Assembly (NCBI RefSeq): GCF_027925305.1
Contig: NZ_BSDR01000001.1
Span: forward strand, 2,507,001 to 2,571,000
Reading direction: 5' to 3'
From: Desulforhabdus amnigena
GTDB taxonomy: Bacteria > Desulfobacterota > Syntrophobacteria > Syntrophobacterales > Syntrophobacteraceae
DNA length: 64,000 bases
Numbering within the stretch: the stretch's first letter is position 1; every line of letters begins with the position of its first letter. Shown here one piece after another: positions 1-64,000 of this stretch. Both the position numbers and the translations under genes were made by a program. The notes beneath the pieces are model-generated. The model did no database searches. It had not been told where the DNA came from and was given only the letters and a program-made list of their open reading frames with translations.

Positions 1-2485
1 TAGCTGTCTTACAGATCCGGCATCCAGCGAAATGCTCCAATGGTTCCCCCAAAAGATGTTGTAGAATCGCCATAGGCCTGAAGAACATCTGCGTCCCTTC
101 CAGTAGATCCATCTCCAGGGTGGTTGCATCCAGTTCCCGCACATCGAGAAGGACTTCCCTGAGTGTGGCTCTTTTTTCTCCCTTTTTGGTTTTCTTAACG
201 AGCTGCTCCTCCAACCGATCCGACCAGCCGTCGAGGATGCTGCGCACCTCGAACGGGTTCAAACCGGACACGCGGTACGTGGCGCGCCGCTTGTCCGGCT
301 GCATGGTCCGCGTGGTAGACCGACGCACGTCTTCTATGGCCAAACCTTCAGGCAGATGCTGATTGAGTCCGGATTTGACGACAAGGGGATCGAGGCGCTC
401 CGTGAGAGTCAGCCGGGCCTCCGCCACGGTGCTCTCCATTCCGAGCGGCAGGGCATCGGCAAACGAAAGCTTCACATGCGGATGAAATCCCTTGGAATAG
501 GCCGCAGGAAGTCCTGCCCTCCGCACGGCACGACTGAAAGCCTGTGCGACTTCAAGCTGCCCAAAGAAACGGGCTTTCCCCAGCTTGGAGTAGCGGAAGC
601 GGTACGGAAACCCTTCGTCCGTCCCTGGACTTTGAGATTTCCCAGGTCCCGCTGTGAGAGGAATTTCGTCGCGGTGCAATCGAGGCTGAACCGTTTTATG
701 ATCACAAACTCCGCACAGGCTGCACCGGTCCCACCGGCAATCGGGGGTGGCTTCTTCGGCCAGGGCCTTCTCATATTCCTTCCACAAGAACCCTTTTTCC
801 ACACCTGAAGAGAGATGGTCCCACGGCAGGATTTCTTCCCGCGAGCGTTCGCGCTGGCTGTAAAAGGCAGGATCCATTCCCGTTTCCTCGAAAGCCCGGT
901 CCCAGAGATCCCGGCGAAAAAGCTCCGTCCAACCGTCAAAGCGCACTCCCAGTTCCCACGCACGCTTCAGGGTTTTCCCCAGACGTCGGTCCCCACGAGC
1001 AAAAACGCCTTCCAAAATGCTGTGGTCCGGATGATGCCATTTCAAGCGCAATCCCGGTTTTTTCAGCCGCACCTTCAGCTCTCCAAGACGGCTTTCTACA
1101 GCCTCCTTAGGAATCTGCGGGGCCCATTGAAAAGGCGTTTGGGGTTTTGGGACAAAGGTCGAAACGGAAACATTGACGGAAGACTTGGAAGGTTTGGCGA
1201 GGGACCACACTTTCATACAAAGTTCTACGAGGGCATCCAGGTCCGCCTCGGTTTCCGTAGGCAGGCCCGTCATGAAATAAAGCTTTATGAGGCGCCATCC
1301 CAGCCCAAAGGCGCTCTCGGCTGCGGCCAATAGGTCCTCTTCAAGGATCCCCTTATTGATCACGCGGCGCAGCCGATCGCTTCCTGCCTCAGGGGCGAGA
1401 GTGAAGCCGGTCTTTCGCACCTTCCGAATCAATTCCATGAGTTCCGGCGTCAGGGTCCCGACGCGCATGGACGGAAAGGAGACCGCTACCTTTTCGTTCG
1501 CAAACCGCTCCATGAGAGCTGCAAGCAACGGCTGGATCCGGCAATAATCCCCCGTACTCAACGACAGGAGCGACAACTCTTCGAATCCACTGTTGGCAAG
1601 AGCTTTCTCGGCACAATCCAACAGGACCTGCGGGCTCCGTTCGCGGACCGGCCTGTAAATGAAGCTTGCCTGGCAAAAGCGACACCCCCGCGTACAACCG
1701 CGGGCAATCTCGAGCCCCAACCGATTGTGTACGATATCCAGCATGGGCACCAGAGGGCGTTCCGGTATAGGAGCGTCGTCATCCAAATCCAGAATCAAAC
1801 GTTTTCTGACAGAAGTATAATCGCTAAAGCGGGGTTCCACGGCAGCAATAACGCCATCGGAACGATACGATATATCAAAAAAGGAGGGCACATATATTCC
1901 CTCGATTCTTCGAATGTTTTCCAGAAATTCCTGTCGAGTCCCCTTCGATGCCTTCCATTTTTCGAAAGCATCTACCAGCTCCACCAGCACCTCTTCGGCT
2001 TCCCCCAAAACAAAAAAATCGAAAAATTCCGCTATAGGCTCGGGATTGAAAGCACAAGGTCCACCGCCGATGACCCAAGGGTGCTCCAGGTTCCGGTCCC
2101 TGGCTTCAAGAGGAATCCCCCCCAGATCCAAAATCGTCAGGATATTGCTATAGCTCAGCTCGTACTGAAGACTGAACCCCACAAAGTCAAATTCATCAAG
2201 GGGATGCTCGCTCTCTACTCCGCCAAGCGGCTCGGCCAGCTCTCTCAACCTGCTCTCGAAATCCTGCCAGGGCGCATACACCCGGTCCGCCATGACATGC
2301 TCCATCCCGTTCAAAACATGGTAGAGCAATCGCAGGCCCAGATGGCTCAACCCCACTTCATAGACATCGGGAAATGCCAGCGCAAACCGCACACGGGCCT
2401 CATCGAAACTCTTTCGATAAGCGTTGATTTCCCCCCCGATATAGCGCCCCGGCTTTTCGATGCCGTACAAGGACCTTTCCAACAT
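1..2485 (-). CDS. Radical SAM protein fused to DUF2344 (TIGR03960/TIGR03936 type), 3' end outside window
   Basis: The minus-strand frame from the ATG at 2485 stays open to base 1, so at least 828 codons are present and the C-terminus is missing. A GGAG lies nine bases upstream of the ATG. The N-terminal third has the family's FPDVYEVGLSHLG-type opening. The radical SAM cluster motif CTRGCRFC follows at residues 264-271 (Cys264, 268, 271). After it come a TIM-barrel-like stretch, a CSLCGVC cluster near base 700 (about residue 590), and then DUF2344 (FRYSKLGKARFFGQ onward). Proteins of this architecture are conserved in anaerobes and their reaction is not firmly established; DUF2344-only relatives sit beside ribosomal or RNase genes. 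It lies 160 bases downstream of the cysteine-desulfurase-like gene on the same strand, and the two may be co-transcribed. Confidence 0.9.
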   Translation of the reverse strand, partial: MLERSLYGIEKPGRYIGGEINAYRKSFDEARVRFALAFPDVYEVGLSHLGLRLLYHVLNGMEHVMADRVYAPWQDFESRLRELAEPLGGVESEHPLDEFDFVGFSLQYELSYSNILTILDLGGIPLEARDRNLEHPWVIGGGPCAFNPEPIAEFFDFFVLGEAEEVLVELVDAFEKWKASKGTRQEFLENIRRIEGIYVPSFFDISYRSDGVIAAVEPRFSDYTSVRKRLILDLDDDAPIPERPLVPMLDIVHNRLGLEIARGCTRGCRFCQASFIYRPVRERSPQVLLDCAEKALANSGFEELSLLSLSTGDYCRIQPLLAALMERFANEKVAVSFPSMRVGTLTPELMELIRKVRKTGFTLAPEAGSDRLRRVINKGILEEDLLAAAESAFGLGWRLIKLYFMTGLPTETEADLDALVELCMKVWSLAKPSKSSVNVSVSTFVPKPQTPFQWAPQIPKEAVESRLGELKVRLKKPGLRLKWHHPDHSILEGVFARGDRRLGKTLKRAWELGVRFDGWTELFRRDLWDRAFEETGMDPAFYSQRERSREEILPWDHLSSGVEKGFLWKEYEKALAEEATPDCRWDRCSLCGVCDHKTVQPRLHRDEIPLTAGPGKSQSPGTDEGFPYRFRYSKLGKARFFGQLEVAQAFSRAVRRAGLPAAYSKGFHPHVKLSFADALPLGMESTVAEARLTLTERLDPLVVKSGLNQHLPEGLAIEDVRRSTTRTMQPDKRRATYRVSGLNPFEVRSILDGWSDRLEEQLVKKTKKGEKRATLREVLLDVRELDATTLEMDLLEGTQMFFRPMAILQHLLGEPLEHFAGCRICKTA

Positions 2486-2647
2486 AAACCAAAACTCCAA
2501 ACTTCTGGAAAACGCCTGAAAACCCTCCCAGCCTCTTTTTTCAAGAGAGACGCCTCACCCTCATTTCCCACGAAAAAACCGAGACCATTGGGAATGTCCG
2601 GGTCGGAAGCTTCTTTGAAATGAACTTTCAGACCATCTTCAAATCAA

Positions 2648-3817
2648 CTATGCCCGCTTGTACAAAGGAGACATGGCCCGCAGCATAGTCACCACGTGAG
2701 AGAGAGTATCCACGGCCTGTTGAACTTCTTCTTCCGTGTTTTCCTCCCCCAGGGTAAAAAGCAATGTGCCCAGCGCTTCTCCGCCCAAAGCGCCCATGGC
2801 TTCCAGCACGTGAGATGCCTTGGCGGTGATGGACATACAGGCCGAAGCCCCTGCCACACTGATCCCACGCAAATCCATATGCAGCAGCAACGCCTCACCC
2901 TCAACGAAACGGATGGAAACATTCACAAGGCCGGGGATATGCTCTTCCGGATGCCCATTGAACTTGATCTGATCGACATGGTCGGCAATCCCCTTTCGAA
3001 GCAGATCTTCTAAATGCTTACAAGTCGCCATGCGGTGAGGCAGATTCTGCAGGGCCAACTCCGCCGCCTTGCCCATTCCAACGATACCGGCAACATTCTC
3101 GGTTCCCGTACGGCGTCCGTCTTCCTGTCCGCCACCGTGAAAGAGAGGCCATAGCTGGACCCCCTTTTTGCAATAGAGCGCTCCGGTACCCTTGGGGCCT
3201 CCAAACTGGCTCGCAGCAAAGCTGAAGAGATCAACGCCCAGGTCCCTGACATCCACGGGAATGCGCCCTACCGAAGCGACGGCATCGGAATGGAACGGAA
3301 TTCCCTTTTCTTTTGTATAATAAGCAATTTCTTTCAACGGCTGAATGGTGCCCACTTCATTGTTGGCATGCATGATGGAAACCAGGGCGGTATCCTCGCG
3401 CAGAGCCTTTTTCACATCCCCGGGATTCACCTGCCCGTAGGAATCGACGGGTATTTCAGTGACTTCGAACCCAAACCGTTCGAGCGCCTTGGCAGAATAC
3501 AATACAGAATAATGTTCCACTGCGGAAACGACGATGTGCCTTTTTTCCTTCATCCTATGGAAAGCCGTTCCCTTGATGGCAAGATTGTTGGATTCCGTCC
3601 CACAAGAAGTGAAAATGATCTCTTCTGGCTCGGCCCCGACCAAGCGGGCCACCTGTTCCCGGCTCTTGAAAAGAGCTTCCTGAGGTTCTTCGCCATCGTG
3701 ATGAATGCTCGCCGGATTTCCAAAATACTCTCGCAGGAAAGGCTCCATAGCTTCCACGACTTCCGGAGCCACAGGGGTTCCCGCAATATGATCCATATAG
3801 ATCCGCTTGTTCTCCAT
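2648..3817 (-). CDS. Cysteine desulfurase-like (NifS/IscS family) class V aminotransferase, PLP lysine replaced
   Basis: The 389-residue protein begins MENKRIYMDHIAGTPV. I chose the ATG at 3817 because GGAGG stands eleven bases before it; an in-frame ATG at 3886 would add 23 unlikely residues. NifS/IscS enzymes remove sulfur from cysteine for Fe-S cluster and thiolation pathways. Family marks seen here are the EH pair in VSAVEHYSVL, the PLP-contacting Asp in HSDAV, and a cysteine loop GASACMSI. However, the segment that normally reads SAHK-x-x-GPKG reads AASQFGGPKG: the codons at 3206-3211 give Ser203-Gln204 where His-Lys is expected, so the lysine that forms the Schiff base with PLP is absent. 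The rest of the fold looks intact. It may work as a scaffold or sulfur-relay protein, or use PLP without a covalent bond, as reported for the archaeal Archaeoglobus fulgidus IscS, which has Asp there. Confidence 0.9.
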   Translation of the reverse strand: MENKRIYMDHIAGTPVAPEVVEAMEPFLREYFGNPASIHHDGEEPQEALFKSREQVARLVGAEPEEIIFTSCGTESNNLAIKGTAFHRMKEKRHIVVSAVEHYSVLYSAKALERFGFEVTEIPVDSYGQVNPGDVKKALREDTALVSIMHANNEVGTIQPLKEIAYYTKEKGIPFHSDAVASVGRIPVDVRDLGVDLFSFAASQFGGPKGTGALYCKKGVQLWPLFHGGGQEDGRRTGTENVAGIVGMGKAAELALQNLPHRMATCKHLEDLLRKGIADHVDQIKFNGHPEEHIPGLVNVSIRFVEGEALLLHMDLRGISVAGASACMSITAKASHVLEAMGALGGEALGTLLFTLGEENTEEEVQQAVDTLSHVVTMLRAMSPLYKRA

Positions 3818-3845
3818 TTGACCCAATTCCTCCATTTCTCTTCTT

Positions 3846-4067
3846 CTATAAACTCCAATATAGACAAAAACTGAAAAATCTTTCATTCAGCCACGAGACA
3901 AAATCGGGATAGCACCAAAAAGCCCAAAACATTCGTTTATACTTTTCACACTCAAAAAGAGTCAACAGAAAAGCACCGACATGTGTTTGACGCCCGCAAG
4001 CTCTGCGGATCCAATGCACCGAAGCCAACCCGCTGCGATTCCATGCGATGTAAGAACCGGGTTCCAT
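3846..4067 (-). CDS. Possible 73-codon small ORF upstream of the desulfurase-like gene
   Basis: An ATG at 4067 follows AAGGAG with good spacing, and the frame stays open to a stop 28 bases before the desulfurase-like start. The predicted peptide (MEPGSYIAWNRSG...) is rich in Trp, Cys and Phe and resembles no family I know. The strong ribosome site is the only argument for it. It may be a leader peptide or chance. The rest of the 3887-4227 interval shows nothing else recognisable. Confidence 0.25.
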   Translation of the reverse strand: MEPGSYIAWNRSGLASVHWIRRACGRQTHVGAFLLTLFECEKYKRMFWAFWCYPDFVSWLNERFFSFCLYWSL

Positions 4068-4227
4068 AGATTTCTCCTTGCAATCTTTTCTTGAGCATGC
4101 TAAGCAATATGCGATTTTTCGGCGATTCAGGATAGGCTTGATAACCTGGAACTTTTTAGGGAAATCGGATGTTTGGCACCAGGGTATGGCCATACCACAT
4201 CTCGAACTGGAATTAGGAGGAAAGATT

Positions 4228-4530
4228 ATGAAGGTATTTTTGGGTGGGGTTGTTGCAGCATTTTTGGGTCTTATCGGTATTTTGATTTTTTTTGGCCCGT
4301 TCCTGCATCTTTTGGCGGGCGCTTTGCCGTTGATGCTCTTGCTCGGCGGTGCTATGGCCGCATATCTTGGCTATGACGAAGTAAAAGACAAGATCCCGTT
4401 CCCCAAGAACAAGCCGTCCGAAGAATCAGAAGCCGGTTCTGAAAGTACTTACAAGGCAGAAGCTGAAAAATACAAGCAAGAAGCCGAAAGACTGAAAGCC
4501 GAACTCGAAAAAACCAAGGCTGAGAGCTAG
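4228..4530 (+). CDS. Small membrane protein with C-terminal coiled coil
   Basis: The gene encodes 100 residues from an ATG preceded by AGGAGG at eight bases, which decides this start over an ATG 150 bases upstream. Residues 1-47 form two closely spaced hydrophobic segments (VFLGGVVAAFLGLIGILIFF and a Leu/Ala/Gly-rich second segment). Residues 50-100 are charged and heptad-like, rich in Glu, Lys and Ala, as in a coiled coil. It stands alone, ahead of a strong terminator. I do not recognise a characterised family; a small envelope or stress protein is the best description. Confidence 0.75.
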   Translation: MKVFLGGVVAAFLGLIGILIFFGPFLHLLAGALPLMLLLGGAMAAYLGYDEVKDKIPFPKNKPSEESEAGSESTYKAEAEKYKQEAERLKAELEKTKAES

Positions 4531-4570
4531 GATTTATCCTTACATTTCATTTTATCGCATTCATATGGAA

Positions 4571-4601
4571 GCCGCCTCTTTTTCATTGAGGCGGCTTTTT
4601 T
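4571..4601 (+). terminator. Rho-independent terminator of the small membrane protein gene
   Basis: GCCGCCTC (4571-4578) pairs with GAGGCGGC (4588-4595) across a nine-base loop, followed by six T. It ends the plus-strand transcript and faces the convergent polA gene. Confidence 0.9.
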
Positions 4602-4619
4602 GGCTTCTATTTCCCCTCC

Positions 4620-7343
4620 TCACGGATGAGCCAGCGTCCAGTTTTCCCCCCAGCCCATATCGACTTTGAGGGGCACACGGAGCTCCCAGACATTTTCCAT
4701 TTTTTCCCGAATCAGGTTCCTGACGACATCGAGTTCTTTCATGGGAACCTCGAAAACCAGTTCGTCATGCACCTGTAAAAGCATCTTCGCCTTGAATCCA
4801 CTCTTCTCCAGAGCCCCATGAATATCGATCATGGCTTTTTTTATCAGATCCGCCGCGGTTCCCTGAATGGGAGTATTGATGGCCAGACGCTCTCCCTGCT
4901 GCCTCAGGGTATAATTGCGACTCTGCAGTTCCGGAATGGACCGCCTTCTTCCCAGGAGCGTTTCGCAATACCCCCGCTGACGCGTTTCCTCGATCAGCCG
5001 TTCGATATACCGTTTCACTCCCCGGTACCGGTCGAAATAGCGATCTATGGAAGCTTTCGCCAGTTTGTTGCTGATCCCGAGCCGGCGCGCCAGTCCGAAG
5101 GCTCCCATGCCATAGATGATTCCGAAATTGATCGTCTTCGCCTGCCGCCTCATTTCGGGAGTGACCTCATGCGGAGGAATGTTGAACATTTCGGCGGCGG
5201 TCCGCCGGTGTATATCGGCTCCCGCATGAAAGGCTTCCACAAGGTGTTCGTCCCGGCTGTAGTGCGCCAGTATGCGCAATTCAATTTGCGAGTAGTCCGC
5301 AGAAAGGAGCACATGCCCCGGTGGAGCCACAAAAGCCTCACGGATTTTCCTGCCTTCTTCCGTCCGGATGGGAATATTTTGAAGGTTGGGGTCTGAACTG
5401 CTGAGCCGGCCGGTGGCGGTGACGGTCTGGTTGTAAGAAGTGTGAATGCGCCCCGTCTCGGGATGCACCAGCTTGATGAGTGAGTCCGCATAGGTTCCCT
5501 TCAGCTTCGCCAGGGTCCGATAATTGAGGATGTGCTCGACGACGGGATGTTCTCCCGCCAGTTCCTCCAGCACATTCACATCCGTGGAAGGACCGGTTTT
5601 CGTCTTTTTCACCACTCTGAGACCCAATTTTTCGAAAAGAATATAAGCCAGCTGTTTCGGGGACTGGATATTGAATTCCTCTTTGGCCAGGTCATAAATT
5701 ATGGCCGCTTCACGGTCCAACGCCTTTTCAAAATCGACGGAAAGCGTTTCGAGCCTTTGAACATCCACCAGGATGCCCTGGTATTCCATCCTGGCAAGAA
5801 CCTCTATGAGGGGCAGCTCCAGGGATACATAAAGATCTTCGAACCCCTCTTCCTTCAGTTTGCGTTTGAGGATGGGCACGAGCCGCCAAGTCGTCTCGGC
5901 ATCCTCACAGGCATACTCGGCGGCGACATCCACCGACACTTCTGCAAAACCTATTTGAGACTTCCCCTTGCCCGTCACCTCCTGGTAGGAAATCATGTTT
6001 TCCCCGAGATGCTCCGCTGCGATGCGATCCAGGCTGTGCGAATGCTTGCCTGGGTCGAGCAGGTAACTGGCCACCATCGTGTCAAATACGATTCCCTTCA
6101 AATCTATGCCGTGCCGTTTGAAGACCACCCACTCGTACTTGATGTTTTGACCGACCTTTCCGGGTTTTTCTCCACTCAGAACCGACGCCAGGGCTTTCAA
6201 TACAACTTTTTCGGAAAGCTGGTTTCCCGCCTCCTTTCCCGAGTGGTTGAGGGGGATGTAACAGGCATGGTGGTCGGCATGGCTCAACGCCACTCCCACC
6301 AGTTCCGCCCGCATGGGGTCCCTGGAAGTGGTTTCAAGATCGATGGAAAAACAGTCGAGCGCTTTGATTTCTTCCATCAATCGGAACAGATCTTTCTCAT
6401 CTCGAATGATCTTGTCCCTGCGGAGGCTTTCAGTACCTTCACCCGCAGTATTCGAAGAAACCTCCTGGAAATCTTCCCACGACTGCCGAAGAGTCTCCAG
6501 AAGATTCTTAAAATCCAGCTCTTCGTAAAGCTTGAACAGCTCGGACTTCATGGGCTCACCGGCTACGAAGGAATCGATTTCACGGGACAGGGGCACATCT
6601 TCCTTAAAAGAGACCAGTTGCCTGGAAAGATAGGCCAATTCTCGATTCTCTTGCAGTTTTTTGCGCACCGAAGGTGGAGAGACTTCTTCCAGATGAGCGT
6701 ACAATCCATCCAGGGTTTCCCATTGCTGGAGCAGCTTCTGCGCCGTCTTGTCCCCAACCCCCTTCACGCCGGGCACATTGTCGGAGCTGTCTCCCACCAA
6801 AGCCAGGTAATCCCCCATCCGCCGGGGCTCCACTCCGAATTTTTCCTTCACCTCGTCTTCCGTGAAGACCCTGTCCTTCTGAGTGTCCCACTGCCGGATG
6901 AACGGGCTTTCAATCAACTGGTGCAGATCCTTGTCGCCGGAAACAATGACCACTTCCAACCCCTGATCCCTCCCCCAGTGCGCGAGGGTCGCGATGAGGT
7001 CATCGGCTTCATAGCCCAGCATCTCCATCTGGGGAATGCCGTGGAACCGGACCAGGTTCTTGATGTATGGAACCTGCACAATGAGGTCCTCTGGCATCTT
7101 CTGGCGTGTCGCCTTGTACGCTTCGTACATTTCATGGCGGAAGTTGGGGCCGGGGGCGTCAAATACGACGCAAATATAATCGGGCTTCCTTTCGCGAATG
7201 ACCTTGAGAAGCATCTGGGCAAATCCGTAGATGGCCTGAGTGGGCATGCCCTTGGCATTACTGAGACGCCCGATGGCGTAAAAAGCGCGATAGATGTAAG
7301 AACTCCCGTCGATGAGGTAAAAGCTCTTCTTTTCTTCCGTCAT
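4620..7343 (-). CDS. polA: DNA polymerase I
   Basis: The 907-residue protein starts at the ATG at 7343 (MTEEKKSFYLIDGSSYIYRA), one base after the stop of the upstream PP-loop gene, so the two are translationally coupled. Length matches full PolA. Three parts are visible: a 5' nuclease domain (about 1-290), a 3'-5' exonuclease domain with DLE at about residue 330 and YACED later on, so proofreading residues are retained, and the polymerase domain with DYSQIELR (about 680), the O-helix RRQAKTINFGIIYG (about 735, with the dNTP-selecting Phe) and QVHDELVFEVP near the end. It fills gaps after primer removal and excision repair. It is the last gene of the MoxR-VWA-TtcA-polA run. Confidence 0.98.
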   Translation of the reverse strand: MTEEKKSFYLIDGSSYIYRAFYAIGRLSNAKGMPTQAIYGFAQMLLKVIRERKPDYICVVFDAPGPNFRHEMYEAYKATRQKMPEDLIVQVPYIKNLVRFHGIPQMEMLGYEADDLIATLAHWGRDQGLEVVIVSGDKDLHQLIESPFIRQWDTQKDRVFTEDEVKEKFGVEPRRMGDYLALVGDSSDNVPGVKGVGDKTAQKLLQQWETLDGLYAHLEEVSPPSVRKKLQENRELAYLSRQLVSFKEDVPLSREIDSFVAGEPMKSELFKLYEELDFKNLLETLRQSWEDFQEVSSNTAGEGTESLRRDKIIRDEKDLFRLMEEIKALDCFSIDLETTSRDPMRAELVGVALSHADHHACYIPLNHSGKEAGNQLSEKVVLKALASVLSGEKPGKVGQNIKYEWVVFKRHGIDLKGIVFDTMVASYLLDPGKHSHSLDRIAAEHLGENMISYQEVTGKGKSQIGFAEVSVDVAAEYACEDAETTWRLVPILKRKLKEEGFEDLYVSLELPLIEVLARMEYQGILVDVQRLETLSVDFEKALDREAAIIYDLAKEEFNIQSPKQLAYILFEKLGLRVVKKTKTGPSTDVNVLEELAGEHPVVEHILNYRTLAKLKGTYADSLIKLVHPETGRIHTSYNQTVTATGRLSSSDPNLQNIPIRTEEGRKIREAFVAPPGHVLLSADYSQIELRILAHYSRDEHLVEAFHAGADIHRRTAAEMFNIPPHEVTPEMRRQAKTINFGIIYGMGAFGLARRLGISNKLAKASIDRYFDRYRGVKRYIERLIEETRQRGYCETLLGRRRSIPELQSRNYTLRQQGERLAINTPIQGTAADLIKKAMIDIHGALEKSGFKAKMLLQVHDELVFEVPMKELDVVRNLIREKMENVWELRVPLKVDMGWGENWTLAHP

Positions 7344-7344
7344 T

Positions 7345-8133
7345 TTATGATCCGTCTTTTTGCACAGCCAGTGTCTGCAGGAGGGTCGAAGACCCCGGCA
7401 TCGCATTCAAAGGGGGAGGCAAATATGCCAGGTTCACGTGACTCATGGCATGGAAAACGTTTCCACGCACCTTGGGACTTTTCCGATAGAGGGAATCCAG
7501 AAGGGTTCGAATTTCCATGCGCTTGTTTTTGTTTGAGGATGGGCAGCCATTGCGAATCACCGGAATATTCAATCTTCGACTCAGCCGCTCCACTTTCTCG
7601 GCCGGCACCAGGGCCAGGGGCCGAATGACCGTCACTTCGCCGTTGAAGAATTCCTGTTTGGGAAGCATCGCGGCCACCTGAGCTCCATAACAGATATTGA
7701 TGAAAAAGGTTTCAATGAAATCATCCTGGTTATGACCGAAAGCGAGCTTACGGCACCCCAGTTCGTGCGCTTTTTTGAAAAGAGTCGTTCGTCTGAGGCG
7801 GGCACAGAGGAAACACGGGTTTTCCCGGTTCTCGGGACCATGAGCCTTCACTCCGTGATCCGTTCGGATGATTTCGTGACGAAAACCCTCTCTCTTGAAA
7901 TAATCTTCCAGGAGACCCGCAGATTCCGTTTCGAAACCCGGATCCACATGGACGGCTACGAGATCGTAGCGGATGGGAAGCCTGGAAAGACGCTCCCTCA
8001 GCAACCACAGGAGGAGCATGCTGTCTTTGCCTCCCGAAACCGCCACAACAATGGTTTCTCCATCTTCAATCAAACCATAATGATGGATGGCCTTGCCCAC
8101 GAGGCGCCGCACTTCCTGATCGATAAATGCCAT
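7345..8133 (-). CDS. TtcA/TilS-type PP-loop tRNA-modifying ATPase (tRNA 2-thiocytidine family)
   Basis: The 262-residue protein starts at an ATG at 8133 behind AAAGGATTAAA; an in-frame ATG at 8247 would run into the upstream gene. It has the PP-loop SGGKDS near residue 33, then PCFLCARLRR (the CxxC typical of TtcA-like proteins) and GHNQDD(F)IET. These are marks of enzymes that adenylate a tRNA base and replace oxygen with sulfur, with an Fe-S cluster held by cysteines. A third cysteine follows in NGCPSSNK. Bona fide TtcA thiolates C32 of certain tRNAs, but the subfamily includes relatives with other or unknown targets, so I leave the symbol empty. It is one base from polA. Confidence 0.88.
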   Translation of the reverse strand: MAFIDQEVRRLVGKAIHHYGLIEDGETIVVAVSGGKDSMLLLWLLRERLSRLPIRYDLVAVHVDPGFETESAGLLEDYFKREGFRHEIIRTDHGVKAHGPENRENPCFLCARLRRTTLFKKAHELGCRKLAFGHNQDDFIETFFINICYGAQVAAMLPKQEFFNGEVTVIRPLALVPAEKVERLSRRLNIPVIRNGCPSSNKNKRMEIRTLLDSLYRKSPKVRGNVFHAMSHVNLAYLPPPLNAMPGSSTLLQTLAVQKDGS

Positions 8134-8176
8134 TTTAATCCTTTGCAACTCCCGGAAAAATGGTTCGATATCCAAA

Positions 8177-9382
8177 TCACCCCATCCGGCGATCGAATTC
8201 TGAGCCCTGAAGGTTGAGATGCTCCACGGCATTCTTGATGCCCGCAAGGGTGAGATCTTCCATATGAAAAAGACGGCCGATACGCGAAATGGTGGTGCTG
8301 TGCCACTCCCAGCGATCCCTGGGGATGGGATTCAACCAGACGCTTGCGGGAAAGGCTTCACGCATCTCCTTCAACCACTCCCACCCCGGCCTGCGTTCAG
8401 TGGTGTGGATATCGAGCGAACCATATGCGGCCATGAGCTCGGAAGGCGCCATGTTCGCATCTCCGATGACGATGAGGCGGGTGCTTTTGCTTTCTCCCAG
8501 AAAAGCGTCCCATTTTAAGGGTTCCGTGCGCAGAAGATCCCGGTAGACGACGCCGTAGACGCAGTTGTGAAAATAATAGGTATTCACATCCCGAAAGAGT
8601 CCCCGGATCTTGTTGAAAACGGTCTTCACGAGAGCGACATGGGGCATCATGGAATAGCCGCCGTTGTCGAGCAAGATGACCAGACGCAAACGGTTCCGCA
8701 ATTCCCGCCGAAAGATCAGTTCGATCTCACCGCCGTTGCGCGCCGTTCTCGCGATGGTCGCATCGATATCCAGTTCCACTTCGGGCCCGGTCGGGCGCAG
8801 GCTTCTAAGGGAAGTCAGAACCTGCCCCAGATTCACTGCAGCCAGAGTGGACTTTTCACTGTAATTGACAAATCCTCTCTTTTCGATGACCTTTTGAGCC
8901 GTCCCGTAAAGCCCCTTCCCGTAAACACGGACGCCTCCACCCTTCCTTCCGCTATGCCCGAACAGCGATGTTCCCCGTGTTCCGACCCAGGTATTGCCTC
9001 CATGGTGTTCTCCCTGCTGTGCCAGTACGGTCTCCCAGAAACGGGCGAGCAATTCCTCGGTCTCCATCTCCTGAAGGGCTTCAGGGGAGAGGCGCCCGCT
9101 CTCCATCTCGTCGCGCAGCCAATCCTGAAAAGGCTTTCCCGCCATCAGATCTTCCCAGCCGGCCGGATTTTCGATTCCGTCAGCCCCCAAAAAGAAAGCC
9201 CTGAAGGCCTGCTCAAAAAGGTCGTAGTGTTCCACGTGTTTTACAAAAATGAGCCGCGCCAGCAAAAAAAGCCGATCCAGGTCCGGCGCCAACCCGCGCC
9301 GCAGGGCACGGTAAAACTCCAGGATGTACTGAACACTGACGGGAATGCCCGCTTCTTTCAACTGATAAATAAAGCCGATCAT
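8177..9382 (-). CDS. VWA domain protein, CoxE-like, with degenerate MIDAS
   Basis: The 401-residue protein begins MIGFIYQLKEAGIPVSVQYI, typical of VWA/CoxE proteins that pair with MoxR ATPases. The C-terminal von Willebrand A fold starts near residue 225 (RLVILLDNGGYSM). The metal site normally reads DxSxS. Here it reads D-N-G-G-Y-S (8643-8680), so the second MIDAS position is changed while the Asp survives. GDANMAPSEL follows. MoxR/VWA pairs act as chaperones that mature metalloenzymes or remodel complexes. The partner MoxR gene is 28 bases upstream on the same strand. Confidence 0.88.
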   Translation of the reverse strand: MIGFIYQLKEAGIPVSVQYILEFYRALRRGLAPDLDRLFLLARLIFVKHVEHYDLFEQAFRAFFLGADGIENPAGWEDLMAGKPFQDWLRDEMESGRLSPEALQEMETEELLARFWETVLAQQGEHHGGNTWVGTRGTSLFGHSGRKGGGVRVYGKGLYGTAQKVIEKRGFVNYSEKSTLAAVNLGQVLTSLRSLRPTGPEVELDIDATIARTARNGGEIELIFRRELRNRLRLVILLDNGGYSMMPHVALVKTVFNKIRGLFRDVNTYYFHNCVYGVVYRDLLRTEPLKWDAFLGESKSTRLIVIGDANMAPSELMAAYGSLDIHTTERRPGWEWLKEMREAFPASVWLNPIPRDRWEWHSTTISRIGRLFHMEDLTLAGIKNAVEHLNLQGSEFDRRMG

Positions 9383-9410
9383 GAAAACACCCCGGTGGCT
9401 TTCCGGCGAC

Positions 9411-10244
9411 TCAGAACCGCGTCTCTCTCCTGATGCCTTTGAATTTCAATATATCCTGTGTGCGTTTGAGCAGGGTGCCGATGTGAGCCGTATCCCTGCC
9501 TGCACCAGGTGCCCGAGTTCCCGACTTCCACATGGACCCGATCCAGTCGAGCAACTCGGCCGTAGCGGGGGGTTTTTCAAACCCCTGCTCTCTCAAGCGA
9601 TAGAACGTCATCAAGGAGGCTTCCAGGAAAGACTCGGGAAGATCGGGAAAGTGCAACCGCACGATCCGGGTCATCTCGTCGGGGGGAGGAAAAGGGATAT
9701 AGTGACAGAAGCAGCGCCGCAAAAAGGGATCGGAAAGCTCCCGCTTGGCATTGCTCGTGATGATGATGACCGGCTTTTGACGCGCCTGCACCTTGTGGTT
9801 GATTTCGCGGATAATGAACGAACCGTCCTCCAGGACATCCAGCAGATTGTCCTGAGTGTCCGAATCCGTTTTATCGATTTCATCCAGTAAAAGCACCCGG
9901 CGGTCTTCCGCCAGGAAGGCCCGCCCGATGGGGCCGAACCGCAGATAATCCCAGATATTGTTCACATCGCGCCCCGTCTCTCCACTGCCGAAACGCGAAT
10001 CGTTCAGACGCAAAACGGTGTCGTAGACGTAGCACAGTTCTTCTCCCTTGAAAGTGGATTTGCATCGCGCCTCTTCCATTTCAAGGCCAAGAGATCGGGA
10101 AACTTCAAAAGCGAGCTGAGTCTTTCCCGTTCCTGCTTCACCCGTCAGAAGAAGAGGTTTTTCCATCGCAATGGCGATATTGACAATTTCCCGCAGTTCG
10201 GGATTCAGGTAGTAGCGATCGCTTCCTTCAAATTCTGTCATCAT
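9411..10244 (-). CDS. MoxR-family AAA+ ATPase
   Basis: The 277-residue protein has Walker A GEAGTGKT near residue 37, Walker B LLLDEIDK near residue 115, and the sensor-1 stretch PVIIITSNAKRELSD, followed by an arginine-rich FLRRCFCHYIPFP segment, in MoxR order. It likely hydrolyses ATP to act with the adjacent VWA protein on an unidentified client. It is the first gene of the minus-strand run ending in polA, so its upstream region should hold the operon promoter. What the pair matures cannot be read from the neighbourhood. Confidence 0.92.
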   Translation of the reverse strand: MMTEFEGSDRYYLNPELREIVNIAIAMEKPLLLTGEAGTGKTQLAFEVSRSLGLEMEEARCKSTFKGEELCYVYDTVLRLNDSRFGSGETGRDVNNIWDYLRFGPIGRAFLAEDRRVLLLDEIDKTDSDTQDNLLDVLEDGSFIIREINHKVQARQKPVIIITSNAKRELSDPFLRRCFCHYIPFPPPDEMTRIVRLHFPDLPESFLEASLMTFYRLREQGFEKPPATAELLDWIGSMWKSGTRAPGAGRDTAHIGTLLKRTQDILKFKGIRRETRF

Positions 10245-10505
10245 TCACTCCAAAAGCGGGACCGGAGGTTGGATACCCGCTATCGCACCAAATTTTCCAG
10301 GGTGTCGTACCCGAATTACCGTTTCGGATAACCTTTCCAATCACGCATCATAGTCAAAAGCGCTCGCATTGACAATGCAGAGAAGTCCCGTGAACCGACA
10401 AAACACCGACCTCCGGAAGGAGTGCAGGCACCCGCCATTTATCATTTTTCCATGGCCGATGCCCTTCGGTGGACAAAAAGAAAAACAACATCTTCAAAAA
10501 AAGCC

Positions 10506-10535
10506 TTGACACCGAAGCGGAATTTATTGTAGATA
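10506..10535 (+). promoter_or_regulatory. Sigma-70-type promoter of the tRNA pair
   Basis: TTGACA (10506-10511) and TAGATA (10530-10535) are separated by 18 bases and lie 26 bases before the first tRNA. The 10245-10505 interval before it shows no other element I can support. Confidence 0.7.
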
Positions 10536-10561
10536 GCAGACCTCTTCCGGTTGTTGCATAT

Positions 10562-10638
10562 GCGCCCGTAGCTCAGTTGGATAGAGCGTCGGACTTCGAA
10601 TCCGCAGGCCGCAGGTTCGAATCCTGCCGGGCGTACCA
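10562..10638 (+). tRNA. tRNA-Arg (anticodon TCG)
   Basis: A complete cloverleaf can be drawn. The acceptor GCGCCCG pairs with CGGGCGT, with a G-U at position 1. The D-stem is GCTC/GAGC, the anticodon loop CTTCGAA carries TCG, the T-arm is GCAGG-TTCGAAT-CCTGC, and CCA is encoded. It reads CGA codons. Confidence 0.95.
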
Positions 10639-10661
10639 GGAAGGCAGATGAAATTCAATAT

Positions 10662-10736
10662 GGGCCGTTAGCTCAACGGTAGAGCAGCTGACTCTTAATC
10701 AGGAGGTTCGGGGTTCGAGACCCTGACGGCCCACCA
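10662..10736 (+). tRNA. tRNA-Lys (anticodon CTT)
   Basis: The acceptor GGGCCGT pairs with ACGGCCC. The D-stem is GCTC/GAGC, the anticodon loop CTCTTAA carries CTT, the T-arm is CGGGG-TTCGAGA-CCCTG with one imperfect pair, and CCA is encoded. It reads AAG codons and lies 23 bases after tRNA-Arg, probably on one transcript. Confidence 0.95.
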
Positions 10737-10744
10737 GTAAATTC

Positions 10745-10779
10745 AAGGGGTTACAGGTTATGCCTGTTTCCCCTTTTTT
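10745..10779 (+). terminator. Rho-independent terminator of the tRNA transcript
   Basis: AAGGGG and ACAGG on the left pair with CCTGT and CCCCTT on the right around TTATG, with symmetric TT bulges, and the stem runs into a T stretch. It starts nine bases after tRNA-Lys. Confidence 0.9.
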
Positions 10780-10997
10780 GTTGCGTACATTCAACCAGGA
10801 ATTTACAGACGGAAGGAGGCAAAATCCTCCAAAAGACAACGAATACGAAAGGATGTTTTTCCCGAATCTCTCGAGGTCTCTTCCGATCCGGTAAAAGATC
10901 ATGCTTCAGAAAACCTTGCCCTCTTGCGCCATATTGTTTTGAATCTCCTCCGAGAAGAAAAGACAGCTAGCACCAGGACAATAATGGCTACCGCCTC

Positions 10998-11453
10998 TCA
11001 TCCCCGTTTCCCCACCCAGTCTCTGAGGAGATCCACAAATTCGGCAGGAAGGATTGTCGGCTGCCCAGAGAAACGTACACAGACCATGTTGAGAATAGCT
11101 CTGGTGCAAAGCACCGGGTTTTCCTCCTCCTCACAACGGTAAATGATCTGAGAGAATGCAAGGCTCCGCGTGCGCCACCACTGAATTCCCGTATGGATCT
11201 CGATGAGATCATCGTAACGGAGGGATTTCCTATAGGTGCAGGAAGCCTCCACAATCGTGAGGTGCAACTGCCGATCCATGAACCATCGATATGGATAGCC
11301 CAGCTCGCGAAGGAAGTCCTCCCTGGCCAGCTCGAAAAGGTGATAGTAATTACCATGATATACAGCCTGCCCGATATCCACCTCAAAAAGCGGAACCCGC
11401 ATCCGAGTCTTGTGCCAAACCTCAGGCGCTTTATCTTGAGTATTGCTATCCAT
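10998..11453 (-). CDS. YbgC/4-hydroxybenzoyl-CoA thioesterase-type acyl-CoA thioesterase
   Basis: The 151-residue hotdog-fold protein starts at the ATG at 11453, preceded by GAGG at seven bases; an ATG at 11555 is less likely. The signature FEVDIGQAVYHGNYYHLFE contains the conserved Asp, the VYHGNY core and the helix start that mark the YbgC/4HBT family, which hydrolyses acyl-CoA or acyl-ACP thioesters. Residues 60-110 (EASCTYRKSLRYDDLIEIHT) give the central beta strands. No neighbour suggests its substrate. Confidence 0.88.
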   Translation of the reverse strand: MDSNTQDKAPEVWHKTRMRVPLFEVDIGQAVYHGNYYHLFELAREDFLRELGYPYRWFMDRQLHLTIVEASCTYRKSLRYDDLIEIHTGIQWWRTRSLAFSQIIYRCEEEENPVLCTRAILNMVCVRFSGQPTILPAEFVDLLRDWVGKRG

Positions 11454-11555
11454 CTCTATCCTCACTCCTGTCGAGCAGGACCCGACTTTGATCAACCCTC
11501 TCCGCACCGGCCATTCCAACTGGCTTTCATCCTCAGCCCTTATAATTTCGGGCAA

Positions 11556-12269
11556 AGAAAATATCAGAAAGATTTGCCTACGAGAAGAATCTTCTGAAGG
11601 CCCCGGAGTTCGCCTTTATGCTGGTAACACCAAGCGTCCTGCTTTCTTGACATGACCCATATGCCTTGGAAAATATACTTCAAAGGGGGTTCCATTCCCA
11701 AGTTCACTGTAGACATTGATGAAGCCTTTGTTTTGTTTGACTATGCCACGATGCCATCGTCATTCAGAATAATCGATATAAAATCACCGGGAAGGGGAAT
11801 CCCGCATGTTCCGCACAGTAGTCATTATCGAAGGTGATATTTCTTGTTTCGGCTGGCGGCTTCCGGCGCGTACTCCCAGTCGATTACATACAGAGCATCA
11901 TAGTAAGTGGAAATGGTTTTAAAATCAGAAAATAAGACCTTCCTCCGCTGTATTCCTGAAATTATTCACTCTTACCGCCCAGGCCCCCTCAGTTTCCTGG
12001 TTTCCGGCTCGGCACATCTGCTGTTCCACTCTCAGTCTGTATACGGGTAACTTAGGCTTCAGCATACTTGTTTCAAGGGTTTCTCCCCAAACGTGGACTA
12101 AAGAGCCACATACCTTATACTTTCAGCCAGACACACCGTACAGGCATCACAGAGGTAAGATACAGAATTTTTCGCGCGTAAACGCCGGATTTATAAAGTA
12201 CATCCCTCGTTTATACGAAAACAGGTATCGCAAGTAACAATTTCAGTTATCACGCAGATTCCATCATAA
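11556..12269. other. Gene-poor stretch of about 700 bases with decayed coding sequence
   Basis: No ORF here has a ribosome site and a recognisable product. A plus-strand 61-codon ORF at 11652-11837 has no family resemblance. The minus strand holds a short decayed coding segment at 11825-11959, listed separately. Otherwise I see nothing. Confidence 0.6.
11825..11959 (-). pseudogene. Unidentified C-terminal gene remnant
   Basis: A minus-strand frame of about 45 codons without a start codon, bounded upstream by TGA, reads like protein (for example YYDALYVIDWEYAPEAA) and ends at TAA. Composition and codon pattern look coding, but the family is not recognised. It is probably the tail of a deleted gene. 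Confidence 0.3.
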
Positions 12270-12974
12270 TCATATCAGCCTGGCACCACCATCAATCACA
12301 TTTACCGTACCGGTCATGTATGGACTTGCCATCAGCCACAGATAAGCCGACGCAACCTCATCCATGGAAGCCAGCCTCCTCAGGGGAAACTGATTGGCAC
12401 GTTCCTGCACTCGCTTGGGTTTGGGTTCAACAAACCCAGGGCTCACAACATTTACTCTCAATGGGGCCAACTCGACAGCCAAGACTCGGCAGAGGGTTTC
12501 CGTGGCGCTGTTGATGATTGCCATGGTAGAAGCCCCTTTATATATCTTCTCACCGGCAATTCCACTTGTCAGAGTAATGCTGCCAGTCTCTCGGATGTGG
12601 TGTTGAGCCACTTGAATGAGCCGGTATTGCCCCCAAAACTTTGTCTCAAAGGCCCGCTTTGCCTCATCGATGTCCATGGTTTCAAATGGTGATGGGGTGG
12701 TCTCCGGCCTGACTGAAATAACAAGGTGATCAATTACACCTATTGCTTCAAATAATCGCGGAGGATCTTCAGGGGAGGTGATATCGAAAGCATGGGTTTC
12801 AATTGACTCACCAGGCAAATCCGGCAATGCCCCCACCCGTTCCGATGCCTTACGCGAGGCTATCAAGACATGTGCCCCATTTTGCAGGGCATGTCTTGCC
12901 ACAGCAAGCCCGATCCCCGAGCTTCCCCCTACGACCAGTATTCTTTTTTCATTAAGCATATTGTTCATCTTCAT
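12270..12974 (-). CDS. Short-chain dehydrogenase/reductase family protein with atypical active site
   Basis: The protein is about 234 residues; ATGs at 12974, 12968 and 12959 are all possible starts, and none has a strong ribosome site. The Rossmann motif GGSSGIG (after ILVV) binds NAD(P), and the C-terminal APLRVNVVSPGFVEPK and GTVNVIDGG stretches are SDR-typical. The catalytic Ser lies in TLTSG. Where the YxxxK pair is expected the sequence reads MAIIN (codons at 12522-12524 and 12510-12512), so Tyr becomes Met and Lys becomes Asn. A group of SDRs with this kind of loss exists, so the protein may bind a nucleotide without classical reductase chemistry. Gene-poor DNA lies on both sides. Confidence 0.85.
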   Translation of the reverse strand: MKMNNMLNEKRILVVGGSSGIGLAVARHALQNGAHVLIASRKASERVGALPDLPGESIETHAFDITSPEDPPRLFEAIGVIDHLVISVRPETTPSPFETMDIDEAKRAFETKFWGQYRLIQVAQHHIRETGSITLTSGIAGEKIYKGASTMAIINSATETLCRVLAVELAPLRVNVVSPGFVEPKPKRVQERANQFPLRRLASMDEVASAYLWLMASPYMTGTVNVIDGGARLI

Positions 12975-13960
12975 CACCCAAAGCACTATAGGGCGCAAGA
13001 TCCCCTGCGGAGCGACGGCCAATCTCTCCTGGCCGGCAGGTGAATCCGCGTGGTTTTTCCGCGCCGCGCATGGCGCGGAAACAAGTAGTGGTTCATCCTT
13101 ACATCACTCCAATTGGAAGGATCTGCAAAAATCTAAAGGGCAATACTTCTTGATGCGTGACCGGTTCAGAACCTTTGCCAAATGTGTAAAAAATACATGA
13201 ACCATCAAGAACGGCCACAGGTTATACCGTGAACGGGTGAAATCTGGACCAAGCTTGGGAGTGAGGGCAGGACGCCCTCACTCCCAGGATAAGGCGGAAA
13301 GTCCGGATCTAAGGCGTTCATAATATAAACCGACAGCTCAATCCTATGCTCTCACGATGCAAACTTTGTCAATCAGGAGATTCCCGATATTTGATGCTTT
13401 TTGATCGAGAATGAGCCTTGTTCATAAGGGTGGAGTGGAGAACGGAATTGACCGGACCATGTGGGGAGAGTACCTTGCACTGAACTGCTGGAACGGCAAG
13501 GATTCAAGACCTGGTAGTTTCGTTTTGAAGGAACTCTACTGATGATCCGCATTCCAGCATAGAGGTTTCGAACCTTACCCGCAGTCTTTGGCCGGCTGCT
13601 CTGACTTCAAGCCCTCAACGCTTTTAAAGAGCATCGCAAATAAGCCGGGACATTGAAGGACGAGTCGCCTGGCTTCAGTATGACAATTGCAGTCACCACA
13701 GACCACACAGGACAAGAGACATTCCATGACCATTGAAACGCACTCCCAACTTGCCGGGTTCATCTGGAGCATTTACAATCTTTTTCGCGGCCAAAGATGA
13801 CTTGACTATCCGCAGTTTCCGGCCGATGGAGGATTCACCGGCGGCTGGAGGGGGATGAGGGCAAATCCCACCAAGTCCTTGCGTGGTTCCTGGAGCCGGT
13901 CGACCTTGCCCGCTCCACCTGGAACAATATCTGTTGTGAACCCATGAGATAGTTTTTCGG
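12975..13960. other. Gene-poor stretch of about 990 bases
   Basis: I find no supported gene. A 44-codon plus ORF begins near 13411 and a 65-codon minus ORF lies at 13575-13772; both are cysteine- or tryptophan-rich and unrecognised, without convincing ribosome sites. The one clear structure is the perfect inverted repeat at 13256-13286. Confidence 0.6.
13256..13286. repeat. Perfect 13-bp inverted repeat (hairpin)
   Basis: TGGGAGTGAGGGC pairs exactly with GCCCTCACTCCCA around AGGAC. No T-run follows on either strand, so it is not an ordinary intrinsic terminator. Confidence 0.85.
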
Positions 13961-14071
13961 GTGGTAAGAAATGGTCGGGGTGGGCGCCTCAGAGTTCAGC
14001 CTGAAAAGTCGAATTCTCAGAGAGAGCTTTCTCTTGACCTGTGCATTTCAATCGCAATTGAGGATACGCTA

Positions 14072-14935
14072 TTGTTGATATCCGGCTTCTCTTACGCCTT
14101 TGGCTCTGCCTTCTTTGCGGCCACTTCGGATGCATTGGCCAAACAGGCACTGCGCAGCCATTCGACAATTGTCACCGCCTGGGTAAGGCTCGCCTACGCC
14201 TCCCCTTTTCTTCTGCCTTTTCTCTATTTCATTCCCATCCCTCCGCTTGATCGGATCTTTTGGATCACCATTCTTCTGTTGCTTCCCCTGGAAGCAGGCG
14301 CCATCATCCTCTACATGAAGGCCCTGCATATCTCTCCCCTTTCTCTGACGGTCCCGTTCCTCTCCTTCAGCCCGGCCTTCACTATCTTTACATCTTTTCT
14401 CATCCTCGGTGAACAACCCGATTCCTCAGGGATTATGGGAATTTCTCTCATTATGGTCGGCGCTTATCTATTGAACGTACATCTTTCGAGAAAAGGCGTT
14501 CTTCAACCTCTTCGCGCGGTCATGACAGAGCGTGGATCATTGCTCATGATCCTGGTCGCCTTCATCTACAGCATCACCTCAAGCCTCGGCAAGATGGCCA
14601 TCCAGCACTCGAGCCCCGCCTTTATGGGCATCATCTATCTTCCGCTGGTTTCCTTTTCTTTACTTCCATTTGCGGTGCGAAATGGCATGCGGGTTTCAGC
14701 TTTGCGCTCGGGCGGTACCCTCTTTTTCCTCATCGGCATAAGCCAGGCGTTCATGGCTTTATGCCACTTTAAGGCCATTTCCATGATTTTGGTCTCCTAT
14801 ATGATATCGGTAAAGCGGATGAGTATTCTTCTAAGTGTGCTTCTTGGCGGGATCTTTTTTCATGAGGAGCATCTGAAGGAAAGGCTTGCCGGAAGCCTTC
14901 TGATGCTGCTGGGGGTCGTACTCATTGTACTCTAG
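14072..14935 (+). CDS. EamA/DMT-family transporter
   Basis: The protein is about 288 residues with roughly ten hydrophobic helices and the two-fold EamA repeat (first half about 1-135, second about 150-288). Conserved spots include WVRLAYASPF and ILGEQ in the first half and GGIFFHEEHLKERLAG at the end, as in drug/metabolite exporters. An upstream in-frame ATG at 13961 would add 37 polar residues unlike a transporter. A TTG at 14072 with GAGG eight bases before it fits better, but the start is uncertain. The substrate cannot be told, and no operon partner is present. Confidence 0.85.
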   Translation: MLISGFSYAFGSAFFAATSDALAKQALRSHSTIVTAWVRLAYASPFLLPFLYFIPIPPLDRIFWITILLLLPLEAGAIILYMKALHISPLSLTVPFLSFSPAFTIFTSFLILGEQPDSSGIMGISLIMVGAYLLNVHLSRKGVLQPLRAVMTERGSLLMILVAFIYSITSSLGKMAIQHSSPAFMGIIYLPLVSFSLLPFAVRNGMRVSALRSGGTLFFLIGISQAFMALCHFKAISMILVSYMISVKRMSILLSVLLGGIFFHEEHLKERLAGSLLMLLGVVLIVL

Positions 14936-15550
14936 CGCAACGATGAAGTGAAAAACCTATCGCTTCTCTTAACATAGTTCCCATAAGACCGGATATATTT
15001 AAAATATTCATATGATATGCGTTATGCGAGATCCTTCCACCAAGCCGAGTATTTTGGCAAGATTTGGATGGCGGCTAACCATTTCCACCAACTTCCAATT
15101 AACAGTGCACTTGGGCGTTGGAACCATATTGGGCATTAGGATAGAGCAGAAATAGACCTATAGATTGCCAATTCCAAATATCCTTGTAAGAAACGAAGAG
15201 TTTGCTTCCATGTGTAATGGAGATCCCATTGTTCAGATTTTGGGATTTTCCGCCGGGCACTGAAATCGTATCCTTTAGATCCCTGCAAAGCCTCCCACAG
15301 ACATCCTCGTTCCGTGAAATCACAGAAAGCATGCAGGATCGCAATCACCCAACCTCTATAAATGTGCAATTTGACGTGCACAATCAGAGAGCCTTGTTCC
15401 GCTCGTTGAAATCTGAATGCCTTGTCTAGCTGAGCAGATTGTTCGGATTTTCGGCCGGGAGGATTTTAATTCATTGATCATGAGCTATGCTTTGAATGTG
15501 ATAGATCAGCTCCCCAGGAGATATGAGATGATGCTTATCCAAAAACCATA
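14936..15550. other. Gene-poor stretch of about 600 bases before the arsenic island
   Basis: Two overlapping minus ORFs of 81 codons (15099-15381) lack ribosome sites and family resemblance. Nothing else is visible. This stretch may mark the left boundary of the arsenic island. Confidence 0.5.
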
Positions 15551-15579
15551 TTGACAAAAATCAATACACTAAGTATATT
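15551..15579 (+). promoter_or_regulatory. Promoter and probable ArsR operator
   Basis: TTGACA (15551-15556) and TATATT (15574-15579) have an ideal 17-base spacer, AT-rich and partly symmetric around AATCAATACACTAAGTATATT. ArsR proteins usually bind over such a promoter. It lies 34 bases before the arsR start. Confidence 0.8.
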
Positions 15580-15613
15580 CTCCATTGCCGATATGCTATC
15601 AGGAGATCTCACG

Positions 15614-15961
15614 ATGAACGAATTCATTAAGGTCATGAAGGCTCTATCCGACCCGAACCGGGTAAAGATCCTCAAGATGCTCCAGTACAAATCGCTGTGC
15701 GTCTGTGAGATGCAAGCGGCTCTGGGCATAGCGCAGCCGACAGTTTCCAACCATCTGAAGGTCCTCGAAGACGCGGGGCTTGTCACCTATTGCAAAAACG
15801 GTCTGTGGGTCAACTACTCCCTGGCCGATGGGAACAGCAGCCCATACTCGGCATCGCTTCTCGGAAATCTCAAGCACTGGCTCAAGGACGACCCGGAAAT
15901 CAGCAACATCATCGAAAGTCTTCCCGGCATCCGGCGGGAGGATATCTGCAAGAAGGATTGA
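15614..15961 (+). CDS. arsR: ArsR-family metalloregulatory repressor
   Basis: The 115-residue protein starts at ATG 15614 behind GGAG. It is a winged helix-turn-helix of SmtB/ArsR type: ALSDPNRVKILKML, then the metal-site helix CVCEMQ with two cysteines at the classical ArsR As(III) position, then the recognition helix QPTVSNHLKVLEDAGLV. Arsenite binding releases it from DNA. It is the first gene of the island and probably represses its own promoter and the genes that follow. Confidence 0.93.
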   Translation: MNEFIKVMKALSDPNRVKILKMLQYKSLCVCEMQAALGIAQPTVSNHLKVLEDAGLVTYCKNGLWVNYSLADGNSSPYSASLLGNLKHWLKDDPEISNIIESLPGIRREDICKKD

Positions 15962-15994
15962 AAGGCTTGGAGGAGAACCGGAAGGAGATAACAG

Positions 15995-16489
15995 ATGGCA
16001 GAAAAGGATATCACACAGATCCACGTAGCCAATTGCTCAGTGGGCATTATTGGCATCAAACGGCTCGTGGAGAGAATGGCCCAAACCCATGCCAGTAAGA
16101 CCGATGAGGAAGTCCAATCCTTTATGCTCGACCAGCTCGGAAAGGACAACTACATCCCGAACAGCGCAAAGGATAGCTATGGCAAAGCCTTCGTGCGGGA
16201 ATTTCGAAAATTCCTCGGACAGTCCCACGCGGAGGATACCCCCCGCGGGCTCGATATCAAAGTCCTCGGTGCGGGCTGCACCCAGTGCCATAGTTTGACA
16301 CAGATGGTAATGGAAGTGCTCACGGAGCTCGAGATCCCTGCTGGTGTCGATCACATTACGGACCTTAAGGAAATAGCCAGGTACGGTGTGATGGGCTCTC
16401 CGGCTCTTGTGATCAACGGCAAAGTTATGGTTGTGGGAAGTGTTCCTCCAAGGGACAGGGTCAGAAAGTGGCTCGCTGAAGCCCGATAA
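15995..16489 (+). CDS. Two-domain protein: small N-terminal domain plus thioredoxin-like redox disulfide domain
   Basis: Residues 1-80 (HVANCSVGIIGIKRLVERMA...IPNSAKDSYGKAFVREFRKFLG) form a small domain I know only from neighbours of arsenic and sulfur genes. Residues 87-164 form a glutaredoxin-like fold of the redox-active disulfide protein 2 type (TIGR00412), with GAGCTQC near residue 93 and the cis-Pro in MGSPALVINGKV. The C-terminal half resembles the stand-alone protein at 17684. It may reduce arsenate reductase or hand arsenic to the adjacent permease; that is inference from position. It is 33 bases after arsR. Confidence 0.85.
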   Translation: MAEKDITQIHVANCSVGIIGIKRLVERMAQTHASKTDEEVQSFMLDQLGKDNYIPNSAKDSYGKAFVREFRKFLGQSHAEDTPRGLDIKVLGAGCTQCHSLTQMVMEVLTELEIPAGVDHITDLKEIARYGVMGSPALVINGKVMVVGSVPPRDRVRKWLAEAR

Positions 16490-16512
16490 GTTCTTACAAG
16501 GAAAACAAGGCC

Positions 16513-17622
16513 ATGAAAGCAAATGAAGGAAAAAGTTGTTGCTGCAGTCCTGAAAGTTGTCTTGACTCCACCTCGGAAGAGGTGCGCTCCAATGGCGGCA
16601 GATCCCTAACCCTGAGATATCTTATGTACAGCATCCCGCTGCTGGCGGCCTGGTGGATCGTTTACCGGAACCTTGAACCCTTCGCCAAGCTGTTCACCTA
16701 TAAGCTCCTCCACCTGCCCGTTGACAGGCATCTCAGCAGCGCCGTCGAATTTTTCGTCTTCGAGGCGCCCAAAGTGCTCATGCTGCTCACTCTGGTGGTG
16801 TTTGGAGTCGGCATCGTGCGATCCTTTTTCACTCCGGAGCGCACCCGGAAAATCCTGGCGGGAAGGCGTGAGTCGGCGGGAAATGTGCTGGCGGCTCTCC
16901 TTGGAATTGTGACTCCCTTTTGCTCCTGTTCGGCCGTGCCGCTTTTTATTGGCTTTGTCACCACCGGAGTGCCCCTTGGTGTGACCTTCTCTTTTCTCAT
17001 TTCGGCCCCCATGGTGAATGAGATCGCTTTGGTGCTCCTCTACGGGCTTTTCGGATGGAAGGTTGCCGCAATCTATCTTAGCACAGGGCTTGTTATCGCC
17101 ATGATTGCCGGCTGGACCATAGGCAGATTCCACATGGAGCACCACCTCGAGGAGTGGGTTTTCCAGATCCAGGCAGCGGAAAGCGGATACGAGGAGCCGC
17201 GCAAAAGCTGGGCGGAGCGCATTCAGTACGGCGCGGATGCGGTGCGGGACATTGTCGGCAAGGTTTGGCTGTATGTGATTTTGGGTATAGCCGTCGGGGC
17301 GGGAATCCACGGCTATGTCCCACAAGGGTTTATGGCTTCCTTAATGGGCAAGAGCGCATGGTGGGCGGTTCCGGTCTCCATCCTCATCGGCATTCCCATG
17401 TACTCCAATGCGGCAGGGATCATCCCGATTGTGCATGCGCTCATTGAGAAGGGAGCAGCATTGGGGACGGTGCTCGCCTTCATGATGTCGGTGATTGCGC
17501 TCTCACTTCCCGAAGCGATCATTTTGCGAAAAGTGCTCAAGCCCACCCTCATTGCAACCTTTTTCGGAGTGGTTGGCTTTGGCATTCTCATAGTGGGTTA
17601 CCTGTTCAACCTGTTGACCTGA
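16513..17622 (+). CDS. ArsP/YraQ-like permease (DUF318)
   Basis: The 369-residue membrane protein has about eight to ten helices. Its N-terminus has a cysteine cluster (SCCCSPESC). The family core TPFCSCSAVPLFIGF is followed by FLISAPMVNEIAL, and the second half repeats PMYSNAAGIIPIVHALIEKG. These are marks of the DUF318 permeases, which include ArsP, an exporter of trivalent organoarsenicals. With arsM in the same island, export of methylated arsenic is plausible, but family members have other or unknown substrates, so no symbol is given. Confidence 0.9.
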   Translation: MKANEGKSCCCSPESCLDSTSEEVRSNGGRSLTLRYLMYSIPLLAAWWIVYRNLEPFAKLFTYKLLHLPVDRHLSSAVEFFVFEAPKVLMLLTLVVFGVGIVRSFFTPERTRKILAGRRESAGNVLAALLGIVTPFCSCSAVPLFIGFVTTGVPLGVTFSFLISAPMVNEIALVLLYGLFGWKVAAIYLSTGLVIAMIAGWTIGRFHMEHHLEEWVFQIQAAESGYEEPRKSWAERIQYGADAVRDIVGKVWLYVILGIAVGAGIHGYVPQGFMASLMGKSAWWAVPVSILIGIPMYSNAAGIIPIVHALIEKGAALGTVLAFMMSVIALSLPEAIILRKVLKPTLIATFFGVVGFGILIVGYLFNLLT

Positions 17623-17683
17623 GAGCTCAGATCCAGTGTAACCTATCAATTGGTCAAAACGCCTTACGAAGGGAGAAAAATCG

Positions 17684-17917
17684 ATGGTCATCAAAGTACT
17701 TGGTCCTGGATGCAAGAAGTGTCATGAAACGGAAAAAGTGGTTCGGGAGGCGGTTGCCGAGGCGGGCTCCGATGCAACTGTAGAATACATCACGGATTTA
17801 GCCGAGATCGCAAAGCACGGGATCTTTGCCACTCCGGCCGTCATCGTAGACGGGACCGCCAAATGCGTGGGAAAAGTCCCTTCGAAGGCCGATGTGAAGG
17901 GGTGGCTTGGAAAGTAA
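17684..17917 (+). CDS. Thioredoxin-like redox-active disulfide protein (TIGR00412 type)
   Basis: The 77-residue protein begins MVIKVLGPGCKKCHETEKV, with the active site CKKC at residues 10-13 and a cis-Pro in FATPAVIVDG. Size and motif match small redox disulfide proteins that accompany DUF318 permeases and arsenic genes. It is 61 bases after the permease and probably co-transcribed. It may be an electron donor or metal-handling partner of the permease. Confidence 0.92.
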   Translation: MVIKVLGPGCKKCHETEKVVREAVAEAGSDATVEYITDLAEIAKHGIFATPAVIVDGTAKCVGKVPSKADVKGWLGK

Positions 17918-17947
17918 ACAGGTTAGACCCAAACAAGGGAGACAGCG

Positions 17948-18325
17948 ATGGCTGGGGAGTGTTGTGCATCTGGTTCAAACGTGATGATCCTTGCCTGCTC
18001 CGGAGGCTCCAACGTTGGGCAGCTCTCGAACCGGGCGGCTGTGGAACTGACACAGGAGGGAGTCGGGAAGATGTTTTGCTTAGCGGGAATAGGCGGTCAG
18101 CTCAGTGGGTTCGTTCAGTCGGCAAAGGACGTACCCAGCATGGTGGTAATCGATGGCTGCTCGCTCGCATGCGTCAAGGCGTGCCTCGAGAATGCTCAGG
18201 TGCCGATGAAGACCTACCTCGTTTTGACGGACCTTGGTATCGAGAAGAACAAAGATTTGGACCTCAAACCGGAAGAAGTTCTCAAGGTTAAACAAGCTGT
18301 AAAGGAGGCTCTCGCCAAAGCGTGA
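17948..18325 (+). CDS. DGC-domain putative zinc-binding protein (PF08859 type)
   Basis: The 125-residue protein has ACSGGSNVGQLSNRAA near residue 15 and IDGCSLACVKACLE near residue 70, the two cysteine motifs of DGC-domain proteins, plus an N-terminal Cys pair (ECCASG). DGC proteins are found next to thioredoxin-like and permease genes in arsenic and selenium clusters. Their biochemical role is not settled, though metal or metalloid binding is likely from the conserved cysteines. The gene lies 30 bases downstream of the small thioredoxin-like gene. Confidence 0.9.
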   Translation: MAGECCASGSNVMILACSGGSNVGQLSNRAAVELTQEGVGKMFCLAGIGGQLSGFVQSAKDVPSMVVIDGCSLACVKACLENAQVPMKTYLVLTDLGIEKNKDLDLKPEEVLKVKQAVKEALAKA

Positions 18326-18366
18326 GCAGTCTTCGGGTTGAACATATTTAATGTACGGAGGGTCCT

Positions 18367-18622
18367 ATGTTGCTGAGAGGTTACCGAAAAGAGATCGTTC
18401 GCCCCGAGTGCAGGCCCGAAGCCCAATCGGTGCACTGTATCGCTTAGCTTGTGATGAGGACATCACCCAGGTGATTCCCTACCTTAACGCAGTGCTTGGA
18501 GGCTTTCAGTACCTTAAGGACCCTCCTTCCGTCTCCTTCAAGGTCCGGAAGACTGCCCGCCCCTTGCACCGGAGAGCAAGGCCAGGCTTGAGGTCTACCT
18601 CCAGCAGTTCCAGTTCGAATAG
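18367..18622 (+). pseudogene. Internally deleted, frameshifted (Fe-S)-cluster protein gene (PF04060-type family)
   Basis: Three pieces of one family lie in three frames. The start MLLRGYRKEIVRPECRPEAQ reads from 18367. After a frameshift, DEDITQVIPYLNAVLGGFQY and PPSVSFKV read in a second frame to about 18545. The C-terminal end GPEDCPPLAPESKARLE reads from 18542 in a third frame to TAG at 18622. Intact relatives have about 80 more residues between FKV and GPEDC, including the four-cysteine Fe-S motif. The deletion joint lies in AAGGT, shared by both sides, so a microhomology deletion is likely. The product cannot be made as an intact protein. Confidence 0.8.
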
Positions 18623-18640
18623 AAGCAATGGAGATACGCA

Positions 18641-19108
18641 ATGGAGAAACTGAGAATTCTGTATTTGTGCACGGGAAACTCCTGTCGCAGTCAAATGGCT
18701 GAGGGTTGGACACGCCACTTGAAGGGAGACGTCATGAATGCCTGGTCCGCAGGCGTAGAGCCGCACGGAGTGGACCCCAGGGCTGTCAAGGCCATGGCTG
18801 AGGCCGGAGTCAATATCTCAAGGCAGACTTCCAAACATATCGACACCCTGGGTGATATGGAATTCGATTTCGTGGTAACCCTTTGCGGCCATGCCCAGCA
18901 GTCTTGCCCTGTCTTCCCCGCCAAAACCAGAGTGCTGCATGTGGGCTTTGATGATCCTCCTATGCTTGCTGCAGGCTCTCGGAGCGAAGAAGAAGCCATG
19001 GCTCACTACCGGCGGGTGCGCGACGAGATTAAAGCTTTTGTTGAAAGACTTCCTCAGATTCTGATGGAAGAGAACGAAAGTAGCGAGCAGCGAAGAACCG
19101 CTCCATAG
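18641..19108 (+). CDS. arsC: Arsenate reductase, thioredoxin-coupled low-molecular-weight phosphatase type
   Basis: The 155-residue protein has the CX5R phosphatase loop CTGNSCR starting at residue 10 and the partner cysteine motif LCGHAQQSCPVFP near residue 80, as in ArsC enzymes that reduce As(V) to As(III) and are recycled by thioredoxin. The extra thioredoxin-like proteins in the island fit this. It is 15 bases upstream of acr3, so arsenite made here is exported by the next product. Confidence 0.94.
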   Translation: MEKLRILYLCTGNSCRSQMAEGWTRHLKGDVMNAWSAGVEPHGVDPRAVKAMAEAGVNISRQTSKHIDTLGDMEFDFVVTLCGHAQQSCPVFPAKTRVLHVGFDDPPMLAAGSRSEEEAMAHYRRVRDEIKAFVERLPQILMEENESSEQRRTAP

Positions 19109-19123
19109 TTAGGAGAAAAATCA

Positions 19124-20305
19124 ATGGTTCAATCAGTGTCCAGGCGGCTATCCTTTCTCGACCGGTATCTGACGCTCTGGATTTTCCTGGCGATGTTCAT
19201 CGGTGTGGGGGGAGGTTGGCTCTACCCGGCGATCAAAAACGTCATCAACTACTTCCAGGTGGGAACGACCAATATCCCGATTGCCATCGGCCTGATCCTG
19301 ATGATGTACCCACCTCTGGCCAAAGTGAAATATGAAGAACTGGGGCAGGTGTTTCGAAATGTCAGGGTGCTCACGCTGTCTCTCGTTCAGAACTGGATAA
19401 TCGGCCCCATTCTCATGTTCCTTCTGGCGATCACTTTCCTCTCCGGGCATCACGAGTACATGGTGGGACTGATTCTGATCGGGCTTGCCCGCTGCATCGC
19501 CATGGTGATTGTCTGGAACGATCTTGCAGGGGGTGACACCGAGTACTGCGCCGGACTCGTGGCCTTCAACTCCATTTTTCAGGTGCTCTTCTTCTCCGTC
19601 TATGCCTATATCTTCATTACGGTGCTTCCGAAGTGGATCGGAATGACGGGAGCCGTGGTCGATATTTCCATGGGGCAGATCGCCGAAAGTGTTTTCATCT
19701 ATCTTGGCATCCCCTTCATTGCCGGAATGATCTCACGGCTTGTGGGGCTCAAAACCAAAGGCCGTGAGTGGTACGAGAAAAGATATATTCCAAGAATCAG
19801 CCCGATCACCCTCATAGCGCTCCTTTTCACCATCCTTGTGATGTTCTCCCTCAAGGGCGAGTACATCGTGGAGCTCCCACTAGATGTCATTCGGATAGCA
19901 ATACCTCTTTGCATCTACTTTGTGGTGATGTTTCTTTTCTCCTTCTACATGTCCAGGAAAGCTGGAGCCACTTACGGGCAGTCGGCAACCTTAAGCTTTA
20001 CCGCTGCATCGAATAACTTCGAGCTGGCCATTGCGGTTGCCATTGCGGTCTTTGGAGTGAATTCGGGCCAGGCTTTTGCTGCCGTAATCGGTCCTCTAGT
20101 GGAGGTGCCTGTTCTCATAAGCCTTGTCAATGTGGCTTTGCGTTTCAAGCTGAAGTATTTCACTCCTTCGGTTTGCGCCGTCTGCAGAAGGGAAGCGACC
20201 GATTTCAATCTGTCCCGGTGCCGCAGGGGAGAGGATGAGGTGCTTCTTTGCCCAACCTGCTTGGATGACTCTTCGCACCCCCAGCATGGAAAGACGGGCC
20301 GCTGA
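19124..20305 (+). CDS. acr3: Arsenite efflux permease, ACR3 family
   Basis: The 393-residue protein has ten predicted helices. The sequence [19 protein letters not shown] near residue 122 carries the conserved Cys required by ACR3 transporters, and [17 protein letters not shown] is the later family motif. A C-terminal cytosolic extension of about 40 residues contains two CxxC-like pairs (CAVC and CPTC, from about residue 347), an unusual metal-binding-like tail. It exports As(III) using the membrane potential. AGGAG precedes the ATG. Confidence 0.95.
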
Positions 20306-20355
20306 CGACCTGTTAGGGGCAACAGGAGACGCAACGGACTCAAGGAGATAGAGCC

Positions 20356-21234
20356 ATGTTCGATAGAATCGTACTCGCTACGGACCTTTCATCCGACTGG
20401 GATCAAATCATCGGGTGTGCTCAAGAGTTCAAAGTTCTTGGATGTACTCAGGCCATACTCACCCATGTCTTTATGACCAAGGGGCTGGTAGGGGCGGATA
20501 CTGCCGCTCATTCCGAGTCTCAGCCCAAGCTGGAAGCACAAAAGCAGCAGCTGGAATCCCAGGGGTTTGAGGTAATTGTTGAAACCCCTGTAGGGCTTCC
20601 AGCCTTTTCGCTCAACGACGTGGCGCAGCACCATTGTGCTTCCCTAATCGTCGTGGGCTCCCACGGAAAATCTGCCTGGCGGGAGGCAATTCTTGGCTCT
20701 GTTTCCAACGCCGTTCTCCATCATGCCCGGTTTCCCATTTTGCTCATCAATGTCGATCGCCTCAAAGAAGGAGGTCAAGGAGGCACCTGCCAGCTGCGCA
20801 CCACGGAGCTCTTGCGCCACGTGCTCTTCCCGACCGACTTCTCCCAGGTTGCAAATGGAGCTGCAGCCTATCTGGAATACCTTGCCCCAAGGGGGCTATC
20901 CAAAGTTACCATACTGCATGCACTGGAAGTCCTCGATGCATACCCTCTGGCTGTCCTGGAGCCGGCAGAGACCGCTGCCCAAGGCTTTCTCGGAGTGCTG
21001 GAGAACCGCCTCAAGGCGGCAGGCGTTCCGTGGATTCACACTCGGATTTCCAAGGGTCATCCCATTTCCATAATACTCGATTCCCTAAAGACAGAAGATT
21101 TTTCACTGGTTGTCATGGGGGCTCAGGGGAAAAGCCTGCTCTCGGAGATTCTCCTCGGGAGTGTGGCCTACAACGTTGCAAGGCTCGCTCCCTGCCCCGT
21201 GCTTCTGGTGCCAAGAAAAGCTGTCAGCGATTAG
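20356..21234 (+). CDS. Tandem universal stress protein (two UspA domains)
   Basis: The 292-residue protein has two UspA domains, about 1-133 (MFDRIVLATDLSSDWDQI... GSHGKSAWREAILGSVSNAV) and about 150-288 (HVLFPTDFSQVANGAA... GAQGKSLLSEILLGSVAYNV). Both keep the G-x2-G-x9-GS/T type ATP-binding tail. It lies 50 bases after acr3. USPs are common riders in resistance islands; a specific role in arsenic stress is not demonstrated by the sequence. Confidence 0.93.
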   Translation: MFDRIVLATDLSSDWDQIIGCAQEFKVLGCTQAILTHVFMTKGLVGADTAAHSESQPKLEAQKQQLESQGFEVIVETPVGLPAFSLNDVAQHHCASLIVVGSHGKSAWREAILGSVSNAVLHHARFPILLINVDRLKEGGQGGTCQLRTTELLRHVLFPTDFSQVANGAAAYLEYLAPRGLSKVTILHALEVLDAYPLAVLEPAETAAQGFLGVLENRLKAAGVPWIHTRISKGHPISIILDSLKTEDFSLVVMGAQGKSLLSEILLGSVAYNVARLAPCPVLLVPRKAVSD

Positions 21235-21315
21235 CTGACGGCCTACAACTAAAGCGCTTACAGAGGGGACTCATGGGTACGGTAAAGATCCACCCAGCGG
21301 CCCTGGCGTGAAGTC

Positions 21316-21760
21316 ATGTGGCAGGGAGGGGCTATCCTTTTTCTTGTCTTTGTTATCGCTGTTATCGCTCTTTCCGTCAACCAGCTTCGCCCCGGAAGGC
21401 CTCCCCTTGTGTGGGAACTGGTCGCCCGAGGCGCAGCTCAAGCTGAATTCGAGTAACAACCTCATGATTCCACTCGAGGAAGCGGAAGCGTTCTTTCTCT
21501 CTCATGCCGCCGTTTTCCTGGATGCACAGTCTCAGGATCTCTTCGCGGATTTGACCAGCAATTTGCCGCCGTAATGACTGACATCCCCGCACGAGACTGC
21601 AATTGTCACCTACTGCGACGGAAAAAGCAGCGCCTTGAGCAAGGAGCTCGCCATGGCGCTGCTTGGGAAAGGCTACACGAACGTCCGTATGCTGATGAAC
21701 GGCTGGACGCTTTGGCAGGCGAGGAGCCTGCCAGTGGAAATGGGGGGGGGAAGCCGTTAG
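21316..21760 (+). pseudogene. Broken rhodanese-domain protein gene with N-terminal membrane anchor
   Basis: From ATG 21316 a frame reads MWQGGAILFLVFVIAVIALS (a membrane anchor) and ends at TAA 21454. A second frame then reads IPLEEAEAFFLSHAAVFLDA, a typical rhodanese opening, and meets two stops at 21572-21577. The same frame resumes with ETAIVTYCDGKSSALSKELA and GYTNVRMLMNGWTLWQA to TAG 21760, the rhodanese second half with the active-loop Cys. One frameshift and two adjacent stops break the gene, and the GHIxGA segment between is degraded. It once probably supplied sulfur transfer at the membrane. Confidence 0.8.
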
Positions 21761-21820
21761 CTATTGCCTGTTAATATCGCTGAATCACAGAAGCGACATA
21801 ACTTTTGAGGAGAAAAAACT

Positions 21821-22876
21821 GTGGAGCACGCACACGAAAGCTCGGTTTGTTGCAGTCATGGCCATGAGGATCACAATCATAATCACACCCACACATCCTT
21901 CGGCGGACACAATCACACTGATGTCCGGGACACGAGCGGCCCCAGGCTCCTCATGACACTCGGGCTGAATCTGGTGATCCCCGTAGTCCAGGTGATCGGC
22001 GGCATCCAGACGAACAGCATGGCGCTCATCTCAGATGCGACGCACAACTTCAGCGATTTTATAGCGGTTTTGATTGCCTACATCGCAAACCGAATCGGGA
22101 GGAAGGGGGCGTCGGAAAGCAACACATTCGGGTACCGGCGAGCAGAGGTTCTAGCTGCATCGATCAACGTCGCCCTTCTGGTCGGAGCAGCAGCCTTCAT
22201 TGTCTATGAAGCCGTACACCGCCTGCATCATCCTGAGGCCGTCTCGGGCCGACTTGTGGCGTTGATTGCAGGGGTGGGCGTGCTGGGAAACGGTTTCTCG
22301 GCCCTGCTCCTGCACCGGGATGCCGGCCACAATCTCAATGTGCGGGGAGCTTTCCTCCACATGCTGGGGGACTTGCTCACTTCTGTAGTGGTGGTCCTAA
22401 ACGGCATCGTGCTCACCTTCAAACCCTGGTATTGGCTAGATCCGGCCCTGTCCGTTTTGATCGCTCTTTTCATCCTGAAAAACTGCTGGACGATTCTCAA
22501 GGAAGCAACCTGCATCCTCATGAACGCCACACCAACCGGTCTCGATATTTCGAGGATCAAAAGCTTCCTGGAGCAGACCCCGGGCATCAGTGGAGTTCAC
22601 TACCTTCATGCCTGGAATGTGTGCTCATCGAGTGTGGCCTTCTCCTGCCACGTGGTGGTTCCCGATCAGCGGCTGAGTAAAGTCGATGCACTCTCGAAAA
22701 AAATCCGCGACCAGTTGCTCCATCGCTTCGGGATCGATCACCCCATCCTCCAATTCGAAACGGAGCCATGCGGACAAGGAAGCCTGCTCTGCGAAATATC
22801 GTGCGGGACCGCTGGAAACGGAGCGCAGGGATCTTGCGCATCTCCGCAGGAGAGCGCTAAGAACCGAAAATTGTAA
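21821..22876 (+). CDS. Cation diffusion facilitator (CzcD-like)
   Basis: The 351-residue protein starts at GTG 21821 behind GAGGAG. A His-rich N-terminus (HGHEDHNHNHTHTSFGGHNH) precedes six helices. The metal sites are DATHNFSDF in helix 2 and HMLGDLLTS in helix 5, in CDF order (HxxxD in the second). The cytosolic C-terminal domain runs from about 220 to 320. It exports Zn, Co or Cd from the cytosol. The last codons (from about 22858) lie in a dispersed repeat, which supplies the stop, and the Cys-rich tail may be a late addition. Confidence 0.93.
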   Translation: MEHAHESSVCCSHGHEDHNHNHTHTSFGGHNHTDVRDTSGPRLLMTLGLNLVIPVVQVIGGIQTNSMALISDATHNFSDFIAVLIAYIANRIGRKGASESNTFGYRRAEVLAASINVALLVGAAAFIVYEAVHRLHHPEAVSGRLVALIAGVGVLGNGFSALLLHRDAGHNLNVRGAFLHMLGDLLTSVVVVLNGIVLTFKPWYWLDPALSVLIALFILKNCWTILKEATCILMNATPTGLDISRIKSFLEQTPGISGVHYLHAWNVCSSSVAFSCHVVVPDQRLSKVDALSKKIRDQLLHRFGIDHPILQFETEPCGQGSLLCEISCGTAGNGAQGSCASPQESAKNRKL

Positions 22877-23000
22877 ATGAGCAGCCATTTCTTTGTAGGA
22901 ACGGCTTCCAGCCCTGACAGGAACCGGCAACCGCATACCTTGTCGCGGCAGGATGCCGCTCCTACGAAAACATATGGGTAAACGGCTGCGTAATTACGAA
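22858..23000 (+). repeat. Dispersed repeat family B, copy 1
   Basis: About 140 bases from AACCGAAAATTGTAAAT to TAATTACGA are clearly similar to 25557-25712, sharing CCATTTCTTTGTAGGAA, GGCTTCCAGCC and TGTCGCGGCAGGATGCCG. It overlaps the end of the CDF gene. The rest of the space to arsM at 23191 holds nothing else recognisable. Confidence 0.85.
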
Positions 23001-23190
23001 GACCAGTACCAAGAACCTTCCAAAAAGGCTTTGCAGCCACGTTGAGTGCCCGTATTCGAGGCCAGTTACGGGCTTCGGCAGAAGGACCGCTTTATTGTCT
23101 GAAGCGTAGTTGGAGATTTTGAATGCTGAGCAATGCCCCTGACAGCATGAGTATTGATTAGGTCTGAAGGTTTCAAGGGAGTAACATACA

Positions 23191-24021
23191 ATGAAAGCAG
23201 AAGAGATCAAGGATGTTGTGAAGGCAGGCTATGCCAAAGTGGCTCTCCTGAATGTGCCCTGCTGCGGAGCTGGAAGCCCCTGTTGCGGCAACAGCAACCT
23301 GGCTGAGGAGATCAGCAGAAAGGTTGGTTACGGGGATCACGAGCTGAAATCCGTACCCGAAGGGGCGAACCTCGGACTTGGATGCGGCAATCCCGTTGCG
23401 TTTGCCTCTATCGAGGAGGGAGAAACCGTTCTCGATCTTGGCTCCGGGGCCGGCTTCGATTGTTTTATCGCCGCCTCGAAAGTGGGGAGTACGGGAAAGG
23501 TCATCGGGGTAGATATGACTCCGGAGATGATCGAGAAGGCAAGACGCAATGCTCAGGATGGCTATTTTCAAAACGTCGAGTTTCGCCTCGGAGAGATTGA
23601 AAACCTGCCCGTCTCTGAAAACCATGTGAATGTGGTCATTTCTAACTGTGTGATCAATCTCTCACCTGAAAAGAAAAAAGTGTTTCAAGAGGCATTTCGA
23701 GTACTTAAGCCAGGTGGTCGCCTGATAGTCTCCGACATGGTGCTCCTCAAGGAACTCCCCGAAGTCATCCGCAGGTCCGTCGAAGCCTATGTCGGCTGCA
23801 TAGCCGGGGCTATCATGAAGGATGAGTATCTCGGCGCCATTGAAGCCACAGGATTTCGGGAGATACAGGTGCTCGGCGAGGACACCTATCCCATAGAGCT
23901 CATGGCTGCCGATCCCATATCCCAGGAAATTTGTGCAGAATTGAGCCTTTCGGAGGAGGAAGCCAGAAACCTTTCCGCCTCGGTTGCAAGCATCAGGGTC
24001 ACTGCAAAAAAGCCGAGGTGA
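23191..24021 (+). CDS. arsM: Arsenite S-adenosylmethionine methyltransferase
   Basis: The 276-residue protein has SAM motif I VLDLGSGAGFDCF near residue 90 and the family stretches GLGCGNPVAFA, SNCVINLSPEK and YVGCIAGA, whose cysteines bind As(III) in ArsM. The N-terminus has extra cysteine pairs (NVPCCGAGSPCCGNSN). The enzyme methylates arsenite stepwise to mono-, di- and trimethyl species. With the ArsP-like permease upstream, the island can both make and perhaps expel methylarsenicals. Confidence 0.95.
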   Translation: MKAEEIKDVVKAGYAKVALLNVPCCGAGSPCCGNSNLAEEISRKVGYGDHELKSVPEGANLGLGCGNPVAFASIEEGETVLDLGSGAGFDCFIAASKVGSTGKVIGVDMTPEMIEKARRNAQDGYFQNVEFRLGEIENLPVSENHVNVVISNCVINLSPEKKKVFQEAFRVLKPGGRLIVSDMVLLKELPEVIRRSVEAYVGCIAGAIMKDEYLGAIEATGFREIQVLGEDTYPIELMAADPISQEICAELSLSEEEARNLSASVASIRVTAKKPR

Positions 24022-24135
24022 TGTTTCAGGAGATGAGCGAAAATCGCTTGAAGCGATATTTCCTCAGTTTGTACCGGAGCATTCGCTCATTAGTTCGATG
24101 ATTTCGAAAACACTGACAGTTCAAAGGAAGGTAAT

Positions 24136-24540
24136 ATGAAAAGAATCTTTGCTCTTACGGCGCTAATCGGAACAATCGGCCTGGTAGCTGTGTTATGCTT
24201 GGTGGGTGTTTCCTTGAGTGCGGGTAAATCATCGGCAGCAGTCGAGGTGCCGGTAAAGGGGAAAGTCACCATGGTCGATATCGGGGCAAGGAAATGTATC
24301 CCCTGCAAGATGATGATCCCAATCATGGAAGAGCTCGAGAAAGAATATGGTGCAACCGGCAAAGCTGCCATCATCTTTATCGATGTCTGGGAGAACAGGA
24401 ATGAGGGGGAAAGATTCGGCATCCGTGTCATACCCACTCAAATTTTCTACGGCAAAGATGGGAGGGAATTTTCCCGCCACGAAGGCTTCATGGAAAAGAA
24501 AGAGATCGTGTCAGTGCTCGAGAAGCTGGGGGTGAAGTAG
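24136..24540 (+). CDS. Exported or membrane-anchored thioredoxin-family protein
   Basis: The 134-residue protein has an N-terminal hydrophobic signal or anchor (ALTALIGTIGLVAVLCLVGV, about 7-26) and a thioredoxin fold with active site CIPC (near residue 55) and the cis-Pro stretch IRVIPTQIFYGKDG. It sits before a CcdA-like gene. CcdA moves electrons across the membrane to such extracytoplasmic thioredoxins, so the two probably form a periplasmic reductive relay. Confidence 0.9.
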   Translation: MKRIFALTALIGTIGLVAVLCLVGVSLSAGKSSAAVEVPVKGKVTMVDIGARKCIPCKMMIPIMEELEKEYGATGKAAIIFIDVWENRNEGERFGIRVIPTQIFYGKDGREFSRHEGFMEKKEIVSVLEKLGVK

Positions 24541-24682
24541 ACAACTATCAGGTGCTTTTTGCCTGAGCCGCCTTATGATAACCGCTCAGTCCCACAAAGA
24601 AGTGCTGTGGACATGATTCCCTCCATGATCCTTCGTTGGACTGAGTCATGAAATAGGCTGAGTGCCGAAAAAGGGAGAGAGT

Positions 24683-25396
24683 ATGCTGGATCAGGTTTTT
24701 CTGACCATCAACTCATGGATGATGGGGGGCCTGTTGATCGCTGCGGTGGGTTGCTTTCTTTGGGGGATGGTGAGCGTAGCCTTCAGCCCCTGCCACATGG
24801 CATCGATTCCACTGATCGTAGGCTACGTAGCAGGCCAGGAGAGGGCGCTCAGGCCAAAGGATGCCGTCTGGTACGCCGCAGCATTCAGCATCGGGCTTTT
24901 CATCTCTATCGCCCTGGTTGGAATCATCTGCTCGCTGCTTGGCCGTATGCTGGGGGAGACCGGCCCCTACTGGACCATCTTGGTAGGACTGATCCTTATC
25001 TGGGTGGCCCTGGACATGTGGGGAGTGTCCAGGTGCTCGATGTCCGGAAGCCTTTTGGGAAGGATAAAAATCAGGGGAATAACTGGAGCCTTCGTCCTTG
25101 GGCTTTCCTATGGAATCCTTTCGGGCTCGTGCACGTTCGGTTTCATTGCCCCGATCCTCGCCATCATAACGATTCAGCAAAAGGTTCTAATCGGGATCAC
25201 CTACATCGTTCTTTTCGGCATTGGCCACTGCATCCCCATTGCCGTTGCGGGAAGCTCGACCGCCAAGGTAAGAAGGCTCCTCCAGAGCAGCTCCTTCCAG
25301 GAGGGGAGCCACCGGTTCAGGAAAGTTGCTGGGACTGTTATAGGAATCTTGGGGCTATACTTTATCATCCGCCCATTTGTCGATTTGGCAGCGTAA
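24683..25396 (+). CDS. CcdA-like thiol-disulfide electron transporter
   Basis: The 237-residue, six-helix protein starts at ATG 24683 behind AGGGAGAG; a GTG at 24662 is in frame but less likely. The first helix carries AFSPCHMASIPLIVGY, the fourth GSCTFGFIAPILA, matching the two conserved CcdA half-sites with one Cys each. It passes reducing power from cytosolic thioredoxin to the outside. It ends the arsenic island and is followed by repeats. Confidence 0.9.
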   Translation: MLDQVFLTINSWMMGGLLIAAVGCFLWGMVSVAFSPCHMASIPLIVGYVAGQERALRPKDAVWYAAAFSIGLFISIALVGIICSLLGRMLGETGPYWTILVGLILIWVALDMWGVSRCSMSGSLLGRIKIRGITGAFVLGLSYGILSGSCTFGFIAPILAIITIQQKVLIGITYIVLFGIGHCIPIAVAGSSTAKVRRLLQSSSFQEGSHRFRKVAGTVIGILGLYFIIRPFVDLAA

Positions 25397-25450
25397 GATG
25401 GGAGAGTTTAGCCACCACGAGATCGCGGAGATATTGAATTCTTCTAAGAA

Positions 25451-25554
25451 CCTATCCGAAAACCTACCTCGGCAGCGGACACCCCCCTTCAATTCCCCTC
25501 TCGAGGGGGGACCAAGGGGGGTGTTGCAAAGTCCACAGAGGGTTTTTGGATAGG
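25451..25554. repeat. Palindromic dispersed repeat family A, copy 1
   Basis: CCTATCCGAAAACC at the left end pairs with GGGTTTTTGGATAGG at the right end (104 bases). Inside is a nested CCCCCC/GGGGGG palindrome around CTCGAG. A second, partly decayed copy lies at 62050-62146 and a related one at 36905-37135. Confidence 0.85.
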
Positions 25555-25556
25555 CT

Positions 25557-25712
25557 TTAAGTACCGAAGATCGTAAATATGCGGCCATTTCTTTGTAGGA
25601 AAGGCTTCCAGCCGTGACAGGAACTGGCAACTGCACACTTTGTCGCGGCAGGATGCCGTTCCTTGTATCTACAAAAACGCACGGGTAAACGGGTGCGTAA
25701 TTGCGATCTTGA
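25557..25712 (+). repeat. Dispersed repeat family B, copy 2
   Basis: It matches 22858-23000 over its length with a small insertion (TTGTATCTACAAAAACGC where copy 1 has CCTACGAAAACAT). It abuts the family A element, forming a compound repeat of about 260 bases that fills most of the 25397-25859 gap. Confidence 0.85.
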
Positions 25713-25859
25713 ATACTTAGCCAAAATGAGAATTGCTGTACTATTTTCTTGACACGATCCACCGAGAGTGCTACCCAAGCGCCATTGAAGACCAACTTCT
25801 CATCTCCTCATTTCATACCACCGAAAGACACTGGGCCGAGACAAGCATAAAGGGAAAAC

Positions 25860-26474
25860 ATGACCGGAAAGATAGGGCAAATCAAACCCAGTGTACAGGA
25901 TGCGAGGTCGGGAAAGCTGATATTCCTGTCGCACTGTATCCTCAATCAAAACGCGTGTGTACGGGGACTAGCGAGTCAGCCGGCAGTGATTCGCGAAATG
26001 GTCGATTTGGCGCTCGATGCCAATTTGGGAATGTATCAAATGCCCTGCCCCGAGGTGACCTATCTGGGATCAATGCGGTGGGGACAGGTCAAGAAAATGT
26101 ACGGCAATCCCATGTTTCGCCGGCATTGCCGCCACATTGCCGAGCAGATCTGCGATCAGATTCAAACTTATCGCGACAACGATCATCAGGTGCTCGGCAT
26201 CGTACTCAGAGACGGCAGTCCAACGTGTGGTCTCAAGTGCTCGGCCGTCGAACCCGATGACGAGCAGGTGTGGGGCGGCATGGTTTGGCATGCGAGCCCT
26301 CTTCAACGTTTTGGAGCAACAGAGGGCGTTTATACCGAAGAATTGAAGGCTGAGCTGCAACAGCGCGGCATGGACGACCTCCCGTTACTCAGCCTGCCAG
26401 AGGTGCCGGAGGCCGGCTCGCTGCCTGACGCTCTGCAGGAAATCCGATCGACCGTCCGAACAAGGCAGGACTGA
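25860..26474 (+). CDS. TudS/DUF523-related putative desulfidase
   Basis: The 204-residue protein has three cysteine sites in DUF523 order: LSHCILNQNACVRG near residue 25, MPCPEVTYLG near residue 62 and RDGSPTCGLKC near residue 120. TudS-type desulfidases hold a [4Fe-4S] cluster with three cysteines and remove sulfur from thiolated compounds such as thiouracil. This protein belongs to a TudS-related branch whose substrate I cannot name. No operon partner is apparent. Confidence 0.8.
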   Translation: MTGKIGQIKPSVQDARSGKLIFLSHCILNQNACVRGLASQPAVIREMVDLALDANLGMYQMPCPEVTYLGSMRWGQVKKMYGNPMFRRHCRHIAEQICDQIQTYRDNDHQVLGIVLRDGSPTCGLKCSAVEPDDEQVWGGMVWHASPLQRFGATEGVYTEELKAELQQRGMDDLPLLSLPEVPEAGSLPDALQEIRSTVRTRQD

Positions 26475-26633
26475 TAAAGCTGCGCGAAAGCCATCCTGGT
26501 ACTGGTGTGAGTGATGAAACTGGACTCAATCAGACACTACTTTGGTTGAATCAGTTTCATTCATCAAGTTCAGCTCAACATGTAGCCCGAGCTTCAAAAA
26601 GGCGACAAAAAGTTTGAGACCCACCGAGGACGA

Positions 26634-27497
26634 ATGACCATGAAAGTGATTCTGCGCCCCGGCACCATTGAGGATGCCACAGAGTGTGGAAGAATTTGTT
26701 ATGAGGCGTTCAAATCCATAGCCGATCAACATCACTTTCCACCTGAAATATCTACGGTTGAAGTTGCCACCGCGATCATCTCCACGCGGCTCTCGCATCC
26801 GGATTACTATTCGGTTGTAGCTGAATTGGATGGAAAGATCGTCGGCAGCAACTTCCTGGATGAGCGTTCGGTCATTGCCGGAATCGGTCCGGTATCGGTC
26901 GATCCCCCTGTGATGGATGCTGCGATTGGGCGTCAGCTTATGCAGGCAGTGATCGATCGGGCGAGTCAGCGGCGGTTTCCGGGCGTACGAGGTGTGGTGG
27001 ACGCCTGGCACTATCGCATGCTTTCGCTTTGCACCAAGCTGGGTGCTGACAGCAGGGAGGCGCTCACCACGATGCAGGGACCGCCGCTTGCCCTCAAAAT
27101 CCCGGGCTATGACGTCCGACCTGCACGTGAAGAGGATTTGCCCGCCTGTAACCGCCTTTGCTTTCGCGTCCATGGCCACGATCGTGCAGGTGAGCTTGTT
27201 GACGCTTTCCGACAGGGGACGATCAATGTAGTTGAACATCTGGGAAGGCTCACGGGCTATTCCACCGGAATCGGCTGTCGCAGCCACGCTGTTGCCGAGT
27301 CCAATGACGATCTAAAAGCGTTGATTGGTGCTGCGCCCGACTTCTCCGACGCAGGCTTTCTTGTGCCGTCGCGCAACGGAGATCTGTTTCGCTGGTGCTT
27401 GAGCCGAGGGCTCCGAGTCGTCTGCCAGGCGATTCTTTTGACCTTTGGGCTTTATAACGACCCAGTCGGTGCCTACCTGCCTTCGATCACTTACTGA
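26634..27497 (+). CDS. GNAT-family N-acetyltransferase, tandem-domain
   Basis: The 287-residue protein (or 285 from the ATG at 26640) opens LRPGTIEDATECGRICYEAF, a GNAT strand-helix start. VGSNFLDERSVIAGIGPVSV gives the core strands and IGRQLMQAVIDRA the acetyl-CoA-binding helix. The second half (VRPAREEDLPACNRLCF) begins another GNAT-like repeat. The substrate is not evident. It follows the TudS-related gene by 160 bases on the same strand. Confidence 0.85.
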   Translation: MTMKVILRPGTIEDATECGRICYEAFKSIADQHHFPPEISTVEVATAIISTRLSHPDYYSVVAELDGKIVGSNFLDERSVIAGIGPVSVDPPVMDAAIGRQLMQAVIDRASQRRFPGVRGVVDAWHYRMLSLCTKLGADSREALTTMQGPPLALKIPGYDVRPAREEDLPACNRLCFRVHGHDRAGELVDAFRQGTINVVEHLGRLTGYSTGIGCRSHAVAESNDDLKALIGAAPDFSDAGFLVPSRNGDLFRWCLSRGLRVVCQAILLTFGLYNDPVGAYLPSITY

Positions 27498-27626
27498 CAG
27501 CACGTCCTGGCCCGGTTTGTGACCCAGGGAACCGTTCCCATTCCATCCACACAGCGGTTTTGAGTGAAGGCGGTTGGTCAGTGAATAAATCACTGACAGG
27601 ATTCAGGCGCAAAGGATTAACGACCG

Positions 27627-27830
27627 AGTCCCATCTACATTATCAATCCCAATAGCGATCCATCTGTGGTGGATGCCATTGCCAAACGCCGTGAGCAGGA
27701 AGTCAGCGTTGAACAGATGGTTGAGAGCTTCACTATCAACGGCGCCTATGCCGTATTCAAGGAAAACGAAATCTTCTCTCTCGAAGTCGGTAAAAAGGAT
27801 GAGCCCGGAAGAAACTCATTGCGGGAGAAA
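27627..27830 (+). pseudogene. C-terminal fragment resembling an amidohydrolase
   Basis: The frame from 27627 (after an in-frame TAA) reads SPIYIINPNSDPSVVDAIA and then SFTINGAYAVFKENEIFSLE-VGKK. That last stretch is like the TINGAYA...GSLEVGKKADL segment near the end of YtcJ-type amidohydrolases. There is no start or catalytic part, and the tail departs from the family after VGKK. It is a remnant of a lost gene. Confidence 0.5.
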
Positions 27831-27874
27831 AAAGAGCGGAGTCGATGGGAACCTCATCGCCCCCGTCGACTCCG
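27828..27874 (-). terminator. Rho-independent terminator for the minus-strand 65-residue gene
   Basis: Read on the minus strand, CGGAGTCGA and TCGACTCCG pair around a GC-rich middle, followed by CTCTTTTTTCT. It lies 27 bases after the stop at 27901. Confidence 0.85.
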
Positions 27875-27900
27875 TTCAGTCAGCAGCATCAAAATTTTCC

Positions 27901-28098
27901 TCAAGCGTTCACGGCAACCAGCGAAATGCCCAGTTTGTTTTCCAGCGCCTGGATCTTCGCCAACTGATCCGCACTGATGTCGGCGGGTTCAAGGGAATGA
28001 CAGGAAAATGCCAGGAGCGGGCGTCCCACTTCTTTTTCCAGTGTTTCAATGGCGTTCATTTCCGCTTCACCCAGTTTGGTTGAAAGGCTGCACAACAT
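27901..28098 (-). CDS. Small conserved-looking protein of unknown function
   Basis: The 65-residue protein starts at ATG 28098 behind AAGGAGG, which rules out the longer frame from 28164. The sequence (MLCSLSTKLGEAEMNAIETL... LGISLVAVNA) is amphipathic and alpha/beta in look, with two cysteines. I do not recognise a family. It sits 140 bases downstream of the PAS-LuxR regulator on the same strand and has its own terminator. Confidence 0.7.
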   Translation of the reverse strand: MLCSLSTKLGEAEMNAIETLEKEVGRPLLAFSCHSLEPADISADQLAKIQALENKLGISLVAVNA

Positions 28099-28239
28099 GG
28101 TAGTTCCTCCTTCTTTCAGGTCGTTGACCTCTGTAAAAAGTTCCTTCCAGCAGGTGCATTCCATGATTTAAAGATGCCACGATTTTACGAGAAGACAACG
28201 GTAGAAAATCAGGTGCTTAGCCGTAGTAAAAAACTACTA

Positions 28240-29169
28240 CTAAGAGAGGGAAAGGAGGTAAGAGCGCAGGTTGGTTTTGACGTTGTTCAAACCCAGCTTT
28301 TTCCGGATGTTCTTCCTGTGGAATTCCACGGCATTCGTCGACACGCTCAGCGTTTGAGCGATGTCCTTGGTGGTTCGGCCATCCTTAACCAGGGCCGCGA
28401 CCTGAATCTCCTGGGGGGTGAACTGGAGATGCTGTAAACTCAGCCTGCATAAAAAGGGTGAAACGATTTCCTTCAGGTGGGATTCCATGATCTCCAGGTA
28501 AGCTTTGTATTGAGGGGCCAGGCACGCACTTTTCAGTTTTTCCAGATAGGGGAAGATGAAATTTCTGACGTTTACCAGCACATTCTCTTCCAACTCCCGC
28601 TTGTCATGCTCTCTTTGCTGAAGCAACACCTTCAAAGCCGTATTGGCTTCTTCAAGATGGCGCGACTGCTGTTCCAGCTCCGCTTCCCTTTTTCTGAGGG
28701 CTTCTTCCGCCAGTTTGAGAGCGGTGATGTTTTCATGACTGACCACCACCCGGACTGTCCCCGCTCCCGCAAGACGCGTGGCGCGCATGTAGAACCAGCG
28801 TTTTTCATGTGGAGAATGACAGGGATAGTCAATGACAAATTCATCCATTTCCCCCGCTATAACAGCGCGGATACCACGGGCCACCTCTCGGGCCTGTTCG
28901 GCCGAATCCCCCACCGAGGACTCGCAGAGTTGGATGTAGTTCACGGCAAGAGTATCCGGACGCATGCGAATGGCATTGGCGTGAGCAAATGCTTTCCAGG
29001 CGCGGTTGGTTTCAATGATGACACCGTCCAGGTTCAAAATGGCAATGTGAGCGGAAAGAGAATTGAGCACCGCTTCGGCAAACCTCTCGGCATCCTTGCG
29101 TCTGCCCTCTTCCTGTTCGAGTACACTCAATCTTTCCAGGAGTTCCTGGCGAGTCAGGCCCCGTTCCAC
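28240..29169 (-). CDS. PAS-domain LuxR-type transcriptional regulator
   Basis: The 309-residue protein has an N-terminal short helix, a PAS domain about 25-145 (AVLNSLSAHIAILNLDGVII... ENITALKLAEEALRKREAEL), a coiled coil about 145-185, and a C-terminal LuxR/GerE helix-turn-helix (FTPQEIQVAALVKDGRTTKD followed by the recognition helix) from about 240. It is a single-component sensor-regulator. The ligand is unknown, and no sensor kinase lies nearby. Confidence 0.9.
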   Translation of the reverse strand: MERGLTRQELLERLSVLEQEEGRRKDAERFAEAVLNSLSAHIAILNLDGVIIETNRAWKAFAHANAIRMRPDTLAVNYIQLCESSVGDSAEQAREVARGIRAVIAGEMDEFVIDYPCHSPHEKRWFYMRATRLAGAGTVRVVVSHENITALKLAEEALRKREAELEQQSRHLEEANTALKVLLQQREHDKRELEENVLVNVRNFIFPYLEKLKSACLAPQYKAYLEIMESHLKEIVSPFLCRLSLQHLQFTPQEIQVAALVKDGRTTKDIAQTLSVSTNAVEFHRKNIRKKLGLNNVKTNLRSYLLSLS

Positions 29170-29205
29170 ACGTCCCTCCTCAGCAAGGTATTCCCATCGT
29201 TGAAC

Positions 29206-29733
29206 TCAGGGCCACCAGTAATAGCGCCATCCCCAATAGGGATACGGATAATATGGATAGTAGTAATAAGGAGTGGGGGGTTCTTTCGGCCACAGGTTTA
29301 TCTCCTTGACGGCAAGCAACGGGTAGGCATAGTCGATATCCCCCAATGGCAGAACCCGCTTGCCCACCAATTCACCGGCCACGGTAACGGTCCGTCCTTC
29401 CGCATAGATGGCGGGATCCAGGTAACGTTTGTCGAGAGCGAGAAAGCGCCCTTCGGATCTGTCCACATCTCTGGGGCGACTCTGAAAATCCATCGGCTTT
29501 TGCAGCACCTTGAGCATCGTCCCCTCGGGAGTGTTTCGCGCATCGAGGATGGTTCCGCCCCAAATGAAGGTCTTCCCTACATAGCGCTCAGGGTCTCGCA
29601 AAACTTCTCCGAAAGGAATATCCACAGCGGCTTCTTTGCGAAGCTGGGGGGATATGGCTGGCGCACACCCCAGAAGGATGACAAGCGCCAGAAATACACC
29701 CGCACTCCTGCGATACCCTCCAAGCCGATGCAA
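29206..29733 (-). CDS. Slp-family outer-membrane lipoprotein
   Basis: The protein is 175 residues from a TTG at 29733 (GGGAG nine bases upstream). That start gives a compact lipoprotein signal peptide ending LVILLGC; the ATG at 29820 would place 30 odd residues before it. The Slp domain follows: VDIPFGEVLRDPERYVGKTF, WGGTI and the family's later VTVAGELVG. The C-terminal tail is a run of Tyr, Trp and Pro (YYYYPYYPYPYWGWRYYWWP). Slp proteins anchor to the outer membrane and stabilise it under starvation or acid stress. Confidence 0.85.
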   Translation of the reverse strand: MHRLGGYRRSAGVFLALVILLGCAPAISPQLRKEAAVDIPFGEVLRDPERYVGKTFIWGGTILDARNTPEGTMLKVLQKPMDFQSRPRDVDRSEGRFLALDKRYLDPAIYAEGRTVTVAGELVGKRVLPLGDIDYAYPLLAVKEINLWPKEPPTPYYYYPYYPYPYWGWRYYWWP

Positions 29734-29961
29734 TGCGTTGAACTCCCGGATCAAATCAAGACCCTTGCAGGGGCGGTCCGCCGTTCCCTCAAAGGCAAAA
29801 GTTATGTTGTCCCAAAACATGACAGATCACCTCATGCGACAGGTTCACTCCTATTGACATAATTAATGCCGATATAAAAGCCTTTCAAGCTCCCCACAAA
29901 CTTTGCCCCGGAGTTCTCTGCCCACCGCCCTCCTATCGGGAAAAAATCCCGACTGACCAGT

Positions 29962-30141
29962 TCATGTTTTTTTGTGGCCAATCACAGCCATGAGGGGTAA
30001 ACCACAATGCCTCGTGTAGGTTTCCTTCGCCTCAATCGCCTCCCTGTTGAACCGCCTGCACTCTTCACAGCGCGCGGTTTTGCTGTAGGAATATTTGACA
30101 AAATGCCGGCCGCACTGTTTGCATCGGACTTCGATTTTCAT
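29962..30141 (-). CDS. Small zinc-ribbon protein
   Basis: The 59-residue protein starts at ATG 30141 with GGAGG six bases upstream; a longer frame from 30231 overlaps the neighbouring gene. CKQCG and CEECRR make a four-Cys zinc ribbon in the first 35 residues, followed by a short basic tail (MAVIGHKKT). Its function is unknown. It lies just downstream of the PduO-type gene. Confidence 0.75.
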   Translation of the reverse strand: MKIEVRCKQCGRHFVKYSYSKTARCEECRRFNREAIEAKETYTRHCGLPLMAVIGHKKT

Positions 30142-30218
30142 GCAGATCCTCCCTAAGGGCATAAGTGACTCCGGCCACAGCAGCTCCGCGCCACCCTTTT
30201 CCCGCTCTCCCGCCGTGG

Positions 30219-30788
30219 CTACTGACTCCACAACACATCCCCAACGCCGTGCATGACGTTGCAGAAACGGGCCAGCACGAAGAGGTAATCCGAAAGGCGG
30301 TTGAGGTAAACCAGGAACTCCTCTACCTGGGGCGTGCGCTCTTCTTCGCTCATGGCGGAATACATGGCAACGACATCCCGCTCAGCTCTTCGGCACACCG
30401 TACGAGCCACATGGGCCAGGCCCGCCGTTTCGTGACCACCCGGCAGGATGAACTGTGTGAGGGGCTCAAGCCGCTCCTGCATGGCGTCAATGGATCGTTC
30501 CACGCAACGCCTGGGCGCATCCGTCATTTCCGTCAGCACGCAGGCCGACTGTGAATCAGGGGTCGTGGCCAGCCAGGCCCCCATGCTCAACAGGTCTCCC
30601 TGGATACTCTGGAGCTGAGCCACTGTCTCCTTTTCTTCCCGTAGAAGCCTGGCCGCAAGCAGCCCAAGAAAGGAACTGAGCTCATCCAGATCACCATAGG
30701 CCTTGAGTCGATCGTGGCTCTTGGGAACCCGCTCTCCACTGAAGAGGCTGGTGGTCCCACGATCCCCCGTTCCAGTATAGATTTTCAT
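30219..30788 (-). CDS. pduO: Cob(I)alamin adenosyltransferase, PduO type
   Basis: The 189-residue protein begins MKIYTGTGDRGTTSLFSGER, the ATP-binding signature of PduO-type ATRs. Later come RLKAYGDLDELSSFLG and FILPGGHETAGLAHVARTVCRRAER, the second and third conserved blocks (Arg and Asp/Glu at the active site). It converts cob(I)alamin to adenosylcobalamin, the cofactor of the methylmalonyl-CoA mutase encoded upstream on the same strand. GGAG precedes the ATG. A repeat-filled gap of about 350 bases separates it from the mutase. Confidence 0.95.
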   Translation of the reverse strand: MKIYTGTGDRGTTSLFSGERVPKSHDRLKAYGDLDELSSFLGLLAARLLREEKETVAQLQSIQGDLLSMGAWLATTPDSQSACVLTEMTDAPRRCVERSIDAMQERLEPLTQFILPGGHETAGLAHVARTVCRRAERDVVAMYSAMSEEERTPQVEEFLVYLNRLSDYLFVLARFCNVMHGVGDVLWSQ

Positions 30789-30964
30789 CTTTTATCTCCT
30801 TCAGGAAGACATCCGCCCCACTATGCCGTGGCGGACTGAATTTTATATCTTTCGAGCCTCTTGCGAAAACGCCCTCCGACCATTGCCCGGATGCTCTAAA
30901 AAGCAATCTGGCTCTTTTCGGAAAACCGCCTCCATTTTAACTTGACATTGTCAGATTTCATTTG

Positions 30965-31037
30965 AACCACGGAAACACGGAGAACACCGAGATTTCATTT
31001 GGAGGTCTTTCTCTGTGCCCTCTGTGTCTCCGTGGTT
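30965..31037. repeat. 73-bp palindromic repeat, family C copy 1
   Basis: AACCACGGAAACACGGAGAA at the left end matches CTCTGTGTCTCCGTGGTT at the right end in inverted form. The copy at 37167-37239 has the core inverted relative to this one. It occupies much of the 30789-31135 gap. Confidence 0.85.
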
Positions 31038-31135
31038 TATATGACAATGTCACATAGATGTGTGAGGGTAACATTATGAGCTTTCATGAGGAAGGGGGAA
31101 TCCCGTCCCGGATCATTTTTATGTGAGGCATGACT

Positions 31136-31633
31136 TCACGTATGCCTTGACGCTTCAAATCTCTTCACCAGCAGGTCCGCAGCCATGGTGGCCGAGAACC
31201 TTCCACTGACCACCCCACGTTCGATCTCAGGCAGGACTTTCTGAGCCGCCACGGGAATGACCGTACCCGAGCCGAAGATGAGGGAAGCCCCCTGCTCTCT
31301 CAGGTAGTCGTAATCCTGAACAGGAATGACACCACCCGCGATGACCACGATGTCTTCTCGCCCCAGCCGCTTCAACTCCTGCACCAGGGCCGGCAGGAGG
31401 ATCTTGTCTCCTGCAGCGAGGGAGCTCATGCCGATGGCGTGCACGTCGTTTTCCACCGCCTGCGCTGCTGCCTCTTCAGGTGTCTGAAAAAGCTGGCCGA
31501 CGTCCACGTCGAAACCCAGATCGGCGAAAGCCGTGGCGACTACTTTGGCACCTCGGTCATGCCCGTCCTGGCCCATTTTGACCACCATGATGCGGGGACG
31601 GCGGCCTTCAAGCGCTTCAAATTCATCGGCCAT
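31136..31633 (-). CDS. Methylmalonyl-CoA mutase, B12-binding domain part
   Basis: The frame from ATG 31633 ([20 protein letters not shown]) gives 165 residues with the cobalamin motif [11 protein letters not shown] (DxHxxG, lower-ligand His), SSLAAGDK and GGVIPVQD, typical of the C-terminal domain of adenosylcobalamin mutases. The upstream ribosome site is weak. Its start overlaps the catalytic-part frame by 94 bases, and the sequence reads as the true continuation of that protein after two single-base shifts (see the finding). It could also be made as a separate subunit, as in some archaea and bacteria. Confidence 0.9.
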
Positions 31634-33273
31634 TTTTCCGAACGATTTCCACTTCCTGCTCTTCTCCGAATTCCGTGCTGTAGGCCCCCGATCTTGATAC
31701 GAAAATCCCCCAGTTGATCATATAATTTGAATAGATCCGACTGGAGGCGATAGGCCTGCACCTGCCCTGCGCGTTTGCTCTGAAGGGCCTTGAAGTCCAT
31801 GTTCGGCGCAGCCAGCGGAATTTCCTTCAGGTTGGGATACATGTTTGTGCCGACTTTTATATCTTTGCGGGTATCGATGTTCTTTGCCTTCCTAGCGGCC
31901 ACGGCGGCCTGCGGCAGGCCTTCCAGGAGAGCCTGGGTCATACCGCCTGCGGCTTCCACATCCTGAAAAAGCTTCCACGCCTTGCGGGCCACGGAGTCTG
32001 CCAGCTTTTCGATGTACCAGGAGCCGCCGGCAGGATCGATGGGATGAACGAAATGCGCCTCCTCCTGCAAGATGATCTGCAGGTTGCGGGAAACACGTCG
32101 GGAAAACTCATCCGCCGGGCGGATGGGCTCATCGAAAGGACAAACATGCATACTGTCCACTCCTCCCATGGCGCCCGAGAAGGCTTCGGTAGTGTTGCGC
32201 AGCATGTTCACATAAGGATCACAAACAGTCTTGGTGTACGCCGAAGTTCGGGCATGAATCGTCATCTTTTGGGCTTCGGGGCTTCCGCCGAAAGCCTGGA
32301 CAACCTGAGCCCACAAGAGGCGTGCAGCCCGGAGCTTGGCTATTTCCATGAAAAAATTGGGACCCAGGGAAAAGACGAAGCGCATGCATGGAGCGACATC
32401 GTCGACGGAGAGCCTCCTTTTGCTCAACTCGCGAAGGTATTCCACTCCCGTTGCAATGGCGTAGGCGAGCTCCTGGACGGCGCTTCCGCCCGCATCGTGA
32501 TAGGGACTCCCATGCACCAGGATGGTTTGAAGATGGGGAGCATGTCCTTTGGACCAGGAAACAAGCGTGCTCATGGTATCGTAAGCGGTGGCAAAAGGAA
32601 CCCGAAGCTTCCCTTCCGTGACCAGCTCGGCCAAAGGATCGGCGCCCACGCAGCATCGAATGTCAGCCAGAGAATCTCCCTGATGGCGAAGGTAGGCGGC
32701 AAGAAGCACCACCATGGGCAGAGCGACCGCCCCGGCATGGATCATGAGGGGTGTCGTGCGCAGGTCGATGCCTCGCAGGGCGGTACCGAGTTCATCCACC
32801 GTGGCGAGAGAAAGGCCGTTTTTTCCCACCCAGTCATTGTTGCTGTGGACATCGGGGTCAAGCCCCCTGCGGGACGACCGGTCAAGCACGAGCTTGAGAG
32901 CATTTTGCCCCCGAGCCAGGTCATGCCTGGCCACTTCATTGAATTCCTGGGGTGTGCTGCAATCGATTTCCTGGCAAATGTCCCAGGGCTTCAATACATA
33001 GCCTCCGGGCTCCGTCCCCCGGGCATATGCCGGATAGCTGGGAAGAGCCCCCATGTGGGGAAGGTCCTCCACGTCCTTGGCCCAATACATGGGCTGCAGG
33101 TCTATTTCTTCATAGGTTTTGGTGATCACCTTCTTTTCGAAGGGCGCCCCTTTGAGACTGGCCACCGCTTCCTGATACCAGGTTTCGTAAGTGGCCGGCT
33201 CGAATTCAGGGAAGAGCCTGGGGCTGTCGCATCCGCAGGTCTGATGAGCGTTCGCATTGAATTCGTCTGCCAT
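31540..33273 (-). CDS. Methylmalonyl-CoA mutase, catalytic part (frameshifted C-terminus)
   Basis: The 577-residue frame holds the TIM-barrel mutase domain: [20 protein letters not shown], then [12 protein letters not shown]-like and [17 protein letters not shown] stretches, [39 protein letters not shown] and [20 protein letters not shown]. It rearranges methylmalonyl-CoA and succinyl-CoA, the key step of propionate metabolism. Family-like sequence ends at about base 31690. The last 47 or so residues ([16 protein letters not shown]...) are an out-of-frame tail. The family-like frame [18 protein letters not shown] lies in the +1 frame and leads into the B12 domain. Confidence 0.93.
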
Positions 33274-33307
33274 GATTTGTTCGTCCTTAGTTTGAGAAAA
33301 TGATGCG

Positions 33308-33616
33308 CTATGCTTGTGTTTTATTTACGTCGCGCCGGGCGGCCTGCTTGACGAAGCGGTAGACCTTCCCCTGGCCCATGTCGAGAACCACCGTGTCGCT
33401 TTCGAGCTCGATGGAGGCGGCTCCCAGCAATTCTCTGTAGTAGCGGCCGTCGTAAAAGCGGACGGAATGGGTGATACCTGGGTGAGCCCAATCATCGGGC
33501 AATCGAAAGACCTGAACATGGCTTGCCCGCCCCAGATGCATGTTCTCTCCATTGAGGGAGAGGACTGTGTGGTAGAAAGACATGTAACTTTCGGTGTTGG
33601 AAAGAAGGTTTAACAT
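33308..33616 (-). CDS. Unknown 102-residue protein in the riboswitch-controlled operon
   Basis: The ATG at 33616 follows AAGGAG by five bases, and it overlaps the stop of the preceding gene (7 bases), so the two are coupled. The protein (MLNLLSNTESYMSFYHTVLS... WAHPGITHSVRFYDGRYYRE) has no signal peptide or helix and looks like a small mixed alpha/beta fold. I do not recognise the family. It lies 35 bases before the mutase gene and is probably co-transcribed with it. Confidence 0.75.
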   Translation of the reverse strand: MLNLLSNTESYMSFYHTVLSLNGENMHLGRASHVQVFRLPDDWAHPGITHSVRFYDGRYYRELLGAASIELESDTVVLDMGQGKVYRFVKQAARRDVNKTQA

Positions 33617-34047
33617 GTGAGCTCCTTGTTCATGGGTTTTTGATGGAAGAGCAAATTCGGACCATTGCGGAAGTTGGCTGGAAGCTTTTCTTCCAGAAGG
33701 TCCAAAAGGTACAGGGCCCTGGATCTCCCGATTTCAAGGGGCGAAACGGCATCCACGTACACGGATGGATCTCTGGCAGGCGTGGAGAAAGAATTTCCAG
33801 TGACCGGCATTGCTTCCGGGACGCATCGGGAGGACTTATCATAAGCACCGGAATCCAGTGGGGAAGCGTGAGCCCATAAGCAAGCACTATCGGAATGGAC
33901 TCCGGCATAAATGGCAGACATCGAGACCCCACCGGTGCTTCCTTCAGGACGATTACCTGTTGAAATATCTGCGATATAAAGGCAGGAAACAGAAAGGACC
34001 GCAAGAACGCAGCACGACTTGAACCGAAGCGAGGTACACCGGCACAT
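33610..34047 (-). CDS. Unknown secreted protein directly under cobalamin riboswitch 2
   Basis: The 145-residue protein starts at ATG 34047 with AAGGAGG five bases upstream; the ATG at 34077 would sit closer to the riboswitch and is less likely. An N-terminal signal-like segment (SCCVLAVLSVSCLYIADIST) precedes a Ser/Gly-rich middle and a charged leucine-rich end (RALYLLDLLEEKLPANF). The family is not recognised. Because its ribosome site is only about 30 bases from the aptamer, its translation is the likely direct target of the switch. Confidence 0.65.
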   Translation of the reverse strand: MCRCTSLRFKSCCVLAVLSVSCLYIADISTGNRPEGSTGGVSMSAIYAGVHSDSACLWAHASPLDSGAYDKSSRCVPEAMPVTGNSFSTPARDPSVYVDAVSPLEIGRSRALYLLDLLEEKLPANFRNGPNLLFHQKPMNKELTC

Positions 34048-34080
34048 AAAACCTCCTTCCCCCCTCGGGGACAACAAATC

Positions 34081-34238
34081 AGGTTTTTCCGTCGCTCAGG
34101 CCTCCTGGCTGCCGTTCGCCCTACCGGCCGCGCCTTCCCATTCTCCATCCGAGAACAGTGGCTAACATGCGGCTTTCGTCCCGGTCACAGTCGCGGGGCG
34201 GCGGGAGATTCTCACTCCCTTCCCTGGTGCTGACAGAT
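34081..34238 (-). promoter_or_regulatory. Cobalamin riboswitch 2
   Basis: On the minus strand the conserved blocks appear in order: GGGAAGGGAGTGAGAATCTCCC, then GCCCCGCGACTGTGACCGGG, then GCCACTG, then GGGAAGGCGCGG..GTAGGGCGA, then GGCAGCCAGGAGGCCTG. No terminator follows, and the start of the first gene is 34 bases away, so it probably acts on translation. Adenosylcobalamin binding would be expected to lower expression. Confidence 0.92.
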
Positions 34239-34432
34239 TCAATATCGGTTTGGCAATGAAGTGATTGGAAAAACTAAAGGATCATGCCTCGTTACATGCT
34301 GCACCTCCAGGCTGTTGATGTCCGGGCATCCGGAAGCCCCCGGCAGAGCCTCCGGATGGTCAAGAGATGAAAGTGTGTTGAGGAGGGGCCAAAGCCTTTC
34401 GTGAGCGAGACGAAAGGTGCTCAGCTTCAGCC
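34239..34432. other. Spacer between the two riboswitches with two hairpins
   Basis: No gene is supported. CCTTTCGT..ACGAAAGG (34395-34417) and CATCCGGA..TCCGGATG (34329-34360) form clear stems, neither with a T-run on the minus strand. Confidence 0.7.
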
Positions 34433-34469
34433 AAAAAAAAATCCCCAGAGCAAAAAACGCTCTGAGGAT
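34433..34469 (-). terminator. Intrinsic terminator downstream of cobalamin riboswitch 1
   Basis: On the minus strand ATCCTCAGAGC pairs with GCTCTGGGGAT around GTTTTTT and is followed by nine T. It lies about 70 bases after riboswitch 1 and is the natural expression platform for it. Confidence 0.9.
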
Positions 34470-34536
34470 TGCACCCTGATTTACTTGGTCCTTCAGTGAG
34501 CCACCACATATATCCACGTACGGACGACTCTTCATG

Positions 34537-34696
34537 CATCAGGCAGGTCTTCTGACTCCCGGATCGTCCTACTCTCCGAGCCTTCCCGTCTCAGCGGCGT
34601 GAAACAGTGGCATGTGCGGATTTCGTCTCCGTTTACAGCGGCGGGACCGTTCCCGATTTTCACGGGATTCCCTTTTAAGCGGCAATGCACCTGACA
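34537..34696 (-). promoter_or_regulatory. Cobalamin riboswitch 1
   Basis: The minus strand shows AAAAGGGAATCCCGTGAAAA, then ACGGTCCCGCCGCTGTAA, GGAGACGAAA, ATGCCACTG, then GACGGGAAGGC..GGAG.AGGACGA and TCAGAAGACCTGCCTG, a textbook cobalamin (B12) aptamer. It is followed by an intrinsic terminator at 34433-34469, so it probably controls transcription read-through into riboswitch 2 and the operon. Confidence 0.96.
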
Positions 34697-34718
34697 GCGA
34701 TATTCGATTGTGGCAGAA

Positions 34719-34748
34719 CAAGTAGCACGGTCTTTCACACCCTGTCAA
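34719..34748 (-). promoter_or_regulatory. Promoter for the tandem-riboswitch transcript
   Basis: On the minus strand TTGACA (34748-34743) is followed after 17-18 bases by CTACTT/TACTTG, just before riboswitch 1. The -10 is weak. Confidence 0.55.
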
Positions 34749-34815
34749 GAAATAAAACGGGCCATGAAGGCAGTCGTTGGCCGCATGGAGATCCGGCGCC
34801 GATGGGCCCAATCCC

Positions 34816-35655
34816 TCATGGAACATTCAGCGAGAAACCTCCATGTCCGGCTTGCACAGGGCAATCCAAATGCTTTTTGAAGTATTCGACGGCCCCATCG
34901 CCGGTGCAATGGCAGGGAATGAGCGCAGCAATATCGTATTCCCTCAATGCTGCGGCCGTTCGTTTCAATCTGTCCATATCCGCATTCGATAGATGAAACC
35001 CTCCCATTAACACACGAATACGCCGCTCACCCGTTATATCTGCAATGCGACGCACCGTATTCACCAAACCTCCATGGCAGCATCCGACACAAATGACGAG
35101 ACCTTCCTCTGTTTGGATCCAAAGGGCAAGATCGTCCTCGATGGGATCCGGACGCAATCCGATCGGGTCGAGAAAGAAAGGGCCGCCCGTATCTTCGAAA
35201 TCAGTCTCTCTTGGAATGGGGCCGGTGATTCCAACCCGTTCGAGGGGAAATACAGGTTGTGCGATATAATGAATCTTCTCATCGGCCAAATTCATTACAG
35301 CGCTCATGGAATCGGCTGGCATCTGTATGGGCTTTGCAACTTTATCCCGAACACTGTAGCGTGGCAGGAACGCCGCCGAATGCAAATATACATGAGCGCA
35401 AGGAGCACATCCAAGTACGTAGGGGATGGCACCGGTATGATCATAGTGTCCATGGCTCAAAACCACGAGATCGGTCCGGCTCAAGTCCACGCCAAGCATC
35501 CTGGAGTTCACTGCCAGAGCATCTTTCTGGCCTGTATCAAAAAGAATTCTTTTGCCGTCAACCTCTATCCAGAAGGACAGACCATGTTCGGCAAGCAGTC
35601 CATCGGCAGACTTGTTGTCCACCAAAATTGTAATCTTAACCCGAGGCAAACTCAT
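34816..35655 (-). CDS. Metallo-beta-lactamase-fold hydrolase
   Basis: The 279-residue protein carries the HxHxDH metal motif as SHGHYDHTG near residue 70. It also has the family's early ILFDTGQKD and late VCVGCCHGGLVN and GGFHLSN stretches, typical of the 7,8-dihydropterin-6-methyl-4-aminobenzene-5'-phosphate synthase-like group. That annotation is broad and the true substrate is unknown. It lies 36 bases downstream of the octaheme cytochrome gene on the same strand and may share its transcript. Confidence 0.9.
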   Translation of the reverse strand: MSLPRVKITILVDNKSADGLLAEHGLSFWIEVDGKRILFDTGQKDALAVNSRMLGVDLSRTDLVVLSHGHYDHTGAIPYVLGCAPCAHVYLHSAAFLPRYSVRDKVAKPIQMPADSMSAVMNLADEKIHYIAQPVFPLERVGITGPIPRETDFEDTGGPFFLDPIGLRPDPIEDDLALWIQTEEGLVICVGCCHGGLVNTVRRIADITGERRIRVLMGGFHLSNADMDRLKRTAAALREYDIAALIPCHCTGDGAVEYFKKHLDCPVQAGHGGFSLNVP

Positions 35656-35691
35656 CGACTCTCCCCGTCCATGTAGGAAGCCATCGCAACT

Positions 35692-36759
35692 CTATTTTTC
35701 GCTCTTTTGCGGCTTTCCCATTTTCTTTAACTGTTCTTCCGTCAAAGGAGAACCAAATCCGACATACTGTATCTTCGGATCGGCTGGATTGGAAATCGGC
35801 GTCCATGTTCCGTTTTCATAATTTTGATATACACAACGGTACTGCACTCCTTTTACGACAGGAATCACCCCTTTCAGATTGAGTTCTTTTCCTCCTTCAA
35901 GCCAGGAAAGATCGATACCCCCCTTCAATGTTTTCTGGACAATTTCTGTTGCATGACATTCTTCACATTTGGTCCCCTCTTTCATCACCGAATGACTGAA
36001 TTGAGGCGCAAATATGAGGAAAGTTTTATTTCCCGGGGCTACGAAAGATTGCATATTCGCCGACGTCACCTTTCCATTGTAGTTCATCAGAAATTTCCAG
36101 CCGGATACGGGAAGAGCTACCCTTTTGTTTTCTTTCATCATGGTCTCGAAGTGGCAACTGTTGCAGCTCACAACATGACGCACATGGCAGGCTTTACAGT
36201 CCAGCCTGTTTCCATGAACAGTGTGCGAGATGCTTTCCGGCCCCGATTCGTGGCACTGCTCACACGTCACGTCCATTGCTCCCGGCTCTTTCATTGACTT
36301 ATACTCCATCCCATCGCCATGGATTTCACGTGCGGTGTGGCAATCCATACAGCCCATCCCGTTTGCAACGTGAACATCAGGAGTGTTCGATTCCTTATCG
36401 ATCCTCATGATCATATGTGCCTCGCGAGCGTGGCAGCCCAGACACTTCTCCTGATCTTTTGCTGTAGCGACAGAATAGGTGGGTTTTCCCTTCACCTCCA
36501 CCTTATGGCAGGCATCGCATGAAGCGACATGGCACTTATTGCATCCAGCTTCCGCGTAGGGAATACCCGTAATGGTTTCAAGGCCGCCATTTGCCTTGTC
36601 ATACCAATAGGCCATTCCTCTCGCTGTGGCGTGCAGACTGGAAGAATAAAAACAATCCTCCTTTTTCGTTCCCTGAGCAGAGCCAATGACTGCCAGCCCC
36701 AGGGCAACCATAGCAATCATGCTTCCAAAAATGAGACCGGCAAGCAATTTTTTTTTCAT
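35692..36759 (-). CDS. Periplasmic octaheme cytochrome c
   Basis: The 355-residue protein starts at ATG 36759 with AAGGA just upstream. Residues 1-28 are a signal peptide (MKKKLLAGLIFGSMIAMVAL...). Eight CxxCH heme sites follow: CNKCH, CDACH, CLGCH, CMDCH, CEQCH, CKACH, CNSCH and CEECH. Many distal histidines fit bis-His ligation. The last 90 residues are heme-free (KGVQYRCVYQNYENGTW). It resembles multiheme electron carriers or sulfite/tetrathionate-type reductases of sulfate reducers. I see no tyrosine or lysine feature that would make a specific enzyme assignment safe. Confidence 0.92.
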   Translation of the reverse strand: MKKKLLAGLIFGSMIAMVALGLAVIGSAQGTKKEDCFYSSSLHATARGMAYWYDKANGGLETITGIPYAEAGCNKCHVASCDACHKVEVKGKPTYSVATAKDQEKCLGCHAREAHMIMRIDKESNTPDVHVANGMGCMDCHTAREIHGDGMEYKSMKEPGAMDVTCEQCHESGPESISHTVHGNRLDCKACHVRHVVSCNSCHFETMMKENKRVALPVSGWKFLMNYNGKVTSANMQSFVAPGNKTFLIFAPQFSHSVMKEGTKCEECHATEIVQKTLKGGIDLSWLEGGKELNLKGVIPVVKGVQYRCVYQNYENGTWTPISNPADPKIQYVGFGSPLTEEQLKKMGKPQKSEK

Positions 36760-36904
36760 TGTTCCTTCTTTCATCATTCCGTTTTCGGTGAAACCGGTTT
36801 TTCGACATTGAACAAACAGCTCCCGCCAGAACCATGAGAGAGCCCAAACCTTCGCTTCAAAGAGACAAAAGAGAGCAGAAAGTATCCGCCTATTTTGGTG
36901 CCCA

Positions 36905-37135
36905 TCCGAAAACCTATCCTCCAGAGCGGCCCCTCCCCTTCAATTCCCTCTTCGAGGGGGTGGACTAAAGCCAATAAGGGCATTTTTTCTAAAATACAGC
37001 AAATTCAATATGTTATACCAAAGCAGGAATTAAAATAAAAGTGGCTTGAATAGCCGCTTTAGCGGGAAGGGCAAAAAACTGCCCTTGTCAGAGGACTACG
37101 AGGGGGCCAAGGTCCATGAGTGGCTTCCGGATAGG
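36905..37135. repeat. Family A-related element with internal insertion
   Basis: ATCCGAAAACCTATCCTCCA begins at 36905 and CTTCCGGATAGG ends near 37135, with a C/G-rich block CCTTCAATTCCCTCTTCGAG like that of 25451-25554. About 130 bases in the middle are extra. It and the next two repeats fill the 36760-37369 gene gap. Confidence 0.65.
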
Positions 37136-37166
37136 CTCTTAACTTGGCATTGCTAGATTTCATCGG

Positions 37167-37239
37167 AACCACGGAGACACAGAGGGCTCAGAGAAAGACT
37201 TTCAAATGAAAACTTAGTGTTCTCCATGTCTCTGCGGTT
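37167..37239. repeat. 73-bp palindromic repeat, family C copy 2
   Basis: AACCACGGAGACACAGAGGG begins the element and TCTCTGCGGTT ends it. The core matches the reverse complement of copy 1 (30965-31037), while the left flanks of the two copies match in direct orientation. Confidence 0.85.
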
Positions 37240-37283
37240 TATATGAAAAAAGGCTCATGGTTCATAGCTCATGGCTCATGCTG

Positions 37284-37378
37284 ACATCGCTTTTCAAGAG
37301 CATTTCCCGCTTTCCCTATCACCTTGCATATCTTTGCCCTTTTTTCATTTTTCCTTGTGACTGTTCCGGTCATGGAGG
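37284..37378 (+). repeat. Family D repeat, copy 1
   Basis: About 95 bases (ACATCGCTTTTCAAGAGC to TGGTCATGGAGG-like) match 41502-41585. The stop codon of the DUF5320 gene lies inside it. Confidence 0.85.
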
Positions 37379-37675
37379 TTGAAAAGCGTCAGTAGGGGGC
37401 TGTAGATCACACATTCTTCGTCTGACATCCTCCAGGACTTCGATGCGACGCTGAATGTCTCGAAGCATCACTTGAAGGCACTGCACCCGAAACTTCAAGG
37501 AAGCAATATCCGCGGATGGTGAACCGGGATACAAAGTCAGCGGCTTTCCAGCCAAACCGGCAAATCCTGTATGAGGTTCGTCGGGAAGCTGGGATATCTT
37601 CAGCATGCAGTAGCCTCTGCCCTTACCGCTCATGGGCCCCAGTCCTCTTGGACCTGTTCCGTCGAAATCCGGCAT
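37370..37675 (-). CDS. DUF5320-family protein
   Basis: The 101-residue protein begins MPDFDGTGPRGLGPMSGKGR, the glycine/proline-rich signature of DUF5320 proteins, and ends in a helical stretch (FRVQCLQVMLRDIQRRIEVL). These proteins are typical of clusters with NifX-like and Mrp-type genes in anaerobes and have no established activity. It is the last gene of the cluster controlled by the sigma-54 promoter at 39.9 kb, if transcription runs through. Confidence 0.85.
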   Translation of the reverse strand: MPDFDGTGPRGLGPMSGKGRGYCMLKISQLPDEPHTGFAGLAGKPLTLYPGSPSADIASLKFRVQCLQVMLRDIQRRIEVLEDVRRRMCDLQPPTDAFQPP

Positions 37676-37748
37676 GATTGGGTCTCCTGCAGTTATACAA
37701 TTCTCAACGCTTGAAGCCTTCGTTTTGTGTGCGCCTGAACAGGCATCA

Positions 37749-38603
37749 TTACGTGTTGCTTCGCCTCAATGCATGGGTTCCCAGCGGCAGCCCCGCGTGG
37801 GCTGCGATCACGGGACACTTGGCCTTGAACAGGAAAAAAATGTTATGGGATTCGTCGCTGAGCGTTTCGAAGTTGCCCTGCCCTTTGGCAAGGATCATGT
37901 CAGCCTCTGCAAAACGGCGCCTGAACTCCTTGCTGCAATCTTCGAGCATGGTGCCGGGAGCGTCTGAACCATTGTCGATGATCTCAACGACTTCGTGAAG
38001 CCCCACGGCATGGGCATCGGCCATGGTTGCGTCATTGATGACCGGCCTGCCGCGCACCACCAGGGTGACCGGCGCAGGCAAAAGCTGTTCGATGAGCAAA
38101 CGGTCAAAGGCAATTTCACCAGCGTTATCAGCCAGGTAGAGAATATTTCTTGCTTCGGCCACAGCCCGGCGAAAGCCGTTCAGCTCTCCGGTGAAGTGTT
38201 CCGTCAGCGCCTGGGAAACCGACTGGCGCACATCCGACTCCTCCACATTGCTGTTCACCCCCATATCGATGACATTGCCTGCAATGGCCAGACGCACCGC
38301 CATGGCCAGTGGATCCGCCGCCGCATCAATACCGGCTTTCAGTTCCGGCAGGAAATTCAAGGCCATTTGGTTCAAACGATCCTTCGCCTCCCGGTAAGGA
38401 TCCGGCACGCCGCTGACTTCACGCAGCCTCCGATGAATTCGTTGCGCGAGGGCGGGTGGCGGCTCATCCAGGTCCATCTCGCTCGTCCAGTGCAACACCT
38501 CACGGAGCATCCTTTCATGAACTTCCGGTTCCGCCGACGCCATGCGGGCCGCATCGAGGGCCTGGCGAACAAAGCAGGGAATACAATCCAAATATGTCTT
38601 CAT
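37749..38603 (-). CDS. DUF89/ARMT1-like domain protein
   Basis: The 284-residue protein opens MKTYLDCIPCFVRQALDAAR with the CxxC typical of prokaryotic DUF89. It continues with GNVIDMGVNS, ILYLADNAGEIAFDRLLIEQ and AKGQGNFETLSDE, the motifs that form the metal and phosphate site (Asp/Asn). Eukaryotic and bacterial DUF89 proteins are metal-dependent phosphatases acting on reactive phosphometabolites, and some bacterial ones act in coenzyme A or pantothenate repair. It lies between two DUF5320 genes. Confidence 0.92.
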   Translation of the reverse strand: MKTYLDCIPCFVRQALDAARMASAEPEVHERMLREVLHWTSEMDLDEPPPALAQRIHRRLREVSGVPDPYREAKDRLNQMALNFLPELKAGIDAAADPLAMAVRLAIAGNVIDMGVNSNVEESDVRQSVSQALTEHFTGELNGFRRAVAEARNILYLADNAGEIAFDRLLIEQLLPAPVTLVVRGRPVINDATMADAHAVGLHEVVEIIDNGSDAPGTMLEDCSKEFRRRFAEADMILAKGQGNFETLSDESHNIFFLFKAKCPVIAAHAGLPLGTHALRRSNT

Positions 38604-38698
38604 TCCGAACTTACACCTCTTCTCCCTTTACGCGCATAGATCCCCCCTTCCGCTTCCCCAGATGAAGAATGCGCGACCGCATCCCGCTCAACAAGTAA

Positions 38699-38838
38699 GA
38701 GGCTGTCTGAAAATTCCTCTGCTTGGGAGCCGAACCTGCTTCGATTCCCCCCTTGAGGGGGCCAAGGGGGGTGTTTTTCTGGTTCGCGAAATCTTGACAC
38801 CCCCTACCCCTCTCAAGGGGGAATTTTCAGACATCCTC
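38699..38838. mobile_element. MITE-like element with 20-bp terminal inverted repeats and TAA duplication
   Basis: GAGGCTGTCTGAAAATTCC at the left end is mirrored by GGGAATTTTCAGACATCCTC at the right end, with one mismatch. TAA flanks both sides (38696-38698 and 38839-38841). The 140-bp element has no ORF, and its inside has a palindrome of C/G runs (CCCCCTTGAGGGGG). TA or TAA target duplication is usual for IS630-Tc1/mariner relatives. It lies between DUF89 and DUF5320. Confidence 0.8.
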
Positions 38839-38870
38839 TAAGGTGTGGCCGTGCACTTTCTGTCGCAAGC

Positions 38871-39227
38871 TTACGCCTGCTCACCGGTTTCCAACTCGCT
38901 CAGGCGCTTTTTAATGAAGTCAAGTTCCGACTGCAGGGCTTCGGCCTGGCTCCTAAGAGACTGTTTCTCCATCTCCAAATCGGGCTTTTGATACGGTCCG
39001 GCATACCCACCGAATCGCAACCGGCCTGGCACACCCGTAGCGTAGTACATGTGCCGCCATCCTCGCCCACCGCCTCCAAATCCACGGCCCCAGCCAAATC
39101 CCATTCCAAATCCGCAACGGGGAAAGGGATTGGCATAGCCCGGCATTCCGGTGCCGGCGCAATAGCCGGCGCCGCGCCCGGTCATGGGTCCCATACCCAT
39201 AGGTCCTGTTCCATCTCCTCTTGGCAT
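38871..39227 (-). CDS. DUF5320-family protein with glycine-rich middle
   Basis: The 118-residue protein starts at ATG 39227 with GGAGG eight bases upstream. It begins MPRGDGTGPMGMGPMTGRGA, the DUF5320 opening, followed by a glycine-rich, aromatic-rich middle and a coiled-coil end (QKPDLEMEKQSLRSQAEALQ). It is 31 bases downstream of the NifX-like gene. The role of the family is unknown. Confidence 0.88.
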   Translation of the reverse strand: MPRGDGTGPMGMGPMTGRGAGYCAGTGMPGYANPFPRCGFGMGFGWGRGFGGGGRGWRHMYYATGVPGRLRFGGYAGPYQKPDLEMEKQSLRSQAEALQSELDFIKKRLSELETGEQA

Positions 39228-39258
39228 GATCATATCCTCCATTCCAATGATTTTCACT

Positions 39259-39858
39259 CTATTCCCGGATCATGGCAGCCCCACACCGGGGACACCTCCG
39301 CTCCACACAGGGGGTTCCTCCTTCATTCGGCAGTCTTTGTCCACACACGGGGCACACGCAGCCCCCCCCGACTCCAACATTCCCAACTCCACCCAAACGG
39401 CCGGACCTCCGACCACCCCTTCCCTGTCCATACCCACGGCCCGGGCCTCTTCCATATATCTTTCCCAGATGTTCCTCTCCCTCGACGTGGCGTTTTCCAC
39501 GCACGCGATGCCGACCCCGTCCAAAACATCCCGGCATGGCGAAATCGGCACTACACAGGTCGCCTCTGAGCCAGGCCTCAACGACCGCCCTCAACTCACC
39601 GGCCACAAAGGGAATCACCCGAATGCCGTAGGCAGTGACCAACTCCTGCAAAGGCCTCGAAATGGCACCACAAACAAGAGTGCCGACAGCAAGTTCTACA
39701 AGACGAAGTACATTTTGAACCGGGAGCTCATAAGGCAGGATTTCCTGGGTTTCTCCGATAATTTCTCCCGAATCGACCTCCACGAGGTGGATCTGCCGGG
39801 CGGTGTCGAAAACAGGCGCAATACGATTCTCCCATTGTGAAAATGCCACTTTCATCAT
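39259..39858 (-). CDS. NifX/NifB-type dinitrogenase cofactor domain protein with zinc-ribbon tail
   Basis: The 199-residue protein starts at tandem ATGs at 39858 and 39855 behind AAAGGA. Residues 1-110 form the NifX/NafY domain (MKVAFSQWENRIAPVFDTAR... VGTLVCGAISRPLQELVTAY). Residues 115-165 are Arg/Gly-rich. The end is a zinc ribbon (CPVCGQ ... RRCPRCGAAM). NifX-domain proteins bind iron-molybdenum or related clusters. Outside nitrogen fixation their task is unclear. It is directly behind a sigma-54 promoter. Confidence 0.88.
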   Translation of the reverse strand: MMKVAFSQWENRIAPVFDTARQIHLVEVDSGEIIGETQEILPYELPVQNVLRLVELAVGTLVCGAISRPLQELVTAYGIRVIPFVAGELRAVVEAWLRGDLCSADFAMPGCFGRGRHRVRGKRHVEGEEHLGKIYGRGPGRGYGQGRGGRRSGRLGGVGNVGVGGGCVCPVCGQRLPNEGGTPCVERRCPRCGAAMIRE

Positions 39859-39892
39859 TCAAGGTCCTTTGCAGGTGTTCAAGAGAATCAAA

Positions 39893-39909
39893 AGCATTTT
39901 CAATGCCAA
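39893..39909 (-). promoter_or_regulatory. Sigma-54 (RpoN) promoter
   Basis: On the minus strand TTGGCATTGAAAATGCT matches the -24/-12 consensus TTGGCAC-N5-TTGCA: GG and GC are ten bases apart. It lies 35 bases upstream of the NifX-like start. The adjoining sigma-54 activator gene is the obvious regulator. Confidence 0.85.
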
Positions 39910-40043
39910 ATTTTAAAAATTTGAAATAATTTTCTAACTATTGGTAATCAATCATGATATTCAGCGAAAGGAGATATGGGGGGAGAGAATACGATTGCAA
40001 ATATACTACTCAATATGCCAGCTAGTGATGCTTCTATGCTACT

Positions 40044-41441
40044 CTACCGTGCACTGCGGAACCGTCCGTCCTGTTCGGGAAGGGATATTCCCAGTTTCTT
40101 CATTCTACGATAGAGGGTGGTTTTGTGAATACCCAGTTCCCTGGCGGCAGCCAGGCGATTGTAGCCATTCCTTTCCAAAGCCGAACGGATGGCCTGGGCA
40201 TCCAGAAGATCATGAGCAGATCGTACATCCGAATCCGCTGTTATCGATCCACCGTGCGCCGTCAACTCCTCGGGCAGATGTCCGATGTCGATGAACCCTT
40301 CGCGACACATAATGAAGGATCGTTCGATCATGTTTTCCAGTTCGCGAACATTGCCGGGCCATTGGTGTGCCATGAGGAGGGAAAGCGCCTGTGCGGTGAT
40401 TCCTTCAATGGATTTGCGCTGCAGGCGGTTGAACCGTTGGATAAAATATTCCACCAGGAGAGGAATATCCTCCTTTCGCCGGCGAAGCGGCGGCAGTTCT
40501 ACACGGACAACATTCACACGGTAGTAAAGGTCCTCACGGAATGCCCCCTTACGGGTTTGCTCCGCCAAATCCTTATTGGTGGCGACAATGATCCGCGCAT
40601 CTGTCGTCTCGGAACGCGTCGCACCCAACGGCTCGTAAGTCCGCTCTTGCAAAACACGCAACAGTCGCACCTGGAGCGCAGGGCTCACTTCACCGATCTC
40701 GTCCAGGAAGAGGGTCCCTCCACTGGCCAGGGCAAAACGCCCGGGCTTGTCTTTCGTCGCTCCTGTAAAAGCGCCGGCTTTATGGCCAAACAACTCCGAC
40801 TCGAGAAGAGTATCGGGCAAGGCTCCACAGTTTACCGCAATAAAGGGTCCTTCACGGCGAGGACTGAGATCATGTATTGTTCTGGCAATCAGTTCCTTAC
40901 CGGTGCCGGTTTCCCCCAGAACCAGGACCGTGCTCGGACTGGCAGCAATAGCGGGCAGCACTTCCAGCACTTTTTGCATGAGCGGGCTTCTGCTCACAAG
41001 ATCACCGATCCTGAATTTTCCCTCCAATTCGCGGCGCAGCGCTTCAACCTCGGAAAGGTCGCGAAAGGTCTCGGCCCCGCCAATCACACGGCCTTCGACG
41101 TCTCTCAGAACGGCCGTAGAAACGCTGACGGGAATGCGGTTGCCGTCGGCATCGATGATGTAGCCGGACTTGCAGATGATGGGTTTGCCTGTCTTCAGAG
41201 TCTGCTGAAGCGGGCAATCGGCACCGCACATGCTGGAGCGGAACACCTCCGAGCAGCGCCGCCCTATCGCCTCCGTGCGGGCCACTCCCGTGATCTCCTC
41301 GGCAGCCCGGTTGAAAGAGGTGACGCACCAATCCAGATCCACCGTAAAAACACCGTCGGAAATACTTTCTAAAATCACCTCGTTCTGATTGAGTGAAAAT
41401 TCGGCTTTTTTTTTCCGTCTGCGCATGGTCACCGCCCTCAT
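40044..41441 (-). CDS. Sigma-54-dependent Fis-family activator with PAS domain
   Basis: The 465-residue protein (start at 41441 or 41426) has a PAS sensor domain about 18-140 with a Cys pair (MCGADCPLQQTL) that may sense redox or metal. An AAA+ domain follows, with Walker A GETGTGKE (about 177), the sigma-54 contact GAFTGA (about 224), Walker B GGTLFLDEIGE and the arginine finger region. The C-terminal Fis helix-turn-helix reads NRLAAARELGIHKTTLYRRM. It should activate the promoter at 39893 just downstream. Confidence 0.94.
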   Translation of the reverse strand: MRAVTMRRRKKKAEFSLNQNEVILESISDGVFTVDLDWCVTSFNRAAEEITGVARTEAIGRRCSEVFRSSMCGADCPLQQTLKTGKPIICKSGYIIDADGNRIPVSVSTAVLRDVEGRVIGGAETFRDLSEVEALRRELEGKFRIGDLVSRSPLMQKVLEVLPAIAASPSTVLVLGETGTGKELIARTIHDLSPRREGPFIAVNCGALPDTLLESELFGHKAGAFTGATKDKPGRFALASGGTLFLDEIGEVSPALQVRLLRVLQERTYEPLGATRSETTDARIIVATNKDLAEQTRKGAFREDLYYRVNVVRVELPPLRRRKEDIPLLVEYFIQRFNRLQRKSIEGITAQALSLLMAHQWPGNVRELENMIERSFIMCREGFIDIGHLPEELTAHGGSITADSDVRSAHDLLDAQAIRSALERNGYNRLAAARELGIHKTTLYRRMKKLGISLPEQDGRFRSAR

Positions 41442-41501
41442 TGTGCCCTTCCGGGGCTCATTCCTCCATTACTCCGCCGCACAGTTCATGGATCATACTT
41501 A

Positions 41502-41585
41502 ACATCGCTTTTCAAGAGCGTTTCCCGCTTCCCTATTGTCTTTGCCTTTTTTCATCCTTCATTGTGAGCACTCTGGTCATGGAGG
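41502..41585 (+). repeat. Family D repeat, copy 2
   Basis: It matches 37284-37378 with small deletions (ACATCGCTTTTCAAGAGCG ... GGTCATGGAGG). It lies between the sigma-54 activator and the universal stress protein. Confidence 0.85.
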
Positions 41586-41621
41586 ATAATGGAAAGACTC
41601 AGTAAAATTCGGTTCTGCGCT

Positions 41622-42059
41622 TCACTTCACGACCAGCACGGGAATATCGGAAAACTCGATTACACGCTCGGCGACACTTCCCAGGAGAATCTTGGCGACC
41701 CCTCTGCGCCCCAGTTTCCCCATAACGATGAGATCCGCTCCCCAGGCAGCAGCCTCCCTCAGTATGATTTCATGGGGCACGCCTTCTTTGATCAAAATCT
41801 CGGAAGAAACGGACTCTTGAGAAGCCTGCCGCTGCATGTCCTCGAGGAACCCCCGAGCACTCTTCCTGAGCTCATCCCGGACGGCTTCCCTGTTTTTTTC
41901 CGCAAACCGCGCCAGTTGGTCCAGCAGAGATTCATCCACCACGTGCAGAATCATGAGTTCGGAATCGTGAAATCTGGCCATCCGGGAAGCCAGACATACG
42001 GCGTCGAGGGAGTAGCGCGATCCATCCACCGGAACCAAAATTCTTTTAAATGGAACCAT
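41622..42059 (-). CDS. Universal stress protein (UspA), last gene of the V-ATPase operon
   Basis: The 145-residue UspA begins [20 protein letters not shown] and ends GKLGRRGVAKILLGSVAERV, keeping the ATP-binding G-x2-G-x9-GS pattern. Its ATG overlaps the atpD end by 14 bases, so its translation is coupled to the ATPase. An energy-stress sensor or regulator of the ATPase is a reasonable guess, not shown by the sequence. Confidence 0.93.
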   Translation of the reverse strand: MVPFKRILVPVDGSRYSLDAVCLASRMARFHDSELMILHVVDESLLDQLARFAEKNREAVRDELRKSARGFLEDMQRQASQESVSSEILIKEGVPHEIILREAAAWGADLIVMGKLGRRGVAKILLGSVAERVIEFSDIPVLVVK

Positions 42060-42684
42060 GCTCGACCTCCCTTCGGCGACCCTTCTGCCGCTTCATCTGA
42101 AATAAAAATTCCCTCTCCTTTTCCTCCAGACTCTCTTCCATATGCTTGATGGTTGATTCGTAGACCGGGATATAGATGTTTTCCAGCGCATTGATTCGTT
42201 TGATGGTTTTCTTGATCTCTGCAATCAACCGGAACAGCCCTACCTCGATTTCAGCCAACTCCGCAATGATTTCCATGCCCCCCTGAATCGTCTTCGCGAC
42301 TGCATCCATGGCGGTTCCTGTTCCCTGAAAACCATAAGAGGGTACAAACCTGGGAAGATCTATGCGAACAATGGGAAGGGCCACCCCCATGAAGCTTTTT
42401 TCCCTGACACGGACCTCTTCCCCCATCTTTGAGGCAAGAGCGGCTCTTTCACACGCCAAACGTCCATCCACCAAAATGGCTTCACGAAGATGGGAGTAGG
42501 CCTCTTCCAGCATGGCGTTCATTTTGGCCCGCACCCGCTCGGCCTTGCCGGCAAGCGTATTGATGTGCGCCATGAGCGCCTCCTTTTTTTCGTCCAGAAG
42601 TTCCAGTCCGTCTCTGGCGAAAAAAAGTTCATCCTTCAAGCGCAGAAGATTACTTTTGTTGACCGACAGGGGCAGTCTTTCCAT
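42046..42684 (-). CDS. atpD: V-type ATPase subunit D
   Basis: The 212-residue protein is a long helical rotor shaft of the D family ([20 protein letters not shown]..., with conserved LKDEL and the final helix region [20 protein letters not shown]). Its start overlaps the end of atpB by 35 bases and its end overlaps the USP gene. It couples the catalytic head to the c-ring. Confidence 0.94.
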
Positions 42685-44083
42685 CGGTCACTGCTCCTTT
42701 CCGCAGTCCGTGCTCCCGGATCTGGTCCGGCTTTACCCTGCTGAGATCTCTTTCCGGGAAGATCATGGCAAGTTCCCACCCGAGGTCAAGGGTCTCAAAG
42801 ATGGGTCTGTCTTCATAGGGCTCCTGCCCGATAAAGCGTCTTTCAAGTTCCTGCGAAAATTTGAGAAAAAGCCGGTCATGAGCTGTCAGGTCCTCCTCAC
42901 CGATGATGGATGCAAGCATTTCCACCCGCTTGGCCTGGGCATAGAGAGCATAGATCTGGCTGGCGAGATTCTGGTGATCTTCCCTGGTGCGTCCCTCACC
43001 GATACCGTCACTCATGAGGCGCGAAAGTGACGGCAGAATATTGATGGGAGGATAGATCCCCTTTTGAAAAAGCCCTCGATCCAGAACGATCTGCCCTTCG
43101 GTGATATAGCCGGTGAGATCCGGTATGGGATGAGTGATGTCATCGTCGGGCATGGTCAGGATCGGAATTTGCGTGATGGATCCCCGAGCCGTAGCGATCC
43201 TTCCAGCCCTTTCATAAATGGATGCCAGATCACTGTAAAGATAGCCGGGATATCCCTTTCTGCTGGGCACCTCACCCTTGGATGTGGCGACTTCCCGCAA
43301 TGCCTCGCAGTAGTTGGTCATATCGCTGAGCACGACGAGCACGTGCATCTCTTCTTCAAAAGCCAGATGTTCGGCCACCGTGAGGGCGATGCGCGGGGTG
43401 ATCAGTCTTTCGATGGAAGGATCATCGGCCAGATTGAGAAACATGGAGACATTCTTGAGCCCCCCGCTCTCCTCGAAATCCTTTCTGAAAAACTGAGCCT
43501 CTTCATGTTTGATTCCCACAGCCGCAAAAACGACAGCGAATTTTTCATCCCCTTCAAGAAGCTTTGCCTGGCGGACGATCTGAGCTGCAAGCTGCGCATG
43601 AGGGAGTCCGCTTCCTGAAAAAACGGGCAGTTTCTGACCTCTCACGAGAGCATTCAGCCCATCGATGGCTGAAATGCCCGTCTGAATGAAATCCTGGGGA
43701 TACACGCGTGCCACGGGATTTATGGGAAGCCCGTTGATGTCTCTCGCTTTTCCCAACAGAGGCATGGGACCTCCGTCAAGGGGTCGTCCCAGCCCATCGA
43801 ATACCCGCCCTAAAACTTCCTCGGAGGAGACCCGATATTCAAAGGGATGCCCCAGAAACCGGACTTTGGAACGAAAAGCGGAAAGCCCCACCGTTCCCTC
43901 GAAGATTTCCACGACGGCCAGATCCTCCGAAACCGAAAGAACCCTCCCCAGGCGCACCTCCCCATCTGGGCTTTCGACTTCGGCCATTTCCCGAAAACCC
44001 ACGTTGCGGATGCCTTTGACGAAAATCAAGGGTCCCTGAACCTGGGAAAGCCCTAGATATTCGATGCCTGGCCTGGCGGTCAC
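42650..44083 (-). CDS. atpB: V-type ATPase subunit B (regulatory/non-catalytic)
   Basis: The 477-residue protein starts at GTG 44083, overlapping the atpA stop (GTGA). It has [12 protein letters not shown] and the [20 protein letters not shown] stretch, then [20 protein letters not shown] where a P-loop would be in subunit A, and [17 protein letters not shown] near the end. These identify a B subunit lacking catalytic Walker A. It alternates with A in the hexamer. Confidence 0.96.
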
Positions 44084-45891
44084 TTTCCGACTCCCTTCAG
44101 CTCTCCGTGCACTTCTTTCTGGAGCAGTTGAGCCAGTTCTCTTTCGATGCGTTCCCGAATGGCTTGAAAGGGGGCCGGATCATCCCCTTTATAGGTGTAT
44201 TTCATGCGGTGGATATCTTCCAGAACTCCCAGTTCCATGATGCGATAGACGGGAATGCGGTGGGATACCGCCTCCCGCATCCCTTCGATGAACCGCATGA
44301 TGATTTGCAGCATGAGGACCTGCTTTCCCGCAGGGGAATAGGTATCAACGGGATCGTATGCACTCTGCTGCAGAAAATCTTCCTTGATGAGCCGCGCTCC
44401 GTGGAAAGTCGCCTTCTGATCATCAGGCAAGGCATCCTCTCCAATGAGTTTGACAATATTTTGAAGCCTGGCTTCTTCTTTTAAAATTCGAAGCGCTTCG
44501 TCTCGCATCTTCACCCAGTCCACACCGCCTTGTTCTTTCCACCAGAGAGCCACTGAATTCACATAGCCGCTGTAGCTGTTGAGATAATTGATGGCGGGGA
44601 AATAGCGGGCGCCGGCCAGTTCTTTGTCCAGGGCCCAGAAGGTACTCACAAACCTTTTGGTGTGCTGTGTGACGGGTTCGGAAAAATCGCCTCCCGGTGG
44701 AGAAACCGCTCCAATGACCGAAATGGAACCCCGCTTTCCTCCCAAAGTGATTACCGCTCCCGCCCGTTCGTAAAACTCGGCAAGCCTCGAGGCCAGGTAG
44801 GCCGGGAAACCTTCTTCGGCGGGCATTTCTTCGAGTCTCCCCGAAATTTCCCGCAACGCCTCGGCCCAGCGGCTGGTGGAATCAGCCATCAGGGCAACAT
44901 GATAGCCCATGTCACGATAATATTCGGCAATGGTGATCCCCGTGTAGATGCTTGCCTCTCTAGCGGCAACGGGCATATCCGAAGTGTTGGCGATAAGGAT
45001 CGTCCGTTCAATGAGGGGCCTCCCGCTTCGAGGATCCAGGAGCTTCGGAAAGTCCTCCAGAACCCCGGCCATTTCATTCCCTCTCTCGCCGCATCCGATA
45101 TAGACAATGATATCGGCATCGGTCCATTTGGAGAGCTGGTGCTGTGTGATGGTCTTTCCCGTGCCGAATCCGCCGGGAATGGCGGCCGTGCCCCCTTTGG
45201 CCAGAGGGAAAAAGAAATCGAGCACCCTCTGCCCCGTAAAAAGCGGTTCATGGGGAAAAACCCGTTCCTTGTAGGGGCGGATCTTTCTCACGGGCCACCG
45301 TTGATAAAGGCGAATTTCGCCCTCCTTCCCGCTACCGTCCTCCAGCAGACAGATTCTGTCTTCCAAGGTATAGAGGCCCGGCCCGACCGCTTCCGCAACC
45401 CGCCCTTTGATTGTGGGAGGCACCATGACACGATGGGTGATGAATTCCGTCTCCTTGACCTCCCCGATGACCTGTCCAGGGGAAACCTCTTCGCCCACTC
45501 CGACGGTAGGAACATAGGACCATACCTTGTCCCGCTCCAACGCCGATGATCTTCTGCCCCGAGCCACGAAAGGCCCCGTATCCTGGTAAGCAACCGAAAG
45601 CGGCCTCTGAGTGCCATCGAAGATATGCCCCACAATGCCGGGACCGAGTTCGACAAAGAGGGGCAATCGCAACCCTTGAACCGGTGTACCGGGCTTGAGA
45701 CCTGTCGTGTCTTCATAAACCTGCACGGTGGCAATATCCTGAACCAGCTCCACCACTTCACCCAGCAGCTTTTCTTCCCCTACCACGACCATCTCGTTCA
45801 TGGAGAGTCCCAAAGCTCCCCTGACCTTTATGACCGGACCATTGATGGCCACCACGCCGGCATTACTGACTTGCTCTTCTCTCTGTCCCAA
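44080..45891 (-). CDS. atpA: V-type ATPase catalytic subunit A
   Basis: The protein is about 603 residues. No ATG suits: the frame's first ATG at 45963 lies inside the E-subunit gene and would add 24 residues, while a TTG at 45891 has GGAG eight bases upstream (a GTG about 40 bases later is also possible). The P-loop GGFGTGKT is near residue 240, with the catalytic region [14 protein letters not shown] and the [20 protein letters not shown] motif. It hydrolyses or makes ATP at the A/B interface. The start overlaps atpE by 29 bases. Confidence 0.95.
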
Positions 45892-46489
45892 AAATCGCTC
45901 TCCAGATTTCCTGCCGGATGTCTTCTTCCATGCGTTTGAGCCGTGCCGAAAAACTGTTGTCAAAGAGAATGCGCCGATCCGCCGTGTAAATCCGCACGCC
46001 GCCGCCTAACGAGGTCGACAGCTTCATATCCATTTTTACGTTCAGTCGCACGGCCAGATTTTCCAGTTCCCCTTCCAGGAGCTTTTGATCTTCCTCGTTC
46101 AATTCCACCACAAATGCGCTGCCGGATAGATTTTCCACTCCTTCTTCGACACTCGACAGCAAGAATTGAAGATATTTCGGCTCTTTTCTGAACTCTTTCA
46201 GCCGCTGTTCCAAAGCCTGGAAAATCTCGCGCATGAGATCCTCTCGAAAGGACATGATGCGCTTTCTGGCCTCCAATTCGGCGGAATCAACCGTCCGCCT
46301 GGCTTCCGCGTAAGCCTCACTTCGTTGAACGCGCATCTTTATCTCAAGGGCATTGGAAGCTCGCTCCCGCGCCTCCGCCATGATTCTTGCGGCATCGGCA
46401 TTTGCCTCGGCAAGGATCTTTTCCGACTCCTTCCCCGCCTCTTCAGCAACAGCCCTGCAAAGGAGTTCCACTTCACCCCAAATGGGCAT
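45863..46489 (-). CDS. atpE: V-type ATPase subunit E (peripheral stalk)
   Basis: The 208-residue protein is an N-terminal coiled coil (AEEAGKESEKILAEANADAA, about 15-80) followed by a globular alpha/beta C-terminal domain ending GGVRIYTADRRILFDNSFSA, as in E subunits, which bind the top of the A/B ring through the stalk. It is seven bases after atpF. Confidence 0.93.
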   Translation of the reverse strand: MPIWGEVELLCRAVAEEAGKESEKILAEANADAARIMAEARERASNALEIKMRVQRSEAYAEARRTVDSAELEARKRIMSFREDLMREIFQALEQRLKEFRKEPKYLQFLLSSVEEGVENLSGSAFVVELNEEDQKLLEGELENLAVRLNVKMDMKLSTSLGGGVRIYTADRRILFDNSFSARLKRMEEDIRQEIWRAIFGTERRASQ

Positions 46490-46496
46490 TTTTCAA

Positions 46497-46793
46497 TCAT
46501 CTCCTCAACAAAGAAACAATGCGTTCGGTAGCCCCGGCTTTTCCGGGAAGAGGCCCTTTGACATCCGGAATTTCAAGGATGAGCGGACCTCCGGGTGAGA
46601 GAAGCACTCTGTCTATCGCTTCCCGATTCGCCTCAGCCAACGCTTCGGTAATGAGGATGAGACCTGTTTGCTCTCGATCCAGACTTTCCAGTAGAGCGGG
46701 GATATCATCCCCTGCCCGTACAGCCTGCCCTCTGATCCCGGCAAGTCCAAATGCCAGAACAGTTTCTGAATCTCCAATAAGGAAGGCTTTCAT
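46497..46793 (-). CDS. atpF: V-type ATPase subunit F
   Basis: The 98-residue protein (MKAFLIGDSETVLAFGLAGI... GLILITEALAE...) has the Rossmann-like fold of subunit F, which sits on the central shaft with D. Its ATG overlaps the K-subunit stop (ATGA). Confidence 0.93.
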   Translation of the reverse strand: MKAFLIGDSETVLAFGLAGIRGQAVRAGDDIPALLESLDREQTGLILITEALAEANREAIDRVLLSPGGPLILEIPDVKGPLPGKAGATERIVSLLRR

Positions 46794-47101
46794 AGTTTTG
46801 CCAAAATCATCAAGGCCACGATCATTCCATAAATGGCGATCCCTTCCGCCAGACCCACAAAGATGAGAGCCCGCCCTGCAAGTTCCGGTTTTTCACTCAG
46901 AGCTCCCATGGCCGCAGACCCCACAACGGCTACCGCAATACCCGCTCCCAACGTCGAAGCCCCCACTGCGATGGCGGCGGAAAGATAGCCGATTCCGGCT
47001 CCGGAGATACCCCCCTGGGAAGCGGCCTCTTGCGCCCAAGCTGCAGCAGGAACGAGACAAACGGGAAGGAAAAACATGAGAAGAAGTTTTAGGCGTTCCA
47101 C
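46790..47101 (-). CDS. atpK: V-type ATPase subunit K (membrane rotor ring)
   Basis: The 103-residue protein starts at GTG 47101 behind AGGAG. A signal-like helix (LKLLLMFFLPVCLVPAAAWA) precedes a two-helix hairpin. The ion-carrying Glu lies in FVGLAEGIAIYG. At the position where Na+-type rings have Gln in helix 1, the aligned residue is Val, and the Ser next to the Glu is Gly. That suggests proton rather than sodium coupling. This is inference from one alignment made by eye. Confidence 0.93.
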   Translation of the reverse strand: MERLKLLLMFFLPVCLVPAAAWAQEAASQGGISGAGIGYLSAAIAVGASTLGAGIAVAVVGSAAMGALSEKPELAGRALIFVGLAEGIAIYGMIVALMILAKL

Positions 47102-47135
47102 GAAAGTCTCCTTTCACAGGCATTCAAATCAAATA

Positions 47136-49127
47136 TTACAAAGGTTTTCCCTGAGAACCGATTTCCTGATCAAAAGGCTTGAAGGGTTCACCGCCCCCTC
47201 TGAAAAATTTGCTGAAAAACTCGTAGTACTCGAGGCGCACGGTCTGAATGGAGACGACCAGTCCTTCCAGAAGAATGATGATGACATTTCCCATCATTAC
47301 CACCAGCCAGTAGGAGATTCCCGTTCCCTTTTCATGAGCGACAGCATCCGCGATGGAAAAGACTGCAGCGAAGAGAGCGGCATGCGAGAGGGCGAAGGCC
47401 GCGATGCGGATAAAAGAAACGGTATTGGCCACAAAGCGAATGAGATCGTCGAAGAGTTCCACGATGGATTCCAACAACTCGGTCCCAAAGCCCGCCTGAC
47501 GAGAGAGACGCGAGGGATGCTCTTTCCTGAATATCAGGCGGTAGAGGGGGCGATGAAGAATCATGATGGTCATAAGCACCGCGCCCGCCCATCCCAAAAA
47601 GTTCAGCTCGCCCGGCGCCACCCGCCCCAAAAGCAGATATTTCATGAACAACCCCGCAAATACCCAGTAAAAAAGAGCTCCCGCCAGACCGCTTGCACTG
47701 AGCAGGTTTTCGTATTCTTTCAGCCTCAAGGCATTGACCAGATTCAATATCAATCCGAGACTCACCAGAGCAACCCCGAATGAAAGAGTCACTTTGATCA
47801 GGTACGGGATGTTCTCCGCCGGGCGCATCCACAGGGCGGGAATAAGGCCCTCCAGGCCAAAAACGGTTCCGTACAAAAAACCGAAAAGGGTTGCGCTGAC
47901 CCCGGCCTCCATGAGGATGATTCCATAATCTATGTACCTGTAAAAACGTCGAAAAACAAGATAACCCAAAAGAAAGAGAACCCCACCCTGCCCCACGTCC
48001 CCAAACATCATGCCGAACATGAGGAGGAAGGTCAGAGCGAAGAATACGGTGGGTTCGACCTCCCGGTAACGGGGTGTTCCGTAAAGGCTCGTGAGCTTTT
48101 CAAAAGGGCTGATGAGCATCGGATTGTTGAAAAGGATCGGTATCTTCACAATTCCTTCCCTCACCTCCCTCAAGTCTTCGGGGTCCACTCTTTCAATAAT
48201 GACCTGCCCATCGGTAATTCTCTTGAGCTCCTTTTCAAGATCTGAAAAGAGACGGTTGGGTATCCAACCCGTAATCAGGTAGCTCTTGTCTATTTTTCCA
48301 AAGAAGCGACGGGCGGAAAGGACCTGCCGGGCCGAAATGATCCTTTCACGCAGCATCAAAAGCTCTGCCCCGAACTTGCGCTGGAACGACACCTTTTGTT
48401 CCGCAAGGCTGTGCTCCTTCGCCTCCAGGTCCCTGATGCCGGATTCGATGTTCGAGATCATTTCCGCAACGGTTCCTGGAACCCGGACTGGAGCTTCGAT
48501 GGGTTCAAAAAGAGCTCCTTTGAGCGCTCTCTCAAAAATCTGCCAGTCTTTTTTCAGGCCAAAGGCCAGAATGACGGCGCGTTCCTGCAGCGTGCCCATT
48601 TCAATGAATGCATGATGCACCTGCGAGAGGCTTTCTTCAAGCTTTTCAAGCCCCCGAACCGGCAGCAACCCGATAGCCCAACTCACGTAATGACGATTGG
48701 AAAGGCGCGAAAAATCCAGATCTCCCGGCAGAAGTTTCAATCTTTCAAGAAGGGCTTTATCTTCCCTGAGCCTCTTTCCAACGGCAACCAGATCACCCAG
48801 AACGGATTCCGATTCACTCTTTATGGTGCCGAGATACTCTTTGGCCCTGAAAATTTCCTTTTCCGGTATGACCGCTTCCTCAAGGGCCACCGTTTCCAAA
48901 GGGACCTGGAGAACCCTCAGCAAATCTTCCACCGTCTTGAAAAGCTCATCGAATTCGTTGACAAGACCGGCATCCGTTTCAGCGACATATCCCAAATGCC
49001 CGAGGTGAGTCTCGTCGATTCTTATGAGATGCAGCAGCTTGAACCTAGCAAGAGTGCCCGTAGCCGCTGATATGAACTGTTCCGGGACTTGAATCGTGAT
49101 CCTGACCAGCTTTTCGGACTTAAACAC
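47136..49127 (-). CDS. atpI: V-type ATPase subunit I (a-type)
   Basis: The 663-residue protein starts at GTG 49127, eight bases inside the atpC end. A cytosolic half (1-330) holds long helical hairpins (ITIQVPEQFISAATGTLARF...). The C-terminal half has seven to eight membrane helices with FALTFLLMFGMMFGDVGQGG and SFIRIAAFALSHAALFA, typical of the ion half-channel subunit. It is the largest membrane subunit and the stator partner of the K ring. Confidence 0.95.
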   Translation of the reverse strand: MFKSEKLVRITIQVPEQFISAATGTLARFKLLHLIRIDETHLGHLGYVAETDAGLVNEFDELFKTVEDLLRVLQVPLETVALEEAVIPEKEIFRAKEYLGTIKSESESVLGDLVAVGKRLREDKALLERLKLLPGDLDFSRLSNRHYVSWAIGLLPVRGLEKLEESLSQVHHAFIEMGTLQERAVILAFGLKKDWQIFERALKGALFEPIEAPVRVPGTVAEMISNIESGIRDLEAKEHSLAEQKVSFQRKFGAELLMLRERIISARQVLSARRFFGKIDKSYLITGWIPNRLFSDLEKELKRITDGQVIIERVDPEDLREVREGIVKIPILFNNPMLISPFEKLTSLYGTPRYREVEPTVFFALTFLLMFGMMFGDVGQGGVLFLLGYLVFRRFYRYIDYGIILMEAGVSATLFGFLYGTVFGLEGLIPALWMRPAENIPYLIKVTLSFGVALVSLGLILNLVNALRLKEYENLLSASGLAGALFYWVFAGLFMKYLLLGRVAPGELNFLGWAGAVLMTIMILHRPLYRLIFRKEHPSRLSRQAGFGTELLESIVELFDDLIRFVANTVSFIRIAAFALSHAALFAAVFSIADAVAHEKGTGISYWLVVMMGNVIIILLEGLVVSIQTVRLEYYEFFSKFFRGGGEPFKPFDQEIGSQGKPL

Positions 49128-50181
49128 GGACGATCCCCTTCACCGGCAGGCCAATGAGACCGAGAAGCCTCTCCGGCGATGCGCCAACGCCTGCGGCGGA
49201 TATGAGGCTTTCCAGGGACATGACCTCGATTTCTTTCAGGAACAAGTAAGAAACCTGCAATCTTATTTGGAAAGGATCTTCATGGAAGATCTTATAAAGC
49301 TCATGGATAAACCATTTTTCGAAAACATATCGGATCTCTGGCCACTTCTCAACCGCACCGAGAGATTCCCGGTAGGGATTTGGCAATGCAGCCAGGAACG
49401 ACGGCAGATCGCTGGTTCTGGCCAGGCGGCCCAAGTCCCTGAGGCCCAGCCTTCTGCCTCCGGACAAAATGTAATTGATGGTTTCCTCCGGAGAAAGATC
49501 ATAGAAGTGACGAAACCTGACCAACCAGCATAAATTCACCCAATCGATCATCTCCCCTGTCAGCCTTTCAACGCCCCTGCGATCCACCCCTTTGAGCAAC
49601 TTCAAGCCTGCCGGAATGCTTTCGAACACTGCCGTATCTATCGAAATTTCCAAAGGGAAGAGGCTCCCCCGAGCCTTGAATTGGGGCATGGCATGAAGCA
49701 GCGGGGCATAAAAGATTGTCGGCTTCAGAAGTCGGAAAGCATCCGTGATTTCCCGCGCCGACAGAAGGGCCTCGATGGGTAGGGTCGATAGTCGTCCCAT
49801 TCCGTAGAGCAACGATTTGATTTCATCAGGAAACCTTCCCTGCCAGATCCCTCGCAGGATCGTTTTCAGATTTTCGGCTTCATAGCGGAGCAGAAGATTC
49901 CGCAACAGGAGAGATCCATTGGCGGGCACTGCCTTCAGGAGCTTCGCGTAGTCCTTGAAGAGTTCGCCGTAAAGAACCAGAATGAGGCCCCTGGTATCAG
50001 ACGGCACATCAGAAAAGGAGGAGAGGACCTCACCATAGTCCGTCCCCTTCAAATACCTGAAAATATCTTCCAGGCTTCGCATCCTCAGGAGATAATGCCA
50101 GTCGTCGGCATTCAGGAGCTTTCCCTTCATTGCCCGCGTCTTGGCCTGAGCAAAGGAATATCTGACGATCCGCCCAATCAA
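49120..50181 (-). CDS. atpC: V-type ATPase subunit C (d-type)
   Basis: The 353-residue all-helical protein (YSFAQAKTRAMKGKLLNADD...RYLKGTDYGEVL) is of the V-ATPase C/d family that caps the K ring. The start is a TTG overlapping the upstream stop (TTGA), consistent with coupled translation. A second conserved block is LLLRNLLLRYEAENLKTILR. Confidence 0.9.
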   Translation of the reverse strand: MIGRIVRYSFAQAKTRAMKGKLLNADDWHYLLRMRSLEDIFRYLKGTDYGEVLSSFSDVPSDTRGLILVLYGELFKDYAKLLKAVPANGSLLLRNLLLRYEAENLKTILRGIWQGRFPDEIKSLLYGMGRLSTLPIEALLSAREITDAFRLLKPTIFYAPLLHAMPQFKARGSLFPLEISIDTAVFESIPAGLKLLKGVDRRGVERLTGEMIDWVNLCWLVRFRHFYDLSPEETINYILSGGRRLGLRDLGRLARTSDLPSFLAALPNPYRESLGAVEKWPEIRYVFEKWFIHELYKIFHEDPFQIRLQVSYLFLKEIEVMSLESLISAAGVGASPERLLGLIGLPVKGIVRV

Positions 50182-50489
50182 AAGCCCGTCACCTTTCGAA
50201 GGAGAATGGAAATGAGTTCATCCCAAACGGCGTTTTTCCTTTCGCGTATCCCCTTGAGATAATGGTCCGTTGCCTCATTGATTTCCAAAGCTTTCGCTCG
50301 GGCTTCCGACACTGTCTTTTGAAGCTCAGCACTCAATGCCTCGGCAAACTCTTTTTCCCTCAAGGCAAGCATCTCCTCGGCTTTCCGCTGAGCGCGAGCT
50401 CTTATTTCCCGGGCTTCTTCCCTGGCAGCTTCTACCCTTTCACAAGCATTTTCATCCGCTTGCACAATCTTTTCTATCTCGGTTTTCAT
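50178..50489 (-). CDS. V-type ATPase peripheral-stalk subunit G/H
   Basis: The gene encodes about 103 residues from ATG 50489 (an in-frame GTG at 50513 is also possible; neither has a strong ribosome site). The protein is nearly one long charged helix (ENACERVEAAREEAREIRAR AQRK...), as in G/H stalk subunits that pair with E. It is the first gene of the operon, so the promoter should lie in 50490-50728. There a perfect palindrome GCGGCCG-AGA-CGGCCGC is also seen at 50672-50688. Confidence 0.85.
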   Translation of the reverse strand: MKTEIEKIVQADENACERVEAAREEAREIRARAQRKAEEMLALREKEFAEALSAELQKTVSEARAKALEINEATDHYLKGIRERKNAVWDELISILLRKVTGF

Positions 50490-50728
50490 AAAAGTTTCTC
50501 TATCTACGGACACCTGCGTAATCTGTGAATAGACAAAGGGTGGTGAACGGTTGCCTCAAGAAAAGATACTATTCGGAAGAAAATGCTGCATTTATACTGT
50601 AAAGGATTGAGATCAAAATTTTTCTTCATTTTATGGATTCCTGGGAACGCAAGCGCCCTCGCCCGCAGAAGGCGGCCGAGACGGCCGCGCTCTCAGGGTC
50701 TCAATTTCATATATTCGAAATCATTTTG

Positions 50729-51460
50729 CTATTGGTCCTCATCTTCAGCTTCATCCCCTTCGTCAATGTTCTGATCGTCAGGAGAAATTTCTTCGTCCCC
50801 TCCCTGTTGGTCCTCCTCGTTTGAAATCGACTGACCTTCCGGAGGACGAGGGGGGACCAAGTTGGGGTTGAGCGGCTGGGGGGGAAGTTGCTGAGGGATT
50901 TGGTTTGCGGGATTGCCGCCTTGCATCACACCTGGGCGAGCGTCCTGGGGAGCGGCATTCTCTTGGGGGGATCCTTGCGCCGGAACGCCCGGCCGCTCAT
51001 TCACCGGGATTGAGGCGGGAACAGGGGGAGGCGGGGGAACAACCTTTCCTTCTGCAAAAAGGCTGATTTCTTCATGAACGCCATCTTTTTCCAGTATAAT
51101 GCTTTTGGTCCCTATTTTAATGACCTTATAGTCTCCGACCTGCCCCCCTTCTTGAACCGCCGAATAGGGAGATCCCCCCTTTTTCTTGGAATCGGCTCCG
51201 GAAGCCGCGCCTTTGAAACGTATGATCGCTTTCTTGGTATTTCCATAGACGATGATGCCATCCAATTGAATCGCTTTGATGGAAACTCCAGGCCCCTTTT
51301 TCTGCGGTGCCGCTTCCACGGATTCCGGCGATGGGGGCTTGCGATCCGGGGCAAAGAGATTCTTCTCCACCATGGGAGTGGCACAGAAGCCTTCGGACAC
51401 CATGGTCAGAAGGATTAAAATTCCGGCGAATAAAAGAGCGAAACGTTCACCCCTTTTCAT
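50729..51460 (-). CDS. GspC/PilP-like inner-membrane protein of the secretion apparatus
   Basis: The 243-residue protein starts at ATG 51460 behind GGAGG; a longer frame from 51646 adds unlikely residues. A signal or anchor (LLFAGILILLTMVSEGFCA) precedes EKNLFAPDRKPP and a domain of about 100 residues, IKAIQLDGIIVYGNTKKAII...GDYKVIKIGTKSIILEKDG, which matches the GspC homology region/PilP fold. The tail is Pro/Gln-rich and ends highly acidic (EEDQQGGDEEISPDDQNIDE). It lies divergent from gspE, unlike the usual gspC position. Confidence 0.8.
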   Translation of the reverse strand: MKRGERFALLFAGILILLTMVSEGFCATPMVEKNLFAPDRKPPSPESVEAAPQKKGPGVSIKAIQLDGIIVYGNTKKAIIRFKGAASGADSKKKGGSPYSAVQEGGQVGDYKVIKIGTKSIILEKDGVHEEISLFAEGKVVPPPPPVPASIPVNERPGVPAQGSPQENAAPQDARPGVMQGGNPANQIPQQLPPQPLNPNLVPPRPPEGQSISNEEDQQGGDEEISPDDQNIDEGDEAEDEDQ

Positions 51461-51734
51461 ATTTTTCCTCCAAAAATTTATGCAACAGATAGCTGTCATT
51501 TTAGAAGCAAACATATCCTTTTTCATACAATTTTGGCAACTCTGCATTTGCGGTGTTCTCAGGGTGTTTTTCGGATAAAAATCTTGTTTTGGAAGGGGAA
51601 GACGACAATTGGAAATATCCGGAGAGACACTCGTACCGAGGATCACTCATGCCCCAAGGCAAGAAGTTTACTTTTATAATGAGATTTGTTAATCATGTGT
51701 GGCTAAAGTCACTCTTTTTTATAATGGAGTTCGT

Positions 51735-53444
51735 ATGCCCGAACCGATGACGTTGCTTGCTTTGTTTCAAAAAGAATTCGCTCTGCAGGACGAACAGGTC
51801 AAGCAGTTGCAAAGTTCATATTTCATGCAAGGCATTTCTCTCATGGATGCCTTCGAACAGATCTCCATTACCGATGAAAATCGGGTACTCCATGTTCTGG
51901 CCGACCATCTCCAGCTTCCGCTTCTGGAACGTGAAGATTATCCTGAAAAACCGGTTCTCCTCGAAGGGGTTTCCATGTTCTTCCTTAGGAAACACAGTAT
52001 ACTGCCCATCCAGGTGGAAAGTGGACGGGTGCGTGTCGTGGTGAACAACCCCTTGAATCTTCCGGTTTTGAATATCCTCGGAAACTACTTTGCAGGGATG
52101 GAGCTCAATTTGTGCCTTGGACAGAGGGAAGAAATACGCACGGCCATCGACCGTCTTTACGGAACCGCTGCACGCGAAGCCGAGGCTCTCTCGAGAACCG
52201 GAGAGGGAGGTCTTCTCAATGGCGACGCATTCGAAGAGGATCTCGAACACTTGAAAGGACTGGCACAGGAAGCTCCCATCGTCAGGCTGGTCAACATCCT
52301 CATTTCAAGGGCGCTCGACATGCGGGCATCGGATATCCACTTCGAACCCTTTGAGCACTCTTTCCAGGTTCGTTCCCGGGTGGATGGCGTCTTGTTCGAT
52401 CTGGACCAGCCTCCAAAAACCATGCAGGCTGCCATCATCAGTCGTTTGAAACTCATGGCCAATCTCAACATCGCAGAACGGCGGCTTCCCCAGGACGGGA
52501 AGATCAAGCTGAAATTCGGCAACCGTGATGTGGACATTCGAGTTTCAACCGTTCCCACCATTTACGGAGAAAGTATCGTATTGAGGCTTCTCGCCCAGGA
52601 AGCGGTGGATTATAATTTGGCTTCCGTAGGCATGGACCCACAACAGTTGAGCGTTCTGGAAGAGTTGATCGAGCGGCCCTTCGGCATGATCCTGGTCACC
52701 GGCCCCACCGGTTCGGGAAAAACGACCACTCTTTACGGCGTTCTCCGAAAACTGAACAATATCACGCGCAAGATCATCACCGTCGAAGACCCTGTGGAAT
52801 ATCAAATCAACGGCATCAACCAGATTCAGGTGAAACCGCAGATCGACCTCACCTTTGCCAATGCACTGAGGTCTCTGGTCCGCCAGGACCCCGACGTCCT
52901 GCTCATCGGGGAAATTCGTGACAAGGAAACGGCGGACATCGCCATTGAATCCGCTCTTACGGGCCACCTTGTCCTTTCCACGCTCCACACCAATGATGCC
53001 CCCGGCGCCATTACTCGTATGCGGGACCTGGGTATAGAATCCTTCCTGATGGCGGATTCCCTTCTGGCCATCCTGGCGCAGAGACTGGTGCGCGTTTTGT
53101 GTCCTCACTGCAAAGAAGCCTACCCGGCGCGGGAAGTGGACATGGTTCGAATGCGACAGGTCATTCCCGACCTTCCTGCATCCGTTACCCTCTATCAGAA
53201 CAAGGGCTGCGAAAAATGCGGATACACTGGATTCAGAGGACGTCAGGGCATCTTTGAAGTACTCCGTGTGAGCGAGACCATCCGTTCTGCCATTGTGGCG
53301 GAAAAATCGGCAGGAGATATTTCCCAGATAGCTTTTAAAGAGTCCTACCGGCCCCTCCTTCACCACGGCTACAGGAAAGTCATCGAAGGAATCACAACGA
53401 TGTCCGAGGTCCTCCGGGTCACCAGTCTCTCTTTGACGGAATGA
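51735..53444 (+). CDS. gspE: Type II secretion ATPase GspE
   Basis: The 569-residue protein starts at ATG 51735 behind GGAG; a GTG at 51699 is in frame but weaker. An N-terminal domain (1-150) precedes the ATPase with GPTGSGKTTTLYG (about 325), the Asp box GEIRDKETADIAIESALTGH and the His box LSTLHTNDA. The zinc domain has CPHC and CEKC (about 456-497), with GFRGRQGIFEVL just after. It powers pseudopilus assembly from the cytosolic face. Confidence 0.96.
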   Translation: MPEPMTLLALFQKEFALQDEQVKQLQSSYFMQGISLMDAFEQISITDENRVLHVLADHLQLPLLEREDYPEKPVLLEGVSMFFLRKHSILPIQVESGRVRVVVNNPLNLPVLNILGNYFAGMELNLCLGQREEIRTAIDRLYGTAAREAEALSRTGEGGLLNGDAFEEDLEHLKGLAQEAPIVRLVNILISRALDMRASDIHFEPFEHSFQVRSRVDGVLFDLDQPPKTMQAAIISRLKLMANLNIAERRLPQDGKIKLKFGNRDVDIRVSTVPTIYGESIVLRLLAQEAVDYNLASVGMDPQQLSVLEELIERPFGMILVTGPTGSGKTTTLYGVLRKLNNITRKIITVEDPVEYQINGINQIQVKPQIDLTFANALRSLVRQDPDVLLIGEIRDKETADIAIESALTGHLVLSTLHTNDAPGAITRMRDLGIESFLMADSLLAILAQRLVRVLCPHCKEAYPAREVDMVRMRQVIPDLPASVTLYQNKGCEKCGYTGFRGRQGIFEVLRVSETIRSAIVAEKSAGDISQIAFKESYRPLLHHGYRKVIEGITTMSEVLRVTSLSLTE

Positions 53445-53560
53445 TCGCATCCCGAGAGAAACGAAAAGCCTTTGCATGCGCTAAATTCGATTGGGAAAGA
53501 ATCCCGACCTGCGCTTTCATGCTTCGTTGTGACCGCTCCGTTCGTGGGAGATAGTAGTAT

Positions 53561-54748
53561 ATGGGTTATTTTCAGTATCAGGCAAAAGACGGCCAGGGTG
53601 AAACTCACCGCGGCGTCATGGAAGCCATGTCCGAACAGGATGCGGCGAGGAAGCTCAAATCGGGAAGACTTTATCCTGTCAAGATCAAGGCGGTCAAAAG
53701 CGGGAGGGGGCGCCGCGTTCCGGAAGAGCATATCATTCGCTTTTTCTATGATCTCTCGGATCTCTTGTCCGCAGGACTTCCTGTGGACCGCGCTCTCGCT
53801 CTCATCAGCACCAATCAGACTCATAAAGTCTTCCAGCGAGTTGTGAAAGATCTTCTTGAAGAAGTTCAGGGAGGAAGCGACCTTTCGGGAGCCATCGGCA
53901 AGTGTCGAGACATTTTTGGAGATCTCTCGGATCACATGGTGCGGGCGGGAGAAGCCAGCGGTACGTTGGGCCCCATTCTCAAAAGGCTGGCTCAATACCT
54001 GGAGCAGCGCCGCAGTTTCAGGCAGAGCCTTGTATCCTCCATGATTTACCCTGCCATATTGTTTTCCACCAGCATGCTTTCCATGGTTGTGCTGCTTGTC
54101 TACGTCATTCCAAAGTTTGCCCAGATTTTCCACGACCTGAACCAAAAAGTACCCTTTCTGACGGAGCTGCTTCTTCAGGCAGGAGTTTTACTCAAGGAAT
54201 ACGGGTGGGTGATCCCTCTGCTCATCGGAATCGCCTTTTTTGGAGGACGCTATCTTTACAGGCAGCCCAAGGTTCGCAGAAAGATGGATGAAATACTCTT
54301 TCGCTTTCCCTTCACACGCTATTTCATTCTGCACAGTGAACTCACGCGATTTTGCCGGACCCTCGGCACCATGCTCCAATCCGGAGTCCCCCTGCTGAGG
54401 GCGCTGAGCCTTGGACAGGAACTGCTGTTCAACACGGTGCTCAAAGATGCGCTTTCTTCCCTCCACAGAGAAATCAAAGTGGGGCATTCTATGAGCAATT
54501 TCTTCCGAGCCCAGCAAGCTTTCCCAACCCGGATGGGTACCATGCTGCGGATTGCCGAAGAGCAGGGGAATCTGGGCGAGGGGCTTATCGGACTGGGAGA
54601 TCACTTTGAAAAAGAACTGCAGCGGAGCCTTCAGCGGTTGATGAGCCTCCTGGAACCGGTCGTCATCCTCGCCACGGGGCTTGTCATCGGTGTAATGGTG
54701 CTCAGCATGTTCACCGCGATTTTCGGGATCAACGAAATTCAGTTCTAA
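53561..54748 (+). CDS. gspF: Type II secretion inner-membrane protein GspF
   Basis: The 395-residue protein begins MGYFQYQAKDGQGETHRGVM, the GspF opening, has two T2SSF domains (about 60-180 and 265-385) and three membrane helices. FYDLSDLLSAGLPVDRALAL and FCRTLGTMLQSGVPLLRALS are the two paired motifs. It anchors GspE to the membrane. It follows gspE by 116 bases, the widest gap of the operon. Confidence 0.95.
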   Translation: MGYFQYQAKDGQGETHRGVMEAMSEQDAARKLKSGRLYPVKIKAVKSGRGRRVPEEHIIRFFYDLSDLLSAGLPVDRALALISTNQTHKVFQRVVKDLLEEVQGGSDLSGAIGKCRDIFGDLSDHMVRAGEASGTLGPILKRLAQYLEQRRSFRQSLVSSMIYPAILFSTSMLSMVVLLVYVIPKFAQIFHDLNQKVPFLTELLLQAGVLLKEYGWVIPLLIGIAFFGGRYLYRQPKVRRKMDEILFRFPFTRYFILHSELTRFCRTLGTMLQSGVPLLRALSLGQELLFNTVLKDALSSLHREIKVGHSMSNFFRAQQAFPTRMGTMLRIAEEQGNLGEGLIGLGDHFEKELQRSLQRLMSLLEPVVILATGLVIGVMVLSMFTAIFGINEIQF

Positions 54749-54778
54749 TCACATAGAAGAAAAGATATTTTATATTCT

Positions 54779-55291
54779 ATGCTTACAGTCAAGCCATCTC
54801 ATCGGGCCCTCAGTACGCAAGCCGCAATGAGGTTCAAAGCCACCGGAAGTCCAAGGGGGTTCACCCTGATGGAACTCATGCTGGTCCTCATAATCCTCAC
54901 TCTGACCATCGGCATGGTGATCCCAAGAATCGGAGCGGGATGGAAACGTATGGAAGACCGGGAGTTTTTGCAGGAGGTTACCCAGACACTCAAACGCGCG
55001 AGGCTCCAGGCCATGAACTCGGGCGAAATTTCTGTCTTCCGAATCCGGGGATCCGAGAAACTCTATGGCCTGGAGGTTCCTCCGTCTCAGCCGATTCCAG
55101 AAAATGTGGACCTCTTTGCAGACCACCTGGAACAGGACCCTGCAACAGGAGATCATGTGATTCTTTTTTTTCCGGACGGCAGTATCACAGGAAGCGACCT
55201 GGAAATCATCTTTGACCGGCAGCGCACCTTTCGGATTTCCATTCACCCCCTTTTCGGGACGGTCCGCTTGTCCAGAGCGGGGTCTCCCTAG
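54779..55291 (+). CDS. gspH: Type II secretion pseudopilin GspH-like
   Basis: The 170-residue protein has a long leader and then the prepilin site GFTLMELMLVLIILTLTIGM near residue 27. The body (about 110 residues after the helix) with FFPDGSITGSDLEI is GspH-like. The conserved Glu at mature position 5 is present. It is the first pseudopilin of the operon; no separate GspG was found. Confidence 0.85.
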   Translation: MLTVKPSHRALSTQAAMRFKATGSPRGFTLMELMLVLIILTLTIGMVIPRIGAGWKRMEDREFLQEVTQTLKRARLQAMNSGEISVFRIRGSEKLYGLEVPPSQPIPENVDLFADHLEQDPATGDHVILFFPDGSITGSDLEIIFDRQRTFRISIHPLFGTVRLSRAGSP

Positions 55292-55294
55292 ATC

Positions 55295-55693
55295 ATGAAT
55301 ATGCAATCTATCCTCCGCAGTAAAAGTGAAGGCTTCACTCTGCTGGAAGTCATGGTAGGACTTATTGTGGGAACCATCATTGCCGGAGGGGTCATGGGAC
55401 TCATTTCGGTATCGTTGCAATATAAACAAAGGCTTAAAGAAAAAAGCCGGATTCAGCCGGTTCTCGAAGCGGTTGCCCAGGAAATCCTTGCAAACCCTCA
55501 AAGTGCAGCCAAAGGCAACTTTATCCTGAATGTACCGACGGGCTCCCCCCCTGTCGACCTGGCCATTGTCAAGGCAGAGGAAAGCGAAAAAAGCGGATCG
55601 AATCGATTGAATGAACTCTACCGCGTTTTCTTGAAATGCAATGGGCAAATCCTTGAGTTCAGCTTGATCATTCCCCAGTCGCAGCTGCAATGA
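55295..55693 (+). CDS. gspI: Type II secretion pseudopilin GspI-like
   Basis: The 132-residue protein has the cleavage site GFTLLEVMVGLIVGTIIAGG near residue 13 and a short C-terminal domain, of GspI size. It is three bases after gspH. In T2SS the I-J-K pseudopilins form the tip complex. Confidence 0.85.
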   Translation: MNMQSILRSKSEGFTLLEVMVGLIVGTIIAGGVMGLISVSLQYKQRLKEKSRIQPVLEAVAQEILANPQSAAKGNFILNVPTGSPPVDLAIVKAEESEKSGSNRLNELYRVFLKCNGQILEFSLIIPQSQLQ

Positions 55694-55724
55694 GGCCGAA
55701 ATGGATTTTCTTGAGGCGTAAAAA

Positions 55725-56459
55725 ATGATCGTTACAAAAGAGAAGAGGAGCAGTTTCGATAACAATTACACTTCCGGCTCCAGGTGCAGACAAGAAGAGC
55801 GCGGCAAGGAGACCGGCTTTACGCTGCTCGAACTGGTGCTTGCCACCCTGATCGCTTCTTTGGTGATCGGGATTCTCTCCGTAGCCTTGACCTTCTCACT
55901 TCGAGTTTGGGAAAGAGAGCAAAACAGGGAAACAAGCGAAGCCCCAAGCATGGTAGAACTTCTCAAATGGCAACTGGCCTGCATAGATCTCGTCGATATT
56001 CGTTCCGAGGGCGAGTCGCACCCCCTGTTTCAGGGAGAAGAGAATTCCATCGCCTTTGCGACTGATTTTTCGGTCAAGGCTCTTTCCAAGGGGGCCCCCG
56101 TCGTCGTTCGCTATGTGTACAGTCCAGGTGAAAAAAAACTTTATTATGCTGAAATTCCGCTGGATCCCTATCATCCCGAGCCCATCGAAGCATTCCTTAA
56201 CATGGAACCTTCAGGAGGAGGCAAGCAATGGCCCGTCTTTTATTCCGTTGAAATGACGCATTTCGAACTCAAGTATGAAAAAGCCGAAGAGCAGGACGCG
56301 AACTCTCGTCCAGCCAATAGCAACATCCCCGATATCATCGAAATTACGTGGATGGGGGAAAAAGATTCCGTCTCTTTCATATCCCGTGTCAGACCCAACT
56401 CTTTTTTCCCGAAGACAACCCGTCAGGACGGATTGGAAGATTCTTCATCTTTTGAATGA
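55725..56459 (+). CDS. gspJ: Type II secretion pseudopilin GspJ-like
   Basis: The 244-residue protein has a 30-residue leader, then GFTLLELVLATLIASLVIGI and a larger beta-rich domain ending SFISRVRPNSFFPK. Length and position fit GspJ. Its stop overlaps the gspK start (ATGA). Confidence 0.85.
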   Translation: MIVTKEKRSSFDNNYTSGSRCRQEERGKETGFTLLELVLATLIASLVIGILSVALTFSLRVWEREQNRETSEAPSMVELLKWQLACIDLVDIRSEGESHPLFQGEENSIAFATDFSVKALSKGAPVVVRYVYSPGEKKLYYAEIPLDPYHPEPIEAFLNMEPSGGGKQWPVFYSVEMTHFELKYEKAEEQDANSRPANSNIPDIIEITWMGEKDSVSFISRVRPNSFFPKTTRQDGLEDSSSFE

Positions 56460-57412
56460 AAAACATCACGATGTTCATGATGAGACACAATGAAAAAATG
56501 ATAGACGGTACAAGAAAAACGCCTGAGAGACGCATGGACCGAAAGCGGGAAAAAGGGGTCGTGCTCATTTCCGTTTTGTGGATCTGCGCCCTCATCATGT
56601 GGTTCGCCCTCCAGATCGGAGTCGAAACCAGGCTCCAGGGCGACGAGGAAGTCCATATGTTGCGCAGGTCCCAGGCGTTCTATCTCGCAGTGGGGGGGTG
56701 CTATGAAGCCTTGGCGCATATGGGTTCGGCTCTCTCTCTAGGCTTCGACGCCCCGCCGGAATCGAACTGGCAGCCCAATGGACAGCCTCATGTCATTGAC
56801 TATCAAACGGGGCAGGCCCTCGTCATTGTCGAATCGGAAAATCTAAAGGTCAATGTGAATAAGGCCAGCCAAGAACAGCTCAAAACCGTTCTTGAAAAGG
56901 CCGGCATGCAAGAAGATGCCGCCAATGAAATGGCCGATCGCATCCGGGATTTTATAGACCAAGATGATATCCCCGGTTTAAAAGGTGCAGAAAAAGACCG
57001 CTACGAAGATATGGGGCTGCCTTATCAACCCTTCAACGGACCGTTGACCAGCCTCGACCAGATGCTCCTCATACCGGGAATCACACAGCAGCTTTTCTAT
57101 GGATATGGGATCAAGGGTGACCTTCCGGCCCAGGAGAACGAAGCCGGCATCTATATCCCCCCCTTGTTGCCAAGACCTGATTCTCTGTTTCAGATGCTGA
57201 CAATTTATGGTAAAAATATTGCTTTACAGGACAACCCCGATACCCAGGAATTTATCAAGGAGCATACCACTTGGGAGAATGGAGGAATTTATCGTATTCT
57301 TTCCACCGGAATGACCTCCGGAGGCACTCCCGCAGTCGTCATATGGCTCACCGTTCGTTTTGCTCCAGAAACTGAAGAGGGGTATGAAGTACTATATCGC
57401 AAGATCCTCTAG
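56456..57412 (+). CDS. gspK: Type II secretion minor pseudopilin GspK
   Basis: The 318-residue protein has the prepilin region EKGVVLISVLWICALIMWFA near residue 37 (no Glu5, as usual for GspK). The alpha-helical domain follows with NVNKASQEQLKTVLEKAGMQ, RIRDFIDQDD and a later LTSLDQMLLIPGIT helix-hairpin-helix-like motif. It caps the pseudopilus tip. Confidence 0.92.
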   Translation: MKNITMFMMRHNEKMIDGTRKTPERRMDRKREKGVVLISVLWICALIMWFALQIGVETRLQGDEEVHMLRRSQAFYLAVGGCYEALAHMGSALSLGFDAPPESNWQPNGQPHVIDYQTGQALVIVESENLKVNVNKASQEQLKTVLEKAGMQEDAANEMADRIRDFIDQDDIPGLKGAEKDRYEDMGLPYQPFNGPLTSLDQMLLIPGITQQLFYGYGIKGDLPAQENEAGIYIPPLLPRPDSLFQMLTIYGKNIALQDNPDTQEFIKEHTTWENGGIYRILSTGMTSGGTPAVVIWLTVRFAPETEEGYEVLYRKIL

Positions 57413-57444
57413 CCTAGAGAATTTTTGAAAGGGAAAAAAACGGG

Positions 57445-58965
57445 ATGCTGAAGGGTTCTATCAAGCATCGAACCAGGGAGCTCGTGGCCGTCTATGTCGA
57501 GCCCCGGCGCGTAGAGGTTCTCAGAGCGCATCGACAATGGCGGTCCTGGTTGATCGATTCCACAGAAACGTTCACGGTACCCCAGGATGAGAACTTGTAT
57601 GAATATTTACAACGTCTCAACTTGCGCCCTAAAGCCAGAAAGGGAGCAGCTCTCCTTCTCTTTTTGCCTCACACCTATTACAATTTCCACCGGGAACACT
57701 ATCCTTCGACCCTTAAAGATCAGCTGGAAGATGCTCTCAATTTTGACTGGCAGGAAAACATCTTCTACGAACTGGATCGAACAATTCATTTCGCTGCGCC
57801 GTCCATACCCGTAGACCACCTGCTCTCCGTTCCCATTTTCTCTCTGCAGAGAGACTTGTACGAAAAGTTCAGCCAGGCGATAGGAGGCGAAGCTTTCGAG
57901 AATTTCGCCGTTATGCCCAGCGCCCTTGTTTATGGCTCGATCCTGCCTCCTGCTCCCGAAAATGAAGAAGCTTTGCCTCTTAGGATCGTAGGCCGAATCC
58001 TTGATCCTCATCACATGGAAATACATCGATTCTACGAGGGCATCTTTCTGGATTCCGCTGTCATCGCCAGACAGATGTATAACCTCAGGCTTTTCCGGGA
58101 GAACCTGCAGTGCATCGAGGCCGGGACCGATAACGCCAACATCCCCATTCAGATCATTTGCGCCGAGGGAGAAAATGACGAAGCCTGTAAGCTGGAATGG
58201 GAACGTGAAAATCTGAACATCGAGGTGCATTCATTACAGCATCCTTTCGTGGTGAATTGGGTGAAACATTTGCTCACACAGGACGTGGTGAAGACTTTTG
58301 ATACCCAATTGCTCCTGAAACCCTGGGAAGTCCCTAAAGTCGCCTGGCCCGTTCTTGCCCTGGTTGCCCTGTTTTCCATCTACGCCGCTTTCCAGGTGTA
58401 TGCCTACAACAAGCTGCAGCAAGATTCTCTGCGACTCAAACGTCAGATACTGCAGTTGGAAGCGCAATGGAAACCTATCGAGGAACTTCAGACACGCGTC
58501 TCAAAGTTCGAGGAAGATCAGAAGACTCTCTCCGAGTTCAACGCCGAAGGTTATCCTCTTTTTGAACTCCTCACCCTTCTCTCGAACGCAACCCCCGATG
58601 ACACGTGGCTGAATTATTTTTCCTTGCGCAAAGGGCAGATGATGCTGCGTGGAGAGAGCAAATCAGCGATCAAGTATCTTTCAGATCTTTCTAAAATTGA
58701 AGGATTTCAAGATGTTAGATTTGCATCCCCTGTAACTCGCAACCCTGCATCCGATGAAGAGCGCTTCAATCTCAACCTCCAGGTGGACCTCGAGAAACTC
58801 AGAAAAACGATTGCCGACCTGCAGATAGAGATGGAGGAAGACAAGGCCCTGGAAGAGGGCCCAGCCGATGCAGCGCTGGCAGGCCCTATGGAAGCAGACG
58901 AAGCGCCGGGGCAAGAAGTTCCCCTCGACAGCGAGGAAGCCCCTGCAGTTCCGAAAGGTAACTGA
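57445..58965 (+). CDS. gspL: Type II secretion assembly platform protein GspL-like (PilM-PilN fusion type)
   Basis: The 506-residue protein has a cytosolic actin-like half (about 1-285, with LLLFLPHTYYNFHREHYPST), one membrane helix (VLALVALFSIYAAFQVYAYN, about 310-330) and a periplasmic ferredoxin-like half (about 340-470) of PilN type. The end is acidic (EMEEDKALEEGPADAALAGP). It links GspE to GspM. The family is diverged, so the symbol rests on position and architecture. Confidence 0.85.
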   Translation: MLKGSIKHRTRELVAVYVEPRRVEVLRAHRQWRSWLIDSTETFTVPQDENLYEYLQRLNLRPKARKGAALLLFLPHTYYNFHREHYPSTLKDQLEDALNFDWQENIFYELDRTIHFAAPSIPVDHLLSVPIFSLQRDLYEKFSQAIGGEAFENFAVMPSALVYGSILPPAPENEEALPLRIVGRILDPHHMEIHRFYEGIFLDSAVIARQMYNLRLFRENLQCIEAGTDNANIPIQIICAEGENDEACKLEWERENLNIEVHSLQHPFVVNWVKHLLTQDVVKTFDTQLLLKPWEVPKVAWPVLALVALFSIYAAFQVYAYNKLQQDSLRLKRQILQLEAQWKPIEELQTRVSKFEEDQKTLSEFNAEGYPLFELLTLLSNATPDDTWLNYFSLRKGQMMLRGESKSAIKYLSDLSKIEGFQDVRFASPVTRNPASDEERFNLNLQVDLEKLRKTIADLQIEMEEDKALEEGPADAALAGPMEADEAPGQEVPLDSEEAPAVPKGN

Positions 58966-58969
58966 CATC

Positions 58970-59557
58970 ATGGAATACCGTTTCCCTACCTCAGCAGAAT
59001 TGAAGAAAAACCGCCTCTCCATAGGCATCGTTGCCGCTACACTGCTGTTCCTTTTGGTGGTTTACTTTCTATGGCTCGATCCCATGGATTCGGAGAAGGC
59101 GGACCTCAAAACAAAAGTCAAACAGCAAACCGAGCTTGTCAAAAAATATCAGGAGAAGCTGAATCAGGCGCAAAGCATTAAAGATAATCTGGTAAAAAAA
59201 GAAAGTGAGCTCAAGGAGATGCAAAAACGCCTCTATAGGGGCAACGATCCGTATCAACTGGCGGCATCTCTCGGAAACATGCTTTCATCCCACGGGGACT
59301 CCAGCAAAAAGCTCGACATAAAAACGTACCAAGTTCTGGCAAGCAAAGAATACGGCCTCTACCAGGAAGTCCATTTGAGGTTCAATTTCATGACCTCCAT
59401 CGAAGGCCTTCAGTATTTTCTCGAACGCGTCCGAAACTTTGAGACAGCAATGCTTGTTCAAGAAATAAACATCCAGAGGATCCAGCGGAAATCGGGTCCT
59501 GATCTTGTGATCAATGTCATTCTTTCGGCTTTGATGGAAAAGAAAGAGAAATCTTGA
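58970..59557 (+). CDS. gspM: Type II secretion protein GspM/PilO-like
   Basis: The 195-residue protein starts at ATG 58970, just after gspL. One membrane helix (LSIGIVAATLLFLLVVYFLW, about 16-36) is followed by a coiled coil and a PilO/GspM-type ferredoxin-like domain (LHRFNFMTS-like EVHLRFNFMTSIEGLQYF). It works as partner of GspL in the inner-membrane platform. Confidence 0.85.
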   Translation: MEYRFPTSAELKKNRLSIGIVAATLLFLLVVYFLWLDPMDSEKADLKTKVKQQTELVKKYQEKLNQAQSIKDNLVKKESELKEMQKRLYRGNDPYQLAASLGNMLSSHGDSSKKLDIKTYQVLASKEYGLYQEVHLRFNFMTSIEGLQYFLERVRNFETAMLVQEINIQRIQRKSGPDLVINVILSALMEKKEKS

Positions 59558-59654
59558 AATTATGGAATGGGTCCTGCGATTGCGCTCATGTGTCATTAGA
59601 GATCATCAAACCATCAAGGTTAAGCAAAGCATAGAAACCAGGAGGGGCTATTTT

Positions 59655-62015
59655 ATGAAGATGCGCCAGACTATTTTATTCATTTTGCTGGCTTTTTTGA
59701 TTCAAGCCTGTGCCGGCGCCACAAAGATGCCGGCTGACCGATCCAGCAGTTACAAGCCTCCCCTTGCTCCCCCCCCTGTTTCTGAGACGACAGAAATCGG
59801 AAGTCAAAAGGAGGATACCAAGGAAGCCGCCAAACGCCCTCCAATGCCCAGTTTGAAGGGTACCATCGAATCCGGGCTCCTCGGATTTTCTCCCCCATCG
59901 AAGGGCAAGGAAATCACTTTCCCCGACAAGGACAGACAAAAGATCAGCTTTCTCTTCGAAAAGGTCGAGGTGGCTGAAGTCACCAGCCAGATCTTTGGAG
60001 ACTACCTCAAGCTGAACTATGTTTTGGACCCTACCCTTCAAGGACGCATCAGTTTCTATCTGGAAGGCGAATATTCCAAAGACGACCTTTTTCAGATGAT
60101 CACCAGAGCTTACGCAGCCAACAACATTTCCGTTGTCCCTCGAAACGGGGTTTATTATATCCAACCGATCCAAAGAAGTTCGAGCAGCGGTCTGCCCATT
60201 GCCAGCGAATTCACCCTGAAGGCGGGGGCCGACGGAGCACAGCCGGTCATTGTCATTTACAGACTGCTCTATATGGATGTCAAACAGGCCATCAATACCA
60301 TTAAGTTTTTCCTCACCCCAGGCCGCCCCATCACTTCGGACAGTTTGACCAACAGCGTTATCTTCGTTGAAGATTCCGACAACGCGCGAAGCATCGTTGA
60401 AATCATCAAGGCCCTGGATATCAATGTGCTTCGGGAAGTGAGCATGGAAATCGTTCCACTCCAGTCCATCGACCCCCAGGAGGCCGTCCAGGGCATGGAA
60501 ACCTTGATGGGCAAGCTCAATCTCTTCAAAGAGAGCTCCATCAAGAATAACCTGGCATTCATCCCCTTGCAGAGTTTCGGAGGTGTTCTCGTACTGGCTC
60601 AGAGTGAAGAGCTTCTCAAGACCGCAAAATACTGGCTGACCGCTCTGGATGTGCATACCCAGGAAAGCGGTGAGCAGATCTTTGTATACTTCGTCAAAAA
60701 TGGTCTTGCCGTAGATCTGGCCAATATTTTGACCCAAGCTTATGGATTGCAGGCACCGGCAGGAACAGGGAGAGGACTCGAGCAGCAGATCGTACGATCA
60801 GGTGGAGCGTTCGGTTCAGCATCTACTAGACGACCTTTCGGCAGTTCATCCACCAGTGGAACAGGTTTTGGCAGCAGCTCATCGGGTTCTTCATTTTCGA
60901 GGAGCACCGGTTCATCGACATTGTCCTCTTCAGGAAGTTCTTTTGGCGGCTCCACCTCTTCATCAGCCTTCGGCAACCAACAATCCTCCTCTCAGCGGTC
61001 TTCAACCGGAAGCGGGGGCACCATTAGAAATACAGGAGCGCGGACATTTGTCTCTCAAGGTCAATCCCTGAGCACAGCTCTCACTGGAGAGGTGACGATC
61101 ATTCCCGACGAGGTCAACAACGCCATTGTGGTCCGAGGGAATGCAGCCGATTACGCCAAGATCAAAAAGACGATAGAGACTCTGGACATTATGCCCAGGG
61201 CCGTTTTGATCGAGGTCATGATAGCGGAAATCACACTGGACAAGGGCCTCGAGTACGGCGTGGAATGGTTTTTCAGAGACATCGGCATGGATATTGCCGG
61301 GAAATCCGGCCAGTTCACGGCAGCCCATGGGTTAGCGGATGCGAGTACATTGGCATCGGCCGCATCCGGCGGACTCACCCTTTTCTGGGGAAGCATCGAC
61401 GAGAAGATTGCTGCCCTCATCAACCTTCTCGCCAAAAAGACGGATGTCAATGTCCTTTCTTCACCCACTCTTCTCGCAACCGACAATCAGGAAGCATCCA
61501 TTCAGGTGGGTGGTAGAGAGCCGGTTCCCACCGGTTCTTACAGCACAGGGGTATCGACCACCACAGATACCACTGCGTTCACAACCATTGAATACGAAGA
61601 AACGGGTGTTATTCTCAACGTCACTCCGCATATAAACGCCGGAGGACTGGTGCGCCTGGAGGTGGAGCAGACTGTTCGAAGAGTAGATGACACATCCGTC
61701 ATTGTCGGAGCGAACAATACCGCACCGCGATTTACGGAACGAAACATCAAGACGACAATTCTTTCTCAAAATGGATCGACTGTCGTGATCGGTGGGATCA
61801 TCGAACAAGCGGACAACATAACTCAATCGGGGATTCCTTTCCTGCAAGACGTTCCCATCATTTCTCCCCTCTTTTCAAACAAGTCCAAAACGCGAAAGCG
61901 CACAGAACTGATCATTGCCATCACCCCACATGTGGTGGACCACCGCGAACTTGGGGGCGCCAACCGTGAATTCCTGGAGCAACTCAAGAGACTTCGCAAG
62001 CAGATTGAAGGATAA
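59655..62015 (+). CDS. gspD: Type II secretion secretin GspD
   Basis: The 786-residue protein starts at ATG 59655 behind GGAGG; an in-frame ATG at 59562 is less likely. A lipoprotein-like signal (LLAFLIQACAG) leads into N0 (about 90-170, ISFLFEKVEVAEVTSQIFGD) and N1-N3 domains. A Ser/Gly-rich linker follows at about 390-450. The secretin domain contains VPTGSYSTG near 635 and ITPHVVDHR near the end. It forms the outer-membrane channel. The long Ser-rich linker is unusual for the family. Confidence 0.95.
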   Translation: MKMRQTILFILLAFLIQACAGATKMPADRSSSYKPPLAPPPVSETTEIGSQKEDTKEAAKRPPMPSLKGTIESGLLGFSPPSKGKEITFPDKDRQKISFLFEKVEVAEVTSQIFGDYLKLNYVLDPTLQGRISFYLEGEYSKDDLFQMITRAYAANNISVVPRNGVYYIQPIQRSSSSGLPIASEFTLKAGADGAQPVIVIYRLLYMDVKQAINTIKFFLTPGRPITSDSLTNSVIFVEDSDNARSIVEIIKALDINVLREVSMEIVPLQSIDPQEAVQGMETLMGKLNLFKESSIKNNLAFIPLQSFGGVLVLAQSEELLKTAKYWLTALDVHTQESGEQIFVYFVKNGLAVDLANILTQAYGLQAPAGTGRGLEQQIVRSGGAFGSASTRRPFGSSSTSGTGFGSSSSGSSFSRSTGSSTLSSSGSSFGGSTSSSAFGNQQSSSQRSSTGSGGTIRNTGARTFVSQGQSLSTALTGEVTIIPDEVNNAIVVRGNAADYAKIKKTIETLDIMPRAVLIEVMIAEITLDKGLEYGVEWFFRDIGMDIAGKSGQFTAAHGLADASTLASAASGGLTLFWGSIDEKIAALINLLAKKTDVNVLSSPTLLATDNQEASIQVGGREPVPTGSYSTGVSTTTDTTAFTTIEYEETGVILNVTPHINAGGLVRLEVEQTVRRVDDTSVIVGANNTAPRFTERNIKTTILSQNGSTVVIGGIIEQADNITQSGIPFLQDVPIISPLFSNKSKTRKRTELIIAITPHVVDHRELGGANREFLEQLKRLRKQIEG

Positions 62016-62049
62016 ATATACTCAGAGAGGATGAGGTCATGACTTAGAG

Positions 62050-62146
62050 CCTATCCGAAAACCTACCTCGGCAGCGCCCCCCCTTAGTCCCCCCTCGAAG
62101 GGGGAATTGAAGGGGGGTGTCACAAAGTCCAAGGAGGCCGGACAGG
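62050..62146. repeat. Palindromic dispersed repeat family A, copy 2
   Basis: CCTATCCGAAAACCTACCTC and the nested CCCCCC/GGGGGG block match copy 1 (25451-25554). The right arm is degraded to GGACAGG. Just after (62166-62221) are two GGCTTCCAGC/GCTGGAAGC arms of the family B type. The repeats fill the 62016-62301 gap. Confidence 0.75.
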
Positions 62147-62301
62147 TTCTTTTGACGCCCCCGAGTGGCTTCCAGCTGCAATAGAAATAGCCGGATCCCA
62201 AGAAATCGTGGCTGGAAGCTACTCCTACGAAAGTCAAGGTTTCAACCGTTCGCAGTATAATGAGGATGAACGGTATTGCCCGGCTTTCGGACAGCAGCAA
62301 A

Positions 62302-63288
62302 TCAGGAAAGCCTGTTGAGAAGTTCGGCAAAGTCTGAAGCAAGCGGAGCAGTGAAGGAAAGAGGAGCATGAGACAAGGGATGTTCAAATGCCAGATGCCA
62401 GGCATGCAACATTTGGCGATCTATCTGCAGGAATAATTGTTGTAGGGTTTTGTCTTTCAGGGATCGCGCCCGCCGTTTTCCCCCGCCGTATGTTTCATCC
62501 CCCACAACAGGATGCCCCGAATGGCTGAGATGAACTCTGATCTGGTGCGTCCGCCCTGTTTGGATTGTGACACGAAGAAGAGCAACTTCATCCCAGGCTT
62601 TTTCAACCGACCACAGCGAAACAGCTTCACGCCCTTTTTTCACGGACACGGCCATTTTTTTCCTATCGACCGGGTGGCGGTCCAGTTGTGTTCTGATTTC
62701 CCCTCCACCTTCTCGCGGTCGTCCATAAACCAGCGCCAGATACTCTTTATGGACCCTGTGTTCTTTGAACTGCTGAATCAAATTCAGGTAAGCCCGTTCA
62801 CTTTTGGCCGCAACCAGCGCGCCTGAAGTGTTCTGATCCAGGCGATGGACAATGCCAGGCCGTTGAGGAGCCCCCTGCATAGCCAGGCGGGAACAATGCG
62901 CAAGCAGTCCGTGGACCAGCGTACCCTCTTCATGCCCCGCACCTGGATGCACCACAACGCCTGGTGCCTTATTTACCACAATGATATCTTCATCTTCATA
63001 CAGGATTTCAAGAGGCATGGGCTCAGGAACCAACTGCTCCTGAGCCTTCAGGACGGGCAGCCAGACGACGATCTTGTCACCGTAACGGAGTTCATACCCC
63101 GGTTTCACACGCTGCTCATTTACCAGGACCAGACCATCCTGAATGAGCTTCTTGAAACGGCTTCGCGAATGTTCCGAGCAATGCTCACTCAAAAAGATAT
63201 CCAGTCGCTGATTCAATTCATCACGAACAACAAAGGAGCATTCTGGGTCTCCTTGTGTTTCAATTTCTAGTGCACTCAACGAAAGCAT
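62302..63288 (-). CDS. RluA/RluD-family pseudouridine synthase
   Basis: The 328-residue protein has an S4 RNA-binding domain (about 20-80, RLDIFLSEHCSEHSRSRFKK) and the catalytic domain with the RluD motif GIVHRLDQNTSGALV, whose Asp attacks uridine. The usual K after HRLD is Q here, a conservative change. It likely makes pseudouridines in 23S rRNA; members of the family also act on tRNA, so the exact target is open. Confidence 0.93.
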   Translation of the reverse strand: MLSLSALEIETQGDPECSFVVRDELNQRLDIFLSEHCSEHSRSRFKKLIQDGLVLVNEQRVKPGYELRYGDKIVVWLPVLKAQEQLVPEPMPLEILYEDEDIIVVNKAPGVVVHPGAGHEEGTLVHGLLAHCSRLAMQGAPQRPGIVHRLDQNTSGALVAAKSERAYLNLIQQFKEHRVHKEYLALVYGRPREGGGEIRTQLDRHPVDRKKMAVSVKKGREAVSLWSVEKAWDEVALLRVTIQTGRTHQIRVHLSHSGHPVVGDETYGGGKRRARSLKDKTLQQLFLQIDRQMLHAWHLAFEHPLSHAPLSFTAPLASDFAELLNRLS

Positions 63289-63465
63289 ACCTTCTTTATT
63301 AGCATATCATGCGAAAAATGTTGCCGGATGTGTTTGCCGGATGTGTTCATTAAAGAGCCAAGGGGCTTTCCCCAAGGATTGTTTGCCTTCCGACGGATTT
63401 CCTTAACCCCACATCGCCGCTCATTATCTTAACTGAGGTCCGCTCAGAAGGCTGGAGGCACAAGA

Positions 63466-64000
63466 TCAATGTTGCTGCCGGCTATGATCTCCGTCCTTGA
63501 GGGTCGTAAAAATCAGTCGCCCAGCGGTGGTCTGCAGAATGCTCGTCACTGAAACATCTACCTCTTTACCAAGATGCCGGCTGGCATTTTCCACCACCAC
63601 CATGGTTCCATCTTCAAGATAAGCTATTCCCTGGCCGTGTTCTTTGCCCTCCTTGAGAATCTGCAGGCGGAGTATTTCGCCTGGCAAAACCACAGGTTTT
63701 AGAGCATTAGCCAGCTGATTGATGTTAAGAACTCGAATTCCCTGAACCTCTGCTACCTTCGACAGGTTGTAATCATTGGTAACGATTTTTGCGTTCAAAC
63801 GGAGCGCAAGAGCCACCAATTTTGCATCGACTTCGTTCAGATTATCGAAGTCCTGACGGTCAATGCGGATTTCAACCATATTTTCCTGCTGCAGGCGTTT
63901 GATAATATCCAACCCCCGTCTTCCACGAACACGCCGTGTCGGGTCGGGACTATCCGCGATATGCTGAAGTTCCTGCAGCACAAACTCAGGTATCACCAGG
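63466..64000 (-). CDS. PIN-TRAM domain protein (YacL type), 5' end outside window
   Basis: The frame is open to the right edge, so the N-terminus (membrane helices in YacL relatives) is missing. The visible part holds the end of a PIN nuclease domain ([24 protein letters not shown], with acidic residues) and a C-terminal TRAM domain ([20 protein letters not shown]). A possible GTG at 63996 is not taken as the start. These proteins are membrane-anchored PilT-N-type nucleases of unknown target. The 63289-63465 gap shows no gene. Confidence 0.9.

Follow-up and report, generated by a model that had tools for sequence, protein, structure and literature searches.

The window analysed here, a stretch of 64,000 nucleotides from Desulforhabdus amnigena, contains near its beginning a minus-strand gene (2648-3817) for a lysine-less NifS/IscS-like protein, which was identified from its open frame, a PF00266 match of 246 bits over residues 7-368, a structural model and Foldseek searches. 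The start of the gene was placed at MENKR, an alternative in-frame ATG being present at 3886; the product has 389 residues, and the open frame spans 412 codons and is intact, as the preliminary description of this DNA had stated. The model of the protein reached a mean pLDDT of 87.1 and a pTM of 0.88, with weak regions at residues 1-3 and in the loops 227-239 and 325-334. The class V aminotransferase fold is present: TM scores (query length) were 0.89-0.94 over the 27 best PDB rows, which were NFS1 and IscS chains, and the best Foldseek rows came from human NFS1 and from IscS of A. fulgidus, M. tuberculosis and E. coli. By sequence, the nearest PDB entries were 9wep with six variants, all of one cysteine desulfurase series, followed by A. 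fulgidus IscS2. The protein remained under the curated cut-off in all 25 NCBIfam families listed, the best being TIGR03402 (465.8 vs. 530.75). Directly downstream, on the same strand at 2-2500 and running past the start of the window, lies a gene whose profile matches are to TIGR03960 (B12-binding radical SAM) and TIGR03936/DUF2344; it is followed in the genome by genes for ribonuclease G and glutamate-1-semialdehyde aminomutase. Upstream, a TtcA-like PP-loop gene at 7345-8247 overlaps the start of the polA frame and scores under the TtcA cut-off (197.7 vs. 272), and the order of polA and a TtcA-like gene upstream of IscS was also seen in 4 of 12 stretches from relatives.

At 3206-3211 the plus strand reads CTGGCT, giving AGC CAG on the minus strand, and the encoded Ser-Gln replaces His205-Lys206 of IscS, since His-Lys are the residues aligned at this site in the lysine-bearing homologues. 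These residues are Ser203-Gln204 when the Met of MENKR is numbered 1, and 204/205 in the P0001 translation, which is one codon longer at its start. Re-reading the codons yielded no AAA or AAG, so the claim of the preliminary description that the His-Lys position is occupied by Ser-Gln was borne out. The alignment revealed two further replacements on the minus strand: Ala for IscS Gln183 at 3275-3277 (DAVASVG vs. DAVQSVG) and Leu for IscS Arg354, the residue that we assume holds the substrate carboxylate, at 2759-2761 (LFTLGE vs. RFSLGR). The Asp at 3284-3286 (IscS D180; Asp179 in P0001) and the His at 3512-3514 (IscS H104; His103 in P0001), which we take to be residues of the PLP pocket, are kept, as is the Cys at 2837-2839 (IscS Cys328; also Cys328 in P0001), which stands in GASACMS within the low-confidence model loop 325-334; the retention of Asp, His and the Cys loop had likewise been correctly described beforehand. 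The C-terminal motif SPLY at 2660-2671, common to most homologues of the set, presumably has a role in docking IscU. In one published report, K206 of IscS is the lysine forming the PLP Schiff base and C328 is the catalytic Cys on a mobile loop (PMC5176006).

To place the gene among its relatives, we used 59 genomes, namely the own genome and 58 others, mostly of the same genus, family, order and class. An IscS of the window type, with at least 65% identity, was found in 13 of them, and the lysine site reads Asn-Gln in nine, Ser-Gln in two and Asn-Ile in two; this identity threshold, and that for the IscU treated below, were set after the gaps had been seen (53 to 66% for IscS, 67 to 80% for IscU). 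In another genome of this genus, an ortholog of 86% identity has the identical codons AGC CAG; ten more orthologs of 66-76% identity have Asn-Gln (8) or Asn-Ile (2), and an eleventh, incomplete one has Asn-Gln. The recurrence of the same codons in a second genome and the absence of the lysine from the other orthologs rule out a base-calling slip at 3206-3211. The dN/dS ratio (NG86) was 0.06-0.11 in 9 of 14 pairs, values that are rough in that dS exceeds 1 in most of the nine, and the other five pairs were saturated. On the strength of the lysine-less orthologs and these low ratios, we regard the gene as encoding a maintained protein and not one in decay, which agrees with the earlier suggestion of a conserved lysine-less subfamily, as does the retention of residues across the clade. 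A functionless paralogue on its way to decay might be suspected from the missing catalytic residues, but this is highly improbable given the dN/dS values of the computable pairs, the persistence of Cys, Asp and His across a large clade, and co-inheritance with one IscU.

The residues lost together with the lysine were examined in an alignment of 112 rows, of which 63 have the lysine and 49 lack it; among the 49, two are duplicate contigs and one is truncated. A SufS-like protein (L002) and a second instance of the window gene (L004) were excluded, and 7 of 121 loci had been dropped for want of a tblastn match. Because lysine-less queries were used to collect the homologues and the contig scan covered the best 80 of 593 matches, the shares given here are not prevalences, and kinship among the rows makes Fisher values on these counts too small. 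His205 is kept in 63/63 rows with the lysine vs. 2/49 without it, Gln183 in 62/63 vs. 4/49, and Arg354 in 62/63 vs. 0/49, being absent from all 48 lysine-less rows that reach that position. D180 and H104, by contrast with these losses, are present in all 112 rows, and C328 in 111, the remaining row being truncated; T76 and N155 occur in 38 and 47 of the 49 lysine-less rows, respectively. In a second tally of 50 lysine-less and 64 lysine-bearing rows, from which second copies of loci (L213-L223) were left out, 49 of the 50 have Leu, Val, Ile or Met in place of Arg354, and Ser203 (IscS numbering) has become Ala in 37/50 vs. 4/64 rows. Conservation of Gln at the lysine position throughout the clade, which the preliminary description had proposed checking, was not found: Gln occupies 34 of the 50 lysine-less rows, and P, R, T, D, I or A the remaining 16. 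The joint pattern of the losses of Lys, His205, Gln183 and Arg354 suggests that these proteins no longer bind and activate cysteine on PLP but retain the Cys loop and part of the PLP pocket. The residues at IscS positions 205, 206, 183 and 354 would offer a means of sorting likely active from likely inactive IscS-like proteins.

A Nitrospirae homologue that lies within the lysine-less clade (L046, 10001-11149) keeps His-Lys, but Gln183 is replaced by Cys and Arg354 by Gln; it is possibly an intermediate or a re-tuned enzyme. An archaeal IscS homologue beside iscU (L227, 1510-2649) is another lysine-less type, in which Lys has become Thr, His104 Asp and Gln183 His, with Arg354 kept. The genome G041, whose window-type protein reads Asn-Ile, also encodes a second lysine-less IscS of a Pro-Ala type (L246, on G041:C217), which is followed after about 0.5 kb by an IscU-like gene. 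In addition, the PDB entries 9wfe and 9wfy are variants of one cysteine desulfurase; in the printed alignments Arg354 is Val in both, and Lys206 is also Leu in 9wfy. These substitutions look engineered and resemble the natural losses in the lysine-less proteins.

The 24 lysine-less loci from titled records come from Clostridia, Omnitrophota, Dehalococcoidia, Anaerolineales, Acidobacteria, Nitrospirae, Aminicenantes/Saccharicenans, Saganbacteria, Smithella, Desulfobacterales, Deltaproteobacteria and others. In a quick tree built with the four trait columns removed, and also without a truncated row (L024) and duplicates (L052 and L064, the latter itself duplicated by L033), 46 of 47 lysine-less rows formed one group together with the lysine-bearing L046 and L056, and the 47th, A. 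fulgidus IscS2, fell outside this bacterial group. A more careful tree of 64 chosen rows, L227 not among them, split off the bacterial lysine-less group at 100/99 and placed A. fulgidus IscS2, together with the archaeal Asn-Asp proteins L225 and L226, inside an archaeal group of 12 (100/99). None of 200 bootstrap trees (0%) had a single change of the lysine, whereas an AU test on the same rows did not reject one origin, the constraint of one lysine-less clade with L046 and L056 allowed giving p = 0.097. Since the trees put A. fulgidus IscS2 among archaeal lysine-bearing proteins, two origins through convergent loss of the lysine in bacteria and archaea are favoured by these sequences, although not proven.

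The preliminary description had pointed to the radical SAM/DUF2344 neighbour as a sulfur- or methylthio-type modification partner. The synteny stood: in 10 of the 13 window-type genomes such a gene lies directly downstream on the same strand, with 14-394 bases between the ends of the matches. The specificity did not, since TIGR03960 matches (E <= 1e-50) were found in 59 of 59 genomes, 55 of them over the curated cut-off, and 46 of the 59 are without a window-type IscS. It is thus quite unlikely that the true partner is this radical SAM enzyme, with the IscS-like protein building or repairing its cluster or bringing it sulfur; in two genomes of another family the gene is also 5.4-5.7 kb downstream, and the last of the 13 ends at a contig edge. 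The own genome has a second, shorter gene of the TIGR03960 type (L148; G000:C1:3989637-3991358), and two matches were found in most of the 59 genomes.

Our results point to an IscU encoded elsewhere as a better candidate, because it tracks the window-type IscS across genomes and the radical SAM family does not. Two further NifS/IscS-like genes of the own genome both read His-Lys, and one of them (L001) stands beside one of the five NifU_N matches of this genome. Another NifU_N match (G000:C1:2263467; L150, 8456-8953) is distant from every PF00266 match. This unlinked IscU carries GNVNCGD, KTFGCGAA and KLHCS, which we take to be cluster ligands, and scored 185.2 against the clostridial NifU model (cut-off of 187.9); its Cys-rich C-terminal tail, ACCGSNERGCG, may bind a further metal. 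Orthologs with at least 80% identity were found in 14 of the 59 genomes, the next best match having at most 67%, and they are present in 13 of 13 genomes with a window-type IscS vs. 1 of 46 others. The sole exception (G013) is an 87% complete assembly in which the IscU is present and no IscS match was found. Counted by genus, the co-inheritance is 8/8 vs. 0/21, in a test that ignores the tree of 59 related genomes. In all 14 genomes the IscU gene sits between a ferredoxin gene and mnmA, and mtaB comes next in 13 of them, the sequence of the remaining one breaking off. The genome G056 has a related Asn-Gln IscS with no iscU beside it, which pairs with an IscU of 65% identity in the same operon order.

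The IscS and IscU genes are unlinked throughout the window-type clade, no iscU being adjacent. Across the wider set, a same-strand iscU no more than 1 kb away was found at 16 of 24 lysine-less loci from titled records and at 40 of 56 loci with the lysine. When at least 1 kb was available on both sides, the counts were 11/17 vs. 34/47, with none near in 6 of the 17, and adjacency to iscU was rejected as a mark of the lysine-less type on either count. A C-x2-C...C MnmA was also rejected as a marker of lysine-less genomes: among the best 30 MnmA places, every match read had C-x2-C at the first site, with or without this type of IscS, and two distant matches did not align at the second site.

What was observed directly is that the residues are lost, that these losses are conserved, and that the gene is inherited together with the unlinked IscU; by analogy with A. 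fulgidus IscS we consider it probable, with some reserve, that the protein is a desulfurase-dead IscS that docks the unlinked IscU and lends a Cys to cluster assembly. Having lost the Schiff-base Lys, His205, Gln183 and Arg354, it would be inactive as a cysteine desulfurase, and it would hold the putative partner from the ferredoxin-iscU-mnmA-mtaB operon through its kept C-terminus. Cys328 could serve as a transient ligand while the cluster forms on IscU, as has been proposed for A. fulgidus IscS; the cluster would be made from iron and free sulfide, the presumed source, and would supply tRNA-thiolation enzymes, a use that the mnmA-mtaB context at most suggests. Several points tell against this reading: the IscS and IscU genes are not linked in this clade, PLP-pocket residues are kept that a pure scaffold would not obviously need, Gln183 is retained in four and His205 in two lysine-less rows, L227 lost Lys and His104 yet kept the Arg, adjacency to iscU is not above that of lysine-bearing loci, and co-inheritance is not binding. 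As for sulfide, two papers say that Methanococcus maripaludis uses it for Fe-S clusters (PMC10500019) and that the SMS system of M. jannaschii can use it (PMC12192291). Both methanogens are there described as lacking a cysteine desulfurase, so these cases back sulfide as a source and not the role of the IscS-like protein.

Two other functions would leave the desulfurase reaction lost and give the protein a different task. In a persulfide relay, the Cys would take a persulfide from an active paralogue, for example the His-Lys NifS of the own genome, and hand it on, the recipient being IscU, MnmA or the radical SAM enzyme. Cys328 is indeed present in all complete rows, the own genome has His-Lys paralogues, and each of the 13 window-type genomes holds at least one further homologue (E <= 1e-40), the lysine site having been read in the own genome and in the second gene of G041, which lacks the lysine. 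Such a relay would leave the retention of the PLP pocket unexplained, however, and the A. fulgidus precedent, as given in PMC7585200, is a ligand role; we therefore consider it unlikely. Alternatively, the protein would be a lysine-less PLP enzyme of another reaction, in which the retained pocket residues hold PLP or PMP without a Schiff base and the substrate has no carboxylate in the position usual for these enzymes. D180 and H104 in every row, T76 and N155 in most lysine-less rows, the status of Gln as the commonest replacement, and the PLP shown in the A. fulgidus IscS-IscU structure, according to a figure legend of PMC9769115, are in keeping with it. No single new group has replaced the lysine, however, given the six other residues found in 16 of 50 rows, and Arg354 has given way to Leu, Val, Ile or Met in all but one of the 50 lysine-less rows, which makes this enzyme a still less likely choice than the relay. 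The favoured docking of IscU lends itself to direct testing, since the protein pairs with a single unlinked IscU. More broadly, and only tentatively, anaerobes may possess a bacterial desulfurase-dead ISC system in which IscS turned from a sulfur donor into a sulfide-fed structural subunit of cluster assembly, probably independently in bacteria and archaea via the same losses, and which in this lineage would serve an IscU dedicated to thiolating and methylthiolating tRNA.

Compared with known systems, the protein shares with NifS/IscS desulfurases such as E. coli IscS and PDB 9wep (420 bits) the fold, the Cys loop and the Asp and His of the PLP pocket, but unlike them it lacks the Schiff-base Lys, His205, Gln183 and Arg354. 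The MIS system (MisS-MisU) is, according to PMC12442378, a pair of IscS and IscU homologues, and it includes the sole, essential pair of H. pylori, termed desulfurase and scaffold in PMC10653786; here, in contrast, the presumed IscU is encoded away from the IscS-like gene. Our literature search found only two archaeal cases of a lysine-less IscS and none in bacteria, and as it took in few subscription journals, absence from print is not implied. According to PMC7585200, A. fulgidus IscS is without desulfurase activity because Asp stands in place of its Lys, and it contributes a Cys ligand to the cluster on IscU; M. acetivorans IscS1, like our protein, also lacks the lysine. The kind is thus already known, whereas no report was found in the literature searched of the large bacterial clade, of the joint loss including Arg354, of a possible convergence with the archaeal proteins or of co-inheritance with an IscU encoded elsewhere. 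The finding extends to many bacteria what had been reported for two archaea, and it bears on how anaerobes build Fe-S clusters. The closest parallel is A. fulgidus IscS2 (PDB 4eb5 and 4hvk; D199K mutant 4r5f), to which the preliminary description had already likened the protein, rightly in kind, as the same set of residues is lost. It has the same fold, Asn-Asp at the His-Lys site, Ala for Gln183 and Leu for Arg354 (4eb5), and it keeps the Cys, Asp, His and SPLY. It differs in having Asp instead of Gln at the lysine position, is 44-45% identical to the window protein, and groups with archaeal lysine-bearing proteins, apart from the bacterial clade.
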